Source: Poseidonibacter lekithochrous
GTDB lineage: Bacteria; Campylobacterota; Campylobacteria; Campylobacterales; Arcobacteraceae
Length of the DNA stretch: 64,000 nt
Direction of reading: 5' to 3'
Assembly: GCF_013283835.1 (NCBI RefSeq)
Contig: NZ_CP054052.1
Span: 3,224,001 to 3,288,000 of the forward strand
Notes under the pieces: generated by a model
Seen by the model: only the letters and a program-made list of their open reading frames with translations
Database searches by the model: none
Told to the model about the DNA's origin: nothing
In this document: positions 1 through 64,000 of the stretch, piece after piece
Position numbering within the stretch: the first letter of the stretch is position 1
Layout: each line of letters opens with the position of its first letter
Translations under genes and position numbers: made by a program

Positions 1-583
1 CAAGTCTAGATACAAATACAGAAACAACTGCTTTAATATCTTTATTTGATTCTTTGATACCTTCATCTAGTGCTTGAGCACATTTAATTGCTTGAGCAGG
101 TGAGAAGATTAATGTAGCATTTACATGAATCCCTTTTGAAGTTAATTCTCTCATTGCAATGTATCCAGCATCTGTTGCAGGAACTTTAATCATTACATTA
201 TCAGAACCAATTAGTGAGTTTAATCTAACACCCTCTTCAATAGTTCCTTGTGCATCATCACATAATAATGGATCAACTTCAATTGAAATAAAACCATCAT
301 CATAATCATTTTTATGTAAATCAGATAAAAGAACTGAAGCTCTTTTAATATCAGTTAACGCTAACTCTTCATAAATAGTTTTTGCATTATTTGCTTGTAA
401 CATATCAAGTTGTTGTTTGTATGCTACAGAATTAGAAATTGATGATTCGAAAATCGCAGGGTTTGATGTAGCACCTTGAATTATTTCATCTTTAATTATC
501 TCTTGAAATCTATTTTCTAAAAAATCTCTTTCAATAAAATCACACCATAAAGAGTAATTAATATCTTCTTTTAAACTCATCAT
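1..583 (-). CDS. tal: Transaldolase, N-terminal part (cut by window start)
   Basis: Reading the minus strand from an ATG at 583 (a second ATG follows directly at 580) gives about 194 residues that run off the window edge. The stretch GATSNPAIF near residue 40 and the later KVPAT and HVNATLIFS segments are the typical transaldolase beta-barrel motifs, the last two including the Schiff-base lysine region. The enzyme moves a dihydroxyacetone unit between sugar phosphates in the non-oxidative pentose phosphate pathway, in the cytoplasm. An AAGGAA ribosome site lies just upstream. It is followed by the window edge, so its C-terminal third and terminator cannot be seen. The gene is preceded by serB on the same strand with an 80-base gap. 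Confidence 0.9.
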   Translation of the reverse strand, partial: MMSLKEDINYSLWCDFIERDFLENRFQEIIKDEIIQGATSNPAIFESSISNSVAYKQQLDMLQANNAKTIYEELALTDIKRASVLLSDLHKNDYDDGFISIEVDPLLCDDAQGTIEEGVRLNSLIGSDNVMIKVPATDAGYIAMRELTSKGIHVNATLIFSPAQAIKCAQALDEGIKESNKDIKAVVSVFVSRL

Positions 584-638
584 TTATTCCTTTTAATAGT
601 CCTTACAAAGAGGACATTTCTTTTAATATTCAATTTCT

Positions 639-664
639 AAAAAAAGCCTTAAAAAAAAGCTTTT
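639..664 (-). terminator. Probable rho-independent terminator after serB
   Basis: Read on the minus strand, a six-base stem (AAAAGC pairing with GCTTTT) is followed by seven T residues, directly after the serB stop codon. The stem is short and AT-rich, so termination is likely to be partial. Confidence 0.4.
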
Positions 665-1283
665 ATATATGTTTTAGAATTTCTGTTAAATCTTTTTTAT
701 CAACAATAATGTTTGCTTCTTTTTTAAGAACTTCTCTTGCACAGAATGCAATTCTAGTATCTGCATGTTCAAACATAGATAGATCATTTGCTCCATCTCC
801 ACAAACTAAAGTATCTGCTTTAGAAACACCTAGAATGTTTTGAAGTCTTTGGATCATATCACCCTTTGAGAATCCAAACATCATATCTCCACCAACTTGA
901 CCAGTTAGAACTCCATCTTTTTCATGTAATACATTTGAAAAGTCAGCATCTAAACCTAACTTATCTTTAGCAGGTGAAGTACCAATTCTAAATCCACCAG
1001 AGAAACAAACTACTTTGTAACCTTTCTCTTTTAGTGCAGGAATTAGTTCAGTAGCTCCTGGCATAAGTGGTAAATCTTTACAAATTTCAACAGCTTGAGC
1101 ATAGTCTAAACCTTTTAATAAAGATACTCTCTCTATTAAAGATTCAAAGAAATCTAGCTCTCCGGCCATCGCTTTTTCAGTAATCCCAGCAACTTTTTCT
1201 TCTAAACCTAATGGCTTTGCAAGAAAGTCGATAGTTTCACCATCCATAAGTGTTGAATCAAAATCAAAAACAGCTAATTTCAT
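663..1283 (-). CDS. serB: Phosphoserine phosphatase
   Basis: This 206-residue cytoplasmic HAD-family enzyme removes phosphate from O-phosphoserine in the last step of serine synthesis. The HAD motifs are all present: DFDST at residues 7-11 (nucleophile D7 and acid D9), SGGF at 95-98, a lysine at 140, and GDGANDLSM at 162-170. The length and motif spacing match SerB rather than other HAD phosphatases. The ATG at 1283 has an AGGGA ribosome site. It is transcribed away from ruvX, with about 70 bases between the two starts that must hold both promoters. Confidence 0.93.
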   Translation of the reverse strand: MKLAVFDFDSTLMDGETIDFLAKPLGLEEKVAGITEKAMAGELDFFESLIERVSLLKGLDYAQAVEICKDLPLMPGATELIPALKEKGYKVVCFSGGFRIGTSPAKDKLGLDADFSNVLHEKDGVLTGQVGGDMMFGFSKGDMIQRLQNILGVSKADTLVCGDGANDLSMFEHADTRIAFCAREVLKKEANIIVDKKDLTEILKHI

Positions 1284-1354
1284 TAATTTTCCCTAGTTTT
1301 ATTCTTTAAAGGTTATAATAGTATCTAAATTATACTAAGGAAAAGTTTTTCATA

Positions 1355-1735
1355 ATGAAACTAGCATGCATTGATATTGGATTAAAAAGAATAGGAGTTG
1401 CTATCTGTCTAAGTAGTGATATTGTTACTCCACAAAGCGCAATTTTGAGAAAAAATAGGAACCAAGCAGCAAATGATGTTAATGCTTTTTTAAAAGAATG
1501 GGAAATAGAAAAACTAATAGTTGGACTTCCAAGTGCAAGTGAAGATATGCAAAAAAGAATCAATCATTTTGTTAAATTATTAGAATTAGATATTCCTTTT
1601 GAATTCCAAGAAGAAAATATGAGTTCAATTGAAGCAGAAGATTTAATCAAAGGCGAAATCAAATATAAAAGAGATGGAAGAGTTGATTCAATTGCAGCAA
1701 AAATTATCTTAGAGCGATACCTATTTCGAAGCTAA
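1355..1735 (+). CDS. ruvX: RuvX/YqgF family putative pre-16S rRNA nuclease / Holliday junction resolvase
   Basis: The 126-residue product has an RNase H-like fold pattern: the first acidic residue in CIDIG at residue 7, a central LIVGLP strand, and a late acidic residue in the RDGRVDSIAA segment. This family (YqgF, RuvX) processes the 5' end of 16S rRNA in E. coli and is related to RuvC-type resolvases. The protein is slightly shorter than the E. coli member, as is common in Campylobacterota. AAGGAAAAG lies upstream of the ATG. It is divergent from serB and followed after 54 bases by an NrtS-like membrane protein. Confidence 0.85.
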   Translation: MKLACIDIGLKRIGVAICLSSDIVTPQSAILRKNRNQAANDVNAFLKEWEIEKLIVGLPSASEDMQKRINHFVKLLELDIPFEFQEENMSSIEAEDLIKGEIKYKRDGRVDSIAAKIILERYLFRS

Positions 1736-1789
1736 CACTTAATAAACAAAACAGCGATACAATTAAGAAATACTAAATTAGGATTTTAA

Positions 1790-2179
1790 TTGAATAATCT
1801 AGACCTATTAATAATCATCATTAAATCAAAAGAACTCATTATACGAGCTATTAAAATTGCTTTAATAGTTGGTATCATTCTAAATATCATAAACCAAGGG
1901 GATTATATATTCTCTTTAGAGTTTGAAAAAATAAATATGTATAAAGCTATTTTGACTTTTTTTGTTCCATTTTTTGTATCAATGTATACAGCAGTTACTA
2001 TGAAAATGAAATTTCACGTGGGTGAGAAAGCAATTGAAAATATTACATTAAGATGCAAAGTTTGTAACTCTTGTAAAACTCTACAAAAAGAAGAGGTTAT
2101 TCCATTTTGTGATACTTGTCATGAAAAAACTATATGGAAACTAAGTTCAATAAAAGACAAAAAATGTAACCACTCTTAG
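1790..2179 (+). CDS. NrtS-like small membrane protein with a cysteine-rich tail
   Basis: The 129-residue product starts with TTG (AGGA seven bases upstream). Two membrane segments are visible, at about residues 22-40 and 52-70. The segments ILNIINQGD and LTFFVPFFVSMYTA resemble, from memory, the core of the NrtS nitrate/nitrite transporter family, which consists of very small two-helix proteins. After the second helix it carries a further 55 residues with cysteines at 89, 92, 95, 107 and 110, spaced like a zinc ribbon (CxxCxxC then CxxC). I infer a nitrate/nitrite-related transport role, which would fit the nitrate genes elsewhere in the window, but the neighbours here are unrelated. The tail could instead bind metal for another purpose. 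Confidence 0.55.
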   Translation: MNNLDLLIIIIKSKELIIRAIKIALIVGIILNIINQGDYIFSLEFEKINMYKAILTFFVPFFVSMYTAVTMKMKFHVGEKAIENITLRCKVCNSCKTLQKEEVIPFCDTCHEKTIWKLSSIKDKKCNHS

Positions 2180-2180
2180 A

Positions 2181-3296
2181 TTACTTTTTTGACTTGTCTT
2201 GATATTTTAATCTAATTTCATCTATCTCTTCAAAATTATCAAAAAATAGATCTATTAGTTGAGGATCAAAATGTTTTCCTCTCTCTTCCTTAAATAAATT
2301 AAATATCTTTTCAAGTGGCCATGCCTCTTTGTAAACTCTATCACTTCCAAGGGCGTCAAATACATCAGCAACTGCTGTGATTCTTCCAAAGATATGTATC
2401 TCTTCACCTTTTAGTTTTTTAGGATATCCACTTCCATCCCATTTTTCATGGTGTTGATGAGCTACTATTGCTGCTGCTTTTAAAATTGGTTTATCAGAGT
2501 TTTTCAACATGTTATAGCCAAGTGTTGAGTGTGTTTTCATAACAATAAACTCTTTATCTGTTAGTTTTCCAGGTTTATTTAATATCTCATCTTTTATTCC
2601 AACTTTTCCAATATCGTGCATTGGGCTTGCTAGTTTCAATAAATCAGCTTGGGCTTCATCTAAACCATATTTTAAAGCTAATATTTTTGAGTACTCAGCA
2701 ACTCTTTTTACATGGTTGCCAGTCTCTTTAGATCTAGTTTCTCCAATAGCACCCATTGCATAAACTACATCTTTTTGAATATTAATAATCTCTTCATTTG
2801 CTTTTATAGACTCTGTAATATTTGTACCATAAGCCATAATCTTATTAATATCTTTTACACCTTTTAGTGAGAACTGATAAGTTTCCTTATTCTCAAAAGT
2901 ATGTTTAATTTTAATTAGTTTATTTTCATTTAAAATCTCTTGAAGTTCAATCTTATCACTTAAAAAATCAAAAGTCATAGTATTTGGGAAAAGATTAATT
3001 GCGGGGATATTTTTAAATAAAATTGAAGCATCTTCATCTATTACAAAAACTGGTTCTGGATTATTCTCAGGTAAAGAAGATAAAAAATTGTTTTCTTCTC
3101 GTAAGCCTTCATTTATTCCAAGTAATCTATAAATAAAACACTTATTAGCAAATACTGTATAAAGTGTCATAAGACCCATCATAAGCATCATCCAACTTTG
3201 CATAATATATGCCATTACAAAAGATATTATAATTAATACAACTCTTATATTCGAATCTGTTTTTGTCATATTACAATCTGAGCTAGCACAAGTCAT
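2181..3296 (-). CDS. HD-GYP domain protein with DUF2892-like membrane N-terminus and PAS-like domain
   Basis: The 371-residue product has three visible parts. Residues 10-63 form two hydrophobic helices ending in CFIYRLLGI, which resembles the DUF2892/YgaP membrane domain. Residues about 75-165 look like a PAS sensor. Residues 175-360 form an HD-GYP domain with HD at 227-228, a second metal-binding HHE at 282-284 and GSGYP at 288-292. HD-GYP enzymes hydrolyse cyclic di-GMP, and all key residues are kept, so it is probably active at the inner membrane. AGGA lies six bases before the ATG. It converges with the NrtS-like gene (one base between stops) and sits 14 bases after acpS on the same strand. 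Confidence 0.85.
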   Translation of the reverse strand: MTCASSDCNMTKTDSNIRVVLIIISFVMAYIMQSWMMLMMGLMTLYTVFANKCFIYRLLGINEGLREENNFLSSLPENNPEPVFVIDEDASILFKNIPAINLFPNTMTFDFLSDKIELQEILNENKLIKIKHTFENKETYQFSLKGVKDINKIMAYGTNITESIKANEEIINIQKDVVYAMGAIGETRSKETGNHVKRVAEYSKILALKYGLDEAQADLLKLASPMHDIGKVGIKDEILNKPGKLTDKEFIVMKTHSTLGYNMLKNSDKPILKAAAIVAHQHHEKWDGSGYPKKLKGEEIHIFGRITAVADVFDALGSDRVYKEAWPLEKIFNLFKEERGKHFDPQLIDLFFDNFEEIDEIRLKYQDKSKK

Positions 3297-3310
3297 GTTT
3301 ATTCCTAAAG

Positions 3311-3661
3311 TTATTTTTTTACTAAATTTACTACAGCTATTGCAAAGCCTGAATCATGAGTAATTGATACATATGATTTTTTTATTTTAAATTTTTTTCG
3401 TAAAGATTTTGTGTACTTTAGTTTGGGAGCGCCTTTTTTACTTTTTGATATTTTAATATCATGGAAAGAACAAATTGCACCAATTCCTGTACCTATTGCT
3501 TTACTAGCAGCCTCTTTTGCTGCCCAAAAGCCAGCAGCTGTTTCTGGTCGTTTTATTAACTCGATTTCTTCATCGTCTAAAAACCTCTCATAGGCTTTTC
3601 TACCAAATTTTTCATGCATTCTTTTTATTCTATCAATTGATGCTACATCTATTCCTATCAT
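3311..3661 (-). CDS. acpS: Holo-[acyl-carrier-protein] synthase
   Basis: The product, 116 residues from the ATG at 3661, transfers 4'-phosphopantetheine from CoA to acyl carrier protein. GIDVASIDRI at the N-terminus and FWAAKEAASKAIGTG near residue 45 are the family motifs; the Asp of GIDV and the Glu of KEA bind magnesium. A frame extension to a TTG at 3688 exists, but the ATG has an AGG seven bases upstream and starts exactly where the family starts. The gene is followed by the HD-GYP gene and is divergent from the permease at 3691, leaving only about 30 bases between starts. Confidence 0.92.
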   Translation of the reverse strand: MIGIDVASIDRIKRMHEKFGRKAYERFLDDEEIELIKRPETAAGFWAAKEAASKAIGTGIGAICSFHDIKISKSKKGAPKLKYTKSLRKKFKIKKSYVSITHDSGFAIAVVNLVKK

Positions 3662-3690
3662 TTTAAACCTATTTGTGTATAATTTCAAGT

Positions 3691-4650
3691 ATGAAACTGT
3701 TTATTAAAAAAGTATTATACCTTATTGTAATGTTATTTATTATTAGTCTAATCTCTTTTCTTGCAATAAATGCTGCACCAAATTCTTTTTTTGCTAGTGG
3801 AGAATTAAATCCTAATATTACAAAAGAATCAATAGCTCAATTAAAAGCTATTTATGGTCTTGATCAGCCATTATATGTTCAGTTTTTCTCTTGGGTATTA
3901 GCTATATTACAACTTGATTTTGGAATCTCTTTTGCTAGTGGAAGTATGGTAAAGGATGAGATTATTTCTCGTATTCCAATTACACTTACTATAAATATTA
4001 TATCAATGGTTTTAATTTTTATAATATCTTTATATTTAGGAATCAAAGCCGCATTAAGCAAAAATAGTTTTTTTGATAGATTTACAGGACAATTATCACT
4101 ACTTAGTTTCTCTATGCCTTCATTTTATTTGGCACTACTTTTAGTATTGGTTTTTGCTATTAATTTTGAAGTTTTGCCAATTGCTGGGCTTCATACTATG
4201 AGTGATGATGGAAGTTTAGCTTATTATTTAGACTTTGCATGGCATTTAATTTTACCAATATTTATAATTGTATTTGGAGGAATTGGAAGTTTAACTTTAT
4301 ATATTAGATCACTTACTATTGAGATATTGAAATCTGATTATATATTCTTTGCAAAAGCTAGAGGACTAAATGACAAACAAATATTAAGACACTATATCTT
4401 ACCAAATTTATATCCACCAGTAATTACCCTACTTGGATTATCTCTTCCAGGAATTATTGGAGGTTCAGTAATACTTGAAACAATCTTCTCAATTGATGGA
4501 ATGGGGTTATTATTCTTTAAAAGTGCATTATCACATGATTATCCAGTAATTATGGGAATATTAATTATTGGTGCATTTTTAACACTTATTGGGAATATGA
4601 TTGCAGACTTAGTACTACTAAAATTAAATCCAAACTACGATAACAACTAA
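3691..4650 (+). CDS. DppB/OppB-type peptide or nickel ABC transporter permease
   Basis: The roughly 319-residue product (ATG at 3691; an in-frame TTG at 3673 is less likely) has the six-helix layout of the DppB/OppB permease family: a first helix at residues 6-28, a periplasmic segment with YGLDQPLYVQ and DFGIS, and the cytoplasmic EAA loop near residue 220 (FAKARGLNDKQI). Such permeases pair with a DppC-type subunit and an ATPase to import peptides, nickel or similar solutes. No partner subunit, ATPase or binding protein lies next to it. It is followed after 21 bases by panC, which has no known link. Confidence 0.85.
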   Translation: MKLFIKKVLYLIVMLFIISLISFLAINAAPNSFFASGELNPNITKESIAQLKAIYGLDQPLYVQFFSWVLAILQLDFGISFASGSMVKDEIISRIPITLTINIISMVLIFIISLYLGIKAALSKNSFFDRFTGQLSLLSFSMPSFYLALLLVLVFAINFEVLPIAGLHTMSDDGSLAYYLDFAWHLILPIFIIVFGGIGSLTLYIRSLTIEILKSDYIFFAKARGLNDKQILRHYILPNLYPPVITLLGLSLPGIIGGSVILETIFSIDGMGLLFFKSALSHDYPVIMGILIIGAFLTLIGNMIADLVLLKLNPNYDNN

Positions 4651-4671
4651 AAAATTTAATAAGGAACATAT

Positions 4672-5490
4672 TTGAAAATTATAAGAACTATTGAAGAATT
4701 ACAAAATATTAGAAAAACTATAACTTCAAGTGTTGGTTTTGTACCAACTATGGGAGCCTTACATGATGGACATATCTCCCTAATAAAACAAGCTAGAGAA
4801 GAAAATGAGATTGTAATTGTTTCAATCTTTGTAAACCCAACACAATTTTTACCAGGGGAAGATTTAGACGCATATCCTAGAAAAGATGAAGCAGATAAAA
4901 AAATCTGTGAAATGTGCAAAGTGGATTATCTATTTATGCCAGAAATATCAACAATGTATGGAAAAGAAGAGGTATTAATAAAAGCTCCTAATAAAAGTTA
5001 TATGCTAGAAGGAGAAGCTAGACCGGGACATTTTGATGGAGTATTATTAGTAGTTTTAAAACTATTTGGATTAACACAACCAACAAATGCATACTTTGGA
5101 AAAAAAGATGCCCAACAACTATCTTTAATTACTCAAATGGTTAAAGACTTATTCCTTCCAATAAATGTAGTAGCCTGTGATATTGTAAGAGAAAATGATG
5201 GTTTAGCAATGAGCTCTAGAAATATTTATTTAGACCAAACACAAAGAAAAGATGCACTTTTATTATCTAAATCTTTATACACAGCTGCTTCATTAATAGC
5301 AAAAGATGAAAGAGATACTAAAACTATCAAAAACAAAATCCATGAAGTAATGGAAAAACTTGATGTTGAATATGTAGCAATAGTTGATAGAGAATTTAAT
5401 GAGATTCAAACTATAGAGTTAAATAACTGTATTATTTTGATTGTTGTTAGATTTGGAAATACTAGATTATTGGACAATATCTGGTTATAA
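4672..5490 (+). CDS. panC: Pantothenate synthetase
   Basis: The 272-residue cytoplasmic enzyme joins pantoate and beta-alanine with ATP to make pantothenate, the CoA precursor. The ATP-binding PTMGALHDGH at residues 25-34 (HxxH), YFGKKDAQQL and the C-terminal AMSSRNIYL are all present. The start is TTG at 4672, supported by AAGGA seven bases upstream and by the family N-terminus. The gene probably shares a transcript with the upstream permease (21-base gap) and ends at a strong hairpin terminator. Together with acpS, two steps of phosphopantetheine supply lie in this short region. Confidence 0.95.
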   Translation: MKIIRTIEELQNIRKTITSSVGFVPTMGALHDGHISLIKQAREENEIVIVSIFVNPTQFLPGEDLDAYPRKDEADKKICEMCKVDYLFMPEISTMYGKEEVLIKAPNKSYMLEGEARPGHFDGVLLVVLKLFGLTQPTNAYFGKKDAQQLSLITQMVKDLFLPINVVACDIVRENDGLAMSSRNIYLDQTQRKDALLLSKSLYTAASLIAKDERDTKTIKNKIHEVMEKLDVEYVAIVDREFNEIQTIELNNCIILIVVRFGNTRLLDNIWL

Positions 5491-5520
5491 GATAAGAAGT
5501 TTCCTTCTTATCTTATTTTT
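5491..5520 (+). terminator. Rho-independent terminator after panC
   Basis: The panC stop codon is followed at once by a nine-base perfect stem (GATAAGAAG with CTTCTTATC, loop 5500-5503) and then a T-rich tract. The T tract overlaps the last codon of the convergent WD40-Roco gene, so the hairpin probably also helps end that transcript. Confidence 0.8.
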
Positions 5521-8500
5521 CTATATATATATTTTTAAAAGAACCATCCTCTTGAGGATATAAAGATGATGGTCTCCAATTCATTGTTATACTTTCTCGC
5601 TCTCTTGTATCTACTGACAGTTTATTTGAATCCATATCATAAGTTATAATATTATACCGAAAAGGTACTCCCGGCAATTGGCTATAGCTATTGTCACTTG
5701 AAAATAGCCCCGAGCCTATGTACATTATTTTTTCTTTTCCTACAATTATATCATTAAAAGAAATCAAATTATTTCTATGAACATGTCCATGAATATACGC
5801 TTTAATTTTAAATTGGTGTAAATTATTTACAAAATCATATGATTTTTCATAATCAATAGGATGATGGCCCACTACAAACCTTACATTATCTTTTTTAATT
5901 TCATCTTGGATATTTACAAAAGACTTAGTATCAAATTTAACTTTTTGTAAATTAAAGTGGTCTATTTCTAAAGATGTATTAATCAATATAAAACTAAACT
6001 CATTATCTTGAATTAGCTTCTGACTTTTTCCTACAATAAAAGGTTCTTGATATAAAGCCTCATATAAATATTCACTAAAGTTCTCAAACCTGCAGTTCCA
6101 TTTTTTTATATCTCTTTTTAAAAAAATTTTATCATTTATTTTATAGTCACTGTTTTTATCAAAGTTGTTTGGATTAAAACTTTCAATACCATAAGCATTA
6201 TGAGTTATTACTCTACTATAATCGTGATTACCAGGAACTATAAATACTTTTTGAGCATCAATATCACATATCTTAATTAATTTAGAAATAAACTTATAAA
6301 TAAGAGTAAACTCTTTAGCACTACCTTTTGCTGTTAAATCTCCACTTAGAATTAAATAATCAATTCTTGTTTTAATATTTTCTTTTAAAAGAGTTATTTC
6401 CATTTTAATATCAGTATTTTCACCAAAATGTAAATCACTTAAATGTAATATATTTCTTTTATTATCTTTCTTATTTTCCAACCAATTATCATATTTATCA
6501 AAAATAATATTTCTTGATTTTTCAATATTCTCATCAATCTTTAATAACTCTCTCTTATTAACTGCACATACTTTATGAGTGTTTTCTTTAATTGTAATAT
6601 TTGTTTTATTTTCTAAACACGCTAAAAATAATTTTTCTTTATCTGGCTCAAATATCATTGAGATATTTCCTATGATATATTCTTTTTTAAACTCATCATT
6701 TGATATTACAGTAAACTCTTTTTGTTGATAATACTTAGTTAAATGTTTTTCTAAAATTGCTTCTATAAAATCAACCAATTCATGATTACTCTCAGTCTCC
6801 TTATTAGCATAAACTTTTATAGTTGTGGTATTTTGATTTGTACTATGACTTAATATATCTTCTCTTGAAAACTCAATTAAATATAAATCATTACTATTTA
6901 TTTTTCTTAGTTTTACACCTTTAGACAAGTATTTTAAAACTTCGTATTCACTTGAATAAAACAAACAACTTACTATTGTTGCGATATTTATTTCAACTTG
7001 TTTTTTTGAAACTAAATTTACCTGTTCTACTTGAAAATATCCTTTTTTATTAAATTCTTCATTCTTATTTTTAAATCGTGAAGGAAAGACTAACATTCCA
7101 TTATTTAAGTAACAGATCTTATCATTTACAAAATTTGAAATAATACTTTTCATAAATAATACTTGAACTTTACCTCTAACTGAGTGTTTAGTAAATAAAC
7201 CTTTATATATTTTTTCATCACTTAAAAATTCTTTTTCTATCTCAAACAACTTGTCAAATTCAACATCAAAACAATGTGAAAACAAGTCATTTAAAGAAAT
7301 ACTAGAAGATACAATTTTATTTTCACTTGCATATCTTAAAATTGCAGTTGAAAAAAGATTTTTCCAATAAGGCTTAAATACTAAAAACTTTTCACTATCT
7401 TCTCTTAATTCATCAATTCTTCCATCTTTTTTTAGAAGATCTAAAGCATCTTCTATATTTAACTTACTTATATTTTCACTTTTTAATTTATCCACTAAAG
7501 TATTAAACTCATAATAAAAGTGTTCTTTTTGTAGTTTTTTTATCTCTTCAAATGCCAAATATCCTGCGGAAGTAAGTAATTTATCTTTTTCATATTCAAA
7601 ATTATTTACAACATAGCTTTTCATTTCTACTAATAATAAGTTTTCTTCCATATTTTTATCATTATCTAAATTCAAAGTATTATGATGAATAACTTTTATA
7701 AACTCTTTTTCAATACCAAAACTATTCAAATTTTCATACATCAAATCTTTTATTTTATTTAGATATTTTTCTGTCTCATCTGATTTATCTTTTTTCGTTC
7801 CTATAATAAAAATATTTAATTGTTTTTTATTTGTTTGATGAATATGCTCTTTTATACTATTTATCCAAAAATATATTGAGTTATCTTCTTTTTGCAAATC
7901 AACTACAAAAAATATTAATCTTGTATTATCGAAATTTTGCTTATGTGAAATCTGATACTCTGGCTGTCCACCAAAATCCCATATATCAAAACTAAAATTA
8001 TGTTCTGATTTTTCATTTATATTATTTGCTTTTACTGATATTTTTTCTTTAAAAGAAAAATTAAAAAACCTCATTCCATGAGTAGAATGAATATCGTCAT
8101 TAAACTTATTATATTCAAGTCCATATCCAAGTGTAGTTTTACCAACTGCACTATTCCCTAATAACAAAGTTTTTATATGAAAATGATTTGTATAGTTTTT
8201 GTTAATTATATGAATATTATCAAAATCTAATTTTTCTACATATAAATTACCAGAGGCTGTCGAAAAAATCAAAGTATCTTCATCAACAGAAATATAATTT
8301 ATATTAGATTTCACTTCATATTTCTTAGTAGTGTCTTTTAAACTATTATCTTTATCTAAAAACCAGATTGAAATATTACTATCAAAATGTTTAACTATTA
8401 AAAAGTTATTTTTGTAGAAAATCTCTATTGCTTTTAAGTCATATTTAGCTACTTCTTTTTTCTCTTTTATATCCCATACTCGAACTGTATTATCATCCGA

Positions 8501-10126
8501 GCATGTTGCTATTGTTTTTTCATCTATTTTTATTACACTATTAACAATATCAGTATGTCCTTCTAAAAGTGCTATCTCTTTTTTCTCTTTTATATCCCAT
8601 ACTCGAACTGTTTCATCATAGGAGCATGTTGCTATTGTTTTTTCATCTATTTTTATTACACTATTAACAATACTTGTATGCCCTTCTAAAAGTACTATCT
8701 CTTTTTTCTCTTTTATATCCCATATTCGAACTGTATTATCATCCGAGCATGTTGCTATTGTTTTTTCATCTATTTTTATTACACTATTAACAATATCAGT
8801 ATGCCCTTCTAAAAGTGCTATCTCTTTTTTCTCTTTTATATCCCATACTCGAACTGTTCCATCATAGGAGCATGTTGCTATTGTTTTTTCATCTATTTTT
8901 ATTACACTATTAATAATACTTGTATGTCCTTCTAAAAGTGCTATCTCTTTTTTCTCTTTTATATCCCATACTCGAACTATTTCATCATAAGAACATGTTG
9001 CTATTGTTTTTTCATCTATTTTTATTACACTATTAACAATACGAGTATGCCCTTCTAAAAGTACTATCTCTTTTTTCTCTTTTATATCCCATACTCGAAC
9101 TGTATTATCATCCGAGCATGTTGCTATTGTTTTTTCATCTATTTTTATTACACTATTAACAACATTAGTATGCCCTTCTAAAAGTACTATCTCTTTTTTC
9201 TCTTTTATATCCCATATTCGAACTGTATTATCATCCGAGCATGTTGCTATTATTTTTTCATCTATTTTTATTACACTATTAACAATATCAGTATGCCCTT
9301 CTAAAAGTGCTATCTCTTTTTTCTCTTTTATATCCCATACTCGAACTGTATTATCATAAGAACACGAAGCTATTATTTTTTCATCTATTTTTATTACACT
9401 ATTAACAACATTAGTATGCCCTTCTAAAAGTGCTATCTCTTTTTTCTCTTTTATATCCCATACTCGAACTGTATTATCATAAGAACACGAAGCTATTATT
9501 TTTTCATCTATTTTTATTACACTATTAACAACATTAGTATGCCCTTCTAAAAGTGCTATCTCTTTTTTCTCTTTTATATCCCATACTCGAACTGTTCCAT
9601 CATAAGAACACGAAGCTATTGTTTTTTCATCTATTTTTATTACACTATCAATACTTCCTCTATGTCCACCTAAAGCATTTTGTATTAAAAAATCTTGATT
9701 TAATGAAGTTTTATATTCTAAATTAGAAGGTTGATTATTATAGTTTTTTACTAATAAATCTACATATTTATAAGATTTAGTAGTTTTTGTAATTAGTTTT
9801 TGTATTGTTCCTGTAGGAGAAGGAAAATCATTTTTATTTTCAATATATACTAAAACTTTAATACTTCTTCTATATTCAAACCAGTCTAAAGTCTTATTTG
9901 GATTATCTTCTTTAAAAATATCTCCTAGAACTTCAACTAAAGCAATAGGTTTTCTACCAATTCTAACTAAAACAATGTCCCCTATTTCTATTTCTTCAAA
10001 TAGTTTTAATTGTTTTTCTCCTTCTTTCAAATCTCCTAATCCTATAAGAGATTTTTTCTCAAGTATCTCTCTTTCTTTTCCAAAAGCTTTATCATTTGGA
10101 TGAAGTTGCATATGCCAATAATTCAT
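5513..10126 (-). CDS. WD40-repeat / Roc-COR GTPase / calcineurin-type phosphoesterase giant protein
   Basis: The product has about 1,537 residues; the numbers here count from a second possible ATG at 10138. The ATG at 10126 is preferred because GGGA lies six bases before it and the protein then begins MNYWHMQLHP. Residues 5-135 resemble a PUA/EVE-like fold. Residues 157-566 are ten 41-residue WD40 units, followed by degenerate blades to about 640. A Roc-type GTPase follows: P-loop GNSAVGKTT 661-669, DFGGQ 721-725, TKKD 781-784. Residues about 880-1130 look like a COR/winged-helix region. Residues 1230-1500 are a metallophosphoesterase: SDLHFG, GDLTAKG, GNHD (1303), GHHP (1424), HGHVH (1450), all metal ligands present. 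There is no signal peptide or membrane helix, so it is cytoplasmic. It is a single gene between panC and yceI. The architecture suggests a sensor-switch-effector protein, perhaps for defence; that role is inference. Confidence 0.85.
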   Translation of the reverse strand: MNYWHMQLHPNDKAFGKEREILEKKSLIGLGDLKEGEKQLKLFEEIEIGDIVLVRIGRKPIALVEVLGDIFKEDNPNKTLDWFEYRRSIKVLVYIENKNDFPSPTGTIQKLITKTTKSYKYVDLLVKNYNNQPSNLEYKTSLNQDFLIQNALGGHRGSIDSVIKIDEKTIASCSYDGTVRVWDIKEKKEIALLEGHTNVVNSVIKIDEKIIASCSYDNTVRVWDIKEKKEIALLEGHTNVVNSVIKIDEKIIASCSYDNTVRVWDIKEKKEIALLEGHTDIVNSVIKIDEKIIATCSDDNTVRIWDIKEKKEIVLLEGHTNVVNSVIKIDEKTIATCSDDNTVRVWDIKEKKEIVLLEGHTRIVNSVIKIDEKTIATCSYDEIVRVWDIKEKKEIALLEGHTSIINSVIKIDEKTIATCSYDGTVRVWDIKEKKEIALLEGHTDIVNSVIKIDEKTIATCSDDNTVRIWDIKEKKEIVLLEGHTSIVNSVIKIDEKTIATCSYDETVRVWDIKEKKEIALLEGHTDIVNSVIKIDEKTIATCSDDNTVRVWDIKEKKEVAKYDLKAIEIFYKNNFLIVKHFDSNISIWFLDKDNSLKDTTKKYEVKSNINYISVDEDTLIFSTASGNLYVEKLDFDNIHIINKNYTNHFHIKTLLLGNSAVGKTTLGYGLEYNKFNDDIHSTHGMRFFNFSFKEKISVKANNINEKSEHNFSFDIWDFGGQPEYQISHKQNFDNTRLIFFVVDLQKEDNSIYFWINSIKEHIHQTNKKQLNIFIIGTKKDKSDETEKYLNKIKDLMYENLNSFGIEKEFIKVIHHNTLNLDNDKNMEENLLLVEMKSYVVNNFEYEKDKLLTSAGYLAFEEIKKLQKEHFYYEFNTLVDKLKSENISKLNIEDALDLLKKDGRIDELREDSEKFLVFKPYWKNLFSTAILRYASENKIVSSSISLNDLFSHCFDVEFDKLFEIEKEFLSDEKIYKGLFTKHSVRGKVQVLFMKSIISNFVNDKICYLNNGMLVFPSRFKNKNEEFNKKGYFQVEQVNLVSKKQVEINIATIVSCLFYSSEYEVLKYLSKGVKLRKINSNDLYLIEFSREDILSHSTNQNTTTIKVYANKETESNHELVDFIEAILEKHLTKYYQQKEFTVISNDEFKKEYIIGNISMIFEPDKEKLFLACLENKTNITIKENTHKVCAVNKRELLKIDENIEKSRNIIFDKYDNWLENKKDNKRNILHLSDLHFGENTDIKMEITLLKENIKTRIDYLILSGDLTAKGSAKEFTLIYKFISKLIKICDIDAQKVFIVPGNHDYSRVITHNAYGIESFNPNNFDKNSDYKINDKIFLKRDIKKWNCRFENFSEYLYEALYQEPFIVGKSQKLIQDNEFSFILINTSLEIDHFNLQKVKFDTKSFVNIQDEIKKDNVRFVVGHHPIDYEKSYDFVNNLHQFKIKAYIHGHVHRNNLISFNDIIVGKEKIMYIGSGLFSSDNSYSQLPGVPFRYNIITYDMDSNKLSVDTRERESITMNWRPSSLYPQEDGSFKNIYIEK
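8441..9670 (-). repeat. Ten tandem 123-bp repeats encoding WD40 units
   Basis: Ten in-frame copies of a 123-base unit (41 codons) run without gaps. They differ mainly at a few codons, those after EGHT and around the CSxDxTVR segment. Units 2 and 3 (9425-9547 and 9302-9424) are identical base for base. The rest of the gene shows no such repetition. Such uniform repeats imply recent duplication or gene conversion and a copy number that may vary between strains. Confidence 0.97.
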
Positions 10127-10299
10127 TAAACATCCCATTCTTTTAAATATTATTTAATAATTATATCTAAACAACATAATCTTTTAATAATAATTAAATC
10201 ATTAAACTTGAAGAAAATTAAATATATCAGATTATAAAATAAAGTTTTTTTAAGTTCTATGATGTTACATTTTAATAATATTTATCAAAAAGGACAAAC

Positions 10300-10866
10300 A
10301 TGAACTTAAAAAAACTAGCGCTTACGAGTACTCTATTGGTTTCAACACTATTTGCAGGTAATTATAATGTTGATAAAGATCACACAAATGTTGGCTTCAA
10401 AGTTAAACATATGATGATTTCAAATGTATCTGGAAAGTTTAATGAATTTAAGGGAACGTTTGAATATGATGAAAAAGCAAAGATGCTAAAATCACTTAAT
10501 GGTGAGATAGTTGTAAAATCAATAAATACTGAAAATAAAAAAAGAGATGATCACCTAAGATCAGCCGATTTTTTTAATGCAAAAAAATTCCCAAAAATTA
10601 CATTTACTCTTAGTAAAATTGAAGATGACACTGCTTATGGAAAAATCACAATTAAAGATGTTACAAAAGATATTAAATTAGATTTTGATAATAGTGGAAC
10701 TATAAAAGACCCTTGGGGTAATTATAGAGCAGGATTTGCACTAAGTGGAAAAATCAAAAGAAAAGATTTTGGAATCACTTGGAATAAAGTAATTGAAGCA
10801 GGTGGAGTAGCTGTAGGAGATACTGTAAAACTTGATATTGAAATTGAAGGTATCAAAGAAAAATAA
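10300..10866 (+). CDS. YceI family periplasmic protein
   Basis: The 188-residue product begins with a Sec signal peptide (positively charged start, hydrophobic core, likely cleavage after LFA near residue 19). The mature part starts NYNVDKDHTNVGFKVKHM and contains the KRDDHLRSADFF and GKITIKD segments typical of the YceI family. These are lipocalin-like beta-barrels that bind isoprenoid or other lipid-like molecules in the periplasm. Full family length. It stands alone between the divergent Roco gene and rimO, with a weak terminator-like hairpin after it. The ligand cannot be deduced. Confidence 0.9.
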   Translation: MNLKKLALTSTLLVSTLFAGNYNVDKDHTNVGFKVKHMMISNVSGKFNEFKGTFEYDEKAKMLKSLNGEIVVKSINTENKKRDDHLRSADFFNAKKFPKITFTLSKIEDDTAYGKITIKDVTKDIKLDFDNSGTIKDPWGNYRAGFALSGKIKRKDFGITWNKVIEAGGVAVGDTVKLDIEIEGIKEK

Positions 10867-10873
10867 CTCTTAG

Positions 10874-10903
10874 ATAAAAGGATAGATTTCTCTATTCTTT
10901 TAT
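10874..10903 (+). terminator. Hairpin after yceI
   Basis: A twelve-base stem with one G-U pair (10874-10885 with 10892-10903) closes a six-base loop seven bases after the yceI stop. The T run lies within the 3' arm rather than after it, so it is a plausible but not classic terminator. Confidence 0.5.
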
Positions 10904-10997
10904 TCAACAAACACTATAAAAAACTAACTATATTATCCCATTTACAAATTATTTCATTTATGCTAGAATTGCGAAAAAATTAAGGTTTTAATAATAT

Positions 10998-12350
10998 ATG
11001 AAATTTACAACTCAAAACCCTCAAAAATCTTTACATTTAGTATCATTAGGCTGTACAAAAAACTTAGTTGATTCAGAAGTAATGCTTGGAAAACTAAGTG
11101 ATTATACAATGACAGATGATTCAGCTACTGCTGATGTTATTATTGTAAATACTTGTGGATTTATTGACTCTGCAAAAGAAGAGAGTATTAATACAATTTT
11201 AAATCTTCACGACGAAAGAAAAGAACAATCAGTTTTAGTAATGGCTGGATGTTTATCTGAAAGATATAAAGAAGATTTACAAAAAGAACTACCAGAAATT
11301 GATGTATTTACAGGAGTTGGTGATTATGACAAAATCGACGAACTTGTAAATGAAAAAAGATCAAACTTTACAAATGAAGTATTCCTTGCAAATGATACAA
11401 ACGAAAGAGTTATCACAGGTTCTTCATACCATGCTTATGTAAAATTAAGTGAAGGATGTAATCAAGCCTGTTCATTCTGTGCTATTCCATCTTTCAAAGG
11501 AAAATTACATTCAAGAACATTAGAATCTCTTGTAAAAGAAGTAAAAGCCTTAGTAAAAAAAGGTTTTACAGACTTCTCATTTGTATCACAAGATTCATCA
11601 TCATTCCTAAGAGATTTAGGTCATAAAGATGGTCTAGAGCAATTAATCACAGAAGTTGATAAAATTGAAGGAATTAAAACATCTAGAATTTTATACCTTT
11701 ATCCATCAACTACTACTTTAGATTTAATTGATAAAATTGCTGATTCAAAAATCTTCCAAAACTACTTTGATATGCCATTACAACATATCACTCCATCAAT
11801 GCTTAAAATCATGAAAAGAGGAAAAGGTGTTGAGAAATTAATTGAATTAATGGATCATATGAAATCAAAACCAAACTCTTTTGTAAGAACTACATTTATT
11901 GCCGGACATCCAGGTGAGAGTATTGAAGATCATGAAGCATTATGTAAATATATTGAAGAGTATAAATTTGATAGAGCAAATGTATTCTCTTATTCTACAG
12001 AAGAAGGTACTCATGCTGCAAAATCTGATCACTTAATTGATCAAGAAATTATTGATGATAGAGCAGATGAAATCGGAGCAATTATTGCAAACACTACTCA
12101 AGAATCATTAGAAGCAGAAGTTGGTAAAACTTTTGATGTTTATGTTGATGGTGAAAGTGATGAACATGAATATTTATTATCTGCTAGAAAAACTATTTGG
12201 GCTCCAGATATTGATGGTGAAATATACATCAATGACAATGAACTATTTGAAGAAAATGGAGATCAAACACAATTAAAATTTGGACAAATTTATACAGTAA
12301 CTATTACAGAATTAGTTGGAGATAAACTAATCGCAAGAGTTATTAAATAA
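10998..12350 (+). CDS. rimO: Ribosomal protein S12 methylthiotransferase
   Basis: The 450-residue radical SAM enzyme adds a methylthio group to an aspartate of ribosomal protein S12. The N-terminal MTTase domain begins HLVSLGCTKNLVDSE and has its three cluster cysteines (SLGC, NTCGF, AGCLSE). The radical SAM motif is CNQACSFCAIP near residue 155. A C-terminal TRAM domain starts at about residue 370. The SLGCTKNLVDSE opening and the CSFCAIP motif point to RimO rather than MiaB. It overlaps nothing and is followed after 2 bases by tilS, so the two probably share a transcript. Confidence 0.95.
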   Translation: MKFTTQNPQKSLHLVSLGCTKNLVDSEVMLGKLSDYTMTDDSATADVIIVNTCGFIDSAKEESINTILNLHDERKEQSVLVMAGCLSERYKEDLQKELPEIDVFTGVGDYDKIDELVNEKRSNFTNEVFLANDTNERVITGSSYHAYVKLSEGCNQACSFCAIPSFKGKLHSRTLESLVKEVKALVKKGFTDFSFVSQDSSSFLRDLGHKDGLEQLITEVDKIEGIKTSRILYLYPSTTTLDLIDKIADSKIFQNYFDMPLQHITPSMLKIMKRGKGVEKLIELMDHMKSKPNSFVRTTFIAGHPGESIEDHEALCKYIEEYKFDRANVFSYSTEEGTHAAKSDHLIDQEIIDDRADEIGAIIANTTQESLEAEVGKTFDVYVDGESDEHEYLLSARKTIWAPDIDGEIYINDNELFEENGDQTQLKFGQIYTVTITELVGDKLIARVIK

Positions 12351-12352
12351 AA

Positions 12353-13330
12353 ATGACCCTAAACTTTAGTGCAGTTAATAATACAAAGAATCTACTAGCT
12401 TTTTCAGCTGGGGTAGATTCTTCTGCACTATTCTTCTTGTTACTTGAACAAAATATTCCTTTTGATATTGCAATTGTTGATTATAATGTACGAGAGCAAT
12501 CAAAAGATGAAGTAACTTACGCAAAACAACTAGCAAAAAAATACAATAAAAAAGTTTTCATAAAAGAAGTAGAACTAGAAAATTCTAATTTTGAGAAAAA
12601 AGCAAGAGATATTAGATACTCTTTTTTTGAAGACTTAATCAAGCAGTTCCATTACGACACTTTAATTACCGCTCACCAGCTAAATGATAAACTTGAATGG
12701 TTTATGATGCAAATGAGTAAAGGAGCTGGTATTGTTGAGTTATTAGGCTTTAAAGAGTGGGAAGATAAGAATACTTACAAAATATATAAACCTCTTTTAG
12801 AAATCACTAAAGATGAATTACAAAACTATCTAAAAAGTAATAATTTAAAGTACTTTGTGGATAATAGCAATTTTGATGAAAAATATAAAAGAAACTACTT
12901 TAGACATAATTATTCAGATAAATTTTTGAGTGAATTTAAAGATGGAATAAAAAATTCTTTTGAATATTTACAGAATGACTTAAATTCATTAAATATAGAA
13001 GAAAAAGCTATTTTAAAAATTGATGAATTAGAAGTTTTTAAAGCATCCAATGATGATAATATTAATATAAGAACAATAGATATAAATCTTAAAAAAAGAG
13101 GTGTATTATTATCAAAAGCTTCAAGAAATGAAATTTTAAGACAAAAAGAAATTGTAATATCTCATAAAATATCAGTATGTATAAGTAATGATTTAATTTA
13201 TATAGCTCCATTTTCAAAAAGTAAAATGGATAAAAAATTCAAAGAAAAATGTAGGCTAAATAAAATACCTAAAAATGTGAGAGTTTATCTGTACGATAAA
13301 AATATAGATCCAAAAGATTTAGTTGTTTAA
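12353..13330 (+). CDS. tilS: tRNA(Ile)-lysidine synthetase
   Basis: The 325-residue product attaches lysine to C34 of the minor isoleucine tRNA so that it reads AUA codons, which are common in an AT-rich genome like this. The PP-loop SAGVDSSALF near residue 19 binds ATP, and the NYFRHNY segment near residue 180 is the family's second signature. It has the short form found in Campylobacterota, without a long C-terminal extension. The ATG lies 2 bases after rimO. The last 12 bases overlap the convergent flagellar gene at 13319. Confidence 0.92.
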   Translation: MTLNFSAVNNTKNLLAFSAGVDSSALFFLLLEQNIPFDIAIVDYNVREQSKDEVTYAKQLAKKYNKKVFIKEVELENSNFEKKARDIRYSFFEDLIKQFHYDTLITAHQLNDKLEWFMMQMSKGAGIVELLGFKEWEDKNTYKIYKPLLEITKDELQNYLKSNNLKYFVDNSNFDEKYKRNYFRHNYSDKFLSEFKDGIKNSFEYLQNDLNSLNIEEKAILKIDELEVFKASNDDNINIRTIDINLKKRGVLLSKASRNEILRQKEIVISHKISVCISNDLIYIAPFSKSKMDKKFKEKCRLNKIPKNVRVYLYDKNIDPKDLVV

Positions 13331-13588
13331 AAACTTCTTCATCTTTTGCATATTAATTAATTCTTTTCTAGAAACTTCTTTGTGTTCTTTCAAAAAATTA
13401 ATACTTTTAAAAAAAAGTTCTTCCATACGTTTCAAATCATCTAGTTCTAAATCAAAATCTTCAATTGTAGAATCTTTTAGATAATCTTCATGCCATTGGA
13501 TTAAAGCTGTTGCTCTATCATAAGAATCTAGTGAATCGATATATACCAATTCACGTAAAGCTTTTAAAGACCTGTTTCTTCTTTCCAT
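13319..13588 (-). CDS. Small unknown protein in the FliT position
   Basis: The 89-residue product is highly charged and mostly helical with no membrane segment or cysteine. I do not recognise its family. Its start overlaps the end of fliS by 25 bases, so the two are probably translated together. In many bacteria a small helical export chaperone, FliT, follows fliD and fliS, and size and position fit that role. This is inference from context only. The 3' end overlaps tilS by 12 bases on the other strand. Confidence 0.6.
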   Translation of the reverse strand: MERRNRSLKALRELVYIDSLDSYDRATALIQWHEDYLKDSTIEDFDLELDDLKRMEELFFKSINFLKEHKEVSRKELINMQKMKKFLNN

Positions 13589-13920
13589 GCTTCAATTAGC
13601 CCCTGTGCTACTTTCATAACTTGATTAACAGAATTAACGTTATCATCAATACCTGCAGCAAAAAGTGTCTCAATTTGGTAAAGATATAAACCATCTAAAT
13701 AATATGCAACATCCCCACCATCAAAATCAAGAACATTTCTTAACTCATCGAAAATTGCAATTGTTTTATTTATATAAGTAAACTTAGCTTCAATATCACC
13801 TTCATCCATAGCATTCTTAATAAATGAAAGATATTTGATTATACCTTCGTATAGTTTTAATATCAGTACGTAAGGGTCATCCGAAACTGCATTTTGTTGA
13901 TTATATATATCTAATCCCAT
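13564..13920 (-). CDS. fliS: Flagellar export chaperone
   Basis: This 118-residue helical protein holds flagellin monomers in the cytoplasm before export. The N-terminal IYNQQNAVSDDPYVLILKLYEGIIKYL, where the short Y-NQ stretch and L-LYEG are the family signature, and the later LRNVLDFDGGDVAYYLDGLY segment (a version of the usual LNxxxGGEIAxNL) identify it. Its stop overlaps the start of the 89-residue gene. It lies about 90 bases downstream of a hairpin that follows fliD, and it has GGAG before its ATG. Confidence 0.92.
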   Translation of the reverse strand: MGLDIYNQQNAVSDDPYVLILKLYEGIIKYLSFIKNAMDEGDIEAKFTYINKTIAIFDELRNVLDFDGGDVAYYLDGLYLYQIETLFAAGIDDNVNSVNQVMKVAQGLIEAWKEETGL

Positions 13921-13980
13921 ATTATCTCCATAATATTCTAATAAGTGGATAGTATATTATATATTTGCTTAATTTTAAAC

Positions 13981-14008
13981 AAAAGAGAAAAAAGTTATTT
14001 TCTCTTTT
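13981..14008 (-). terminator. Terminator after fliD
   Basis: On the minus strand, soon after the fliD stop, a ten-base perfect stem (AAAAGAGAAA with its complement) is interrupted by a short loop and includes a T-rich 3' side. It separates fliD from fliS. Confidence 0.6.
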
Positions 14009-14011
14009 ATA

Positions 14012-15376
14012 TTAGTTAGAAGAAGTAGACTGTTGGATCATCATTTTTAATCCAGAGAATGATGACTCAAAACCACTAATAATTGCTCCATAAGATCCAA
14101 ATTGAAGTGCTAATTGTTGATATTTAGAATCTAATGCTTTTTCAGCTTTTTCTTTATCTTCATTTAATGTTTTTTCCCTTGTAGCCATAGAGTCTTCTTG
14201 ACTATCTAATACTCCACCTGAGAAATTCATTTCATCAATAACAGCTTTAAGTTGCGTACCAAATCCTTCATTTGCTGCAGTACCAACAAATAGCTCTTGT
14301 AGAGCAGCGGGATTATCTTCAACAGCTTTATTAAAAGTTGCCGTATTTAAAGTAATTTTACCAGTTTTATCAAGCTCAAACCCATAATTAAATACAGACT
14401 TATCAGAACTAGCTCCGTATTGACCAAATAACTTATCTTTTACTTGAGATAAAATATTTCTAAGTGATGACTTATCAGATACTGAACTATCTGCATTATC
14501 AAGCTCACCTGAAACTAAATCAACAAGTTCATTATATTTAGTTATTAAATCTTGAACTTTAGTTACAACTAATGAATTATCATCACTAATATTAATAGTT
14601 GAAACTCCAATTTTATTTGCAGTAATATCTAATCCATCAACTGTTAATTTATTAGATGAAACATTATATGAAACCCCATCAATTTCAGCACTCATATCCT
14701 GAGCTGTTAAAGTATGATTTGTTGCATTAATAGTTCCTACTTCATCTGTAGTAAAACCTAAATCATCAGCAGCAGTACCACTAATAGTTAATGCGTTAGC
14801 CGTACCTGAATCTTCACTTTTTAGGATTAATCGATGTGAGTCAGTTCCTACACTATCTAAAGAAGCAGCTACGCCAGCTTTTGCTGTGATTGCAGCAGTT
14901 AATTCATCATATGTAGCATAATCGGCTGTATTAAAATCAAAACTATCACTTCCAACGGCAATAGTCAAAGTTCCAATATCTCCAAGAGCATCTTTTTGAG
15001 CTCCTGTAATAGTATTTGATTGATATACATCTTTTTGTGCTAAACTTTTGATATCAACAGTTGTAATACCATTATTAAGTTTAGATACATCAGAGGCTTG
15101 GAAAACAGCAGAATCCCCAGAAGTTGTAGCAGCTTTTTCATCAAAAGCAGTAGTTCCACCAGATACAAAGACATCAAATGGCTTAACCGCAGTTAATAAC
15201 TCAGCAACCTTAGCACTAATATTAGTAAAGACTTCTTTTTCTTTAACTAAATCAGCAATATTAGTTTCAATAGGTTCAACTCTTGCTTTTCTTTCAGCAG
15301 CTTTTAGTTTGTCAATTGTTTCTTGATTTAATGAAGCAGCACCGCCACCACCTAAACCTAATATACCTTCAGCCAT
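14012..15376 (-). CDS. fliD: Flagellar filament cap / hook-associated protein 2
   Basis: The 454-residue product is the filament cap that folds flagellin subunits as they emerge. It shows the FliD layout: an N-terminal helical segment, a long Thr/Ser/Asp-rich beta-rich middle (DIKSLAQKDVYQS, LTISGTAADDLGF) and a C-terminal coiled-coil region (VLDSQEDSMATREKTLNEDK). The C-terminus is exposed on the cell outside. It is somewhat short for the family, the middle domain being the variable part. It is 11 bases downstream of flgK, so the two are co-transcribed. Confidence 0.93.
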   Translation of the reverse strand: MAEGILGLGGGGAASLNQETIDKLKAAERKARVEPIETNIADLVKEKEVFTNISAKVAELLTAVKPFDVFVSGGTTAFDEKAATTSGDSAVFQASDVSKLNNGITTVDIKSLAQKDVYQSNTITGAQKDALGDIGTLTIAVGSDSFDFNTADYATYDELTAAITAKAGVAASLDSVGTDSHRLILKSEDSGTANALTISGTAADDLGFTTDEVGTINATNHTLTAQDMSAEIDGVSYNVSSNKLTVDGLDITANKIGVSTINISDDNSLVVTKVQDLITKYNELVDLVSGELDNADSSVSDKSSLRNILSQVKDKLFGQYGASSDKSVFNYGFELDKTGKITLNTATFNKAVEDNPAALQELFVGTAANEGFGTQLKAVIDEMNFSGGVLDSQEDSMATREKTLNEDKEKAEKALDSKYQQLALQFGSYGAIISGFESSFSGLKMMIQQSTSSN

Positions 15377-15387
15377 GATTTACTCCT

Positions 15388-17247
15388 TTATCTTTTTAAT
15401 CCAAGTAATGTTTTTAACATTTCATCAATTACTGTAATAATTTTTGCATTCGCTTCATAGGCTGCTTGAAACTTAACTAGGTTTAGCAGCTCCTCATCTT
15501 TATCAACTTTTACTAATTCATTATATGAACTAGTTAATGCTGTTTGTACATCTTTTTGTGTTTTATGTAAAAAGTCACTTGACTCTTTATCCGAAGATAC
15601 ATTTACTCTAATTTCTTGAAAGAATTCTGAGAAAGATGTATTTTCATTATTACTTGGATCTTGTGCTTTACCATCAAATGATAAATCTTTTTTCCACTGT
15701 AATGTAGCTAAATAATCTAAATCTTTTTGGTCTAAATCATTAATTGCTGCTTCATTAAATGTCATAGTTTTAACACTAGTTCCAGAGAATAAATTTAGAC
15801 TTGTAATAGTTCCATTAGTCTCATCAGCAGCTAATTCTCCATAAGTATATTGATCTGTACCAGTTTTAATATACTGATCAGTTACATCAGCAAAAGTACG
15901 TGCAAAGGCATCTAATTTATCTTTATAAACCTGTAGCTTATTATTTGGAGAGTTTGAAGTTAAGCTATCAGTTTGCGCTTTTAATGTTCCAGATTTTAAT
16001 GAAATCTCTTGATCATAAATAGCAATAGCAACTTTATCCACAGCATCTGAACTTTGATTTTCGTCTTTATAGGTATTACTTCTCTCTTCAACTCCAGCAA
16101 TTGTCTCTTTTACTGTTATTCTAGATTCAAACTTACCATCTAAACCACTTTCATCTGACTCTATTACTAAAAATTTATCAATTGCTTTGTTATCAACTTT
16201 TCCACTTGCAGTTTCTACATAATTACCATTATATGCAGTTACTAATCCTTTAGTACTAGGATTTTCGTTAATAGAATATGCTAAAGCTCGAACATAGTTT
16301 GATGCAGTTACAGTATCAGGATTTCCATCCCCATCAATATCAATATCATGTGTATTACCATCAGTATCTGTATATTGGTTTGATCCAATTGTTACAGTCA
16401 CACTTGTATTATTATTTAGTTTAAATGTAATTTCATCCCCAGCAGAGGCAACACCGTCTTTAAAGTTTGTATTTGAGGCAATTCCTGTTGAATCAACAAA
16501 TCTATCAACCTGAGGTTCTTTACTTTCAACTACTTTTACATCTCTTACATTTGTGTTATATCTAACAGCAACATTACCAGCAATTTTCAGTTCATATTCG
16601 TTGTTTTCTCTACTTACTTCTATATCAACATATCCAGATAGCTCTTCTTCAAGTTGATCTCTTTTATCAAGTAAGTCATTAGTAGCAACACTTTGTTTAC
16701 CAAGTTTTTCGTTAATTCCACCAATTTCTTGTAAAAGAGAATTAACCTTAGTAACATTTGATTGAAGTTCTTCTTTTTCTAAAGCTTGAGTTTTTTCAAT
16801 ACTTGAATATAAACTTTGTAAAGAAGATACAATTACTTTACCTTCATTAGCAAGGCTATTTTTATAGATTTCTGAATTGGGATTTGATCTTAAATTTTCG
16901 ACAGCTTGAAAATATCTGTTTAAATCAGATGAGAATCCACTATTTTCAGTCTCTTTGAATGCAACTTCAACATTAGCTAAAATACTAGATGTTTTAGAGA
17001 AGTTACTTTGTCTTGAACTCTCAGATAATAATCTGTCAAACATGTATTGAGAAGTAATTCTATATGCATTGTCAGAACCAACACCACGCCCAGTAAACCG
17101 AGTGTCCGTTTGTTCTAACTCTTTCATATCGACTACTCTTTTTTTGTAGCCTGGAGTATTCTCATTTGCAATATTATTAGATACGTTTTCTACAGCAATC
17201 TTTGCAGAAGTAAGACCTGAGTATGAAACATTTAATGTATTAAGCAT
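15388..17247 (-). CDS. flgK: Flagellar hook-associated protein 1
   Basis: This 619-residue protein forms the first hook-filament junction. The rod/hook N-terminal motif, NVSYSGLTSAKIAVENVSNN with IANENTPGYKKR after it, and the C-terminal LVKFQAAYEANAKIITVIDEML pair are the conserved coiled-coil ends of FlgK. The middle is a variable beta-rich region with an acidic DIDGDGNPD stretch that may bind calcium, which is only a guess. It precedes fliD and follows flgH on the same strand. GGAG precedes its ATG. No sigma-54 type GG-N10-GC promoter is evident just upstream. Confidence 0.94.
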   Translation of the reverse strand: MLNTLNVSYSGLTSAKIAVENVSNNIANENTPGYKKRVVDMKELEQTDTRFTGRGVGSDNAYRITSQYMFDRLLSESSRQSNFSKTSSILANVEVAFKETENSGFSSDLNRYFQAVENLRSNPNSEIYKNSLANEGKVIVSSLQSLYSSIEKTQALEKEELQSNVTKVNSLLQEIGGINEKLGKQSVATNDLLDKRDQLEEELSGYVDIEVSRENNEYELKIAGNVAVRYNTNVRDVKVVESKEPQVDRFVDSTGIASNTNFKDGVASAGDEITFKLNNNTSVTVTIGSNQYTDTDGNTHDIDIDGDGNPDTVTASNYVRALAYSINENPSTKGLVTAYNGNYVETASGKVDNKAIDKFLVIESDESGLDGKFESRITVKETIAGVEERSNTYKDENQSSDAVDKVAIAIYDQEISLKSGTLKAQTDSLTSNSPNNKLQVYKDKLDAFARTFADVTDQYIKTGTDQYTYGELAADETNGTITSLNLFSGTSVKTMTFNEAAINDLDQKDLDYLATLQWKKDLSFDGKAQDPSNNENTSFSEFFQEIRVNVSSDKESSDFLHKTQKDVQTALTSSYNELVKVDKDEELLNLVKFQAAYEANAKIITVIDEMLKTLLGLKR

Positions 17248-17302
17248 AGAATCTCCTTATAAAGTGATACCTAATTATCACATTACATTTCTTAATTTTA
17301 GA

Positions 17303-18013
17303 TTAAAAGGGCCAAATAGCTCTAAATAGTTTTAAGCCCCATGGAGTTTCCATAATGTCAGCTTCTGAACCTTCTTTATCATATAACATCTTTAAATTGG
17401 CAATTTGCGATGAGTCAATAGAGTTATCAGAACTAATATCATAAGGTCTGATCACACCTGTTATTATAATGGTTTGTTTTTGTCCATCAATAAGTAGTTC
17501 TTTTGAACCCTTAATATAATAGTTACCATTTTGGTATGTTTCTTCTATTATAGCTGAAACCGTAGTAGAGAAAGTTTCATCAAATTGTGTTTTAACTTCA
17601 CCCTTATCTGATGTAGAACTAGTAGTATTAAAATTAATACCTAGATTTCTATTAACTTTATTTGCATATTTTGCAGCAGTTTCACCTAAAACATTACCAT
17701 TTGTTCCAGCTAAAATTCCACCACCTAAAGCATTATTTCTATTACTAGTTAATTCTCTTTTATTTTTAGAATCTGATTTCAAGCCTTCGTTAATATTAAT
17801 CTGAATAATATCCCCAACTTGTAAATCTTTTTTATCAGCAAATAAAGAAGCTCCTTGCATTGAATAAAGTGAACCTTTATTTTTTCTAACTTCTGGAGCT
17901 TTTTTAGGAATTTGAACTTCTGGTTTTTTGAAATCAATTTTTTGAGAAGAAAAAGTACTACTACAAGCGACGAAGAAAAAAGAACTTGAAATTAAAATTA
18001 AACTTTTAAACAT
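17303..18013 (-). CDS. flgH: Flagellar L-ring lipoprotein
   Basis: The 236-residue outer-membrane lipoprotein forms the bushing around the rod. A lipoprotein signal peptide ends at FFVAC (Cys17). The conserved SLYSMQGASLFADKKDLQVGDI and the late VIRPYDISSDNSIDSSQIANL segments identify FlgH. Its start overlaps the end of the upstream 141-residue gene by 8 bases, which suggests coupled translation. The P-ring partner flgI is in the same region but on the other strand at 21524. Confidence 0.94.
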   Translation of the reverse strand: MFKSLILISSSFFFVACSSTFSSQKIDFKKPEVQIPKKAPEVRKNKGSLYSMQGASLFADKKDLQVGDIIQININEGLKSDSKNKRELTSNRNNALGGGILAGTNGNVLGETAAKYANKVNRNLGINFNTTSSTSDKGEVKTQFDETFSTTVSAIIEETYQNGNYYIKGSKELLIDGQKQTIIITGVIRPYDISSDNSIDSSQIANLKMLYDKEGSEADIMETPWGLKLFRAIWPF

Positions 18014-18431
18014 TTTTCTTTCTTTCCATTATATATTTAAGATCAATAGCAACAATAATTTCATTTAAAGTATTTTTAATAAGCGCTAAGGTTCCATATC
18101 TCACCATTAAAGCATCAAGGTTAGTTTTTAATTCACAAATAATAACTAACTTATTTTCAATAATTTTAACATGTTGAACATTTTCTTGACCTACTAAATC
18201 AACTGCTTTTTCAATCTCTGATAAAACAGCTCGCTCAAAATTCTTTTTAGTTTCTTTTATCTTTTCTTCTTTTAATTTAGCAGCTTTTTTTGTTTCCATA
18301 TCTATTCTATCTTGTTCTGCCATTTGACTACTCATATGAAAATAGTAGCCAACAAGCATTAAAGCCACAAAGGCTAAAGAAAGGATTCTTATGATTTTTT
18401 GTTTTTTATTTCTTTTTACTGCAACAATCAT
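18006..18431 (-). CDS. Unknown single-pass membrane protein in the flagellar operon
   Basis: The 141-residue product has a short basic N-terminus, one membrane helix at about residues 14-30 and a long charged helix (residues 35-70), followed by a compact alpha/beta-looking domain to the end. This is a type II topology with the bulk in the periplasm. I do not recognise a family. It lies 1 base after fliL and overlaps flgH by 8 bases, so it is translated with flagellar basal-body genes. A periplasmic flagellar disk or motor accessory role is a reasonable guess from context. Confidence 0.65.
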   Translation of the reverse strand: MIVAVKRNKKQKIIRILSLAFVALMLVGYYFHMSSQMAEQDRIDMETKKAAKLKEEKIKETKKNFERAVLSEIEKAVDLVGQENVQHVKIIENKLVIICELKTNLDALMVRYGTLALIKNTLNEIIVAIDLKYIMERKKNV

Positions 18432-18432
18432 T

Positions 18433-18972
18433 TTATTTAATTACGAAAGTAGTAAATAATATCTTTTTAATATTATTAGATTTAACATCTTCATTATTAG
18501 ATGTAACTTCATTTACAACAGTATTAATTTCTTCAAGCAATTCTTCTTTTAGTAGAGCTTTTCCACCAACAGTTAATAACTCTTCTGAACTTCTAGCACT
18601 AATTTGATTAATAACAACATCAATAATCTCTGCTCTGCTTTCTTCAACAATTGCAGCAATAGTTGGTTCTACACTTTTTAGTGTAAATGAAAGTTTCATT
18701 AACTTTTCTCTACCTTTAGAGTTAGTAATATTTAATACTAAATCATCAACAGCAGCTTTAAAAGTCTCTTTTGAATCACCTGCTTCTTCTTTTTGTACCA
18801 TCTTTTCTTGTTGCTCGCCTTCTGGCTTAGGAGATAATATACCTTGTGAATACAAGAAATATGCTCCTCCCACAACTGCTAATAGTAGAACAACTACTAA
18901 AGCCACTAAAACAATAATCAAACCTTTACCTCCGCCTGACGCTTTAACTTCTTCTCCATTCTCATCTGCCAT
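18433..18972 (-). CDS. fliL: Flagellar basal body-associated protein
   Basis: The 179-residue inner-membrane protein associates with the stator and supports motor torque. A glycine-rich cytoplasmic start is followed by a membrane helix at residues 18-42 and a periplasmic domain with LVLNITNSKGREKLMKLSF and a C-terminal KKILFTTFVIK, which is the FliL pattern. It lies between a MotE-like gene (11 bases upstream) and an unknown membrane protein (1 base downstream). The grouping with MotE-like and L-ring genes fits motor assembly. Confidence 0.88.
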   Translation of the reverse strand: MADENGEEVKASGGGKGLIIVLVALVVVLLLAVVGGAYFLYSQGILSPKPEGEQQEKMVQKEEAGDSKETFKAAVDDLVLNITNSKGREKLMKLSFTLKSVEPTIAAIVEESRAEIIDVVINQISARSSEELLTVGGKALLKEELLEEINTVVNEVTSNNEDVKSNNIKKILFTTFVIK

Positions 18973-18983
18973 AATAATCCCTT

Positions 18984-19466
18984 CTACTTCTCGTTAATAT
19001 TATAATTTTCTAGCATTTCAGTAATTTTAGCTGCATTTTGTACACTTAAAAACTTCATAAGTAATGTTACATTTCTTTCTTTTAACTTCAAGATTATATC
19101 AAAAACATCTTCAAGTTTACCCTCACTAATCATCACATCAAAAATACCAGCTGCGATTTTTGGTTTCATAGAATTATAAATTTTTGTTGTTTTACTTTGT
19201 ACAGTTTGCTCTATACTTTGCAATATTTTAAGATTTTTATCATGTAAGTCTTGAATATTATTTTTTTCTCTTTTTACTTGAGTTAATATAGTTTCTAACT
19301 CTTTTTTTCTCTCTTGATACTCTTTTTCTTTTTTATTATAAAAAGAATTTAATTCTTTCTTTAATTCTTTTATTTCTATTTTTTGTTTTGTAAGATAACT
19401 ACTATCTTGAGTTTGGCCATATGAGCAAACAACAAAAGTTAAGATCAATACTACTTTTTTAATCAA
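18984..19466 (-). CDS. MotE-like periplasmic coiled-coil protein
   Basis: The 160-residue product has a signal peptide (residues 1-17, likely cleaved after SYG), a long charged coiled coil (25-95) and a C-terminal domain with KIYNSMKPKIAAGIFDVM and the LEDVFDIILKLKERNVTLLM segments. This pattern is the MgtE-N/FliG-like fold of MotE, a periplasmic chaperone of the stator protein MotC/MotB. It is placed directly between fliJ and fliL. The assignment to MotE is by pattern and context; another FliG-like coiled-coil protein is possible. Confidence 0.7.
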   Translation of the reverse strand: MIKKVVLILTFVVCSYGQTQDSSYLTKQKIEIKELKKELNSFYNKKEKEYQERKKELETILTQVKREKNNIQDLHDKNLKILQSIEQTVQSKTTKIYNSMKPKIAAGIFDVMISEGKLEDVFDIILKLKERNVTLLMKFLSVQNAAKITEMLENYNINEK

Positions 19467-19477
19467 TTATTATCCTT

Positions 19478-19882
19478 TTATCTACTTATATATTTACTTT
19501 GAATATATTCATCAGAAGCTTCTTGTTCAGCTAAAAGTAACTTTTGTAAAGCTTCTCTTTTTTCTTCTTCTAAAATATAAGCAAACTGTTCTGTTTCTTT
19601 TTGATGTTCTACAATTTGTTCAACTAATGTTTCTAACTGACTGTTATATGCATTTCTTTCACTTTGTAATTTAGTAATATGAAGTTTCATTGTATTTTTA
19701 TGCATAGCAAGTACAGAGAAATCAGAAATAGAACCAAACTTATGTAAGGTTGCTGTATCAATTTTATTTTGAGTAAACATCATTTCTGAATCAATTTGCT
19801 CAATTTTTGACAATAGTTGTCCTTTTTGCATTAACAGTTGATCAGTTTGATTTTTTTTTAGATCGTATAGTTTTTCAATCAT
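19478..19882 (-). CDS. fliJ: FliJ-like flagellar export coiled-coil protein
   Basis: The 134-residue product is almost wholly coiled coil with no membrane segment. FliJ is a cytoplasmic coiled-coil part of the flagellar type III export ATPase complex and is poorly conserved in sequence. Size, helix pattern and position between fliQ (2 bases upstream) and the MotE-like gene support this name. No catalytic residues are expected. Confidence is limited by low conservation. Confidence 0.65.
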   Translation of the reverse strand: MIEKLYDLKKNQTDQLLMQKGQLLSKIEQIDSEMMFTQNKIDTATLHKFGSISDFSVLAMHKNTMKLHITKLQSERNAYNSQLETLVEQIVEHQKETEQFAYILEEEKREALQKLLLAEQEASDEYIQSKYISR

Positions 19883-19884
19883 AA

Positions 19885-20145
19885 TTAATTACCAAAAATT
19901 AATATTAAATCCCATAAATCTCTAGTGTAAGTAGCAATATGATCTCCTACCCAAGGCAGAGTAACTAAAATAAATGCCGAAACAAAAATCATTTTAGGTA
20001 CAAAAGCCAGTGAAGCATCACTTACTTGAGTTACTGCTTGAAAAATAGAAATTATTAATCCAATTACCATACTTACTAATAAAGAAGGTAATCCTAAGAT
20101 TAGAATAATTTTTACTGTATTTTCAGCAATAGCCATTAAATCCAT
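19885..20145 (-). CDS. fliQ: Flagellar type III export membrane protein FliQ
   Basis: The 86-residue product has two membrane helices (about 15-38 and 50-72) around the conserved ISIFQAVTQVSDASLAFVPK loop, which is the FliQ signature. With FliP and FliR it makes the export gate in the inner membrane. It sits 2 bases from both neighbours, after the acidic-protein gene and before fliJ. fliP and fliR are not in the window. Confidence 0.95.
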   Translation of the reverse strand: MDLMAIAENTVKIILILGLPSLLVSMVIGLIISIFQAVTQVSDASLAFVPKMIFVSAFILVTLPWVGDHIATYTRDLWDLILIFGN

Positions 20146-20147
20146 GG

Positions 20148-21431
20148 CTAATCTTTTACTTTAATTGTAATTTCTAAAGTTTTATTGTTTAATAATTTAG
20201 ATATTAAATCTGCAATATCTTGTGAATTTGAACTTGTTATTTCTACATTCTCACTAGCAGCAACTTTTTTAGGAGTACTACTAGTAGTATTACTTACAGG
20301 TTTAATATCAGACACGCCGTCTAAAGCACTTAAAATATCTGCTTCATTTAATGTATCAAGTTCAGAAAACTCATCTGACATACTATCTCCTTCGTTGAAT
20401 TCTATTTTATTAATAGATTCTTCAACTCTTATTTCTTCAGTAGGTTCATCTACTTCTATATTATTTTCTTCTAAAATTTTATCTAATTCATCAAGACCAT
20501 CTAGTCCATCAATTTCATCAAAAGAACTAAAATCATCTATGTCATTCATTATATCGTCATTTTCTGAAACTTCTTGAAAAGATGATTCTTCTTTTTTATC
20601 AGTATTATCATCTGATACTAGTTCATTATCATCATAATCAAAAGTAACATTGTTTAAACCAACATCTTCATCAAAATTCATCATTGAATTTAATTCTTCT
20701 TCACTTAAGATATCTCCTGAATCATTATCAGAATCATCAGAAGACATTAAGCTTTCTAAGTCATCAAGATTAATATCTTGTTCAATATCTAAATTATCAT
20801 TTGCAAATAAATCATCTTTTTCTTCTGATAAATTCAATTCTTCATCTAAAAGTAAATCATCAATTGATAATTCGTCAAAAGACAAGTCTTCTTTTTGTTC
20901 TTCTTTCTCTTTTGTGATTAATAAATCATCATTTTTCTTTTCAATTGGCTCTTCTTCCATAGGTTCACTAGCAAGAAGTTGTGCTAATTCATCATCTAAC
21001 TCAATAGATTCATCTAAATCTTCACTATACGCATCATCAACAATATCAACAATTGAATCATGAATATCTTCTTCAGATTGTCTTATAATTTCATCATGTT
21101 TTTGGATAATATATTTTGGAATTTCTTTTAGTGAGTCTACTGAAAGGTCAGCTATTCCATTATCTAGTAAGAATTCTTCTTCAATTCCATCTTTTGGAAC
21201 TAGAAATTTAATCTTCTTTGTAATAGCATTTTTTTTGATAATTTTTTCATCATCAATTAAGTAAATATCGTTGGGATTTTCTTGAATTACTAGCTTTAAT
21301 TCTTCAAGTTCATTAATATCTTTAATGACACTATTGTCATCAAGTTTAAATTTAATATTTGCATGTTCTAAAGTTTCATGGATCTCTTTTTTAAACCCAC
21401 TGTTACCATAAATAAAAATATTCAAACCCAA
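20148..21431 (-). CDS. Unknown extremely acidic protein in the flagellar operon
   Basis: The product has up to 427 residues and no family I recognise. Residues 1-115 look like a small alpha/beta domain (NIFIYGNSGFKK, NDIYLIDDEK, IKFLVPKDG), weakly like a receiver fold. Residues 130-385 are dominated by Asp, Glu, Ser and Leu with repeated short DLE/DELD runs and are probably disordered. A short C-terminal segment, ISKLLNNKTLEITIKVKD, may be a helix-strand. The start is TTG; a second TTG two codons later (21425) is six bases after AGGG and may be the real one. Its stop lies 2 bases before fliQ. It may control export or switch assembly; that is a guess. Confidence 0.7.
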   Translation of the reverse strand: MGLNIFIYGNSGFKKEIHETLEHANIKFKLDDNSVIKDINELEELKLVIQENPNDIYLIDDEKIIKKNAITKKIKFLVPKDGIEEEFLLDNGIADLSVDSLKEIPKYIIQKHDEIIRQSEEDIHDSIVDIVDDAYSEDLDESIELDDELAQLLASEPMEEEPIEKKNDDLLITKEKEEQKEDLSFDELSIDDLLLDEELNLSEEKDDLFANDNLDIEQDINLDDLESLMSSDDSDNDSGDILSEEELNSMMNFDEDVGLNNVTFDYDDNELVSDDNTDKKEESSFQEVSENDDIMNDIDDFSSFDEIDGLDGLDELDKILEENNIEVDEPTEEIRVEESINKIEFNEGDSMSDEFSELDTLNEADILSALDGVSDIKPVSNTTSSTPKKVAASENVEITSSNSQDIADLISKLLNNKTLEITIKVKD

Positions 21432-21523
21432 ACCCTATATTATAATAATTTTTACTATAAAGATTATACCTTTTTTTATTAAATTTACGATAAAATATTA
21501 GCAATTAATTATAAGGTATTGTA

Positions 21524-22573
21524 TTGAAGTATATTTTTTTAGTAACTATATTAATTTCATCTATTTATTCACAAACTATAAAAGATATTTCGAACATCAT
21601 TGGTATTCGTGAGAATCAACTTATCGGATATGGATTAGTTGTAGGATTAGCAGGAACTGGTGATAAATCCAAGTTTACAATGCAAAGTCTTCAAAACTTA
21701 CTTAGAAATTCTTATATAAAAATCCCAGCAGGTTCTATTAATTCAAAAAATATTGCAGCGGTAATGGTTACGGGAACTCTACCTCCTTTTTCAAGACAAG
21801 GGGACAAAGTAAAAATCAAAGTATCTACAATTGGTGATGCAAAATCTGTTGACCATGGAGAGCTTTTAATCACTCAACTAAAAGGTGTAGATGGAAAAGT
21901 TTATGCCCTAGCTCAAGGTACAATTATTGCAAATGCGAATAATAAAACTTCAGGTTTTATTTATGAAGGTGCAACAGTTGAAAATGAAGTTGATTTTAAC
22001 CTAAAAGATGAAACAGGAATAACACTGAGTTTATATAAAAGTTCTGCAAAAAATGCTGACTTAATAGAAACAAAAATAAATAAAAAATTTGGTACAAGAC
22101 TTGCAGTTGCTTTAGATACAAGAACTGTAAGTATTAGAAAACCAACAGAAATTTCTATTGTAAAATTCATATCAATGGTTGAGAATATTCCTTTAGATTC
22201 AACATTTAAAAAGAAAATTATTATTGATATGAATAGAGAAACAGTTATAACAGGTGGTGCAATTCCAATTGACCCTGTGACAATTGCTAGAGATTCCTTT
22301 ACACTTAGAATCAAACAATCACCTTTAGCTGCTTCGCAGTTTAAAGATAAAAAACTTAATAAAGGTGTTGATGTAGGAGATGGCGTTAAAATTGTTGATA
22401 AACCAATTGTTGATATTAATAATGCAAGAATTGACACAAAAAATGCACCTACAGTGGCTGATTTAGTAAGAGCTATGAAAGTAATGAAATTACCAATGAG
22501 TGAAATCATTGACACATTAAAAATGATCAAAGAGCTTGGAGCTATTGACGTTGAACTTGAGATAAGAGGATAA
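21524..22573 (+). CDS. flgI: Flagellar P-ring protein
   Basis: The 349-residue product has a Sec signal peptide (residues 1-16) and the FlgI motifs IGIRENQLIGYGLVVGLAGTGD at its start, VMVTGTLPPFSRQGD and the late VADLVRAMKVMKLPM. It polymerises into the periplasmic ring around the rod. It starts with TTG after AAGG. It is divergent from the acidic-protein gene and 1 base before fliM, an unusual pairing of a P-ring gene with a switch gene. Confidence 0.95.
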   Translation: MKYIFLVTILISSIYSQTIKDISNIIGIRENQLIGYGLVVGLAGTGDKSKFTMQSLQNLLRNSYIKIPAGSINSKNIAAVMVTGTLPPFSRQGDKVKIKVSTIGDAKSVDHGELLITQLKGVDGKVYALAQGTIIANANNKTSGFIYEGATVENEVDFNLKDETGITLSLYKSSAKNADLIETKINKKFGTRLAVALDTRTVSIRKPTEISIVKFISMVENIPLDSTFKKKIIIDMNRETVITGGAIPIDPVTIARDSFTLRIKQSPLAASQFKDKKLNKGVDVGDGVKIVDKPIVDINNARIDTKNAPTVADLVRAMKVMKLPMSEIIDTLKMIKELGAIDVELEIRG

Positions 22574-22574
22574 T

Positions 22575-23687
22575 ATGGCTGAATTTTTAAGTCAAGATGA
22601 AATTGATGCACTTTTAGATATTGCAGAACAAGGGGAGGATATTGATGATGCCTCTCCCACTGACAAAGTAGTATCCAAAGAAAAAAACTATTCAATTTAC
22701 GATTTTAAAAAACCTAATAGAATATCAACTGAACAATTTAAAGCCTTTTCAACTATGCATGATAAAATGCTTAGGGATTTTATTACAGATCTTTCTGCAA
22801 TGCTTAGAAAAATTGTTGATATTAAATTATACTCAATTGAACAAATGACATATGGAGAGTTTATTCTTTCTATTCCACAAATTACATCATTAAATACACT
22901 ATCTATTAAGCCTATGGAAGGCCGAATAGTAATTGAGTGTAACCCAGGTATCTCTCATAAGATTATTGCAGAATTATTAGGTTCTGGAGCTGTAAACACT
23001 AATGATAACTTAGATAGAGAACTTACAGAAATTGAAGTTGAGATTTTAGATCACTTTTATGAAATGGTAATAAAAAATTTATTCAGATCTTGGGATGATA
23101 TTTCAACACTGAATTTTAAAACTGAATCAAGAGATACAAATGCAAATGCTATTCAGATTATTTCTGATCATGAGATTGTACTTCTAGTTGTATTAGAGAT
23201 CACAATTGATGAAGAGTCTGGATTCTTATCTATTTGTTACCCTATTTCTTATATAGAACCCTTACTTGAAAAAATTGTTGAGAAAGTTTTCTCTGAGGGT
23301 AAAAATAGAAAATCAAGTAGAAAAAAAGATATTACAACACTTATTTCTGGAGCAAAAATGCAGGTTGAAGCTGTAATGGCAGAAACAGAATTAACAGCTG
23401 AAGAAATCTTTGGATTAAAAGAGAATGATATTATTGTATTTAATAAAAATGCAACATCAGCCTCTACAACTGTATATATTAATAAAAAAGAGAAATTCCA
23501 AACAGTGTCAGGGGTTTCAAATAATAGAAAAGCTGTTCAAATACAAACTAATATTGATAAAGAAAAACAAGAAACATTAGAGATATTAAGAGTAATGAGA
23601 GAAGAGCGAATTGTAAAAGCAAAAGAGACAACAGAAAATATCCGTCGTCTTCTAAAAGAAAAAGAAGAAGAGAAAAAGAGAAGATAA
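22575..23687 (+). CDS. fliM: Flagellar motor switch protein FliM
   Basis: The 370-residue cytoplasmic C-ring protein binds phosphorylated CheY. The N-terminal LSQDEIDALL is the CheY-binding motif; the CheC-like middle domain spans about residues 50-230 and the C-terminal SpoA-like domain about 250-330. A charged EKEEEKKRR tail ends the protein, a little longer than usual. The ATG lies 1 base after flgI. The stop codon lies in the loop of a strong hairpin shared with the convergent pyrC. Confidence 0.94.
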   Translation: MAEFLSQDEIDALLDIAEQGEDIDDASPTDKVVSKEKNYSIYDFKKPNRISTEQFKAFSTMHDKMLRDFITDLSAMLRKIVDIKLYSIEQMTYGEFILSIPQITSLNTLSIKPMEGRIVIECNPGISHKIIAELLGSGAVNTNDNLDRELTEIEVEILDHFYEMVIKNLFRSWDDISTLNFKTESRDTNANAIQIISDHEIVLLVVLEITIDEESGFLSICYPISYIEPLLEKIVEKVFSEGKNRKSSRKKDITTLISGAKMQVEAVMAETELTAEEIFGLKENDIIVFNKNATSASTTVYINKKEKFQTVSGVSNNRKAVQIQTNIDKEKQETLEILRVMREERIVKAKETTENIRRLLKEKEEEKKRR

Positions 23688-23698
23688 CTTCTCTTTTT
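23673..23698. terminator. Bidirectional terminator between fliM and pyrC
   Basis: An eleven-base perfect stem (23673-23683 with 23688-23698) has its four-base loop formed by the end of fliM including the stop codon. A runs on one side and T runs on the other make it able to work for both convergent genes. Confidence 0.8.
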
Positions 23699-23700
23699 AA

Positions 23701-24726
23701 CTAGTCTTCAATACTCCAAGCTAATGTTTCACCAGCATACATTGGTACTACATTATCTTCGTTATATTCATATATAGCAGGTACTACATAATCTTTTTTA
23801 ACTAATTTAATTTTTTTGATTTTTGGTTTTAAATCATAAACTCTTTGAGCGTTTAATGATACAAAATCATTTAATTTATCTAAGGCTTGATATTTTTCAA
23901 ATAATCCTACTAATACTTGTAAAGCAATTGGTGATGTAAATACACCAGCAGCACAACCACAGCACTCTTTTTTATGTTTAGGATGAGGAGCTGAATCAGA
24001 ACCAAACATTAATTTAGGATGCCCTTTTAATGCAGCATCTAATAATGCAGATCTATCATGCGGTCTTTTAGCAATTGGTTTACAGAATAAATGAGGTTGT
24101 AACATTCCACCAGCAACGTCATCAAGTGTAATTAATAAGTGATGTAATGTAACTGTTGCATGTAAGTTATCATATTTATCAAGTAATTCAACAGCATCAG
24201 CAGTAGTGATGTGTTCCATAATAATTTTTAAATCAGGGAATGCAGCAGCAATTGATTCATAAATTGGCATAAATTCTTTTTCTCTATCCATAACAAAACC
24301 ATTAGTTTCACCATGAACACATAAAGGAATACCAAGTTTACTCATTGATTCTAATGTAGGTCTTAAAACTTCAACATCCATTGAAGATACACCTGTTTCA
24401 GAATTTGTAGTAATTCCTGCAGGATAAAGTTTAATTCCAATAATATCATCTTTGATATCTTCTAAGAACTCATACGAGTAATTATTTTGGAAGAATAAAG
24501 TTACATAAGGTTCAAAAGTATCACCTTTACATGCTTCATTAATTCTATCTTTATAAGCTAATAAAGCTTCTTTTGTAGTTACAGGTGGTACTAAGTTTGG
24601 CATGATTAATGCACCTGTAAATGTATTAGAAGTTAAAGGTCCTACTAGTTTTAACATATCACCATCACGTAAGTGAAGGTGCATATCTAAAGGTTCGTTT
24701 ATTTCGAATGTTGTAACACTACTCAT
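23701..24726 (-). CDS. pyrC: Dihydroorotase
   Basis: The 341-residue class II enzyme closes carbamoyl aspartate to dihydroorotate in pyrimidine synthesis. The metal ligands are seen in [10 protein letters not shown] near residue 15, the carbamylated lysine in GIKLYPAG near 98, HGE, HHL and the late GSDSAPH near 246. Full family length. Its start codon overlaps the stop of the PII gene by one base (ATGA type), so translation is probably coupled to a nitrogen-status protein, which is uncommon. Confidence 0.95.
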
Positions 24727-25064
24727 TAAATAGCTTCCTCATCTTCTTCACCTGTTCTAATTCTAACAATTTTTTCAATTGATGAAACGAATATTTTACC
24801 GTCACCAATTTTTCCAGTTTTTGCTGATTCAGTAATAAGTGCAATTGTAGAATCAACGTCGTCTTCTGCAACGATTAATTCTAATTTGATTTTTGGTAAG
24901 AAATCAACAACATATTCTGCCCCTCTATATAATTCAGAGTGACCTTGTTGTCTTCCATATCCTTTTACATCAGATACAGTCATTCCTGTGATTCCAGCTT
25001 CTGTCAAGGCATCTTTTACATCTTCAAGTTTAAACGGTTTAATTACTGCTTCAATCTTTTTCAA
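24726..25064 (-). CDS. glnB: Nitrogen regulatory protein PII
   Basis: The 112-residue protein reports nitrogen and energy status by binding 2-oxoglutarate and ATP/ADP. The T-loop [22 protein letters not shown] contains Tyr51, the site that GlnD uridylylates, and the B-loop [10 protein letters not shown] binds nucleotide. GlnD is encoded at 56765. It follows amtB at 66 bases, so it may act as a GlnK controlling that channel, and it overlaps pyrC by one base. It is closely similar to the second PII at 26436. Confidence 0.94.
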
Positions 25065-25130
25065 GTTTCATCCTTTTTTTAAGTCTTTTATTTTATCTAA
25101 GTTTTATTTTTATTTAGGTTATACGCTATT

Positions 25131-26315
25131 TTAGAAAGCTCTTTTGAACTCTGGATATGCTTCGATACCACACTCTTCAACATCTAAACCTTGCATCTCT
25201 TCATCATTATCAGCTCTTAATGGAATGATTTTATTGATGATAAATAATACAATATATGAAGTTACAAAAGCAAAAATTGCAACTAATACAATACCTTTTA
25301 CTTGTCCCATAAATGTAATATCACTACCATTTGCAGCAAAAATTCCAACTGCTAATGTTCCCCAAATACCATTTAATAAGTGAACAGATAAAGCCCCAAC
25401 AGGATCATCTAATCTTAGTTTATCAAAGAAAGTTACACCAAATACAACAATAGCTCCACCAATAGCTCCAATTAAAATAGGAGTATAAATATCATATAAA
25501 TCAGGCCCTGCTGTAATTGCAACTAAACCACCTAAAGCACCATTTAGGATCATTGTAATATCCAGTTTTTTGTATTTAATATACATTAAAACTGCAACCA
25601 TAATAGCACCTGCAAGTCCAGCTGTATTAGTATTCATAATAGTTAAAGCAACCGCATCAGCTCCTTCTTTTGAAGCAATTGAACCAACAGATCCACCATT
25701 AAATCCAAACCAACCAATCCATAATAAAAATGCACCCAATGTAAGTAATGGAATATTTGAAGCTGGAATTACTCTAATTCCACCATTTTTTGTATATCTT
25801 CCTTTTCTTGCACCAATTATAATAATTGCTGCTAATAAAGCCCAACCACCAGTTGAGTGAATAACAGTAGAACCTGCTAAGTCATACATAGATAAAGCTA
25901 AAACTGTACCTTCAAGTAAGTTAGTTCCCCATGTAACATTTACTACAAGTGGATAAAGTACTGCTGCCATGATAATTGTAAAAATAGCTAAAGGAACAAC
26001 TTTTGCTCTTTCACTTACTCCACCAGACATGATGTTAACTACTTTACCAACAAATGCCATTTGGAAAAGAAAAGCTGCCCATTGACTCATTCCCTCTGCA
26101 CCAAATCCACCAAAGGCTATCTTGTAACCTATAAGTAAAAATGCCATAGAAGCAATTGCATAAATTAAAGTGTTGATTGTTAAAACGGCTGTAACATTTT
26201 TAGTTCTTACAATTCCTGCTTCTAACATTGCGAAACCTGGAACCATAAATATAATAAGTGTCATTGCAAAGATTGCATATAACGTATCAATAACGTAAGA
26301 AATTTCTGTACCCAT
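25131..26315 (-). CDS. amt: Ammonium transporter, copy 1
   Basis: The 394-residue inner-membrane protein has eleven hydrophobic helices. The Amt signature stretch DLAGSTVIHSTGGW holds the first pore histidine and GALSVHLLNGIWGT the second. The pore-lining twin-histidine layout is that of active AmtB channels. It is followed by PII and preceded by a PII gene, making an amt-PII-amt-PII series. A GTATA-N5-TATAC palindrome lies about 70 bases before the start and a terminator hairpin just beyond that, so it probably has its own nitrogen-controlled promoter. Confidence 0.95.
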   Translation of the reverse strand: MGTEISYVIDTLYAIFAMTLIIFMVPGFAMLEAGIVRTKNVTAVLTINTLIYAIASMAFLLIGYKIAFGGFGAEGMSQWAAFLFQMAFVGKVVNIMSGGVSERAKVVPLAIFTIIMAAVLYPLVVNVTWGTNLLEGTVLALSMYDLAGSTVIHSTGGWALLAAIIIIGARKGRYTKNGGIRVIPASNIPLLTLGAFLLWIGWFGFNGGSVGSIASKEGADAVALTIMNTNTAGLAGAIMVAVLMYIKYKKLDITMILNGALGGLVAITAGPDLYDIYTPILIGAIGGAIVVFGVTFFDKLRLDDPVGALSVHLLNGIWGTLAVGIFAANGSDITFMGQVKGIVLVAIFAFVTSYIVLFIINKIIPLRADNDEEMQGLDVEECGIEAYPEFKRAF

Positions 26316-26381
26316 AAAACTTTCCTTAGTTTTTTTTCTTTAAGTATATAGGTATAAAAAATATTTGTATAGAGAGTTTCT

Positions 26382-26396
26382 GTATAAAAAATATAC
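26382..26396. promoter_or_regulatory. Palindrome GTATA-N5-TATAC upstream of amt copy 1
   Basis: The sequence GTATAAAAAATATAC is a perfect dyad with a five-base spacer, about 70 bases before the ammonium transporter start. The same dyad occurs before the second amt gene at 28186. It is a candidate operator for a nitrogen regulator. Confidence 0.55.
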
Positions 26397-26397
26397 A

Positions 26398-26424
26398 ATT
26401 CAAGAAAAAGTGCTTTTCTTGAAT
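26398..26424 (-). terminator. Terminator after the second PII gene
   Basis: An eleven-base perfect stem (26398-26408 with 26414-26424) closes a five-base loop, 12 bases after the PII stop on the minus strand. It is followed on that strand by an A/T-rich stretch with a run of T. It separates PII copy 2 from amt copy 1. Confidence 0.65.
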
Positions 26425-26435
26425 CGTTTTGTATA

Positions 26436-26893
<458 letters not shown>

Positions 26894-26902
26894 ATCTACC
26901 GC

Positions 26903-28117
26903 TTATGCTCTTTTGAATTCTGGATAAGCTTCTAATCCAGTTTCATGAATATCAAGACCATTTACTTCAGTCTCTTCATCAACTCTAATTCCAACTACTA
27001 GATCTAAAATCTTCCATACAATGAATGAAGATACAAATACAAAGGCACCAATTATAACAACACCTTTAAGTTGAGCCATAACTGTAACATCTGGGTTGAA
27101 AATACCAACCGCGATTGTTCCCCAGATACCAGCTACTAAGTGAACAGATAAAGCACCCACTGGATCATCAATTTTTAACTTATCCCATAATGGAACAGCA
27201 AATACAACTAAAGCACCACCAACAATACCTTCAATAAATGCAACAACCATACCTAAATCAGGTCCTGCTGTACAAGATACAAGTCCTGCTAAAGCACCAT
27301 TTAAAACCATTGTTAAATCAACTTTTCTATAAATAAGTTGTGTTAATAATGCCGCTGCTAAAGCACCAGCTGCCGCTGCCATATTAGTATCAGCAACAAC
27401 CATTGCAATTGCTTCAATATCACCTTTAGAACCCATAGCTAATTGAGATCCACCATTAAATCCAAACCAACCCATCCATAAAATGAATGTACCTAAAGTT
27501 GCAAGAGGTAAGTTAGAACCAGGAATTGGTCTTACTGCTCCAGTTTTAGAGTATTTACCTTTTCTAGCACCTAAGATTAAAACAGCTGCTAATGCTGCCC
27601 ATCCACCAACTGAGTGAACAATAGTTGATCCAGCAAAATCAGAGAAACCTGCAATTAGACCACCTAATTCAGTTCCACCCCATGTCCAGTGACCTTGAAT
27701 TGGATAAATAAACGATGATAAAACAACAACAAAAATTAAGAATGGCCATAACTTCATTCTTTCAGCTACAGAACCTGAAATAACAGAAGCAGCAGTTGCT
27801 ACAAACATTACTTGGAAGAAAAAGTCAGAGAAAGCAGGATAAGCTGCATCAGCTGCTGTTTCACCACTAAATATTGCAAGTGATCCAATAAATGAGTTAC
27901 CCTCACCATACATTGCGTTATACCCTACAAAATAGAACATAATACAAGAGATTGCAAATAAAGCAACATTTTTAGTAAGAACCGTTGCATTGTTTTTTGT
28001 TCTTGTTAAACCAGCTTCTAACATAGCAAACCCAGCTGCCATCCACATTACTAGTACCCCTGAAAAGATAAACAGGAAACCATCTAATATATATTTTACA
28101 TCAGCAAAATTTTCCAT
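26903..28117 (-). CDS. amt: Ammonium transporter, copy 2
   Basis: The 404-residue inner-membrane channel has the Amt pattern: DFAGSTIVHSVGGW and GALSVHLVAGIWGT carry the twin pore histidines. It is clearly paralogous to copy 1 but has an N-terminal difference and an extra periplasmic loop (GEGNSFIGSLAIFSGETAADA). It is followed by the structured spacer and PII copy 2. A GTATA-N5-TATAC dyad sits about 70 bases before its start. GGAG precedes the ATG. Confidence 0.95.
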   Translation of the reverse strand: MENFADVKYILDGFLFIFSGVLVMWMAAGFAMLEAGLTRTKNNATVLTKNVALFAISCIMFYFVGYNAMYGEGNSFIGSLAIFSGETAADAAYPAFSDFFFQVMFVATAASVISGSVAERMKLWPFLIFVVVLSSFIYPIQGHWTWGGTELGGLIAGFSDFAGSTIVHSVGGWAALAAVLILGARKGKYSKTGAVRPIPGSNLPLATLGTFILWMGWFGFNGGSQLAMGSKGDIEAIAMVVADTNMAAAAGALAAALLTQLIYRKVDLTMVLNGALAGLVSCTAGPDLGMVVAFIEGIVGGALVVFAVPLWDKLKIDDPVGALSVHLVAGIWGTIAVGIFNPDVTVMAQLKGVVIIGAFVFVSSFIVWKILDLVVGIRVDEETEVNGLDIHETGLEAYPEFKRA

Positions 28118-28185
28118 AAGACTCCTTTGTCAAATTATATGTCACAATTATAAAATATTTTGCTAGTTCTGTAAACATATCTACT

Positions 28186-28200
28186 GTATATTAAATATAC
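28186..28200. promoter_or_regulatory. Palindrome GTATA-N5-TATAC upstream of amt copy 2
   Basis: GTATATTAAATATAC is a perfect five-base dyad with a five-base spacer, at nearly the same distance from its gene as the matching dyad before amt copy 1. That shared placement supports a common nitrogen-responsive operator. Confidence 0.55.
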
Positions 28201-28237
28201 AAATAGATAATTAATTATTCTACAGTAGATTAATTAG

Positions 28238-30172
28238 TTACTTTATCTCTTTTAATTTATTCAGAAGTATAAATATTTCATCAAGAGTATTTTCAATTAA
28301 TGGTGAAGTTTTTAAAATAAGCTCTTCATCCCTACTTTTCATTGATTCACCGTATATTACAAGGTCTTTATCCAGCTGTAATGTAAGCTCTTTTAAACAT
28401 GTAAATACTTTATTATCTAACTTTGATTCCTTTTCATGAATATTAATAAAGTCATTTATATTACTTCTATGTTCAACATTAATATCAATACTTGAAGAGT
28501 TATTGTTTATTTGATTTAATATTGCCTGTTTATATTTTGTATACTCAATCTTAAGGCTGTTTAGTTTTTGGGTTAAGTCAAAATCATCTATTCTTTTTTC
28601 AACTTCTAAATCATATTCATTTAAAGAAGCAGCTTGAAGCATATCTTGAGCTACACTGTTTGTTTGAATAGCCACATCTTTTGTTTTACTAGCCATATGG
28701 GCATTTTGTTGAGTGATATAATCTAGGTTATTCATAGTTTCATTTATTTGAGATAGATTATTCATTTGTATTTTATTTGATTTTGCAACATCATCAATAA
28801 TATTTGTATTCTCTTCAATCATAGAAGAAAGTTTCTCAAAACTATTCATCATCTGTTCTGAATACTCTTTTCCATCTTCTGATTTTTGATTTGCGACTTC
28901 AACAAGATGTTTAATTTCTTTTGCCGCTTCAGCACTTCTATTTGCCAAGTTTCGAACTTCCTGTGCAACTACAGCAAAACCTTTACCAGCTTCCCCTGCA
29001 GTTGCTGCTTCAACTGCTGCATTAAGTGAAAGAATATTTGTTTGAAATGCAATTTGATCAATAATTGTAATAGCTTCATTAATAGCGCTTGTTGATTCAT
29101 TAATCTCATACATAGATTTTTGTGTGTTCTCAACTAATTTTATTCCTTCTTGAGAATATGCTTTTGTTGAATTTGCAATCTCTAACATATTAGAAGCTTT
29201 ATTTGAAGTATCAGTAATACTTGAAGTAATATCATGAATAGAAGCTGTTGTTTGTTCTAGCGAGCTAGCTTGAGAGAGAGAAGAAGAATGAAGTTGATTT
29301 ACTAAATCTAAGAGTTCATTTGATTTTGTATCTAAAATATTTCCATTTTTATTAACCATTGCTAAAAACTCGGAAATATTCATACCTATCATATTAAGAC
29401 ATCTAAGTTGAGTATTTACAATTGCACCTATTTCGGTTTTATCAGCTTTAACTGTAAAATCTCTATTTGCATAATTAAGAGATGTTTTAAAAGAGTTGAC
29501 AATATTTACTCGTAAATTATCAATCATATTATTCACATTCTCTTTTAGTTCATTTATATACACATTATTAGCAACTGAGTTTATACGATAAACTAAAAAA
29601 CCTTTTCCAACCATTTTAGATACAAACTTAGCTTCATTAATCACTTCATTATCAATAGCTAATCCATCTTTTATTTTTTGGATATTTTCATTTAAATCTT
29701 TTGCCATTAATCCAAAATCATCTTTTGAATTAATATGAATTGTTTCAAGTTCTTTTTGAGTTGTAGTCAAGTAACTAAAAAAATTGTTTAGTCCAAATCT
29801 AATATTATAAATTGAACTTGTTATATATTTGGAAATATAAAAATAAAGTAGAAAGGATAAAGTAAATACAAATATAAAAAATAAAGATTTTAAAATAATA
29901 GTACTTTCAAAATCAGAGATTTTATTTTCAAGGACTAATAATAAATCTTTTTTATTATTGTAATTTAAATTTAAAAGCAAGAGATCTAATTTTTCACTAG
30001 TGAGTATATTTTTTTCTTGAAGAATTTTTTCTTTTATTATTTCATATTTTTTATATTCATTATATTCATCCATAAACAAAATTGTGGACAAAATCATATA
30101 GGCTAAAATTGGAATAAATACCAATGAAACAAGTTTTGTTTTTAAACTACAATTATAAAAATATTTTTTCAT
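28238..30172 (-). CDS. Methyl-accepting chemotaxis protein
   Basis: The 644-residue receptor has membrane helices at about residues 12-30 and 92-115 around a periplasmic loop of only about 60 residues, then HAMP-like segments and the signalling hairpin with the tip [21 protein letters not shown] and [25 protein letters not shown]. An extra 140-residue C-terminal helical region follows the hairpin; I do not recognise it. The ligand part is small, so it may sense through a partner or through the inside. It starts 1 base after an EAL gene and lies in the nrtABD transcript, which hints at nitrate-linked taxis. Confidence 0.92.
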
Positions 30173-30173
30173 T

Positions 30174-31373
30174 TTATTTTCCTTCTACTACTATATCAAG
30201 ACATAAAATACAGCTTTTATTTCCTAAGCTAAACCTTTTAGCAAAGGTTTTACATATATTTCCCGTGGCATAAGATATATATTTGGGACTTAAAAATATT
30301 CCTTGTTTTGATTCCAAAGTAATATAATAATACTCTTTCAAATAGTGTTCATCTCCACATTTTGTTGGTTTGAATTTATCATTGATATTTTCTGAAACCA
30401 TGGTGTCATTAATCTGTTTAGAGCTTTGGGAATCAATAAGGTAAATAGCCTCTATATCTTGATGTTTATAAAACTCATCTTCTAAGATTTTATGTGAATG
30501 TTCAAGTGAATTTATTTTGCTAAACATCTCATTTGCAATTAAGTCATATTTTGAGATCACTTCTCTTTTTTTATTTATACCAGCAATATTTCTTGCTTTA
30601 AAATCTTTACCAATTGTTATAATTTTTTTAACTATGGTATTAATATCATCATCATTTATTTGAGAAGTTGGTTTTGCAAAATAAAAACCTTGAAAAAGAT
30701 TTATTGTAGATTTAAGACCTAAACAAATAGCATGTTCATCTTCAACACCCTCACCTAAAACTCTAATTCCTAGGTTATGACTCATTTTTGAAATAGCTTT
30801 TACAATTTCTTTATTAATTTGATTAGTTTTTATATCAGTAAAAAGAGACCTGTCAATTTTTATAATATCAGGCCTAATTAGATTTATTCTATCAAAGGTA
30901 GAACTACCTGTTCCAAAATCATCCAAGGCAATTGAAAAGCCCAGTTCCTTGTAGGTTGAGCAGAATTTCTTTAAGGCTTTTGTATTAGTAATTTCATCTT
31001 CTTTAATTTCTAATACAAAATTCTGCGGAGGTATTTTTAAATTAAAAATTTTCTCTACAAATCTATTTCTATTTTTAATCTCTTCGTATTTATTTATCAT
31101 AGTTGATTCAAAATTCAGAAATAAAACTAAATCCCTATCTTTATAATAATATTCACTAAACTTTTCAATTGCTTTTTTTCTTGTTAGTTCATCTAATTCA
31201 ATTATTAGATTTTCTTTTTTAGATAAATCAAAAAGTACATTAGGAGGAATAAATTCACCTTTATATACACATCTAGTTAGTGCTTCAAAAGCATAAACTT
31301 TTTTTGTACGTATAGATACTATAGGTTGAAAATATATTTCAACTAACTCTTTTTGAATTATCTCTTTTATCAT
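30174..31373 (-). CDS. EAL domain cyclic di-GMP phosphodiesterase-like protein
   Basis: The 399-residue product has an EAL domain at residues 1-240: QPIVS near 16, EALTR at 30-34, [21 protein letters not shown] and a final GFYFAKP. The metal and catalytic residues appear kept, so it should hydrolyse cyclic di-GMP. Residues 260-399 form a separate domain with cysteines near the end ([10 protein letters not shown]), which may bind a ligand or metal; it has no membrane helix. It lies 3 bases after nrtD and 1 base before the receptor gene, suggesting a link between nitrate uptake and motile/sessile choice. Confidence 0.88.
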
Positions 31374-31376
31374 TTT

Positions 31377-32174
31377 CTATTCATCATCTTTTGCAAATTT
31401 TTCGTAAAGAAAACTAAGAATTGCTTCTCTACATCTAATATATTCAGGGTCACTTTGTAACTCAACTCTATTTCTAGGTCTTGGTAAATCCACTTCTAGA
31501 ATCTCCCCAATTGTGGCTTCTGGACCATTTGTCATCATAATTACTTTATCACTTAATAAAACAGCTTCATCAATGTCATGAGTAATAATAATTACAGTAT
31601 TTTGAACACTTTGTTGAATTCTCATTAGGTGTTCTTGTAGATTGGCTCTTGTTAATGAATCCAACGCTCCAAAAGGTTCATCCATCAATAAAACATCAGG
31701 TTTGATACTTAAAGCTCTAGCAATTCCAACTCTTTGTTTCATACCCCCTGATATTTCTCCGGGGAATTTATCTTTTGCATGATCAAGATTTACCATAGAT
31801 ACAAACTTTTCAACTCTTGCTCGAAGCTCTGATGAACTTAATTCTGGCATTACTTTTTTTACTGCCATTTCAATATTTTCATAAACTGTAAGCCATGGTA
31901 AAAGTGAGTGATTTTGAAAAACAACAGCTCTCTCAGGTCCAGGACCTTTAATCTCTTTATTTTTTAATAAAATATTTCCTTGAGTTTGTGCATCAAGTCC
32001 AGCAATCATATTAAGTAGTGTTGATTTACCACAACCACTATGACCAATAATTGAGATGATCTCATTTTTTGCAATCTTAACATTTACATCTACTACTGCT
32101 TTATACTCATCTCCACCTGGAAGTGGAAATGCTTTATATATATTCTCTAATTCTAAAAAATTATTATTACTCAT
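31377..32174 (-). CDS. nrtD: Nitrate-type ABC transporter ATP-binding protein
   Basis: The 265-residue ATPase has Walker A GHSGCGKST at residues 44-52, the LSGGM-type signature EISGGMKQRVGIARAL, Walker B LLMDEPFGALD and the switch histidine in IITHDIDEA. It belongs to the NrtD/SsuB/TauB group. It works with NrtB and NrtA to import nitrate or nitrite. It follows nrtB by 8 bases and precedes the EAL gene by 3. The subfamily cannot fully exclude sulfonate or cyanate transport, but the narK/nas neighbours favour nitrate. Confidence 0.87.
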   Translation of the reverse strand: MSNNNFLELENIYKAFPLPGGDEYKAVVDVNVKIAKNEIISIIGHSGCGKSTLLNMIAGLDAQTQGNILLKNKEIKGPGPERAVVFQNHSLLPWLTVYENIEMAVKKVMPELSSSELRARVEKFVSMVNLDHAKDKFPGEISGGMKQRVGIARALSIKPDVLLMDEPFGALDSLTRANLQEHLMRIQQSVQNTVIIITHDIDEAVLLSDKVIMMTNGPEATIGEILEVDLPRPRNRVELQSDPEYIRCREAILSFLYEKFAKDDE

Positions 32175-32182
32175 GATTTCTC

Positions 32183-32992
32183 CTACATTTTCTTTCTATA
32201 ATCAAAATAATCTGCAACTTTTCCCATTGCAACATCTAAAATAAAACCAATAAGCCCAACAAGAATGATTCCAATAATAATATTGTGATAAGCCAGATTA
32301 TTGTATTCATCCCAAATCCAAAACCCAATACCAATACCACCTGTAAGCATCTCAGCTGCTACAATTACTAACCAAGCAATTCCTAGAGATAGTCTCATTC
32401 CTGTAAAAATATATGGAACAGCAACAGGAAGAATGATTTTAAATACTTTTTCAATTGCAGTAAATTTTAAAACCTTTGCTACATTTAGATAATCCTCATT
32501 TACACTTTTTACCCCTAAGGCTGTATTTATGATAATTGGCCAAATTGAAGTAATAAAAATTGTTGATATTGCCGTTGTATTAATATCTTGAAAAACAAAT
32601 AACAATAATGGCAACCATGCTAATGGTGAAACAGGTTTAAAAATTTGAATAAATGGATCAAGTGCATATTGAAAGTTTTTACTCATACCAATAATTAATC
32701 CAACAGGAACACCAACTAAAACAGCTAAGGCAAACCCTGCAAATACTCTCTCTAAAGAAGCTAAAATTTGCCAAAATACACCCTTGTCATCTTGGTTCTC
32801 AATATAAAAAGGATCTGATAATACACCCTCAATTTCATCCCCATCGGCAGTTTCACCACCAAAAGCATAAACTAATGTATCACTTGGTGTTGGAAAATCT
32901 TCTACAATACTTGCAATTCCTGACCAAACTTGTATCAGAACTACTAATACTACAAATGGAAGTAGTATTTTTTTTAATGTCTCTTTATTCAT
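32183..32992 (-). CDS. nrtB: Nitrate-type ABC transporter permease
   Basis: The 269-residue inner-membrane permease has about six helices and the cytoplasmic EAA motif in the segment LKFTAIEKVFKIILPVAVPYIF near residue 175. The N-terminal segment after the first helix contains an acidic periplasmic stretch, GGETADGDEIEG. It pairs with NrtA and NrtD. It lies about 210 bases after nrtA, with several hairpins in between, and 8 bases before nrtD. Confidence 0.87.
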   Translation of the reverse strand: MNKETLKKILLPFVVLVVLIQVWSGIASIVEDFPTPSDTLVYAFGGETADGDEIEGVLSDPFYIENQDDKGVFWQILASLERVFAGFALAVLVGVPVGLIIGMSKNFQYALDPFIQIFKPVSPLAWLPLLLFVFQDINTTAISTIFITSIWPIIINTALGVKSVNEDYLNVAKVLKFTAIEKVFKIILPVAVPYIFTGMRLSLGIAWLVIVAAEMLTGGIGIGFWIWDEYNNLAYHNIIIGIILVGLIGFILDVAMGKVADYFDYRKKM

Positions 32993-33020
32993 TTTTTACC
33001 TTTTTGATTTGTTCTTTTAG

Positions 33021-33205
33021 ATGCCTAGAGAACACAATTTTGTAGGATAGGAAGCTACTCTAGGCATTTAAAAAGACAAAGCACTTACGCTTTATCTTTT
33101 TTGATTCTTATTTAAACTATTGTCTTTCTGTTGTCTCGCCCTGAGGTGGTACTTACGTACATCACCTTCGGGTTCCAACAGAAAAAAGACAACCTATTGT
33201 CTTTT
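33021..33205 (-). promoter_or_regulatory. Highly structured nrtA-nrtB spacer
   Basis: Read on the minus strand after the nrtA stop there are four hairpins. A nine-base stem (33184-33192 with 33197-33205) followed by T residues is terminator-like. A compact element at 33128-33181 has an outer CTGTTG/CAACAG stem, then CCC/GGG, AGGTG/CACCT and a tip GTAC/GTAC; it is richer in G and C than its surroundings. A stem at 33075-33082 with 33089-33096 is followed by five T. A ten-base perfect inverted repeat ATGCCTAGAG (33021-33030 with 33058-33067) lies just before nrtB. They probably lower nrtBD expression relative to the binding protein, and the second could be a ligand-sensing RNA. Confidence 0.6.
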
Positions 33206-34586
33206 ATTTACCTGTTGTCACATATTTTGGATCAGCACAACCAGCAGGTCCATAATGACACTCGTATTTTGGTTGTTTAGTTTCAACAGACCAAGTATTA
33301 GCTTTCATTAAATCTTCTTTTGATACTAATGAATTTTGAACTTTTGCATCGAAAATATAATCAACTGCTTTATTTGGATCCCAAACTTTTCCATCTAAGA
33401 ATTTGTTGTATTCATCAACACCATCTTTTTTCCATGGACTTGGAGGTAATTTATAGTCAACTTCTGCTGCAACTTGGGCAAATAAATCAGGTCTATATAC
33501 TTTTTCAATTAAAGCTTTCATATCTACTGGTTTATCTAATTGTCCCCATCTATACATTTGAGTTACAAACCACATACCATGTGAATAGAATGGATAAGAT
33601 GCATAGTTATTAGCAAATACATTAAACATTGGATTTGCAGAATCTACACCTTTGTTATAAAGGAATGTTCCGCTCATTGATTTTCTTAATACATTTTTTG
33701 GAGCTTTTACATAGTTTCTTTTTGCTAAGTATCCAATAGCTTCTTCTCTATTTTCCCAAGATGCATCAAGCCACTTTTGAGCTTTTATAACTGCTCTCAT
33801 AACAGCTTTTGTAGTTTCTGGATTTTTTTCAACAAAATCAGCTCTTGCTTGTAGTACTTTTTCTGGATTATTATTCCAAATATCATAGTTTGTAACTAAG
33901 GCAGAACCTTTACCTTTTAATACAATTCTTGAATTCCAAGGCTCCCCTACACAATAACCTTCAATATTTCCAGCAATTAAATTCGATGGCATTGTAGGTG
34001 GTGGGAAAGGTTTAATAGTACAATCTTGGTCAGGTCTAATACCAGATGAAGCCATCCAATATCTTAATTCATAGTTGTGAGTAGAAACTGGGTGAACCAT
34101 ACCAAAACTTAATGGTTGATATTTATTCCCTTCTTTTGCTCTTTTTGCATCAATGTATTTTTTTAAAGAATCAGCAGTTACTGGACGCTCAGATTTATCT
34201 AATCCATACTCTTCCATTTTTTCAATAATGTCATTACCATAAGTAATTGCATTACCATTAAAATCTAATGATAATAAAGCTTGTAAATGAGCATTACCAT
34301 TAATTCCTAATGTCGCAGCAATTGGCATTCCTGCAAGTGCGTGTGAAAAGTCATATTCCCCTGAAATAACTTTTTGTTGAATTCCTGGCCAACCACCACC
34401 TTCTTTAGCAACATGAACATCAAGACCTTCTTCTTTAAAGAAACCCTTCTCTTTTGCTATTACTAGTGGAGCACAGTCAGTTAAGGCAATAAACCCTATC
34501 TTTAATTTTGTTTTCTCTGGAGCTGCTAATAATGTACTCGCAACAATAGATACACCTAATCCAATTTTCAGAACCTGCTTAATCAT
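33204..34586 (-). CDS. nrtA: Nitrate/nitrite ABC transporter substrate-binding protein
   Basis: The 460-residue periplasmic protein has a Sec signal peptide ending near residue 21 (LLA). The mature part, [24 protein letters not shown] and [13 protein letters not shown], is the NrtA/CmpA nitrate-bicarbonate binding family; the longer length is typical of NrtA. No lipobox is seen, so it is soluble rather than anchored. It is the first gene of the transporter unit and is divergent from narK across 376 bases. The C-terminal tail has three cysteines of unknown role ([14 protein letters not shown] and an earlier one). Confidence 0.88.
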
Positions 34587-34962
34587 CTTTTCTCCTTTAA
34601 ATATACACTGATGTGTTTTTCATGTTTAAATCATAACAGAAGTTTTAATACAAAAGATACAATTATATGTTTATTATTTATACAGATAAAACTTAAATTT
34701 TCATTATTAAATAATTTTTAATACTATAATAAATCCTTTTTATGGGATTTAATTGCATTTTTAATAATTTTAATCTTAAATTATCATAAATATTAATTTT
34801 AAAATATTTCTAATTTTATATACATTTTATATGTTTATATTTTATACATATATATACTAGTTAATTATATATTTTATAATTGAATAGTTTATATACAGAA
34901 AATATCAGACATATGAAAAACAAACATATATAATAAACTTAGATTTACATTAAAGGGTTAAG
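34587..34962. promoter_or_regulatory. Divergent nrtA/narK control region
   Basis: This 376-base gap holds no gene and is extremely AT-rich. It carries several copies of a TATACA-type motif: TTTATACAG at 34677-34685, TTTTATATACA at 34814-34824, TTTTATACATA at 34840-34850 and TTTATATACAG at 34888-34898. A TTTACATTAA box (34944-34953) lies just before the narK ribosome site and recurs before both nas/nir units. Ribosome sites are GGAG for nrtA and AGGG for narK. The motifs are candidate binding sites for a nitrogen regulator; clear -35/-10 pairs are hard to choose in such AT-rich sequence. Confidence 0.6.
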
Positions 34963-36243
34963 ATGGCAGGATTAAAAGATCTTAAAGGTCAAGGACATGC
35001 ACCAACATTGTTTATGGCTTTTTTATATTTCGATATGAGTTTTATGGTATGGACAATGTTAGGTCCATTAAGTACAGAGATTAGTGAAGCATTAGCCTTA
35101 ACTGGTCATATAATGACAGCAGGAGAAAAAGCAACTTTACTTTCTCTTCCAATTTTATCAGGGGCTATATTAAGAGTAGTACTTGGATTTGGAGTTGATA
35201 AATTAGGAGCAAAAAGAACTGCACTTATTTCTCAAACTATTGTTATTGCTGCTTTATTAACAGCTTATATTCAAGGTAATAGTATTACTTATAATCAATT
35301 ATTAATAGTAGCACTTGGTCTTGGTTTTGCAGGAGCTTCATTTGCAGTTGCACTTCCACAAGCTGGTCAATGGTATCCACCAAAACTTCAAGGTGTTGTT
35401 TTAGGAATTGCGGGAGCTGGTAATATTGGAGTTGTAATTGACTTCTTATTTGCACCAAAAATTGCTGAAATCTGGGGATGGGAATCTGTATTTGGAGTTG
35501 GAGCATTTATGGCTATTGTAGTATTCGTAGCTTACTTATTCCTAGCACAAGATGCGCCGGAAGATGTATATAAAAAGAATCCAAAGAAACTAAAAGATTA
35601 TGGAAAGCTATTAAAAGACAAAGATACTTGGTGGTTCTGTCTATTCTATGCTGTGTCTTTTGGTGGATTTGTAGGATTTGCTGGATATATGAAAGTATAT
35701 TTAATGAACACTTATCAAGTTGATATGTCTGCTTTTGGTTTAGATATATTAGATGAAGGAAATGTAAAAGTAATTGCGGGTTACTTTGGAGCATTATGTA
35801 TCTTCGCAGGTGCTGTTTTAAGACCAGTTGGTGGAGCAGTTGCCGATAAAATTGGTGGAGTTAGATCACTTTATTACTTCTATGGATTAGTAGCTTTATT
35901 AGTAATTATTAATGCTACAATGAGTTTACCATTTGGAGTTGCTATTTTAGTTTTATTCTTAATTATGGCAAGTTTAGGAATGGCAAATGGATCAGTATTC
36001 CAATTAGTTCCACAAAGATTTGGTAAAGACATTGGTATTATGACAGGTATTGTTGGATGTGCTGGTGGTCTTGGTGGTACTGCACTTATTCAAACACTTG
36101 GTTGGTCAAAAGGTGCCTTTGATGGATATACAGCTGGATTCTTAATCTTTGCAGTTGTTGTATTTGTTGCTATTTCTGGTATTTCATTAGTGAAAACTAG
36201 ATGGAGAACTACATGGGGAGTTCAAGCAGGAGGTAGAATATAA
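34963..36243 (+). CDS. narK: Nitrate/nitrite MFS transporter
   Basis: The 426-residue inner-membrane protein has about twelve helices. GPLSTEISEAL, SGAILRVVLGFGVDKLGAKR and the later AGALCIFAGAVLRPVGGAVAD contain the arginines and glycine-rich nitrate signature segments of the NarK/NasA/NRT2 family. It imports nitrate or exchanges nitrate and nitrite. It heads the plus-strand nitrate cluster and ends at a strong terminator overlapping its stop codon. The family name does not tell direction of transport. Confidence 0.92.
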   Translation: MAGLKDLKGQGHAPTLFMAFLYFDMSFMVWTMLGPLSTEISEALALTGHIMTAGEKATLLSLPILSGAILRVVLGFGVDKLGAKRTALISQTIVIAALLTAYIQGNSITYNQLLIVALGLGFAGASFAVALPQAGQWYPPKLQGVVLGIAGAGNIGVVIDFLFAPKIAEIWGWESVFGVGAFMAIVVFVAYLFLAQDAPEDVYKKNPKKLKDYGKLLKDKDTWWFCLFYAVSFGGFVGFAGYMKVYLMNTYQVDMSAFGLDILDEGNVKVIAGYFGALCIFAGAVLRPVGGAVADKIGGVRSLYYFYGLVALLVIINATMSLPFGVAILVLFLIMASLGMANGSVFQLVPQRFGKDIGIMTGIVGCAGGLGGTALIQTLGWSKGAFDGYTAGFLIFAVVVFVAISGISLVKTRWRTTWGVQAGGRI

Positions 36244-36262
36244 AAAGAGCTTAGCTCTTTTT
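36242..36262 (+). terminator. Terminator after narK
   Basis: A nine-base perfect stem, AAAAAGAGC with GCTCTTTTT and a TTA loop, begins inside the narK stop codon and ends in a T run. Confidence 0.85.
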
Positions 36263-36307
36263 ATATTTAAATTAGAACTTGGATTAAATAGTTTTAATTT
36301 AAATATA
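36262..36307. repeat. 13-base inverted repeat before the kinase/phosphatase gene
   Basis: TATATTTAAATTA (36262-36274) and its exact complement (36295-36307) flank 20 bases and end 16 bases before the TTG start of the next gene. It may be an operator or an mRNA stem that exposes the ribosome site. Confidence 0.5.
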
Positions 36308-36323
36308 AAATGAAGGTTTTAAA

Positions 36324-37949
36324 TTGAGTAAAAATAATATAAGTACATCAGGATTTTCACTAGCTAAAAGACAAGAATTAATAGGTGATGATTATTATGA
36401 AATAAAACAATTTAATGACCTAACTATTGCCGTTTTATGTGATGGTGTAGGTTCAGCTGAAGCAGGTGCATTAGCTGCAAAAAAAGTAACTCAACATATA
36501 ATTACAAACTTCAAAAATATTCCAAAAACTTGGTCTATAGAAAAAGCTATCAAAACTTTTATTAGCTCAATTAATCAAATTTTATATGCTCAATCAATTC
36601 AAGATTATGAAAGACCCGAACTTGTAACTACTGTAACAGTTGCAGTTATCAAAGGAAATAGACTTTATGGTGCAAATGTAGGAGACAGTAGAATCTATCT
36701 TTTTAGGGATAATTCCTTAACTCAATTATCACATGACCACAATGAAGAGGGAATGGATAATGTTCTAACAGATGCCATTGGAATTGATAATGAGGTTGAG
36801 ATTTTTTACTTTGAAAACAATATTCATAAAAATGACAAAGTTTTACTTTGTAGTGATGGTTTATATTCACTTATGAGCGAAGATACACTTTGTAGAAATC
36901 TAGAAAATGGAGCTTATCATATTGTAAAAAAAGCTAGTTCTCTAGTAGAAGACAATCTTCCTGATGACACCTCTGCTGTTGTTTTAGAGATTAACCAAAC
37001 TGATGAAATACAAAAAATGAAAGATCTAAAACTATTAATCCCTGAGAAACTAAAAAGAGGTGATGAAATAGATGGGTATAAACTAACTTTGTCTTTAATA
37101 CAAAATGATAGAACATGGGTTTGTGAAAAAAACTCAAAAGAGTATGTAATAAAATTCGCACCCTATGAAGCACTAGAAAATGAAGATATTTTAGATTTAT
37201 ATACAAAAGAAGTATGGAATGCAAAAAGATTAAAAGCAGGATTTTTCCCAAAATCTGTAGTTCCAAAAAATAGAACTGCAAGATATTATATTATGAAAAA
37301 ACTTGAAGGAATTACTCTAAAACAATACTTGAAAAAAAGAACTTTATCTATTGAAGATTCTATTACTTTAGCTAAGACTTTATTATCAATGAGTCAGTAT
37401 TTATTAAAATTTAACTTAGTACATGGAGATATCAAACCTGAAAATATTATTGTTATGAGACGTGATGGGAAAAATATATTTAAAGTAATTGATTTTGGAT
37501 CTATCACAGAAGTTTTCTCTATAATTAATAAAGCAGGAACAGCCTCATATCTAGCCCCTGAGAGATTTCAAGAATCTTCTATAAATGAAAAAACGGAAGT
37601 TTATTCTATTGGAGTTACTTTATATGAATCATTGACAAATAAATTTCCTTATGGGGAAATAGAACCTTTTCAAAATCCAAGTTTCAAAAATATCAAACTA
37701 CCACAAAAATATAATAGTAATATTCCAGATTGGTTAGAGAGTATAATTTTACGCTCAACTTGCGCAGATGAAAAACTTAGATATTCAAATTATTCTTTTA
37801 TGAAATTTGAATTAGATAATCCAAATAAAGTGGAACCATTTTTTAATAAAAACACTCCTTTATTAGAAAGAGACCCTTTAAAATTCTATAAATATGGTTT
37901 CTATTTTTTATTGATTTTAAACTTTATTTTACTTATTCGTTCATCTTAA
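36324..37949 (+). CDS. Fused PP2C-type phosphatase and Ser/Thr protein kinase
   Basis: The 541-residue product starts with TTG (AAGG seven bases upstream). Residues 1-235 are a PP2C phosphatase with LCDGVGSAEAG and GANVGDSRIYL metal-binding segments. Residues 255-505 are a kinase with VIKFAP (lysine), HGDIKPENIIV (catalytic loop), IDFGS (metal) and the APER motif; the glycine-rich loop is poorly kept. A membrane helix at 520-537 ends the protein. Similar fused kinase-phosphatases occur in nitrate-assimilation clusters of other Proteobacteria. It sits between narK and the first nas gene; probable role is post-translational control of nitrate transport or reduction. Confidence 0.88.
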   Translation: MSKNNISTSGFSLAKRQELIGDDYYEIKQFNDLTIAVLCDGVGSAEAGALAAKKVTQHIITNFKNIPKTWSIEKAIKTFISSINQILYAQSIQDYERPELVTTVTVAVIKGNRLYGANVGDSRIYLFRDNSLTQLSHDHNEEGMDNVLTDAIGIDNEVEIFYFENNIHKNDKVLLCSDGLYSLMSEDTLCRNLENGAYHIVKKASSLVEDNLPDDTSAVVLEINQTDEIQKMKDLKLLIPEKLKRGDEIDGYKLTLSLIQNDRTWVCEKNSKEYVIKFAPYEALENEDILDLYTKEVWNAKRLKAGFFPKSVVPKNRTARYYIMKKLEGITLKQYLKKRTLSIEDSITLAKTLLSMSQYLLKFNLVHGDIKPENIIVMRRDGKNIFKVIDFGSITEVFSIINKAGTASYLAPERFQESSINEKTEVYSIGVTLYESLTNKFPYGEIEPFQNPSFKNIKLPQKYNSNIPDWLESIILRSTCADEKLRYSNYSFMKFELDNPNKVEPFFNKNTPLLERDPLKFYKYGFYFLLILNFILLIRSS

Positions 37950-37961
37950 AAAAGTAGTTAA

Positions 37962-37974
37962 TTTTTATACATCT
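37962..37974 (+). promoter_or_regulatory. TATACA-type motif before the first nas gene
   Basis: TTTTTATACATCT lies about 80 bases before the molybdoenzyme start and is followed at 37985 by TTTACATTAA. The same pair of boxes is found upstream of nirA, narK and, with altered layout, nirB. Confidence 0.5.
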
Positions 37975-38052
37975 ATTTCTTAACTTTACATTAATTTATA
38001 GTATAATCTTTCATATAAATATTATGAATTATTAATTTAGAGGTTATAAAAA

Positions 38053-40053
38053 ATGATTAAGTCTGTATGTGGTTATTGCGGTGTAGGATGTGGTTTAGAA
38101 TTTGAAGAAAATAAACTACTTGGAGATGTGACTTATCCAACAAATGAGGGTAAACTTTGTTCAAAAGGTATTTCTGAACTTGTAAGTATCCAAACTCCCA
38201 CAAGACTTCTTCGTCCTCATAAAAGAGACTCAATAAAAGATGAATACAAAGTAACATCTTGGGAAGATGCAATATCTACAATTGCAAATAAAATCCAAGA
38301 AACATCAAAAGAAAAAATCGGTTTTTACCTATCTGGACAATTACTAACAGAAGATTATTACATTGCTAATAAATTAGGTAAAGGTTTTATTGGTACTAAT
38401 AATGTAGATACAAATAGTAGAACATGTATGTCAAGTGCAGTAGTTGCTCAAAAAAAAGCTTTTGGGATTGATTATGTTCCAGTTAGAATGGAAGATATAC
38501 ACAAAAGTGATTTACTTATATTAACGGGAGCTAATACCGCTGAAGCTCATGTAGTTTTTCACAATAGAATCAAAAAAGCTAAAAAAGAAGGTCTAAAAAT
38601 AATTGTAATTGACCCAAGATTTACAGATACTGCAAAAATAGCAGATTTGTATTTGCCAATTAAAGCAAATAGTGATATCGATTTTTTCAATCTTATCTCA
38701 AAACGAATTATTGATGAAGGTTTAGTAGATGAAGAGTTTGTTTTAAATCATGTGAATAACTATGAACTATTAAAAAATAAATTCAAAAGAATTCCAGTAA
38801 CAAAAATGCTAAAAAGAACTGGTCTTTCAAAAGAACAGTTTGAGCAGTTTTGGGATATTTATAAAAACAGTGAAAATATTATCACTGCTTGGACTATGGG
38901 ATTAAATCAATCTTCTCAAGGGGTAGATAAAAACCTAGCTTTAATAAACACTCACTTATTAAATGGAAAAATATTCAAAATTGGAAATGGTCCATTTTCT
39001 CTAACAGGTCAACCAAATGCAATGGGTGGAAGAGAAGTTGGTGGATTATCAACAATGCTTGCAGTTCATTTAGGATTTGATAAAGAATCTATAAAAAAAG
39101 TATCCAAGTTTTGGAATACAAATAAAATAGATAAAAAAGAAGGGCTAACAGCAACACAAATGTTAGAAGCCAATCTTGATGTTTTAATCATTTGTCATAC
39201 AGACCCAGTTTATCATCTACCAAATAGAAATAAAGTTGAAAAGCTAATACAAAAAATACCTTTAGTAGTTGAAATCAATGCCTATGAAAATTCTGAGACT
39301 TCAAACTTCGCACATATAAAACTTCCAGCTGCTCCTTGGGGTGAAAAAGAAGGAACTCAAACAAATCTAGATAGAACTATCACAAAACAAGAAAAACTAA
39401 CTCGAACATCAATAGATTGTAAAGCTGATTGGGAAATATTCCAATTAATAGCTTTTGAGTTAGGTTTTGAAAAAGAGTTTGATTATAAAAAAAGTGAAGA
39501 TATATTTAAAGAGTTTCAAGAGATGACAAAACTAAATCCCCATCTAAATATCTATGATACATCTTATTCACAACTAAAAGAAGAACCTTTTATTTGGGGT
39601 GAAGAAATCAGAGAAAAAAAAGAATTTTTCACATCAAATAAAAAAGCTAATTTACACTTTGTTCAAAACAAACTATTAAGTGAAAAAGCTAATCTAAAAT
39701 ATCCATTTATATTACTTACAGGAAGAACAAGAGATCAATGGCATACAGGAACAAAAACAAATCTTCCTAGAACTTTACTTAAATTCAAAGAGTTAAACTT
39801 CTGTGAGATTAATACTAAAAATGCAAAAGATTTAAATATTAAAGATGGAGATTTAATCAAGATATCTTCTATTAGAGGAGAGATAGAATCTAAAGCTTTA
39901 GTAAGTGATAATATTAGAGTTGATACTATTTTCTTGCCAGTTAGTCATAGAGGAATTAACTATCTTACAAATGATTTATTAGACAAAGAATCTTTTCAGC
40001 CTGACTATAATCACTCTGCTGTAAAAATCGAATTACTTAAAAATCAATCATAA
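38053..40053 (+). CDS. nasA: Molybdopterin oxidoreductase, assimilatory nitrate reductase-like (copy 1)
   Basis: The 666-residue cytoplasmic protein has an N-terminal [4Fe-4S] site (Cys6, Cys9, Cys13, Cys36) and a molybdenum-ligand cysteine at 125 in RTCMSSAV, the pattern of NasA and Nap-type nitrate reductases rather than selenocysteine formate dehydrogenase. GRTRDQWHTGTKT near residue 565 is the C-terminal cofactor-binding domain. No Tat signal is present. It is shorter than the second copy at 43401. It is followed by a hairpin terminator and then nirA under its own promoter region. Nitrate is the likely substrate from context. Confidence 0.82.
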   Translation: MIKSVCGYCGVGCGLEFEENKLLGDVTYPTNEGKLCSKGISELVSIQTPTRLLRPHKRDSIKDEYKVTSWEDAISTIANKIQETSKEKIGFYLSGQLLTEDYYIANKLGKGFIGTNNVDTNSRTCMSSAVVAQKKAFGIDYVPVRMEDIHKSDLLILTGANTAEAHVVFHNRIKKAKKEGLKIIVIDPRFTDTAKIADLYLPIKANSDIDFFNLISKRIIDEGLVDEEFVLNHVNNYELLKNKFKRIPVTKMLKRTGLSKEQFEQFWDIYKNSENIITAWTMGLNQSSQGVDKNLALINTHLLNGKIFKIGNGPFSLTGQPNAMGGREVGGLSTMLAVHLGFDKESIKKVSKFWNTNKIDKKEGLTATQMLEANLDVLIICHTDPVYHLPNRNKVEKLIQKIPLVVEINAYENSETSNFAHIKLPAAPWGEKEGTQTNLDRTITKQEKLTRTSIDCKADWEIFQLIAFELGFEKEFDYKKSEDIFKEFQEMTKLNPHLNIYDTSYSQLKEEPFIWGEEIREKKEFFTSNKKANLHFVQNKLLSEKANLKYPFILLTGRTRDQWHTGTKTNLPRTLLKFKELNFCEINTKNAKDLNIKDGDLIKISSIRGEIESKALVSDNIRVDTIFLPVSHRGINYLTNDLLDKESFQPDYNHSAVKIELLKNQS

Positions 40054-40061
40054 ACTTAATT

Positions 40062-40096
40062 TTACATTAAATATATTCACTTTATATTTAATGTAA
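40062..40096 (+). terminator. AT-rich hairpin between nas copy 1 and nirA
   Basis: A fourteen-base perfect inverted repeat (40062-40075 with 40083-40096) is followed by CTTTTTCTT, shortly after the nas stop. It is a plausible terminator, although its stem is almost all A-T. Confidence 0.65.
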
Positions 40097-40120
40097 TCTT
40101 TTTCTTATCAATTGTCTATT

Positions 40121-40131
40121 TTTTATATACC
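40121..40131 (+). promoter_or_regulatory. TATAC-type motif before nirA
   Basis: TTTTATATACC lies about 70 bases before nirA, with TTTACATTAG (40154-40163) and TATAAA (40173-40178) downstream. The arrangement resembles that before the first nas gene, where TTTACATTAA is followed by TATAAT. Confidence 0.5.
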
Positions 40132-40199
40132 TTAACTTTAAATCTACATAAATTTTACATTAGAATAGTAAGTATAAATACTATTTGGAGTAAGAAATA

Positions 40200-41795
40200 A
40201 TGAAAGTTTTTGAAGAAGCCTACAACTTAAGAAATAAGAAAATCAATAAAATTGAGAAGATAAAAGAAGAAAAAATTCCCTTAGAATTTTTTGCAAAATT
40301 TGAAGAATTATGCAAAGGTTCATATGAAGAAAATATCACAGCAAGTGATACAAAACACTTCCTAAAATGTTTTGGAATTTATGATAAAGGAAATAGTGAT
40401 TCTTTTGTAATTAGAATTAGAATACCAGGTGGACAGCTTTCAATTGAACAAGCTTTAAAATTATCTCAAACTGCTAAAAAATACGGAAATGATTATATAG
40501 ATATTACAACTAGAGGACAACTAGAATTTAGATATTTAAAATTTAGTGAACTTCCTACAGTTTTAAATGAATTAGAATCAGTAGGTATTACTACTTTCCA
40601 ATGTGCAGGGGATAACTTCAGAGGTGCTGTAACTTCACCACTTGATGGATATTCAAAAACTTCTCCAATAGATACGATGCCATTATTAGAACAAATGCAA
40701 GATGTCTTCTTGAAAAATGAAGACTGGATAGGAACACTTCCTAGAAAATTCAATACTGCTATTTTAGGAGATACAGTAAATACATGTAACATCTTTGGAA
40801 ATGACTGTGCTTTTGCCCTAGCTTCTAAAAATGGTGAATATGGATTTAACTTATACCTAGGTGGAAAAGTTGGAGTTCAAGCAAGACCTTTAAATCTTTT
40901 TGTTAAACCAAATCAAGTAAAAGACGTATTTGAAACAGTAATCAAACTATTTAAATCTTATGGTTTTAGAGATAACAGAAACAAAAATAGATTAAATTTC
41001 CTATTAGATGCTGTAAGTTTAGAAGAGTTTGCAAAAGGAATTATTGAGTTCTCAAAACTTCCTTTAGATGAAGCAGGAGAATTATTAGTAAAAGAAGAGT
41101 TTACTTTGGATGATACTTCTACTATTGAGCTAAAGAATAATAAAAGTGCTATTCACTTTGGTATTCCATCTGGAATTTTTTGTGGAAAAGACTTGGAAGA
41201 AGCTGCATTATTAGCACAAAACTATGATGGAATTATTAGACTTACTTTCGAGCAGAGTTTTTATATTATTACAGATACTTCAAATATTCAAGATATTAAA
41301 ACTTCACCTTTATATACTAAATATGATTCTTACCACAATATTTATTTTAACAATCAAATTGCCTGTGCAGGTACAAATGAGTGTTCTTTTGGAGTAATTC
41401 CAAATAAACCAGATGCTATAGAAATGGCTATGTATTTAAACAAACATATTCCAATAGAGAATGGAAAAGTAAGAATGTACTGGTCAGCCTGTCCAAAAGG
41501 ATGTGGTATTCACGGTGTTGCAGATATTGGATTTGAGGGAGCTAAGGCTAAAGATGAAGAAGGAAACTCTTGTTATGGAGTAAAAATCTTCATTGGTGGA
41601 AAAGCTGCAAACTCAATACTTGAAGCTAGACAATTAACAAAAGCTATTCCTCTTCCTAAAGCACAAGAAGTTACAAAAGAATTATTAAGTATTTACAAAA
41701 GTGCAAAACTTGAAAATGAAACTTTTGAGAGTTTTGATACAAGAGTTTTAGCCAATTTAGAGATAGAAGAAATTCAAAGTAGAATAGGACTTTAA
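40200..41795 (+). CDS. nirA: Ferredoxin-type assimilatory nitrite reductase
   Basis: The 531-residue cytoplasmic enzyme reduces nitrite to ammonium. The siroheme/[4Fe-4S] cysteines are Cys389, Cys395 (CAGTNEC), Cys431 and Cys435 (CPKGC). It has the twofold NirA/CysI repeat with ITTRGQLEFR near residue 102. It resembles nitrite rather than sulfite reductase by context; by sequence alone the two are hard to separate. GGAG precedes the ATG. It is 2 bases before the iron-sulfur/membrane gene, so nirA, the electron module and the second nas gene form one transcript. Confidence 0.88.
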   Translation: MKVFEEAYNLRNKKINKIEKIKEEKIPLEFFAKFEELCKGSYEENITASDTKHFLKCFGIYDKGNSDSFVIRIRIPGGQLSIEQALKLSQTAKKYGNDYIDITTRGQLEFRYLKFSELPTVLNELESVGITTFQCAGDNFRGAVTSPLDGYSKTSPIDTMPLLEQMQDVFLKNEDWIGTLPRKFNTAILGDTVNTCNIFGNDCAFALASKNGEYGFNLYLGGKVGVQARPLNLFVKPNQVKDVFETVIKLFKSYGFRDNRNKNRLNFLLDAVSLEEFAKGIIEFSKLPLDEAGELLVKEEFTLDDTSTIELKNNKSAIHFGIPSGIFCGKDLEEAALLAQNYDGIIRLTFEQSFYIITDTSNIQDIKTSPLYTKYDSYHNIYFNNQIACAGTNECSFGVIPNKPDAIEMAMYLNKHIPIENGKVRMYWSACPKGCGIHGVADIGFEGAKAKDEEGNSCYGVKIFIGGKAANSILEARQLTKAIPLPKAQEVTKELLSIYKSAKLENETFESFDTRVLANLEIEEIQSRIGL

Positions 41796-41797
41796 TC

Positions 41798-43399
41798 ATG
41801 AGCACCAACGAAACTACTCCATTAGAAAGCTTTATAAATCACAAAGCAGATACAAATATGCAATGTGGAAATTATAGTATTGATATTCCTAAACCCAAAG
41901 AGGGAGAACAATATAGATTTCACTTTGATGCAACTGCTTGTGTTGGTTGTCACTGTTGTGAAGTTGCTTGTAATGAACAAAATAATAATCCAAGTGATAT
42001 TAAATGGAGAAGAGTAGGAGAGCTTCAAAGTGGAATTTTCCCAAAAGTAACTAATCATTTTAATTCAATGTCATGTAATCACTGTGTTGACCCAGAGTGT
42101 CTAAAAGGTTGTCCAACTGAATCTTATATCAAGTTTGATAATGGAATTGTTTTCCATGATGATGATACATGTATTGGCTGTCAATACTGTACTTGGAACT
42201 GTCCTTATGAGGTTCCAGTATTCAATGAAGACAGAGGAATAGTAACTAAGTGTCATATGTGTCATGATAAACTTGAAGTTGGTCAAACTCCTGCATGTGT
42301 ACAAGCCTGTCCAGCAGGAGCAATTGCAATAGAGATTGTAAATGTAAAAGATTGGGTAGAAAAAGACATGGCAAAGCAAGGTGTTGCACCTCATCTACCA
42401 AATATCGAAATTACAAAACCTACAACAAGATATACAATTGACCCTGAGGAAAATACTCAAAAAGTAACTCCTGCTGATGATCATATAATCAAACCAAACC
42501 ATTCTGAATGGCCATTAGTATTTATGACTATCTTAACTCAAATATCTGTAGGTGGATTTGCTACACTTGTTTTAGGTGAGTTTATTAATCTGCTTGGATT
42601 TAATCTTGCTCAGCCTAATATATGGATGATGATTGCTGTATTTATTCCTGCTGCTATTGGATTGCCTTTATCAGCACTACACCTAGGACGTCCGGGACTT
42701 GCATATACTGCAATGAAGAATATCAAAACATCATGGTTAAGTAGAGAGGCTTTAGCACTTGGTGTTTATGCAGGTGGTCTTACACTACTAATTGCTATAT
42801 TCTTTTTTGATTTTTCTCAAACATTTAGATTTATAATAGAACTTGGTGTTCTTGCAACTGGTATATATGGTATTTATGCTCAATCTATGATTTATAGAAT
42901 CAAAGCACGTCCATCATGGAATAAAAAAGAGACAAGTAAAATATTCTTCTTTGTTTCATATATAGGTTTATTACTTATTACTCTTATTTTAACACTAATG
43001 GAAGAGTATACAACAGCAGGTGTAGTATTGCCATTTGCACTATTTCTTGGATACTTTCAATATGAAGAATTTTCAAAACAGAAGAGTTTCTATAAAGGTT
43101 TAGATGAAGACAAAGATGAAAACTTCTACCAGTTAAATAAAACAAAAATTTTATATGAAAACAACTTCTTAAAACACAATGACTATAGAGAAAGGTCGCT
43201 GATTATTGGGGCATTATCTCTTCCCTTACTTGCTATGTTATTACTAGCTAGTGGAAACTATTCAAGTACTATTTTGGTTTTAGGTTTAAGTATTGTTATT
43301 TCATTTTCAAGTGAAGTAGTATCTAGACTTTTATTTTATAAAACAGCAGTTGCTCTTGGACTTGCTGGGAATTTCTTCGCTGGGAATCAAAGGGGCTAA
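41798..43399 (+). CDS. Fused DmsB-like iron-sulfur and DmsC-like membrane anchor protein
   Basis: The 533-residue product joins two subunits that are usually separate. Residues 35-195 have four ferredoxin-type cysteine groups (CVGCHCCEVAC, CNHCVDPECLKGC, CIGCQYCTWNC, CHMCHDKL with CVQAC), as in DmsB. Residues 235-530 have about eight membrane helices of the DmsC anchor type. The anchor would draw electrons from quinol and pass them through the clusters to a molybdoenzyme. There is no signal peptide, so the iron-sulfur part is cytoplasmic, matching the cytoplasmic molybdoenzyme encoded 1 base later. Confidence 0.88.
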   Translation: MSTNETTPLESFINHKADTNMQCGNYSIDIPKPKEGEQYRFHFDATACVGCHCCEVACNEQNNNPSDIKWRRVGELQSGIFPKVTNHFNSMSCNHCVDPECLKGCPTESYIKFDNGIVFHDDDTCIGCQYCTWNCPYEVPVFNEDRGIVTKCHMCHDKLEVGQTPACVQACPAGAIAIEIVNVKDWVEKDMAKQGVAPHLPNIEITKPTTRYTIDPEENTQKVTPADDHIIKPNHSEWPLVFMTILTQISVGGFATLVLGEFINLLGFNLAQPNIWMMIAVFIPAAIGLPLSALHLGRPGLAYTAMKNIKTSWLSREALALGVYAGGLTLLIAIFFFDFSQTFRFIIELGVLATGIYGIYAQSMIYRIKARPSWNKKETSKIFFFVSYIGLLLITLILTLMEEYTTAGVVLPFALFLGYFQYEEFSKQKSFYKGLDEDKDENFYQLNKTKILYENNFLKHNDYRERSLIIGALSLPLLAMLLLASGNYSSTILVLGLSIVISFSSEVVSRLLFYKTAVALGLAGNFFAGNQRG

Positions 43400-43400
43400 T

Positions 43401-45731
43401 ATGTTAAACAAAATTAAAAACTTCAATGTAAAAGATTTTTTGGGTTTAGATATCAAAAATGATAAGTACTCTCTAGTAGATGATAAGGTATTTGGAAAAG
43501 TAGCAAAAGAAAAAGCTCCTACTTCATGGGTAAGATCTACTTGTGGATATTGTGGAGTTGGCTGTGGTTTATACATAGGTGTAAAAGATGGTAAGCCTAC
43601 ATATACTAAAGGTGACCCTGCACATCCTGTAAACAAAGGAACACTTTGTCCAAAGGGTCTATCTGAGCACGAAATGGTACAGTCAGAAAATAGATATACA
43701 AAACCAATGATTAGAAAAAAAGGTCAATTAGTAGAATCCACTTGGGACGAGGTATTTAAAACTACTAGTGATAAATTCAAAGATATCCAAGCCAAACATG
43801 GAAATGGTGCAGTAGCAGTTGTATCAACGGGACAGCTTTTAAGTGAGGAGTTTTATACTCTTGGGAAGTTTGTACAACTAGGTCTAAAAACAAATAACTA
43901 TGATGGAAATACAACACTTTGTATGGCTAGTGCTGTTATGGGATATAAACAAACATTTGGTTCAGATGGGCCAGTTGGGTGTTATGAAGATTTTTCATAT
44001 GCTGATACTATTATGTTAATAGGGGCGAATATTGCAGATAATCACCCTATTTTGAAACTACATATTGCAAAAAATAAGAAGATTACGGGTAAGAAACCTA
44101 AGATTATTGTAATTGACCCTAGATTTTCAAAGACTGCTAAGATGGCAGATATGTTTGTACCGATAAAGCCTAGAAGTGATTTAGCACTTATGAATGGTCT
44201 TGCTTATATTATCTTAGAGCAAGGTTGGGAAGATGAGAAGTTTATATCTGATAGAACTACTGGTTTCAAAGAGTTTAGAAAACATATCATGGCTAACTAC
44301 ACTCCACAAGAAGTAGCAAATACTACAGGTATTGAAGTAAAAGACCTATATGAACTAGCACGAGTATATGCTAAATCACCAGCAGCTATGAGCGCATGGA
44401 CTATGGGAGTAAATCAAAGCTCGCTAGGAACTGATACAGTAAGTGCTATATGTAATCTTGCACTTATCACTGGAAATCTAGGAAGAAAAGGTGCAACTGC
44501 TCTTTCTATTACTGGACAGTGTAATGCTATGGGGACTAGAGAGACTGGATTTACTTCATCAATTCCGGGATATAGAAACTTTGCAAGCTCATATAATAGA
44601 GAAGAGTATGCAACAATAGTAAATGTACCCGTAGAAGATGTACCAACTGCTAGGGGGTATTCTTATCCACAGATTATTGATGCTATTGAGAGAGGTGAAA
44701 TAAAAGCCTTATGGTTAGTAGCTACTAATCCATTAGTATCTTTCCCTGATCAAAAGAAACTAAGACGAGCACTAAATAAACTAGAACTTCTAGTAGTTCA
44801 AGATGCTTTTAAAAGTGAAACTGCTTTTAAAGCTGATGTTGTTTTTAGTGCGGCTACTTGGAGTGAAAAAGAAGGTACATATACAAACTCTGAGCGAAGA
44901 TGTAATAGAGCTAGAAAAGCAGTAGAGCCACTAGGAGATACAAAAAGTGACTTTGATATTGTATTAGAGTTTTCTAAGTACTTTGAAGGTGTAAATGAAA
45001 GGCTATATCCTAACTGGTCTAAACCTATAGATGCTTTTAATGAGTGGAAAAAAGTAAGTGATGGAAGACTATGTGATTATACAGGAATGACATATGAATT
45101 AATCGAAGAATTAGGAGGTATTCAATGGCCATGTAATAAGGCAAATCCAAAAGGAACACCAAGACTTTACAGTGAAGATATGCCATGTCCTACAGAAGAT
45201 GGAAAAGCAAAATTATTAGCTCTGGATTGGCTTCCTATGAGTGAACCTCAAAATAGCTCTTTCCCTCTTATTCTAAATACAGGTAGAACAGTAGAGCAAT
45301 GGCATACAAGAACTAAAACAAAAACTATTTCAATACTAAATGATTTAGCACCAGAAGCATGGATTGAGATTAATCCAGAAGATGCAAAAAAACTAGAAGT
45401 TAAAAGTGGTGATAGACTTGATATCAGCTCAATTAGAGGAAGAATCAAAGATATTATTGTGCGAGAATCACAAAACGTAAGAGTAGGAAATATATTCGTA
45501 CCTTTCCACTATAACGAACAGTTAATAAACACTATTACAAAAGCAGAGTTCGACCCTAAGTCTTTTGAACCAAACTATAAACAGTGTGCAGTTCAACTAC
45601 ATAGTATAAAAGTACCAAATGGTATAAAGTTTGTGGAAGAAGAAATAGCTGGGGAGTTGGAGCATGTGGTAGTTAAGAATGAAGAAGTTTTTGCAAGGGA
45701 GATAGTCAAAGAAAAAGAGATTTGTGATTAA
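43401..45731 (+). CDS. nasA: Molybdopterin oxidoreductase, assimilatory nitrate reductase-like (copy 2)
   Basis: The protein has 776 residues from the ATG at 43401 (AGGGG upstream, one base after the previous stop). The [4Fe-4S] cysteines are 48, 51, 55 and 83, and the molybdenum ligand is Cys174 in TLCMASAV. GRTVEQWHTRTKTKT marks the C-terminal domain. It has an extra 40-residue N-terminal segment and a 35-residue acidic C-terminal tail compared with copy 1. There is no Tat signal. Its tight linkage to the DmsB-DmsC fusion suggests a membrane-bound, quinol-fed reductase facing the cytoplasm. Nitrate is the likely substrate, though chlorate or another oxyanion cannot be excluded. Confidence 0.82.
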   Translation: MLNKIKNFNVKDFLGLDIKNDKYSLVDDKVFGKVAKEKAPTSWVRSTCGYCGVGCGLYIGVKDGKPTYTKGDPAHPVNKGTLCPKGLSEHEMVQSENRYTKPMIRKKGQLVESTWDEVFKTTSDKFKDIQAKHGNGAVAVVSTGQLLSEEFYTLGKFVQLGLKTNNYDGNTTLCMASAVMGYKQTFGSDGPVGCYEDFSYADTIMLIGANIADNHPILKLHIAKNKKITGKKPKIIVIDPRFSKTAKMADMFVPIKPRSDLALMNGLAYIILEQGWEDEKFISDRTTGFKEFRKHIMANYTPQEVANTTGIEVKDLYELARVYAKSPAAMSAWTMGVNQSSLGTDTVSAICNLALITGNLGRKGATALSITGQCNAMGTRETGFTSSIPGYRNFASSYNREEYATIVNVPVEDVPTARGYSYPQIIDAIERGEIKALWLVATNPLVSFPDQKKLRRALNKLELLVVQDAFKSETAFKADVVFSAATWSEKEGTYTNSERRCNRARKAVEPLGDTKSDFDIVLEFSKYFEGVNERLYPNWSKPIDAFNEWKKVSDGRLCDYTGMTYELIEELGGIQWPCNKANPKGTPRLYSEDMPCPTEDGKAKLLALDWLPMSEPQNSSFPLILNTGRTVEQWHTRTKTKTISILNDLAPEAWIEINPEDAKKLEVKSGDRLDISSIRGRIKDIIVRESQNVRVGNIFVPFHYNEQLINTITKAEFDPKSFEPNYKQCAVQLHSIKVPNGIKFVEEEIAGELEHVVVKNEEVFAREIVKEKEICD

Positions 45732-45740
45732 TCTCTTTTT
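45712..45740 (+). terminator. Terminator after nas copy 2
   Basis: An eleven-base perfect stem (45712-45722 with 45730-45740) spans the stop codon and ends in five T residues. It closes the nirA-dms-nas unit. Confidence 0.85.
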
Positions 45741-45807
45741 ATAATAAATTTATATATTAATTGGATATAGTGTTCCTTTAATAAATAGTTATGATATAAG
45801 GAAAGAA

Positions 45808-46434
45808 TTGAAATATCTGTTATCTTTTATAATCACATTTTTACTAGTATTATTTTTAAGTAGTTCCATACTAATTGATACACCTTGGTTTTCTGATAAT
45901 TTATTAAACTTTGGAAGTGAAAATAATTTTCCTATTTTTATAGTATTACAAAATATACAATTCTTTACTTTTTTATTTTTAACAACTTTTGTTATATCAT
46001 ATATCCATTATTCTAGGAAAGTATATGGGAATAGTATTAAAAAAAATGTAATGTTTTATATGGGTACATTTTTTGGAATAATTATTGTTTTAAATTTATT
46101 ACAAACTTATTATTCAATAGTTTCATCAGAAGAAACATTGAAAGAAATGAAATATTCATCAAATTCATATTTAAAAGGTAAATTAACAATTTCAGATGCA
46201 ATGGAGATATATGCTAAGAATAATATTTTAATTGACTATTATGATTATAATAATACAATTCAAAAATTTAAACCAACTAAACAAGATATGGAATATCAAA
46301 AAAATGTACAGTGGCTTCAATTTAAAAAGAATATAATACCACTAAAAATAGTATTCTCATTTTTTGTATTTATTACTATATTTAGTTTAGGGAATTACCT
46401 TGCTAATAAAAAGCATAACAAATCTTTGAAGTGA
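45808..46434 (+). CDS. Unknown three-helix membrane protein
   Basis: The 208-residue product starts with TTG after AAGGA. Membrane helices lie at about residues 3-22, 45-68, 80-100 and 178-198, with a soluble segment from 105 to 175 containing a possible SDAMEIYAKNN repeat-like helix. I do not recognise the family. It stands alone after the nas terminator with 373 bases to the next terminator-like repeat. Nothing in it links it to nitrate. Its real start and expression are likely but unproven. Confidence 0.6.
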   Translation: MKYLLSFIITFLLVLFLSSSILIDTPWFSDNLLNFGSENNFPIFIVLQNIQFFTFLFLTTFVISYIHYSRKVYGNSIKKNVMFYMGTFFGIIIVLNLLQTYYSIVSSEETLKEMKYSSNSYLKGKLTISDAMEIYAKNNILIDYYDYNNTIQKFKPTKQDMEYQKNVQWLQFKKNIIPLKIVFSFFVFITIFSLGNYLANKKHNKSLK

Positions 46435-46563
46435 ACGAAGGTATACTAACGGTAATTTAAGCTTTAAATCTTAAAAAACTAAAATGTAGTTTAATAGTCT
46501 ATGTGATCAAAAGTACTAAACTATAAAGTGTTCTTTTCAACTTCATAAACAAAGTTATTAATA

Positions 46564-46582
46564 TATATCAGTCTGATATAAT
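46564..46582. promoter_or_regulatory. Palindrome overlapping a -10 box before the 80-residue gene
   Basis: TATATCAG-T-CTGATATA (46564-46580) is a perfect eight-base dyad, and its right arm runs into TATAAT (46577-46582), about 35 bases before the start at 46617. It looks like an operator over a promoter. Confidence 0.5.
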
Positions 46583-46616
46583 CATCTAAAATATTAAATA
46601 ATACAGGAGAAAAATA

Positions 46617-46859
46617 ATGTATAAATTTGTAGATTATTTAGCATATAGATTTATAATGTTTTGCAAAAAAAGTATTTTTAGGATTATTGTCATAATGATC
46701 AGTACTTATTTTCTAGTACTTTATATGTTTGGAGAAATTGAAAAAAGTACGGGAGAGGCATTACCTCCATACTTTAATTATGGATTAGTTTTTATTTATA
46801 TGGTTTTTCATTTTAGAATTACCTATGTACTTAGAAAACTTAATGAACCTGAGAAATAA
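46617..46859 (+). CDS. Small unknown two-helix membrane protein
   Basis: The 80-residue product has membrane helices at about residues 18-38 and 50-70 separated by a short acidic loop (EIEKSTGEALPP). I recognise no family. CAGGAG six to ten bases upstream of the ATG and the palindrome-overlapped -10 box support a real, regulated gene. It ends 14 bases before an inverted repeat that can act as a terminator. Confidence 0.6.
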   Translation: MYKFVDYLAYRFIMFCKKSIFRIIVIMISTYFLVLYMFGEIEKSTGEALPPYFNYGLVFIYMVFHFRITYVLRKLNEPEK

Positions 46860-46873
46860 TCTAAAATCTAAAA

Positions 46874-46922
46874 TTTCGGGGACAGTTTACTTAATTAAAA
46901 AATATTTTATATATCCCCGAAA
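46874..46922. repeat. REP-like inverted repeat / bidirectional terminator
   Basis: TTTCGGGGA (46874-46882) and TCCCCGAAA (46914-46922) form a nine-base perfect inverted repeat around a 31-base AT-rich middle that begins CAGTTTACTTAATT. The G/C-rich ends stand out in this genome. The GGGGACAG start resembles, from memory, the REP-type sequences linked to REP-associated (RAYT) transposases. It lies between two convergent genes and could also end both transcripts. Confidence 0.5.
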
Positions 46923-46937
46923 CTTTTCAATCCACAC

Positions 46938-47240
46938 TTAAAAAGTAATTTTATTTATTGCACTTAGTGCTTCATTGATTTCAAATATCTTAGTTCTTAT
47001 ATCACTAAATCCAAAAGCTTCTAATCTTTTTGTATGTTTAGTAGCATATCTATTTGCATCATTTATATTATCAAACACATATACTCCTCCACCCTCTTTA
47101 GTCTCTTCATTTTCTGTCCAAATTTTCCATATTAAACCCTCTTCATTTGCTATATCATGGGCTAGGTCTGTCATAGTTTCTGTGAATTTTTCTTTAAATG
47201 GCCCTTGATATGGAAAATCTACTTGTAAAAGGTATTTCAT
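46938..47240 (-). CDS. ydhR: YdhR-type putative monooxygenase
   Basis: The 100-residue cytoplasmic protein matches the YdhR family: YLLQVDFPYQGPFKE at the start, GLIWKIWTENE in the middle and GGGVYVFDNINDANRYATKH later. YdhR is a dimeric ferredoxin-like fold protein thought to be a monooxygenase; its substrate is unknown. AGGAG lies seven bases before the ATG. It is divergent from a MarR-type regulator that is likely to control it. Confidence 0.85.
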   Translation of the reverse strand: MKYLLQVDFPYQGPFKEKFTETMTDLAHDIANEEGLIWKIWTENEETKEGGGVYVFDNINDANRYATKHTKRLEAFGFSDIRTKIFEINEALSAINKITF

Positions 47241-47309
47241 GTTATACTCCTATTGATTTTGTATAAGAAATTATATATGAAATTTAAATTAATGTCAACT
47301 AGGTTTACA

Positions 47310-47729
47310 ATGTCTTTATGTTTTTTATCTATGGAAACTAGTAAAGTTTTCAATAAACGAATCTTAGAAAGTTTAGAAGAATCAGGTTTTGAAGGCCTAA
47401 GTGAAGCACTTATAGTTCTTTTTCCATATATTTATGAAGAGCAGATTATTACTTCTGCAAAATTAGCAAAAAAAGTTGGTTATTCACGACAAGCTATGCA
47501 CAAAAATATAAAAAAACTTGTTGATTTTGAATATATCATCTTAGTTTCACACAATGAAAAAGAGAAAAGCATAGAGTTAACACCTAAAGGTTTAGAGTTA
47601 ATTAACAAAGCAAATGAGTATATTTCAAATGTAGAAAAAGACTTATCCAAACTAATTGGAAAAAAAGAATTAGATAAATATAAAGAGACTCAAAGTAAGA
47701 TTTACGAGTATTTAGAAAACACGAAATAG
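47310..47729 (+). CDS. MarR-type transcriptional regulator
   Basis: The 139-residue product has a winged helix-turn-helix: ITSAKLAKKVGYSRQAMHKNIKKL is the recognition region, with a wing HNEKEKSIELTPKGLEL. This is the MarR family pattern. The ATG at 47310 is chosen because AGG lies six bases before it; earlier in-frame starts at 47253 (TTG) and 47277 have no ribosome site. TTATAC (47242-47247) and GTATAA (47261-47266) form a dyad in the gap to ydhR and may be its operator. It probably regulates ydhR and itself. Confidence 0.8.
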   Translation: MSLCFLSMETSKVFNKRILESLEESGFEGLSEALIVLFPYIYEEQIITSAKLAKKVGYSRQAMHKNIKKLVDFEYIILVSHNEKEKSIELTPKGLELINKANEYISNVEKDLSKLIGKKELDKYKETQSKIYEYLENTK

Positions 47730-47748
47730 TTATATAAATACAAGATTT

Positions 47749-47774
47749 ATTCTCCCCTATTTCTAGGGAAGAAT
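47749..47774. terminator. Convergent hairpin between marR-type gene and lrgB
   Basis: ATTCT-C-CCCTA pairs with TAGGG-A-AGAAT around a four-base loop; one mismatch interrupts the stem. It lies between two convergent genes and has no long T run. Confidence 0.5.
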
Positions 47775-47791
47775 ATTGATTCTAATAAAGA

Positions 47792-48481
47792 CTAAAAGCC
47801 ACCAAGTTTTAAAATAATTGGAACTGCAACTACTGCAAAACATCCCATAATAACCATACCTATACTAGCAAAGGCAGCAGATAGAGGACTAATAGCTAAA
47901 GCTCTAGCAATTCCAAAAGCATGGGCAGTAATACCTAAAACCAAACCTTGCAAGGCTTCATCTTTTACTTTTAGTAGTTTTAATAACATAGGAACTACAA
48001 TAACTCCCGGTAATCCAGTACTAAATACTCCAATAACAACTAATGGAAATGACCCATCTGTTAATGCAGCTATTTCTAAGGCAATGGGTAGAGTAATTGA
48101 TTTTGTGCTTAATGCCTCAACCATTGCATCAGGAAGACCAAATAGTGTTCCTAAAAATAGTGCCGATACAAATATCCCAATTCCAGAAATCAAAGTCGCA
48201 CTTAATACTAGTGATAAAGAAGACCTAACTTTCTTTAGGTTCTGATATACAGGAACTGCCAAAGCCACAATAGCAGGAGCAATTAAATAATTGAATATTT
48301 GTGTTCCGTCTTTGTACTGCTCATAAGAAATATCAAATATACTCATAATAGCAATGATCAGAATAATAGTAATAAGTACAGGGTTTAATAAAGAGTTTTT
48401 ATTAAAATGTACGAAAATCTTCTCACTGATTATAAAAACTGATAATGTTAGAAAAATCATAAATAATGGATGTTCAAACAT
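47792..48481 (-). CDS. lrgB: LrgB/CidB family membrane protein
   Basis: The 229-residue inner-membrane protein has about seven helices; the segment ALSTKSITLPIALEIAAL and LVLGITAHAFGIARAL are LrgB signatures. LrgAB-type proteins are described as holin-like modulators of murein hydrolases and, in Bacillus, as a pyruvate transporter. Its start overlaps the lrgA stop by one base. It converges with the MarR-type gene. Confidence 0.9.
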   Translation of the reverse strand: MFEHPLFMIFLTLSVFIISEKIFVHFNKNSLLNPVLITIILIIAIMSIFDISYEQYKDGTQIFNYLIAPAIVALAVPVYQNLKKVRSSLSLVLSATLISGIGIFVSALFLGTLFGLPDAMVEALSTKSITLPIALEIAALTDGSFPLVVIGVFSTGLPGVIVVPMLLKLLKVKDEALQGLVLGITAHAFGIARALAISPLSAAFASIGMVIMGCFAVVAVPIILKLGGF

Positions 48482-48873
48482 TATGATTCCTCCTCTATAC
48501 TATTTTCATTTGATACTAATTTTTTCTTTGAGAACTTATCTAATAAATATTTGATAATCCAAATAGTAGCTACTGTAATAAATACTGCAAGTAACAGTGC
48601 AATAAATGAAGCTCCTAACATTGCAATTAATTGTGAATCAAATGTCACAAATAATTCTTTGATTCCTACCCCAATAGGAACTAACATAAGTGGTAAGTAT
48701 TTTAGAAGTGTTCCTGCTGATTCCCCAATCTCATCAGAAATTTTTCCTTTTATACTAAAATATACAAACAATACTAATAGCCCAATAATTGACCCTGGAA
48801 TATTAAGATTTGTTTGTTCTACAAGATATTCGCTTCCTAGCAATATTGCAAAAATAAATACATAACCTTGCAT
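48481..48873 (-). CDS. lrgA: LrgA/CidA family membrane protein
   Basis: The 130-residue protein has four helices and the LrgA pattern NIPGSIIGLLVLFV and YLPLMLVPIGVGI. A charged C-terminal tail follows the last helix. It is the partner of LrgB and is translated with it. A strong GGAGAGGAG lies before the start. It is divergent from nirB with 270 bases between. Confidence 0.88.
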   Translation of the reverse strand: MQGYVFIFAILLGSEYLVEQTNLNIPGSIIGLLVLFVYFSIKGKISDEIGESAGTLLKYLPLMLVPIGVGIKELFVTFDSQLIAMLGASFIALLLAVFITVATIWIIKYLLDKFSKKKLVSNENSIEEES

Positions 48874-49067
48874 ACAATCTCCTCTCCTTAATAGTTTAAC
48901 CCATGATTATAATTGTATGATATGAGAATAGAATGACAAAATAATTATTTTTTAGTATTTATTTTCTTTATAACTATAAATTTAATGTAAAACTAAGCTA
49001 TAAATACATATTTGCATTACTACAATTAAATATATAAAGTAAATTAATTGAATATTAAGATTGAGTA

Positions 49068-49078
49068 TTTTATATACA
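49068..49078 (+). promoter_or_regulatory. TATACA-type motif before nirB
   Basis: TTTTATATACA lies 66 bases before the nirB start. In the same gap TTAATGTAAA (48982-48991) is the reverse complement of the TTTACATTAA box seen before nas and narK. Nothing else recognisable lies in the 270-base lrgA-nirB gap. Confidence 0.5.
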
Positions 49079-49143
49079 TCTTTACTCCTCACAAATTCTT
49101 CCTATCTGCCATAATAATTACATAAGAGTAAGAAGGAAGACTT

Positions 49144-51612
49144 ATGAAAGAGAAACTAATAGTTATTGGGAACGGAATGAGTGGTTTACGAACCATTGAG
49201 GATTTGTTTGATATACAAAAAGATAAATATGATATTACGATTTTTGGTGAGGAGCCACACTTAAATTATAATAGAATCATGTTATCTTATCTATTATCAG
49301 GTGAAAAAACTTTTGAAGATACTATCATCAATCACCAAACTTGGTACGATGAACACAACATCACTTTACACAAAGGTGATAAAGTAATCAAAATCAATAA
49401 AGAAGATAAAAAAGTAATAAGTGAGAGTGGTAAGGAGCTACCTTATGACAAATTACTAATAGCTACGGGTTCAAACTCTTTCATACCTCACACAATTGGA
49501 AGTGATTTAGAAAATGTTATTGGCTTTAGAACAAAACTAGATAGTGATACTATCTTGGATTTAATATCTAAGGATAAAACAGCAGTAGTTGTAGGTGGTG
49601 GTCTTCTAGGACTTGAAGCAGCTTATGGTATTGCAATGCATGGAATTAAAACTATTTTAGTTCATAGAAGTGGCTCAATCATGAGCCAACAGCTAGACCG
49701 TACGGGAGGAAGACTTCTTCAAAAAAATCTAGAATCTTACGGAATAGAGTTCAAACTAAATACTACTATTGAAAAAATTGAAGGTAAAAGTAAAGTTGAG
49801 CGTGTAACTTTCACAGATGGACAAACTGTAGAGTCAAATATCGTAGTATTTGCTACGGGAATTGTTCCAAATACAGCACTAGCAAAAGAGGCAGGACTAG
49901 ATACAAAAAAAGGTATTTTAGTAAATGACCATCTTCAAACATCAGATAAAAACATCTTCGCTATTGGAGAGTGTGCAGAACATAAGGGAAATACTTATGG
50001 ATTAGTAGCTCCACTATATGAACAAGCAAAGTTTTGTGCTAAAAAACTAGCAGAGAAAGACAGCAATGGATATACAGGCTCTACACTTTCTACTAGACTT
50101 AAAATCTCAGGGGTAGATTTATTCTCAGCAGGAGATTATCTAGGGGATGAAACTACAGAAGAGCTAATCTTACTTGATGAGAAAGTAGGAGTTTATAAAA
50201 AACTTGTAATCTACCAAGATAAAATCATAGGTATTGTACTTTATGGTGATACAGCAGATGCTTCGTGGTATTTAAAACTACTAAAAGAGCATACAGATAT
50301 TAGTGATTTAAGAACAAAAATCTTATTTGGAAAATCAGCACTTTCAGGTGATACAGGTCATGGTGGTGATGATATTTCAGCAATGGCAGATGATGAAGAA
50401 ATCTGTGGTTGTAATGGAGTTACAAAAGGCTGTGTTACAAAGGCAATTAAAGAGCAAGACCTAAAAACTCTAGGTGATGTAAAACAGTGTACAAAAGCAG
50501 GAGCTTCATGTGGTTCTTGTCTTGGCGTTGTTGAGCAAATACTAGTGAATACTTTAGGTGATGAATACAATGACACAGTAGAGGGTATTTGTGATTGTTG
50601 TGATGTTGGACATAAAGTTATCAAAGAATGTATAGATACAAATGACTTTGATAATGTTTATGATGTATTCAAAAAACTAGAGTGGAAAACTGATGATGGA
50701 TGTATCAAATGTCGTCCGGCTATTAACTACTACTTATTAGTGAAATACAATGATGTTAAATACAAAAATGATAAAAGATCAGCTCTTATAAACGATAGAG
50801 TTTTTGCAAATATCCAAAAAGATGGTACTTACTCTGTAGTTCCTAGAATTTGGGGAGGATTAACATCTCCACAAGAGTTAAAAGACATGGCAGATATTGC
50901 TGTGAAATATGATGTTCCAACTGTAAAGTTCACAGGAGGTCAAAGACTTGATATGTTAGGTGTGAAAAAAGAGCAGTTAGAACCTATGTGGAAAGATTTA
51001 AATGATGCAGGTTTTGTATCTGGTCAAGCTTATGCCAAGGGATTAAGAACTGTTAAAACTTGTGTAGGAAATCAATGGTGTAGATTCGGAACTCAAGATT
51101 CTATGCAAATGGGTGTGGATATTGAAAAAATGACTTGGGGTTCATGGACTCCTCATAAATTCAAAATCGCAGTATCAGGATGTCCAAGAAACTGTGCGGA
51201 AGCTACTATCAAAGATATTGGTGTTATCGCTGTTGATTCTGGATGGGAAATACATATTGCGGGTAATGGTGGTATCAAAGTTCGTGTTACTGACTTCTTC
51301 ACAAAAGTAGAAACAGATGAAGAACTGTTTCACTATATCAAAGCAATTATGCAATTTTATAGAGAAGATGCCTACTATCTTGAGAGAACTGCCCATTGGG
51401 TTGAAAGAGTTGGATTAGAGTACGTAAAAGATGCTTTATTAAAAGACAAAGCAAACTTAGATGCTTGTGCAAAGAGATTTGATATTTCACAAGAATCAGC
51501 ACAAGTTGACCCATGGGAACAATCAAGAAAAGATGGCTTTACTAAAGAGTTTAGCCCAATTGTAATAGCCCCAGAAAATTCAGAAAGTTTCGAAGCAAAG
51601 GAGAGAGTATAA
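49144..51612 (+). CDS. nirB: NAD(P)H nitrite reductase large subunit
   Basis: The 822-residue cytoplasmic enzyme carries all NirB parts: an FAD/NAD(P)H oxidoreductase (residues 1-400; GNGMSGLR near 8 and VVGGGLLGLEAA near 150), a BFD-like [2Fe-2S] region (CGCNGVTKGC and CTKAGASCGSC, about 420-465), a second cysteine-rich stretch to 525, and the siroheme/[4Fe-4S] half with CVGNQWC near 640 and SGCPRNC near 678. It reduces nitrite to ammonium. GGAAG precedes the ATG. Its stop overlaps the nirD start by one base. Confidence 0.95.
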   Translation: MKEKLIVIGNGMSGLRTIEDLFDIQKDKYDITIFGEEPHLNYNRIMLSYLLSGEKTFEDTIINHQTWYDEHNITLHKGDKVIKINKEDKKVISESGKELPYDKLLIATGSNSFIPHTIGSDLENVIGFRTKLDSDTILDLISKDKTAVVVGGGLLGLEAAYGIAMHGIKTILVHRSGSIMSQQLDRTGGRLLQKNLESYGIEFKLNTTIEKIEGKSKVERVTFTDGQTVESNIVVFATGIVPNTALAKEAGLDTKKGILVNDHLQTSDKNIFAIGECAEHKGNTYGLVAPLYEQAKFCAKKLAEKDSNGYTGSTLSTRLKISGVDLFSAGDYLGDETTEELILLDEKVGVYKKLVIYQDKIIGIVLYGDTADASWYLKLLKEHTDISDLRTKILFGKSALSGDTGHGGDDISAMADDEEICGCNGVTKGCVTKAIKEQDLKTLGDVKQCTKAGASCGSCLGVVEQILVNTLGDEYNDTVEGICDCCDVGHKVIKECIDTNDFDNVYDVFKKLEWKTDDGCIKCRPAINYYLLVKYNDVKYKNDKRSALINDRVFANIQKDGTYSVVPRIWGGLTSPQELKDMADIAVKYDVPTVKFTGGQRLDMLGVKKEQLEPMWKDLNDAGFVSGQAYAKGLRTVKTCVGNQWCRFGTQDSMQMGVDIEKMTWGSWTPHKFKIAVSGCPRNCAEATIKDIGVIAVDSGWEIHIAGNGGIKVRVTDFFTKVETDEELFHYIKAIMQFYREDAYYLERTAHWVERVGLEYVKDALLKDKANLDACAKRFDISQESAQVDPWEQSRKDGFTKEFSPIVIAPENSESFEAKERV

Positions 51613-51920
51613 TGGCAAGTTGGACTAAAATCATAGAAGTTGAGCATATCCCATCAATGGGTTCGAGAGTAGTTCATTATGGTGAAATAGAAATAGCTAT
51701 TTTTAAAACAAGAGATGGTTCAATCTTTGCTATTAATAATGAATGTCCCCATAAACAAGGGAAACTAAGTGAAGGATTAGTACATGGTACAAATGTAACT
51801 TGCCCTATGCATAACTGGGATATTGATTTGAAAAATGGAGAAGCTTTAGGAAGTGATAGCGGTTGTACTAATATTTATAAAAGTAAGATAGAGAATCATA
51901 CAGTTTTTATCACTTTATAA
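51612..51920 (+). CDS. nirD: Nitrite reductase small subunit, Rieske type
   Basis: The 102-residue product has a Rieske-like [2Fe-2S] site: CPHKQGKL (Cys, His) and CPMHNWDIDLKNG (Cys, His). It is the partner of NirB and is translated with it (overlapping ATGG). Many NirD proteins have lost these ligands, but here all four are present, so a cluster is expected. It is followed by the promoter and RNA-like element at 51932. Confidence 0.92.
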   Translation: MASWTKIIEVEHIPSMGSRVVHYGEIEIAIFKTRDGSIFAINNECPHKQGKLSEGLVHGTNVTCPMHNWDIDLKNGEALGSDSGCTNIYKSKIENHTVFITL

Positions 51921-51931
51921 AATAATAATTC

Positions 51932-51962
51932 TTGACTTTCTATTATAATTTCATTATAATAG
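51932..51962 (+). promoter_or_regulatory. Near-consensus sigma-70 promoter with overlapping palindrome
   Basis: TTGACT (51932-51937) and TATAAT (51955-51960) are separated by exactly 17 bases. A ten-base perfect inverted repeat with a three-base spacer, CTATTATAAT / ATTATAATAG (51940-51962), covers the -10 box and looks like an operator resembling Fur/PerR-type AT-rich dyads. Transcription would begin near 51967, at the start of the folded element. Confidence 0.65.
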
Positions 51963-51963
51963 A

Positions 51964-52022
51964 AATGAAAGTAGCAGTTGCAGCTCATGCAATAAGGTGC
52001 TTAACCATTGCTACTCTTCATT
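51964..52022 (+). ncRNA. Candidate small structured RNA
   Basis: The 59 bases can fold as a three-way junction. The outer stem pairs AATGAA-AGTAGCA (51964-51976) with TGCTACT-C-TTCATT (52009-52022), one bulge. Inside are the hairpins TTGCA-GCTCA-TGCAA (51978-51992) and GGT-GCTTA-ACC (51996-52006). It starts at the expected initiation point of a near-consensus promoter and ends one base before the stop codon of the convergent DUF3800 gene. There is no reading frame of note. It could be a small RNA, a leader, or the end of the nirBD transcript. No known RNA family is recognised. Confidence 0.5.
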
Positions 52023-52997
52023 TTATTCAAATTTATTCATTAATGCGATATCAATTACTTCATTTTCAATATCTGTTTGCCCTTCGATAATTATATTTAT
52101 TTCATATAAAAAATTAATAGTATTTATTAAATCTTTATTTTTACAGAAATCTTCTAGATGAGAATATTTAGATTTATCACTATTATATTCTTTTATCCTT
52201 CTTAATACATACAATAATATATCACTAACTTGATTTAAAATAGAATCTTTTGAAGAAACAAAATTTATATTATCAATAATATTAAAACTATTAGATTCAA
52301 ACTTATATTTTAATGGTGCAATAGTATTACTAGAAATCGAACCGTTTAAAAACTTATTTTTCCACACTAACGATTCAGCTAAAACTCTTTTATAAACTAT
52401 TTCTTTTACATTAGGATTAGCTTTAATTGTTTCATCTTTTAATATATCAATATTTGATAATTTTTTTAAGTTCTTAGGTATTTGATTTGCAAAGTCATCT
52501 GCAATTAGTAAACCCATTTCTTGTTTCTGAGTTAAAAATCTATCTAATATATTAAGAAATCCTTTAAAAGCATACGCATTATGACTTATTTCTTCATTAT
52601 CTAAATAGTGACTTTTATGAAAGTCCTCTCTTTTATCTATACACATATATAGGAAAGGAATATTTGCTTTTGAAATCAATTGAAATAATTCATCAACAAA
52701 TTGAATTAAATCTTCTTTTACTTTTGTTCTTATTAAAGGAAGAACTTCTTCATCAAAATACTTAATCTTTGATTTATTAGTAGGTTTTTTATTTAAAAAT
52801 AAATAATTAAATATTTCAGTAAAGTGAACTTCCACCAAAAGCATATTATCAAATCCTAAAAATTCTTGTACAATTTCAGTAATTTGCATTTCAAATTTTA
52901 AAACACTTGATTCATGAACAACAAGACCTCCATACATTGAAAATACTACATTACTATTATTATTTGTTCCTGTTTCATCTGTATAAACTAAATACAT
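52023..52997 (-). CDS. DUF3800 family protein
   Basis: The 324-residue cytoplasmic protein starts YLVYTDETGTNN; the acidic pair at residues 7-8 and the later LLIADDFA are the DUF3800 pattern, an RNase H-like fold of unknown function. The family is often seen on mobile or defence-related DNA. AAGGGG precedes the ATG strongly. It stands alone between nirBD/RNA element and a membrane protein, and its 3' end abuts the candidate small RNA. It is slightly longer than typical because of a charged C-terminal half. Confidence 0.75.
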   Translation of the reverse strand: MYLVYTDETGTNNNSNVVFSMYGGLVVHESSVLKFEMQITEIVQEFLGFDNMLLVEVHFTEIFNYLFLNKKPTNKSKIKYFDEEVLPLIRTKVKEDLIQFVDELFQLISKANIPFLYMCIDKREDFHKSHYLDNEEISHNAYAFKGFLNILDRFLTQKQEMGLLIADDFANQIPKNLKKLSNIDILKDETIKANPNVKEIVYKRVLAESLVWKNKFLNGSISSNTIAPLKYKFESNSFNIIDNINFVSSKDSILNQVSDILLYVLRRIKEYNSDKSKYSHLEDFCKNKDLINTINFLYEINIIIEGQTDIENEVIDIALMNKFE

Positions 52998-53149
52998 TAT
53001 ACCCCTTATTTATATAGTTAATTATTATTATTTTATCATAAATTCTATTATATATAAGAAATAACCAACTGTCTAAAAACTAACCATCTACAACTACCAA
53101 TATTTTTTTCAAAGTAGTATAATAATAAAAATCATTACAGGATAAAAAT

Positions 53150-54013
53150 ATGAAAGAATTCATAGAAACCTACAAACAACACCAAGAAGAAATTGAATTT
53201 TTTTTACAAGAGAGTATTAGAAACCTTGGAGAATTAACACCCCATAAAGAGAGTGAGTTTTCAAAACTTTTTAATTTATTTCCCTCACTTGAATTAATTT
53301 ATTTTACAAACAAAGATACAAAAATACAAAGTACAGCAAACTACTATAGAACAAAAGTAGATGAAGAAGCAAAAGACAAAAATAGGTCTTACCTTATCTC
53401 AAAATTAGAATTTAAAGATGACAATATTGCTTTCTCTACTCCTTATATTTCTATAGCGACTAGAAACAACTGTGTTACAGTGACAATAAAAGAAGGTGAT
53501 GAGATTATTTTCTTAGATTTCAGAATTGATATTTTACTTGAGAAACTAAATTTACTTGAACTTAATAAACCTTTTCACTCTTTAACAAAAGGTTTTTATG
53601 TATTTGCTGGTTTTTCTATGATGATTTTAGCAATGGTAACTATTGCATTTTCATTATATGATTTTGTTTATTATGTATTTGCAAAAAGCACTATATCTTT
53701 AGAGATGATATTTAAACCTATTATTGCTTTAACTCTTAGTATTGCCATATTTGACTTAGCAAAAACAATACTAGAACAAGAGGTATTTTTCAAATCTTAT
53801 TCTAAAAATTCAAAAGTTGAGACTAAGATATTAACGAAGTTTTTAAGTACGATTATTATTGCTTTATCTATTGAAGCACTTATTGTTGTATTTAAAATTG
53901 CAATTAATGATTATGAGAAAATGATAAATGCTTTCTATTTAATTGCAGGTATTGCATTAATATTAGTTTCACTTACAGTGTTTATTCACTTCTCAAGTAA
54001 AAAGACTAAATAG
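53150..54013 (+). CDS. Membrane protein with N-terminal Cache-like sensor domain
   Basis: The 287-residue product has a soluble N-terminal part (residues 1-140) with LFPSLELIYFTNKD, a conserved YYRT and TPYISIATRNNCVTVTI, like the single-Cache sensors that bind small molecules, and then four membrane helices at about 148-175, 185-205, 225-245 and 255-278. The sensor has no preceding signal or helix, so it lies in the cytoplasm, which is unusual for Cache-like domains. No output domain follows. AGGA precedes the ATG. It converges with a histidine kinase and overlaps its end by 8 bases. Confidence 0.65.
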   Translation: MKEFIETYKQHQEEIEFFLQESIRNLGELTPHKESEFSKLFNLFPSLELIYFTNKDTKIQSTANYYRTKVDEEAKDKNRSYLISKLEFKDDNIAFSTPYISIATRNNCVTVTIKEGDEIIFLDFRIDILLEKLNLLELNKPFHSLTKGFYVFAGFSMMILAMVTIAFSLYDFVYYVFAKSTISLEMIFKPIIALTLSIAIFDLAKTILEQEVFFKSYSKNSKVETKILTKFLSTIIIALSIEALIVVFKIAINDYEKMINAFYLIAGIALILVSLTVFIHFSSKKTK

Positions 54014-55808
54014 TTTTATCATTCATTGGAATACTTAAAGTAAAGGCAGCTCCGGTATAGGTTTTGTCTTTATACTCGTAAGTTTCATTATCAACACTTA
54101 TTTCCCCATTCATATGTTTAGAGATAATCTCTTCACTCATAAATAGTCCTATTCCTGTACCTTGAGATTGATGTTTTGTTGTAAAATACGGTTCAAAAAT
54201 TCTGTCAATAATATCACTTGGGATTCCCCCTGCACTATCTTTTATTTTGATAATTGCATTTTCATCTTTTTCATAAAAATCCATAAATATAAATCTACTA
54301 TCGTAATCTTCTACATTTATTAACTCATCTCGTGCATTATTTAATAGATTAATTAGTACTTGTAATAACTCATTTTCATAAGTAAATACTTCAAAATCAT
54401 AAATATTTGTAACAACAACTATATTTTTAGTATTAAACTCTGATTGAATTAAAGTGAATACTTTTTCTATTAACTCTTCTGAATTAAAAATATTTTTGTT
54501 TTTATTAGGAGAGAAGAAGTTTCTAAAATCTTCAATAGTACTTGATAAATAATTAGCAGAATTTACAATCATATCCATTGATTCATCATACTCTTGATCA
54601 TTTAAAATACCTATTTCTTTTTTTAGTTTCATTCCAGTTGCGGCTGTTGTAATAACTGATAAAGGCTGTCTCCATTGATGGGCTATATTACCAATCATCT
54701 CACCCATTGCTGCCATTTTACTTTGTTGGAAAAGCATTTTATTTTTTTCGTAGTTTTTGTTAACTTCATCATCAACTGTCTGTTGTAAAGAACTATTTAG
54801 TTTATTTAACTCTTTTTGATTGTTTCTTAATCTTTTATATAGTTTTTTTAACTCTTTTGAATAAAGGTAGTAACTAATAATATACAAAATAAGACCTAAT
54901 AAAATTACAAAAAGTCCTAAATATAAAAAAGCATTTTGTTTGTATTCTTTAATATATGAAGTATCAATTCTATCTAAATATTTGAATACTAAAAAACTAC
55001 CAAATACCTTATCTCCGTAAGTAATAGGAGTATTTACTACTAATTTATCTTTATCAATTTTATATTTTTCTATACTTAAAAAACTCTCTAAATCCTGAGT
55101 TCTCAAATAGTCTAGAAGCTCTTTATTAACAGACAAGTTTGCTACATAATGATTCTGTAAAAAAATCTTTGTAAAGGCATTTTCTTTTAACTGCTTTGTA
55201 TACTTCTCATCAATAATAACTATTGGTTCTAAATTATCAGATAATCTAAGACCTCTTGAAATAGAGTTAAAGTGTGTAATTGATTCTATGATTCCTACAA
55301 ATTCATTGTTATTATATATTGGTACCATTGCTTTAAAAGTAATATCATATTTCCCTACACTTACAGTACTTTTTATTTTGGGATTTTTTAACATCTCTTG
55401 TAAATCTGGTCTAACTTTTGATATTACATCATCTCTTTTTTCTGACCATGATCTATGTATAGATACTCCATCTTTATTAATTACTTGAAACCACACATTT
55501 TTAAAATCTGTTTCTTTTCTAAGAAGTAATGATAGTTTGTTTAATTCATCATTTCTTAAATTATTTGTAGCAATATCTAATATATTTTTATTATCTGCTA
55601 ATGTTATTGTTAAAGCTAAAGTTGCATTTTTCTTTTTTAGAATTAGGGAATTGATTTTATCTTGAATATTTGAAGAATGATTTGTATATTTTTTGTCTAA
55701 TAATTGGTTCTCTTTTTTATAAATATAATTAGTTGTCATAGAAAATGCCAAAATAGTAATAATGGCAAAAGTAATAATTGTAGGGATTCTATATAGGTTC
55801 TTTCTCAT
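54006..55808 (-). CDS. Membrane sensor histidine kinase
   Basis: The 600-residue kinase has a membrane helix at residues 10-30, a periplasmic Cache-like sensor (45-290), a second helix (292-315), a coiled coil (320-365) and the kinase core: phosphorylated histidine in GNIAHQWRQPL, N box NLLNNARDEL, G boxes DSAGGIP and GTGIGLFMSEEII. All catalytic motifs are intact. No response regulator gene is adjacent, so its partner is encoded elsewhere. The IAHQWRQPL form is common in Campylobacterota kinases. Ligand unknown. Confidence 0.9.
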   Translation of the reverse strand: MRKNLYRIPTIITFAIITILAFSMTTNYIYKKENQLLDKKYTNHSSNIQDKINSLILKKKNATLALTITLADNKNILDIATNNLRNDELNKLSLLLRKETDFKNVWFQVINKDGVSIHRSWSEKRDDVISKVRPDLQEMLKNPKIKSTVSVGKYDITFKAMVPIYNNNEFVGIIESITHFNSISRGLRLSDNLEPIVIIDEKYTKQLKENAFTKIFLQNHYVANLSVNKELLDYLRTQDLESFLSIEKYKIDKDKLVVNTPITYGDKVFGSFLVFKYLDRIDTSYIKEYKQNAFLYLGLFVILLGLILYIISYYLYSKELKKLYKRLRNNQKELNKLNSSLQQTVDDEVNKNYEKNKMLFQQSKMAAMGEMIGNIAHQWRQPLSVITTAATGMKLKKEIGILNDQEYDESMDMIVNSANYLSSTIEDFRNFFSPNKNKNIFNSEELIEKVFTLIQSEFNTKNIVVVTNIYDFEVFTYENELLQVLINLLNNARDELINVEDYDSRFIFMDFYEKDENAIIKIKDSAGGIPSDIIDRIFEPYFTTKHQSQGTGIGLFMSEEIISKHMNGEISVDNETYEYKDKTYTGAAFTLSIPMNDKTI

Positions 55809-55913
55809 AGCATGTTCTTTTCAAAATATAATTTAATTATACATTTTACATACAATAAGCATAGAAGTCAAATAAAAAATTATCCATTTATAAATAATAT
55901 AAATATTTGGTTA

Positions 55914-55960
55914 TTTTATATACAATTAAAAAAAAATCTCTTAATTTTATACAGTATAAT
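55914..55960 (+). promoter_or_regulatory. TATACA motifs before the regulator-glnD pair
   Basis: TTTTATATACA (55914-55924) and the dyad TTATAC-A-GTATAA (55948-55960) lie 55-100 bases before the regulator start at 56016. A TATAAT at 55982-55987 is a possible -10 box. The motif matches those before the nitrate genes, which would suit autoregulation. Confidence 0.5.
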
Positions 55961-56015
55961 TCAGATATAGACAATTTTTTGTATAATATCTTTATATTAA
56001 GTAAGGTTAAAAAAT

Positions 56016-56768
56016 ATGCAAGATTACATCGCGCAAGATGAAATTTCAAAAGAAATACTGAATTCAGCAAAATTATTACAGGCAGTAAATGTTAATGCAC
56101 TAATTATTGGTTCATTAGGTGTAGGGAAAAAATCCCTAGCAAAATATATATTACCAAATTCAAAAATTTATGATGCAAAAATCCTTCAACAAGATATTAA
56201 AGATGATGCAATTAATTTACAAAATGATGCAATAATTATTGAAAGAATTGAAGAAATAAGTAACATTAATTTATTTTTAGAATGGATAAATGATAATAGT
56301 ATTAGAGTAATTGCTATCTCAACTACAAATATATTAAATCAAAAAATCAAAGATATATTTTCAATTAATCTTGAAATTCCTGATTTATATAAAAGAGAAA
56401 ATGATACAAAACTATTAATACAAAAATTTTCAAATGAAGCTAGTAAAACACTTGATATGCAAACAGTAGCAAATGCAAAACTTATTACTAACATTTCAAA
56501 TAATGCACATAGTTTAAGAAAATCAATATATTTTTCTTACCTATTTGAAACTATTGGAGAAGAAGAAATTCTAATGTTTTTAGAGAGATACCTAAGTGAA
56601 CATTTAGAAGGTGAAAACTCTTATAAAGATTTATTATATTTATTTGAAGTACCATTAATAAAAGCTTCAACAAAAAAATATAAATCACAAGTTCAAGTGG
56701 CAAAACACCTAGGGCTTAATAGAATTACATTAAGAAAGAAATTAGATATTCATAAAGAGTTATTATGA
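56016..56768 (+). CDS. Degenerate NtrC-like regulator with Fis-type DNA-binding domain
   Basis: The 250-residue protein has a P-loop GSLGVGKKS at residues 32-40, a shortened AAA+ core and a C-terminal Fis-type helix-turn-helix (VQVAKHLGLNRITLRKKLDI, residues 224-243). This is the layout of sigma-54 activators, but the GAFTGA loop that touches sigma-54 is not seen and the second-region Walker B is altered (AIIIERIEEI), so it is unlikely to activate sigma-54. It overlaps glnD by 4 bases. I infer a nitrogen-related transcription factor; the shared TATACA-type sites are candidate targets. Confidence 0.7.
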   Translation: MQDYIAQDEISKEILNSAKLLQAVNVNALIIGSLGVGKKSLAKYILPNSKIYDAKILQQDIKDDAINLQNDAIIIERIEEISNINLFLEWINDNSIRVIAISTTNILNQKIKDIFSINLEIPDLYKRENDTKLLIQKFSNEASKTLDMQTVANAKLITNISNNAHSLRKSIYFSYLFETIGEEEILMFLERYLSEHLEGENSYKDLLYLFEVPLIKASTKKYKSQVQVAKHLGLNRITLRKKLDIHKELL

Positions 56769-59305
56769 GCGAATTAAATATACAAATAGAAGAACTTATC
56801 TCAAACAATGCAACAGACTTTGAGATATCTAAGGTTTTTAAAACTTACTTTAAAAATTATGTAAACTCAATCGATACTACCTTTGAAACAACAGGTGGTA
56901 AAGATTTTTTTATAAAACATACAAAACATACTGATAAATTTTTAATCCAACTTTATAAATATATCTTACGAAAGAACTTTGGTTCATATCAACCAATGAG
57001 TACATCTATTCCTATTTCATTAGTAGCTTTAGGTTCATATGGAAGAGAACAGCTTTGTATTTATTCTGATATTGATATTATGATTTTATACGAAGACATC
57101 AAAGGTTACAACCTAAAAGAAATCATGGAAGAGTTTATTACTCTTGCTTGGGATTGTGGGCTAAAACTAGGTTCTAGGGTACATGAATTAAAAGAAGTAG
57201 CTGAGGGTGTAAAAGAAGATATTACTATCAAAAGTTCAATCATTGAGTCAAGACTAATTTTTGGTTCAAAATATTTATGGTTTGGATATGAAAATATTCT
57301 AAATCAAATTAGAAAAACAAATCAAAAAGATTTTGTATTAGAAAAACTTCAAGAACACAAAGACCGACTTCTAAAATATCCTCTAAAAATGGAGCCAAAT
57401 GTCAAAGATGGTTTTGGTGGAATTAGAGAATCAAATATGATGTATTGGATGGCAAATGTTCTTTATGGAATTAGAGATACAAAACATCTAATTGGTAAAG
57501 AGTTTACAGAAGAAGAATTCAAATTATATAGACAAGCTTTAGAGTTTATTTTTAGAGTTAGAAATGCTTTACATAATATTGCTAGAAAAAAACAAGATCA
57601 AGTTACTTTTGATATTTTGCCTGATTTAAGTACAAAACTTGTATTTAAAGATACTCCTAGATATCCAAAAGAGCGTCAATGTATGGCAAAACTTCTATCA
57701 TGTTTACATATTGTTCATAGCTTTACAGCAACTATGATTAAGAAGTTTACAAGAAGTGTACTTTTTGAAAATAAGAATATCAAAGAACTTAAAAATAATA
57801 GATTTAAAAAAGACTTATTTATTGTTGGCAATACTTTATATACTTCATTTCATGCAAAACCAAAAACATTAAATGCTTTATTAAAGGAACTTATTTCTTT
57901 ACCAGCTGTCGTAACTAGATTTGATAGATCATATATTTATTATGCAAGTAAAGCAAAAATACCAAAAGTACAAACACAAGAATTAAGAAAAAATATTAAA
58001 TCTATGTTATTTAAGAAGTCTTTATACCCAGTTATAAAACTACTTTATAATGCAAATTTATTAGGGATAATTATTCCTAATAGTAAACTAATAATGAATC
58101 AACCTCAGTTTGATGGATACCATCAACACCCAACAGATGTTCATTCAATTAAAACTTTAAAATTTGCACATAATATTGAAGATGAATATATAAGAAGTAT
58201 TTTTGAATCATTAAGTCCAAATCAAAAAACCATTACAAGACTAGCAGCACTTTTCCATGATATAGGAAAAGGAAGAACAGCAGATCATCATATAATTGGT
58301 GAAAAACTATTTAAGACAACGCTACAAGAATTAGGCTTTGAAGAGAAACATATTAGAGTAGGAGCTAGATTAGTTAGGTACCATAATATGATGTCTTATG
58401 TGGCAACACACGAAGATATATACTCTGAAAAAACTATTCTAAATTTTACAGGATTAATAAAATCTCCAATAGCACTTAAGATGTTATATGTAGTTACATA
58501 CTGTGATGTTTCAGCTGTTGGGAAAAATATCTTTAATAGTTCAATGTCATCTCTTTTAAAACAACTTTATACAAATTCACTTCCTGCATTTGAGAATGAA
58601 GAGTTATTAAATGAAAGTGCAAGAAGAGTTGCAAAACAAAATACAATTAAAAATCTTAGCAGATACAAAGCCTTACCAAATCAGATAAAAAGAAAGATAA
58701 TGTATATTTCTTCAAATCAGATTTTCTTACGATTAAAAGCTGAAGATATTTTAGATATTGCTATTAAAGCAAAAGATGTAAATGATTATATTTATAAGAT
58801 AATTAATGAAAAACATTTAACTATTAGAATTATTAGAAATGTTCCTTTAAATTTAGGGTATTTATTAGGGAAATTAGAGTTTTTAAATATTTCAAATTTA
58901 AATATTTTCAAACTTTATGATGATAAAAAAGCTTTTGAAATTAGTTTTAGTGAAAAAGTAGATGCAGATGATATTTTATATATCAAAGAGATTATTGAAA
59001 ACTCATTTGATATGAGTAAAACAACAAAACTTATTACACCAGTAATAAAAGAAGAAAATATCAAAATCAATTGTAACCATACAACTTACCTAGCTTCTAT
59101 GCAAATAAAAGCTAAAGATCAAAAAGGCTTATTTGCTTTTATGGCTAAGATTTTTGATGACTTTGGAATAGAGATTGAAACTGCAAAACTTCATACTCTA
59201 AAAGGTTATGCGAGGGATTTATTACTTATTGAAAAGAATGGAAATTTCTGTTCAAAACAAGAAGAGATAGTGAATCTAATTTGTTCAAAAGATAAAGCAG
59301 AATAA
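56765..59305 (+). CDS. glnD: PII uridylyltransferase / uridylyl-removing enzyme
   Basis: The 846-residue cytoplasmic enzyme senses glutamine and adds or removes UMP on PII at Tyr51. The nucleotidyltransferase motif GSYGREQLCIYSDID starts at residue 90 with aspartates 102 and 104; the HD domain has LFHDIGKGR near 498 and a following DHH; ACT-like domains lie at about 690-760 (weak) and 775-840 (MQIKAKDQKGLFAFMAKIF). Both PII proteins in the window keep Tyr51. Its ATG overlaps the stop of the Fis-type regulator, so the pair is co-translated. Confidence 0.93.
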   Translation: MSELNIQIEELISNNATDFEISKVFKTYFKNYVNSIDTTFETTGGKDFFIKHTKHTDKFLIQLYKYILRKNFGSYQPMSTSIPISLVALGSYGREQLCIYSDIDIMILYEDIKGYNLKEIMEEFITLAWDCGLKLGSRVHELKEVAEGVKEDITIKSSIIESRLIFGSKYLWFGYENILNQIRKTNQKDFVLEKLQEHKDRLLKYPLKMEPNVKDGFGGIRESNMMYWMANVLYGIRDTKHLIGKEFTEEEFKLYRQALEFIFRVRNALHNIARKKQDQVTFDILPDLSTKLVFKDTPRYPKERQCMAKLLSCLHIVHSFTATMIKKFTRSVLFENKNIKELKNNRFKKDLFIVGNTLYTSFHAKPKTLNALLKELISLPAVVTRFDRSYIYYASKAKIPKVQTQELRKNIKSMLFKKSLYPVIKLLYNANLLGIIIPNSKLIMNQPQFDGYHQHPTDVHSIKTLKFAHNIEDEYIRSIFESLSPNQKTITRLAALFHDIGKGRTADHHIIGEKLFKTTLQELGFEEKHIRVGARLVRYHNMMSYVATHEDIYSEKTILNFTGLIKSPIALKMLYVVTYCDVSAVGKNIFNSSMSSLLKQLYTNSLPAFENEELLNESARRVAKQNTIKNLSRYKALPNQIKRKIMYISSNQIFLRLKAEDILDIAIKAKDVNDYIYKIINEKHLTIRIIRNVPLNLGYLLGKLEFLNISNLNIFKLYDDKKAFEISFSEKVDADDILYIKEIIENSFDMSKTTKLITPVIKEENIKINCNHTTYLASMQIKAKDQKGLFAFMAKIFDDFGIEIETAKLHTLKGYARDLLLIEKNGNFCSKQEEIVNLICSKDKAE

Positions 59306-59317
59306 ATTCTGCTTTAT
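59292..59317. terminator. Bidirectional terminator between glnD and aas
   Basis: A twelve-base perfect stem (59292-59303 with 59306-59317) with a two-base nominal loop, in practice slightly larger, spans the glnD stop codon and ends in a T-rich stretch. The convergent acyltransferase gene ends one base beyond it. Confidence 0.75.
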
Positions 59318-59318
59318 T

Positions 59319-62300
59319 TTATACTAAAGATTTTGCAAGAGTATTAGCTTCTTTAAAATTCTTTTTTCCTGTTCCTAATTTTGGAATATCCTCAACTATT
59401 TTTATAATACTTGGAATCATTAATTTATTATCAAATGTCTCAATCATTTTTTCTTTTAATCTTGAAATCTCATCTTCTTTAATTCCTGAAATTAATAAAA
59501 CAACTTTTTCACCTTTTTTATCATCTTCTAGGGTTGTAGTGATAAAGTCAATTTCATTCTCTTCTTCATCACTAATAATAAGTTTTGAGATTCTAGACTC
59601 AATTGCTCCTAAACTCACCATCTCACCTGCAAGTTTAGCAAACCTTGAATATCTATCTACAATAGTTAAAAAGCCATGAGAATCAAGCTTACCCTTATCT
59701 CCTGTAATATAAAAAGTTTGCCCTTTTATTTTGATTAGAACTTGTGATGTTTTTTCTTTATCTTTTAAGTAACCTTTCATTACTTGAATACCAGAAATTA
59801 CAATCATTCCTTCCTCACCTGTTTCTAACTCTTTGTGAGTATCTGGGTCAATAATTTTTACTTTTGTTCCAGGGATTGGCATACCTACACTTCCTACTTG
59901 TGTTCCTACTTGAAGTGAATAATCAGGAGCTAATACATTTGGTAAATTACACGAAGCAACTGGTGTTGTCTCTGTAACTCCATATCCTTCTAGAATATCT
60001 TTTCCAAATTTCTTTTTAAACTCAGCTCTAACATCATCTCTTAACTTCTCAGCTCCAGCAACTGTGTATCTTAAAGTCTCAAACATTAAAGGATGTACTT
60101 TAGGATTCTTTGTATATAACCTATAAAATGTTGATGTTCCTGTCATAATTGTTGCTTTATATTTATGAACTAACTGCCCTATTCCTAGGCCATCAGTAGG
60201 GTCTGGATGAGCCACACATTTGATACCTTCAATCAAAGGTAAAAAAGTAGTTACAGTAATACCAAAGGCATGGAATATTGGTAATGAGCCAACTAGAGTA
60301 TCATTATTAGTTACATTTAAAATTGCAGCAATTTGTTGAGAATTTCCTACAATATTATCACTTGATAACTCTACACCTTTTGGAGAGCCTTCGCTACCTG
60401 ATGAGAATAAAATCACAACTGTATCATCTTTTTTTATTGGTTTTAAATGAATAGATTTTAGAATAAAACTTGGTAAAAACTTCACAGATAAAAGTGTTGT
60501 TAAACCTTTTATTTTTGAAATTTGAGTTTTTAAATCTTCTACATAAATCACATCAACTAACTCTAATATCTCTTTTAAATCAATACCTTTTGTTTCTAGT
60601 TTTTCTACAAACTTAGAAGAAGCAACTATTGTTTGAACTTCCGCTTTATTTATAGCTTCTTTTAATGACTTTATCTCGGCTGTATAGTTTAGATTAACAA
60701 CTGTTTTTCCTAACATTAAAGTAGAATAATTTATAAAAGCCCCAGCAGCAGTTGAAGGAAGTAATAATCCAATATTTTGACCTTTAACTCTTGGCTTTAG
60801 TAAGTCTTTGAAAAGAATTGAAACTGTTAAAAATTTATTTCCTGATAACTCTAAGCCAGTTGAATCAGCAAAAATCATATCCCCTGATACTTCTTTTAAT
60901 CTATCAAAGATTGTTTCACTTAAAGTATCTAAGTTTTCAATATGATTTTTCCATGATTTAGCAGATAAATTTACTACTTCATTTTTCACTGTAATTACAT
61001 TTGCGTTCTCTTTTTTCATAACTTTTGAAAAAGACACTGTAACGCTGTTTGTTCTATATGATTTTTTGAACTTTTTACTAGCTCTTGAGAACATCGATTC
61101 CCATAAACCTCTAATATAAAAATTCACTACTTTTACATCATTCTTTGTCATAGCAAGAATTAATTCAAAACCTTTTTTAAACTCTCCTAAGTGACCATTT
61201 CTTGTAATTGAACCTTCTGGAAATACTACAACCATATTACCTTCATCTAATTCTTTTGCAATAGTTTTAATAGTTGATTTACTAGAAGCACCTGAAATAG
61301 GAATAGCTTTGAACATTTTTAGTAACCAATTTAGATACCACTTATCATAAATAGGTTTATGCATTACAAATTTCACTTCCCTTGGACTTGCCATTAAAAT
61401 TACAGCCCAATCAATCCAAGATACATGATTACCAAGTAATAATACTCCTCCACTTGCTGGAATATTTTTTACTCCATCTACTTCTAATTTATACTTTAAA
61501 CCAACTACTGATTTTACAAATAATAGAAGCATTGATTGAGGTAATTTATATACTGTATAAATTGTTCCAAATAGAGTAATAAATAAAATCAAATAAATAG
61601 TATTTTTAGGATCTAAATTATATAAAGATACTGTTGTTGTTAAAGCAAGCATAAAGAACATTGCAAGAGAATGGAACCAGTTATTTCCAGCTAAAACTGT
61701 ACCTAATATTCTTTTTTTAGCATTAAATTGAATTAAAGCATTTAAAGGAACTACGAATAATCCTCCAAAAATACCAAAGAATAAAAAACTAAGAGCAAGG
61801 AAAGATGCTGATTCAACTATTGTTGAAATATAAATCGTTACAGCCATACCAATTGATGCAATTGGAATAGTTCCAACTTCAATATAGTGTTTTGATATTT
61901 TTGAATAAATAGTTGCTCCAATAGCAATACCAATTCCAGAAGCTGCTAATACTCCATTAATTACAAATACATCTGTGATTTCTAAATACTGTTTTGCAAA
62001 AGATGGGAATACTGCCATTAAACCTTGAGATACTCCCCAGAAAACTGATAAACCAATAACTGATAAGAAGATTGTATTATTTGAGAAAATTGTATGAATA
62101 TTTTTGGCTAATAATTTACCTTGAATGAACTCTTTTTTATCTAAAGATAGTTTTTCATTTTTCACATAAGAAGTTTTTACTCTTCTTAAAATAAATATAG
62201 AAGTTAACATCTCTAATAAAGCAATAGGAGCAATATAATAAGTTAAAGATATTGTTGCATCAAGTAAGGCTTCTTTGCTGCTAAGGGCTTCTAAATTATT

Positions 62301-62819
62301 TGATATATAAAAACTCTCAAAGAAAAAAGATCCACTACCTATACCAAATAAAATAGCAATAATTGAAATGGCTTGTAATGCAGAGTTTCCTTTTGCTAAG
62401 TTTTTTTTACCCCAAATATCAAGAATAATACCGAACTTTGCAGGGGAATAAATAGCACTTTGAACAGCTAATAATACAAGATTGAACATTGCTAAATAAA
62501 AGTTTCCACTCATATATGAAAATATCATTAAAACAGATAAAACAAATGATGAAATAGCCCCATAAACTAGGATATCTTTCTTATTATATTTATCAGATAG
62601 ATAACCACTTAGAGTAAATAAAAGTAAGAATGGAATAATAATCATTGCATTAATTATTGAAATCCAAACAACTTGTTCACTTCCATCAAAAATTTTAAAA
62701 GCTATGTTTTGTAAAAGTACTTTATGTGATACATCTACAACTGCATTACAAAAAACTACAAATAAAAATGCAAATTTTATTAAAACAATATTTCCTAGGT
62801 TATCTTTTAATTTTCCCAT
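59319..62819 (-). CDS. aas: Fused MFS transporter, PlsC acyltransferase and acyl-ACP ligase (Aas type)
   Basis: The 1,166-residue inner-membrane protein has three parts. Residues 1-420 are a twelve-helix MFS transporter like LplT, which flips lysophospholipid. Residues 440-630 are a PlsC acyltransferase with NHVSWIDW (HX4D) and VFPEGSITR. Residues 640-1160 are an AMP-forming ligase with ILFSSGSEGSPKGVELS, GYGVTETTP and YITGDKGKLD. Together they would import and re-acylate lysophospholipids, as Aas plus LplT do in E. coli. Its start overlaps the MerR gene stop by one base, so it is translated with its regulator. Confidence 0.93.
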   Translation of the reverse strand: MGKLKDNLGNIVLIKFAFLFVVFCNAVVDVSHKVLLQNIAFKIFDGSEQVVWISIINAMIIIPFLLLFTLSGYLSDKYNKKDILVYGAISSFVLSVLMIFSYMSGNFYLAMFNLVLLAVQSAIYSPAKFGIILDIWGKKNLAKGNSALQAISIIAILFGIGSGSFFFESFYISNNLEALSSKEALLDATISLTYYIAPIALLEMLTSIFILRRVKTSYVKNEKLSLDKKEFIQGKLLAKNIHTIFSNNTIFLSVIGLSVFWGVSQGLMAVFPSFAKQYLEITDVFVINGVLAASGIGIAIGATIYSKISKHYIEVGTIPIASIGMAVTIYISTIVESASFLALSFLFFGIFGGLFVVPLNALIQFNAKKRILGTVLAGNNWFHSLAMFFMLALTTTVSLYNLDPKNTIYLILFITLFGTIYTVYKLPQSMLLLFVKSVVGLKYKLEVDGVKNIPASGGVLLLGNHVSWIDWAVILMASPREVKFVMHKPIYDKWYLNWLLKMFKAIPISGASSKSTIKTIAKELDEGNMVVVFPEGSITRNGHLGEFKKGFELILAMTKNDVKVVNFYIRGLWESMFSRASKKFKKSYRTNSVTVSFSKVMKKENANVITVKNEVVNLSAKSWKNHIENLDTLSETIFDRLKEVSGDMIFADSTGLELSGNKFLTVSILFKDLLKPRVKGQNIGLLLPSTAAGAFINYSTLMLGKTVVNLNYTAEIKSLKEAINKAEVQTIVASSKFVEKLETKGIDLKEILELVDVIYVEDLKTQISKIKGLTTLLSVKFLPSFILKSIHLKPIKKDDTVVILFSSGSEGSPKGVELSSDNIVGNSQQIAAILNVTNNDTLVGSLPIFHAFGITVTTFLPLIEGIKCVAHPDPTDGLGIGQLVHKYKATIMTGTSTFYRLYTKNPKVHPLMFETLRYTVAGAEKLRDDVRAEFKKKFGKDILEGYGVTETTPVASCNLPNVLAPDYSLQVGTQVGSVGMPIPGTKVKIIDPDTHKELETGEEGMIVISGIQVMKGYLKDKEKTSQVLIKIKGQTFYITGDKGKLDSHGFLTIVDRYSRFAKLAGEMVSLGAIESRISKLIISDEEENEIDFITTTLEDDKKGEKVVLLISGIKEDEISRLKEKMIETFDNKLMIPSIIKIVEDIPKLGTGKKNFKEANTLAKSLV

Positions 62820-63457
62820 TATATATCCTTCTTAAATTCTTCTATTGTATGACGATTAAAAATATATGGTTTGAAAGAGTTTAGAATATCTAAAACTAAA
62901 ATTTCAGGTAAAAATCCAGTTTTTTCTAATACTTTTGAACTAAGTTCTCTCTCTAACATAGCAAGTTTTTTACTTGTTTGTACATATTCATTAATAAGTT
63001 GTATTGAAATATCAAAACGTCTAAGCTCAGTAAATGTTTTAAGAACTTCTATTTCTGTTTTAAAATAGATCTCTTTATCATCAATTAAATCTAATTTTAT
63101 TGCTTCTTCAACATTTAAATCTAATAAATCTTTTTTTGATATTGGATTTTTTATTTCACTTGAAATCATTTGTATTGATTGAAGAATTAAATCTGCTCTA
63201 TCATCAAAATTTATATTGTAATAGTCAAATAATTCTTTAATATAATCAATTGAAAAACTCAAATTGTCTTTGAAGTATTTGATCATATTTAATACTGTAA
63301 TTGTGATTTCTGGATAATATTTCATATTTTTTGAAGTGCTTAGGCTATTTGGTAATAGACCTTTTTTATGATAAAAAGAGATTGTATGGTTGCTTAAAGC
63401 TGTTTGTTCAACCAATTCACTCATTTTATAGTAATTTTTATCATCAATAATTTTCAT
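62819..63457 (-). CDS. MerR-type transcriptional regulator
   Basis: The 212-residue protein has an N-terminal MerR helix-turn-helix (YKMSELVEQTALSNHTISFYHKKGLLP, the two halves being the helices and first wing) and a helical C-terminal part without clustered cysteines, so it is not a metal-type MerR. It overlaps aas by one base and is likely to control that gene in response to lipid or membrane state. Its promoter at 63502-63530 carries two copies of an operator-like repeat, suggesting autoregulation. Confidence 0.85.
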   Translation of the reverse strand: MKIIDDKNYYKMSELVEQTALSNHTISFYHKKGLLPNSLSTSKNMKYYPEITITVLNMIKYFKDNLSFSIDYIKELFDYYNINFDDRADLILQSIQMISSEIKNPISKKDLLDLNVEEAIKLDLIDDKEIYFKTEIEVLKTFTELRRFDISIQLINEYVQTSKKLAMLERELSSKVLEKTGFLPEILVLDILNSFKPYIFNRHTIEEFKKDI

Positions 63458-63476
63458 TCTCTAATTCCTTAAAGTT

Positions 63477-63550
63477 AAGAGTTAAACTCTTTACTTTTAA
63501 AAGTATAGATAAATAAAAATAAAAAGTCAAGAGTTGAACTCTTTACTTTT
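63477..63550 (-). promoter_or_regulatory. merR-aas promoter with two tandem operators
   Basis: On the minus strand TTGACT (63525-63530 on plus as AGTCAA) and TATACT (63502-63507 as AGTATA) are 17 bases apart, a good sigma-70 promoter. Two 22-base repeats, 63477-63498 and 63529-63550, differ at one base and each contains the dyad GAGTT-N-AACTC. Their centres are 52 bases apart, about five DNA turns, one overlapping the -35 box and one beyond the start point. This is typical of a repressing loop or autoregulation. Confidence 0.75.
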
Positions 63551-63566
63551 TATATTTTTGGCAAAA

Positions 63567-64000
63567 TTATTTTGATTTTTTCTTGAAAGAATCTAATGAG
63601 AAGATAAGTAAAGCTATCCAAATCAGAGCAAAAGTAACTAACTTATCAAAGTTAAACTCTTCATTATAAACAAATACTGCAATCAAAAATGCAACTGTAG
63701 GACCAATATACTGGAAGAATCCTAAGGTTGCTAGTTTCATTCTTCGTGCAGCTCCATTAAATAAAAGAAGAGGTATTACGGTAATTAGACCTGTTAATGT
63801 AAGCATAAAAGATACATAAACTGTGCTATTTTGGATAAATGCAATTCCATCTGTATTTAATAAATAAAGTAAATACATTAGTGAGAAAGGAAGAAGAATA
63901 AGTACTTCTATGAATAATCCAGTAATAGAACCTAAGTTGATTTTCTTTCTTATAAGCCCATATAATCCAAAAGTTATAGCTAAAGATAAAGATAAAATAG
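63567..64000 (-). CDS. rarD: RarD-type EamA transporter, C-terminal part (cut by window end)
   Basis: The visible frame runs open to the window edge on the minus strand; an internal ATG at 63878 is not the start, because the frame continues upstream with FGLYGLIRKK and GLFIEVLILLPFSL. These and GAARRMKLATLGFFQYIGPT are typical of RarD, a ten-helix drug/metabolite transporter-superfamily protein of unknown substrate. About 144 residues, roughly the C-terminal half, are present. It precedes the merR-aas unit on the same strand. Confidence 0.85.
   Translation of the reverse strand, partial: ILSLSLAITFGLYGLIRKKINLGSITGLFIEVLILLPFSLMYLLYLLNTDGIAFIQNSTVYVSFMLTLTGLITVIPLLLFNGAARRMKLATLGFFQYIGPTVAFLIAVFVYNEEFNFDKLVTFALIWIALLIFSLDSFKKKSK

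Follow-up and report, generated by a model that had tools for sequence, protein, structure and literature searches.

What is the compact structured element that lies directly after nirBD in Poseidonibacter lekithochrous, and with what does it work? The window analysed here is a 64,000-nt stretch of contig NZ_CP054052.1, in which the original prediction had placed a new small RNA at 51932-52022, driven by a near-perfect promoter under a palindromic operator and lying against the 3' end of a DUF3800 gene on the other strand. In the overall best explanation, to which we assign a probability of about 0.7, the RNA and the DUF3800 protein are partners in a mobile two-gene module.

Promoter and fold of the RNA

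The -35 box TTGACT (51932-51937, + strand) and the -10 box TATAAT (51955-51960, + strand) are 17 nt apart and form the promoter that had been claimed: TTGACT-N17-TATAAT at 51932-51960 scores 11/12, ranks in the top three of a 10-kb stretch, and has a score that 0 of 200 shuffles of that stretch reached. Promoter-like matches are not enriched in this AT-rich DNA (68 observed versus 70 expected) and, since they are no commoner than in shuffles, the promoter alone is weak evidence. The same geometry is found at two homologous loci, L063 (TTGACA-17-TATAGT, 11/12) and L064 (TTGACA-17-TATTAT, 11/12), where TTGACA stands at the equivalent place and the scores are attained in at most 0.5% of shuffle trials; at a third locus, L031, the promoter match is weak (9/12). 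The distance from the -10 box to the first pair of the RNA is exactly 6 nt in the window, L063 and L064, and this shared gap places the predicted +1 at 51967. Elsewhere in the window, a 12/12 consensus promoter (TTGACA-17-TATAAT, 47270-47298, - strand) precedes a small gene (46938-47240) and faces a MarR-like regulator gene (47253-47729).

The three-way junction proposed for the 59 bases from the expected start is borne out: the segment 51964-52022 folds at -19.8 kcal/mol (z -3.9), and none of 200 shuffles was equally stable. Within the noncoding RNA (51967-52022, + strand, predicted start 51967), which is recognised by its fold, its covariation and covariance-model matches, the 5' strand of the outer stem P1 (51967-51976) pairs with 52009-52015 and 52017-52019, the 3' strand (52009-52019) having one bulged base at 52016. 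The stem encloses hairpin P2 (51977-51993, loop GCUCA at 51983-51987) and hairpin P3 (51996-52006, loop GCUUA at 51999-52003). The minimum-energy fold is alike in all four known copies, three of which are close to one another: an outer stem, a longer hairpin and a shorter hairpin, on the strand opposite to DUF3800.

In a structure alignment of three sequences (window, L063 and L064), 98% of the pair cells are standard pairs, and 8 of the 19 pairs changed on both sides, compared to a shuffled mean of 2.7. These comprise 6 of 10 pairs in P1 and 2 of 6 in P2, where 100% of the cells are paired, while P3 is invariant in the three sequences. As a control, sliding the partners by 1-3 columns destroyed the covariation. 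The changes include five G-U cells and zero A-C cells, and the complement strand folds worse than the RNA strand in 4/4 copies, which fixes the strand of the RNA as the one opposite DUF3800. A covariance model (R1) built from the same three sequences, with one L064 base set to N for register, recovered L031, a copy absent from its training, at 22 bits (E 0.0054, 139 kb searched). When 397 phylum genomes were searched under Infernal's stricter filters, R1 matched only G000 and G445, both of which had contributed to the model and which are the only two of those genomes to carry this DUF3800 subfamily; the informative point is that no genome in that search had the RNA without the subfamily gene. 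The claim of a new small RNA with its own promoter is thus well supported, by conserved promoter geometry together with covariation in other genera. A lack of structural conservation had been named beforehand as a refutation of this claim, and the comparison gave the opposite result.

The element could instead be a bidirectional terminator hairpin between convergent transcripts, with no role of its own. It does lie between convergent genes, and a T-rich tail (52020-52040, + strand) is a possible terminator; this tail is weaker than the T-run of L031, where the run succeeds the stem, and L031 is the one copy in which the tail is not a poor terminator. However, a terminator needs neither two extra hairpins with a common loop sequence, nor covariation of a three-way junction, nor a promoter 6 nt upstream as in three genomes, and we consider this explanation improbable. 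The loops of the RNA are near-identical, GCUUA/GCUCA in the window, L063 and L064, with the loop of the second L063 hairpin one base shorter, and GUUUU in both hairpins of L031, including the counterpart of P3. That the two loops change together in L031 suggests a common binding partner.

The element had also been said to lack coding potential. A 41-codon open reading frame does begin at 51965, but its ATG is at or just before the expected RNA start, no ribosome-binding site is visible for it, and the homologues of the RNA have no such frame. A gene is therefore unlikely here; a small protein product was rejected because the frame is not conserved.

Linkage to DUF3800 and the nirBD neighbourhood

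The convergent DUF3800 gene (52023-52997, - strand) encodes a protein of 324 aa that matches PF12686 with E 2.8e-10 and 41.5 bits against a curated cut-off of 21, and a candidate promoter for it, TAGACA-17-TATAAT (11/12), lies at 53047-53075 on the - strand. As predicted, the RNA abuts its 3' end on the other strand: no base separates the end of the RNA stem from the stop codon (complement of 52023-52025). The DUF3800 subfamily to which it belongs is a rare one. Within the family, it occurs in the window genome and in G060 (L031); the 397 phylum genomes yielded one more, G445 (L064), and further copies are present in a Sulfurovum MAG (L063, 71% identity) and, truncated at a contig edge, in G467 (L098). 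Searches of plasmids, phages and viral contigs did not find the subfamily, and the exact RNA pattern had no match in viral contigs.

The four complete copies sit at unrelated loci, which we take, from reading the neighbouring proteins, to be after nirBD, in the hisH-hisA interval, between the two ribonucleotide reductase genes, and before ispE. At all four, the RNA lies directly after the DUF3800 stop or overlaps it, and in L063 the stop is inside the RNA gene. The RNA and DUF3800 have probably moved between bacteria together, and this joint movement suggests that they are probably one working unit.

This arrangement bears on the suggestion that the RNA acts as antisense to DUF3800. A cis-antisense RNA would control the gene either by annealing to the 3' end of the DUF3800 mRNA or through transcriptional collision, in keeping with the convergent layout, the RNA's own promoter and the L063 stop inside the RNA gene. 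Pairing, however, needs complementarity and not a conserved fold, and the covariation and the conserved loops speak for a structure that is read by a partner. Antisense action would leave these features of the RNA's own fold unexplained, and we regard it as an unlikely account.

The neighbourhood of the window copy suggests how the pair arrived. In two genomes of the same genus (G007 and G008), the homologue of the window gene at 53150 comes immediately after nirD, with neither the RNA nor the DUF3800 gene in between. The simplest reading of this empty site is that RNA and DUF3800 were inserted as one piece, and the module (51921-53100, right edge approximate) probably entered as a single insert of ~1.2 kb. 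The gene at 53150-54013 (+ strand) encodes a putative membrane protein without a Pfam match; it may have belonged to the ancestral surroundings of nirBD.

Insertion at unrelated sites, with a hairpin at one end of the module, would also be expected if the element were a recombination or transposition end that acts at the DNA level, as a folded single-strand site such as attC or a REP element. We consider this very improbable, because the conserved promoter with its fixed spacing and the G-U pairs on one strand point to RNA, there is one copy per genome, and no transposase was found in the insert. An integron attC site was rejected, as the core sites, read from the sequence, are in the wrong order. 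A repeat element was ruled out by the single genomic copy, and no tRNA fragment was found in the element.

The position after nirBD had also been pointed out, and control of the RNA by iron, peroxide or nitrogen put forward as a test. By BLAST, the RNA was found nowhere else in 104 family genomes, 39 of which have nirD; two other weak matches, inside a porA-like gene and an ABC transporter gene, are most likely due to chance. A link to nirBD was rejected on these nirD-bearing relatives without the RNA. The proposed operator fared no better. The dyad (51937-51965) is perfect and does cover the -10 box, but its arms are 13 bp and not ten (TTTCTATTATAAT, 51937-51949, and ATTATAATAGAAA, 51953-51965, spaced by 3 nt). 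Perfect dyads with arms of at least 13 number four in the window compared to none in five simulated windows. This one was not found at the homologous RNAs L063, L064 and L031, and is unique among the 104 family genomes. A shared operator is thereby ruled out, and an operator role, while conceivable in the window strain, has no support. A regulatory sRNA of nirBD/nitrogen or of the iron/peroxide response, controlled by the dyad, would explain the adjacency to nirBD and the AT-rich dyad over the -10 box; with the RNA not found beside nirD in any relative, its homologues adjoining other genes and the dyad unique among the family genomes compared, such a role has hardly any credence. Two longer perfect dyads elsewhere in the window, at 36237-36267 (15-bp arms) and 40062-40096 (14-bp arms), are possible terminators or operators.

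Known DUF3800 RNAs and related systems

Candidate ncRNAs associated with DUF3800 were reported by Weinberg et al. (2017), as cited in PMC10910872, and Rfam lists DUF3800-I (RF02969) and DUF3800-IX (RF02968), according to PMC11701678. These motifs are likewise structured ncRNA candidates beside a DUF3800 gene, and the RNA analysed here, with its covarying structure and its position adjoining DUF3800 in 4/4 complete loci, resembles them. Unlike them, it matches no Rfam model. An Rfam scan of the window at gathering and relaxed thresholds gave nothing credible, the best match being to a miRNA family of animals and scoring well under that family's cut-off, and DUF3800-I, DUF3800-IX and the other DUF3800 models had no match at E up to 10 in the window and up to 5 in the homologues. 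The RNA and its homologues thus make up a new family, absent from Rfam, within the known kind of DUF3800-associated RNAs.

We compared this arrangement with DUF3800 genes more widely. In a search of 298 phylum genomes, 29 had a DUF3800 gene above the threshold, below which the window genome itself fell. At several distant DUF3800 genes, and in the plasmid and phage relatives L099-L103, a structured element lies right after the stop, and many of these elements fold better on the strand opposite the gene, some with an inward promoter (TTGTCA-18-TATAAT in L082, TTGTCA-17-CATAAT in L099). Over 22 DUF3800 loci, the mean best promoter score was 9.0 on the opposite strand versus 7.7 on the gene strand. 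The elements and the higher opposite-strand scores suggest that DUF3800 genes may often be accompanied by a convergent RNA, although many loci have no clear promoter. None of the distant elements tested matched Rfam.

Among these elements is a second, widespread class, which immediately follows the DUF3800 stop and lies on the strand opposite the gene (L067-L070, L082 and the plasmid/phage loci L099-L103). It consists of two hairpins, GGATTG...CGATC followed by a long one that is rich in GC and has a T-rich end; some members have promoters, and the class had no counterpart in Rfam at the thresholds applied. Two further types of conserved 3' element follow the stop of distant DUF3800 genes, one of the TGACCTATGCTATCTATCC type (L081, L087-L089, L106) and one of the GGGGTCAT...CACCCC type (L091, L092, L094, L105), and the members scanned had no match in Rfam.

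Type III toxin-antitoxin systems (ToxIN-like) resemble the window pair in that a structured RNA is combined with a probable nuclease in a small module that moves between genomes. Their RNA antitoxin lies upstream in the toxin operon as tandem repeats, whereas the RNA of the window is single, downstream, convergent and self-promoted, and its module partner, unlike theirs, is DUF3800 only. A type I toxin-antitoxin system was rejected, as the partner is a DUF3800 protein of 324 aa and not a small hydrophobic toxin, and the 41-codon frame lacks conservation. An OMEGA RNA (TnpB/IscB) was likewise rejected, since only DUF3800 was found in the partner and the predicted start at the first stem leaves no guide. 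TPR-DUF3800 proteins linked to Cas12a2 share the DUF3800 domain, with an RNase H-like fold and a suspected role on or with RNA (PMC10910872); by contrast, the window protein has a stand-alone RNA adjoining it, with no Cas12, TPR domain or CRISPR array seen.

A predicted RNA partner for a DUF3800 protein

The sequences directly show the conserved structure and its strand, the promoter geometry, the link with DUF3800 and the joint insertion, and we hold it very likely that this is a real RNA tied to DUF3800. On the protein side, five residues are invariant in four DUF3800 homologues (D7, E8, E56, D167 and D259), and these would fit an RNase H-like fold and a metal-dependent nuclease; an RNase H-like fold is reported for DUF3800 in PMC10910872. 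The structure predicted for the protein, from two sequences, was too poor to use (pLDDT 43.6), and a search by sequence returned no credible solved structure.

From these comparisons we infer transcription, binding and activity as follows. A noncoding RNA of ~56-60 nt would start at ~51967 from its own promoter, fold as a three-way junction and end at the 3' end of DUF3800, its convergent neighbour, with which it would form one horizontally moving two-gene module. The DUF3800 protein would bind the RNA, probably via the twin hairpin loops, and mutual binding of the two seems likely. The RNA may then hold, direct or neutralise the putative nuclease, as an RNA antitoxin or a ribonucleoprotein partner would. 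Of the individual versions, an antitoxin-like role is the likeliest, and is put forward tentatively.

A broader proposal is equally tentative: DUF3800 nucleases may constitute a class of mobile modules, of toxin-antitoxin or defence type, in which each nuclease is partnered by a convergent, self-promoted RNA with twin identical loops that co-evolve with the protein. The window pair would be a new subclass, with several further subclasses absent from Rfam at other DUF3800 genes. Since 2017, the RNAs linked to DUF3800 have remained orphan candidates. The present case adds a covarying RNA class outside Rfam for which promoter and start are predicted, the strand is fixed, an empty insertion site is available and the partner is one gene, and these features make the role of DUF3800 and its RNA testable with 1.2 kb of DNA.
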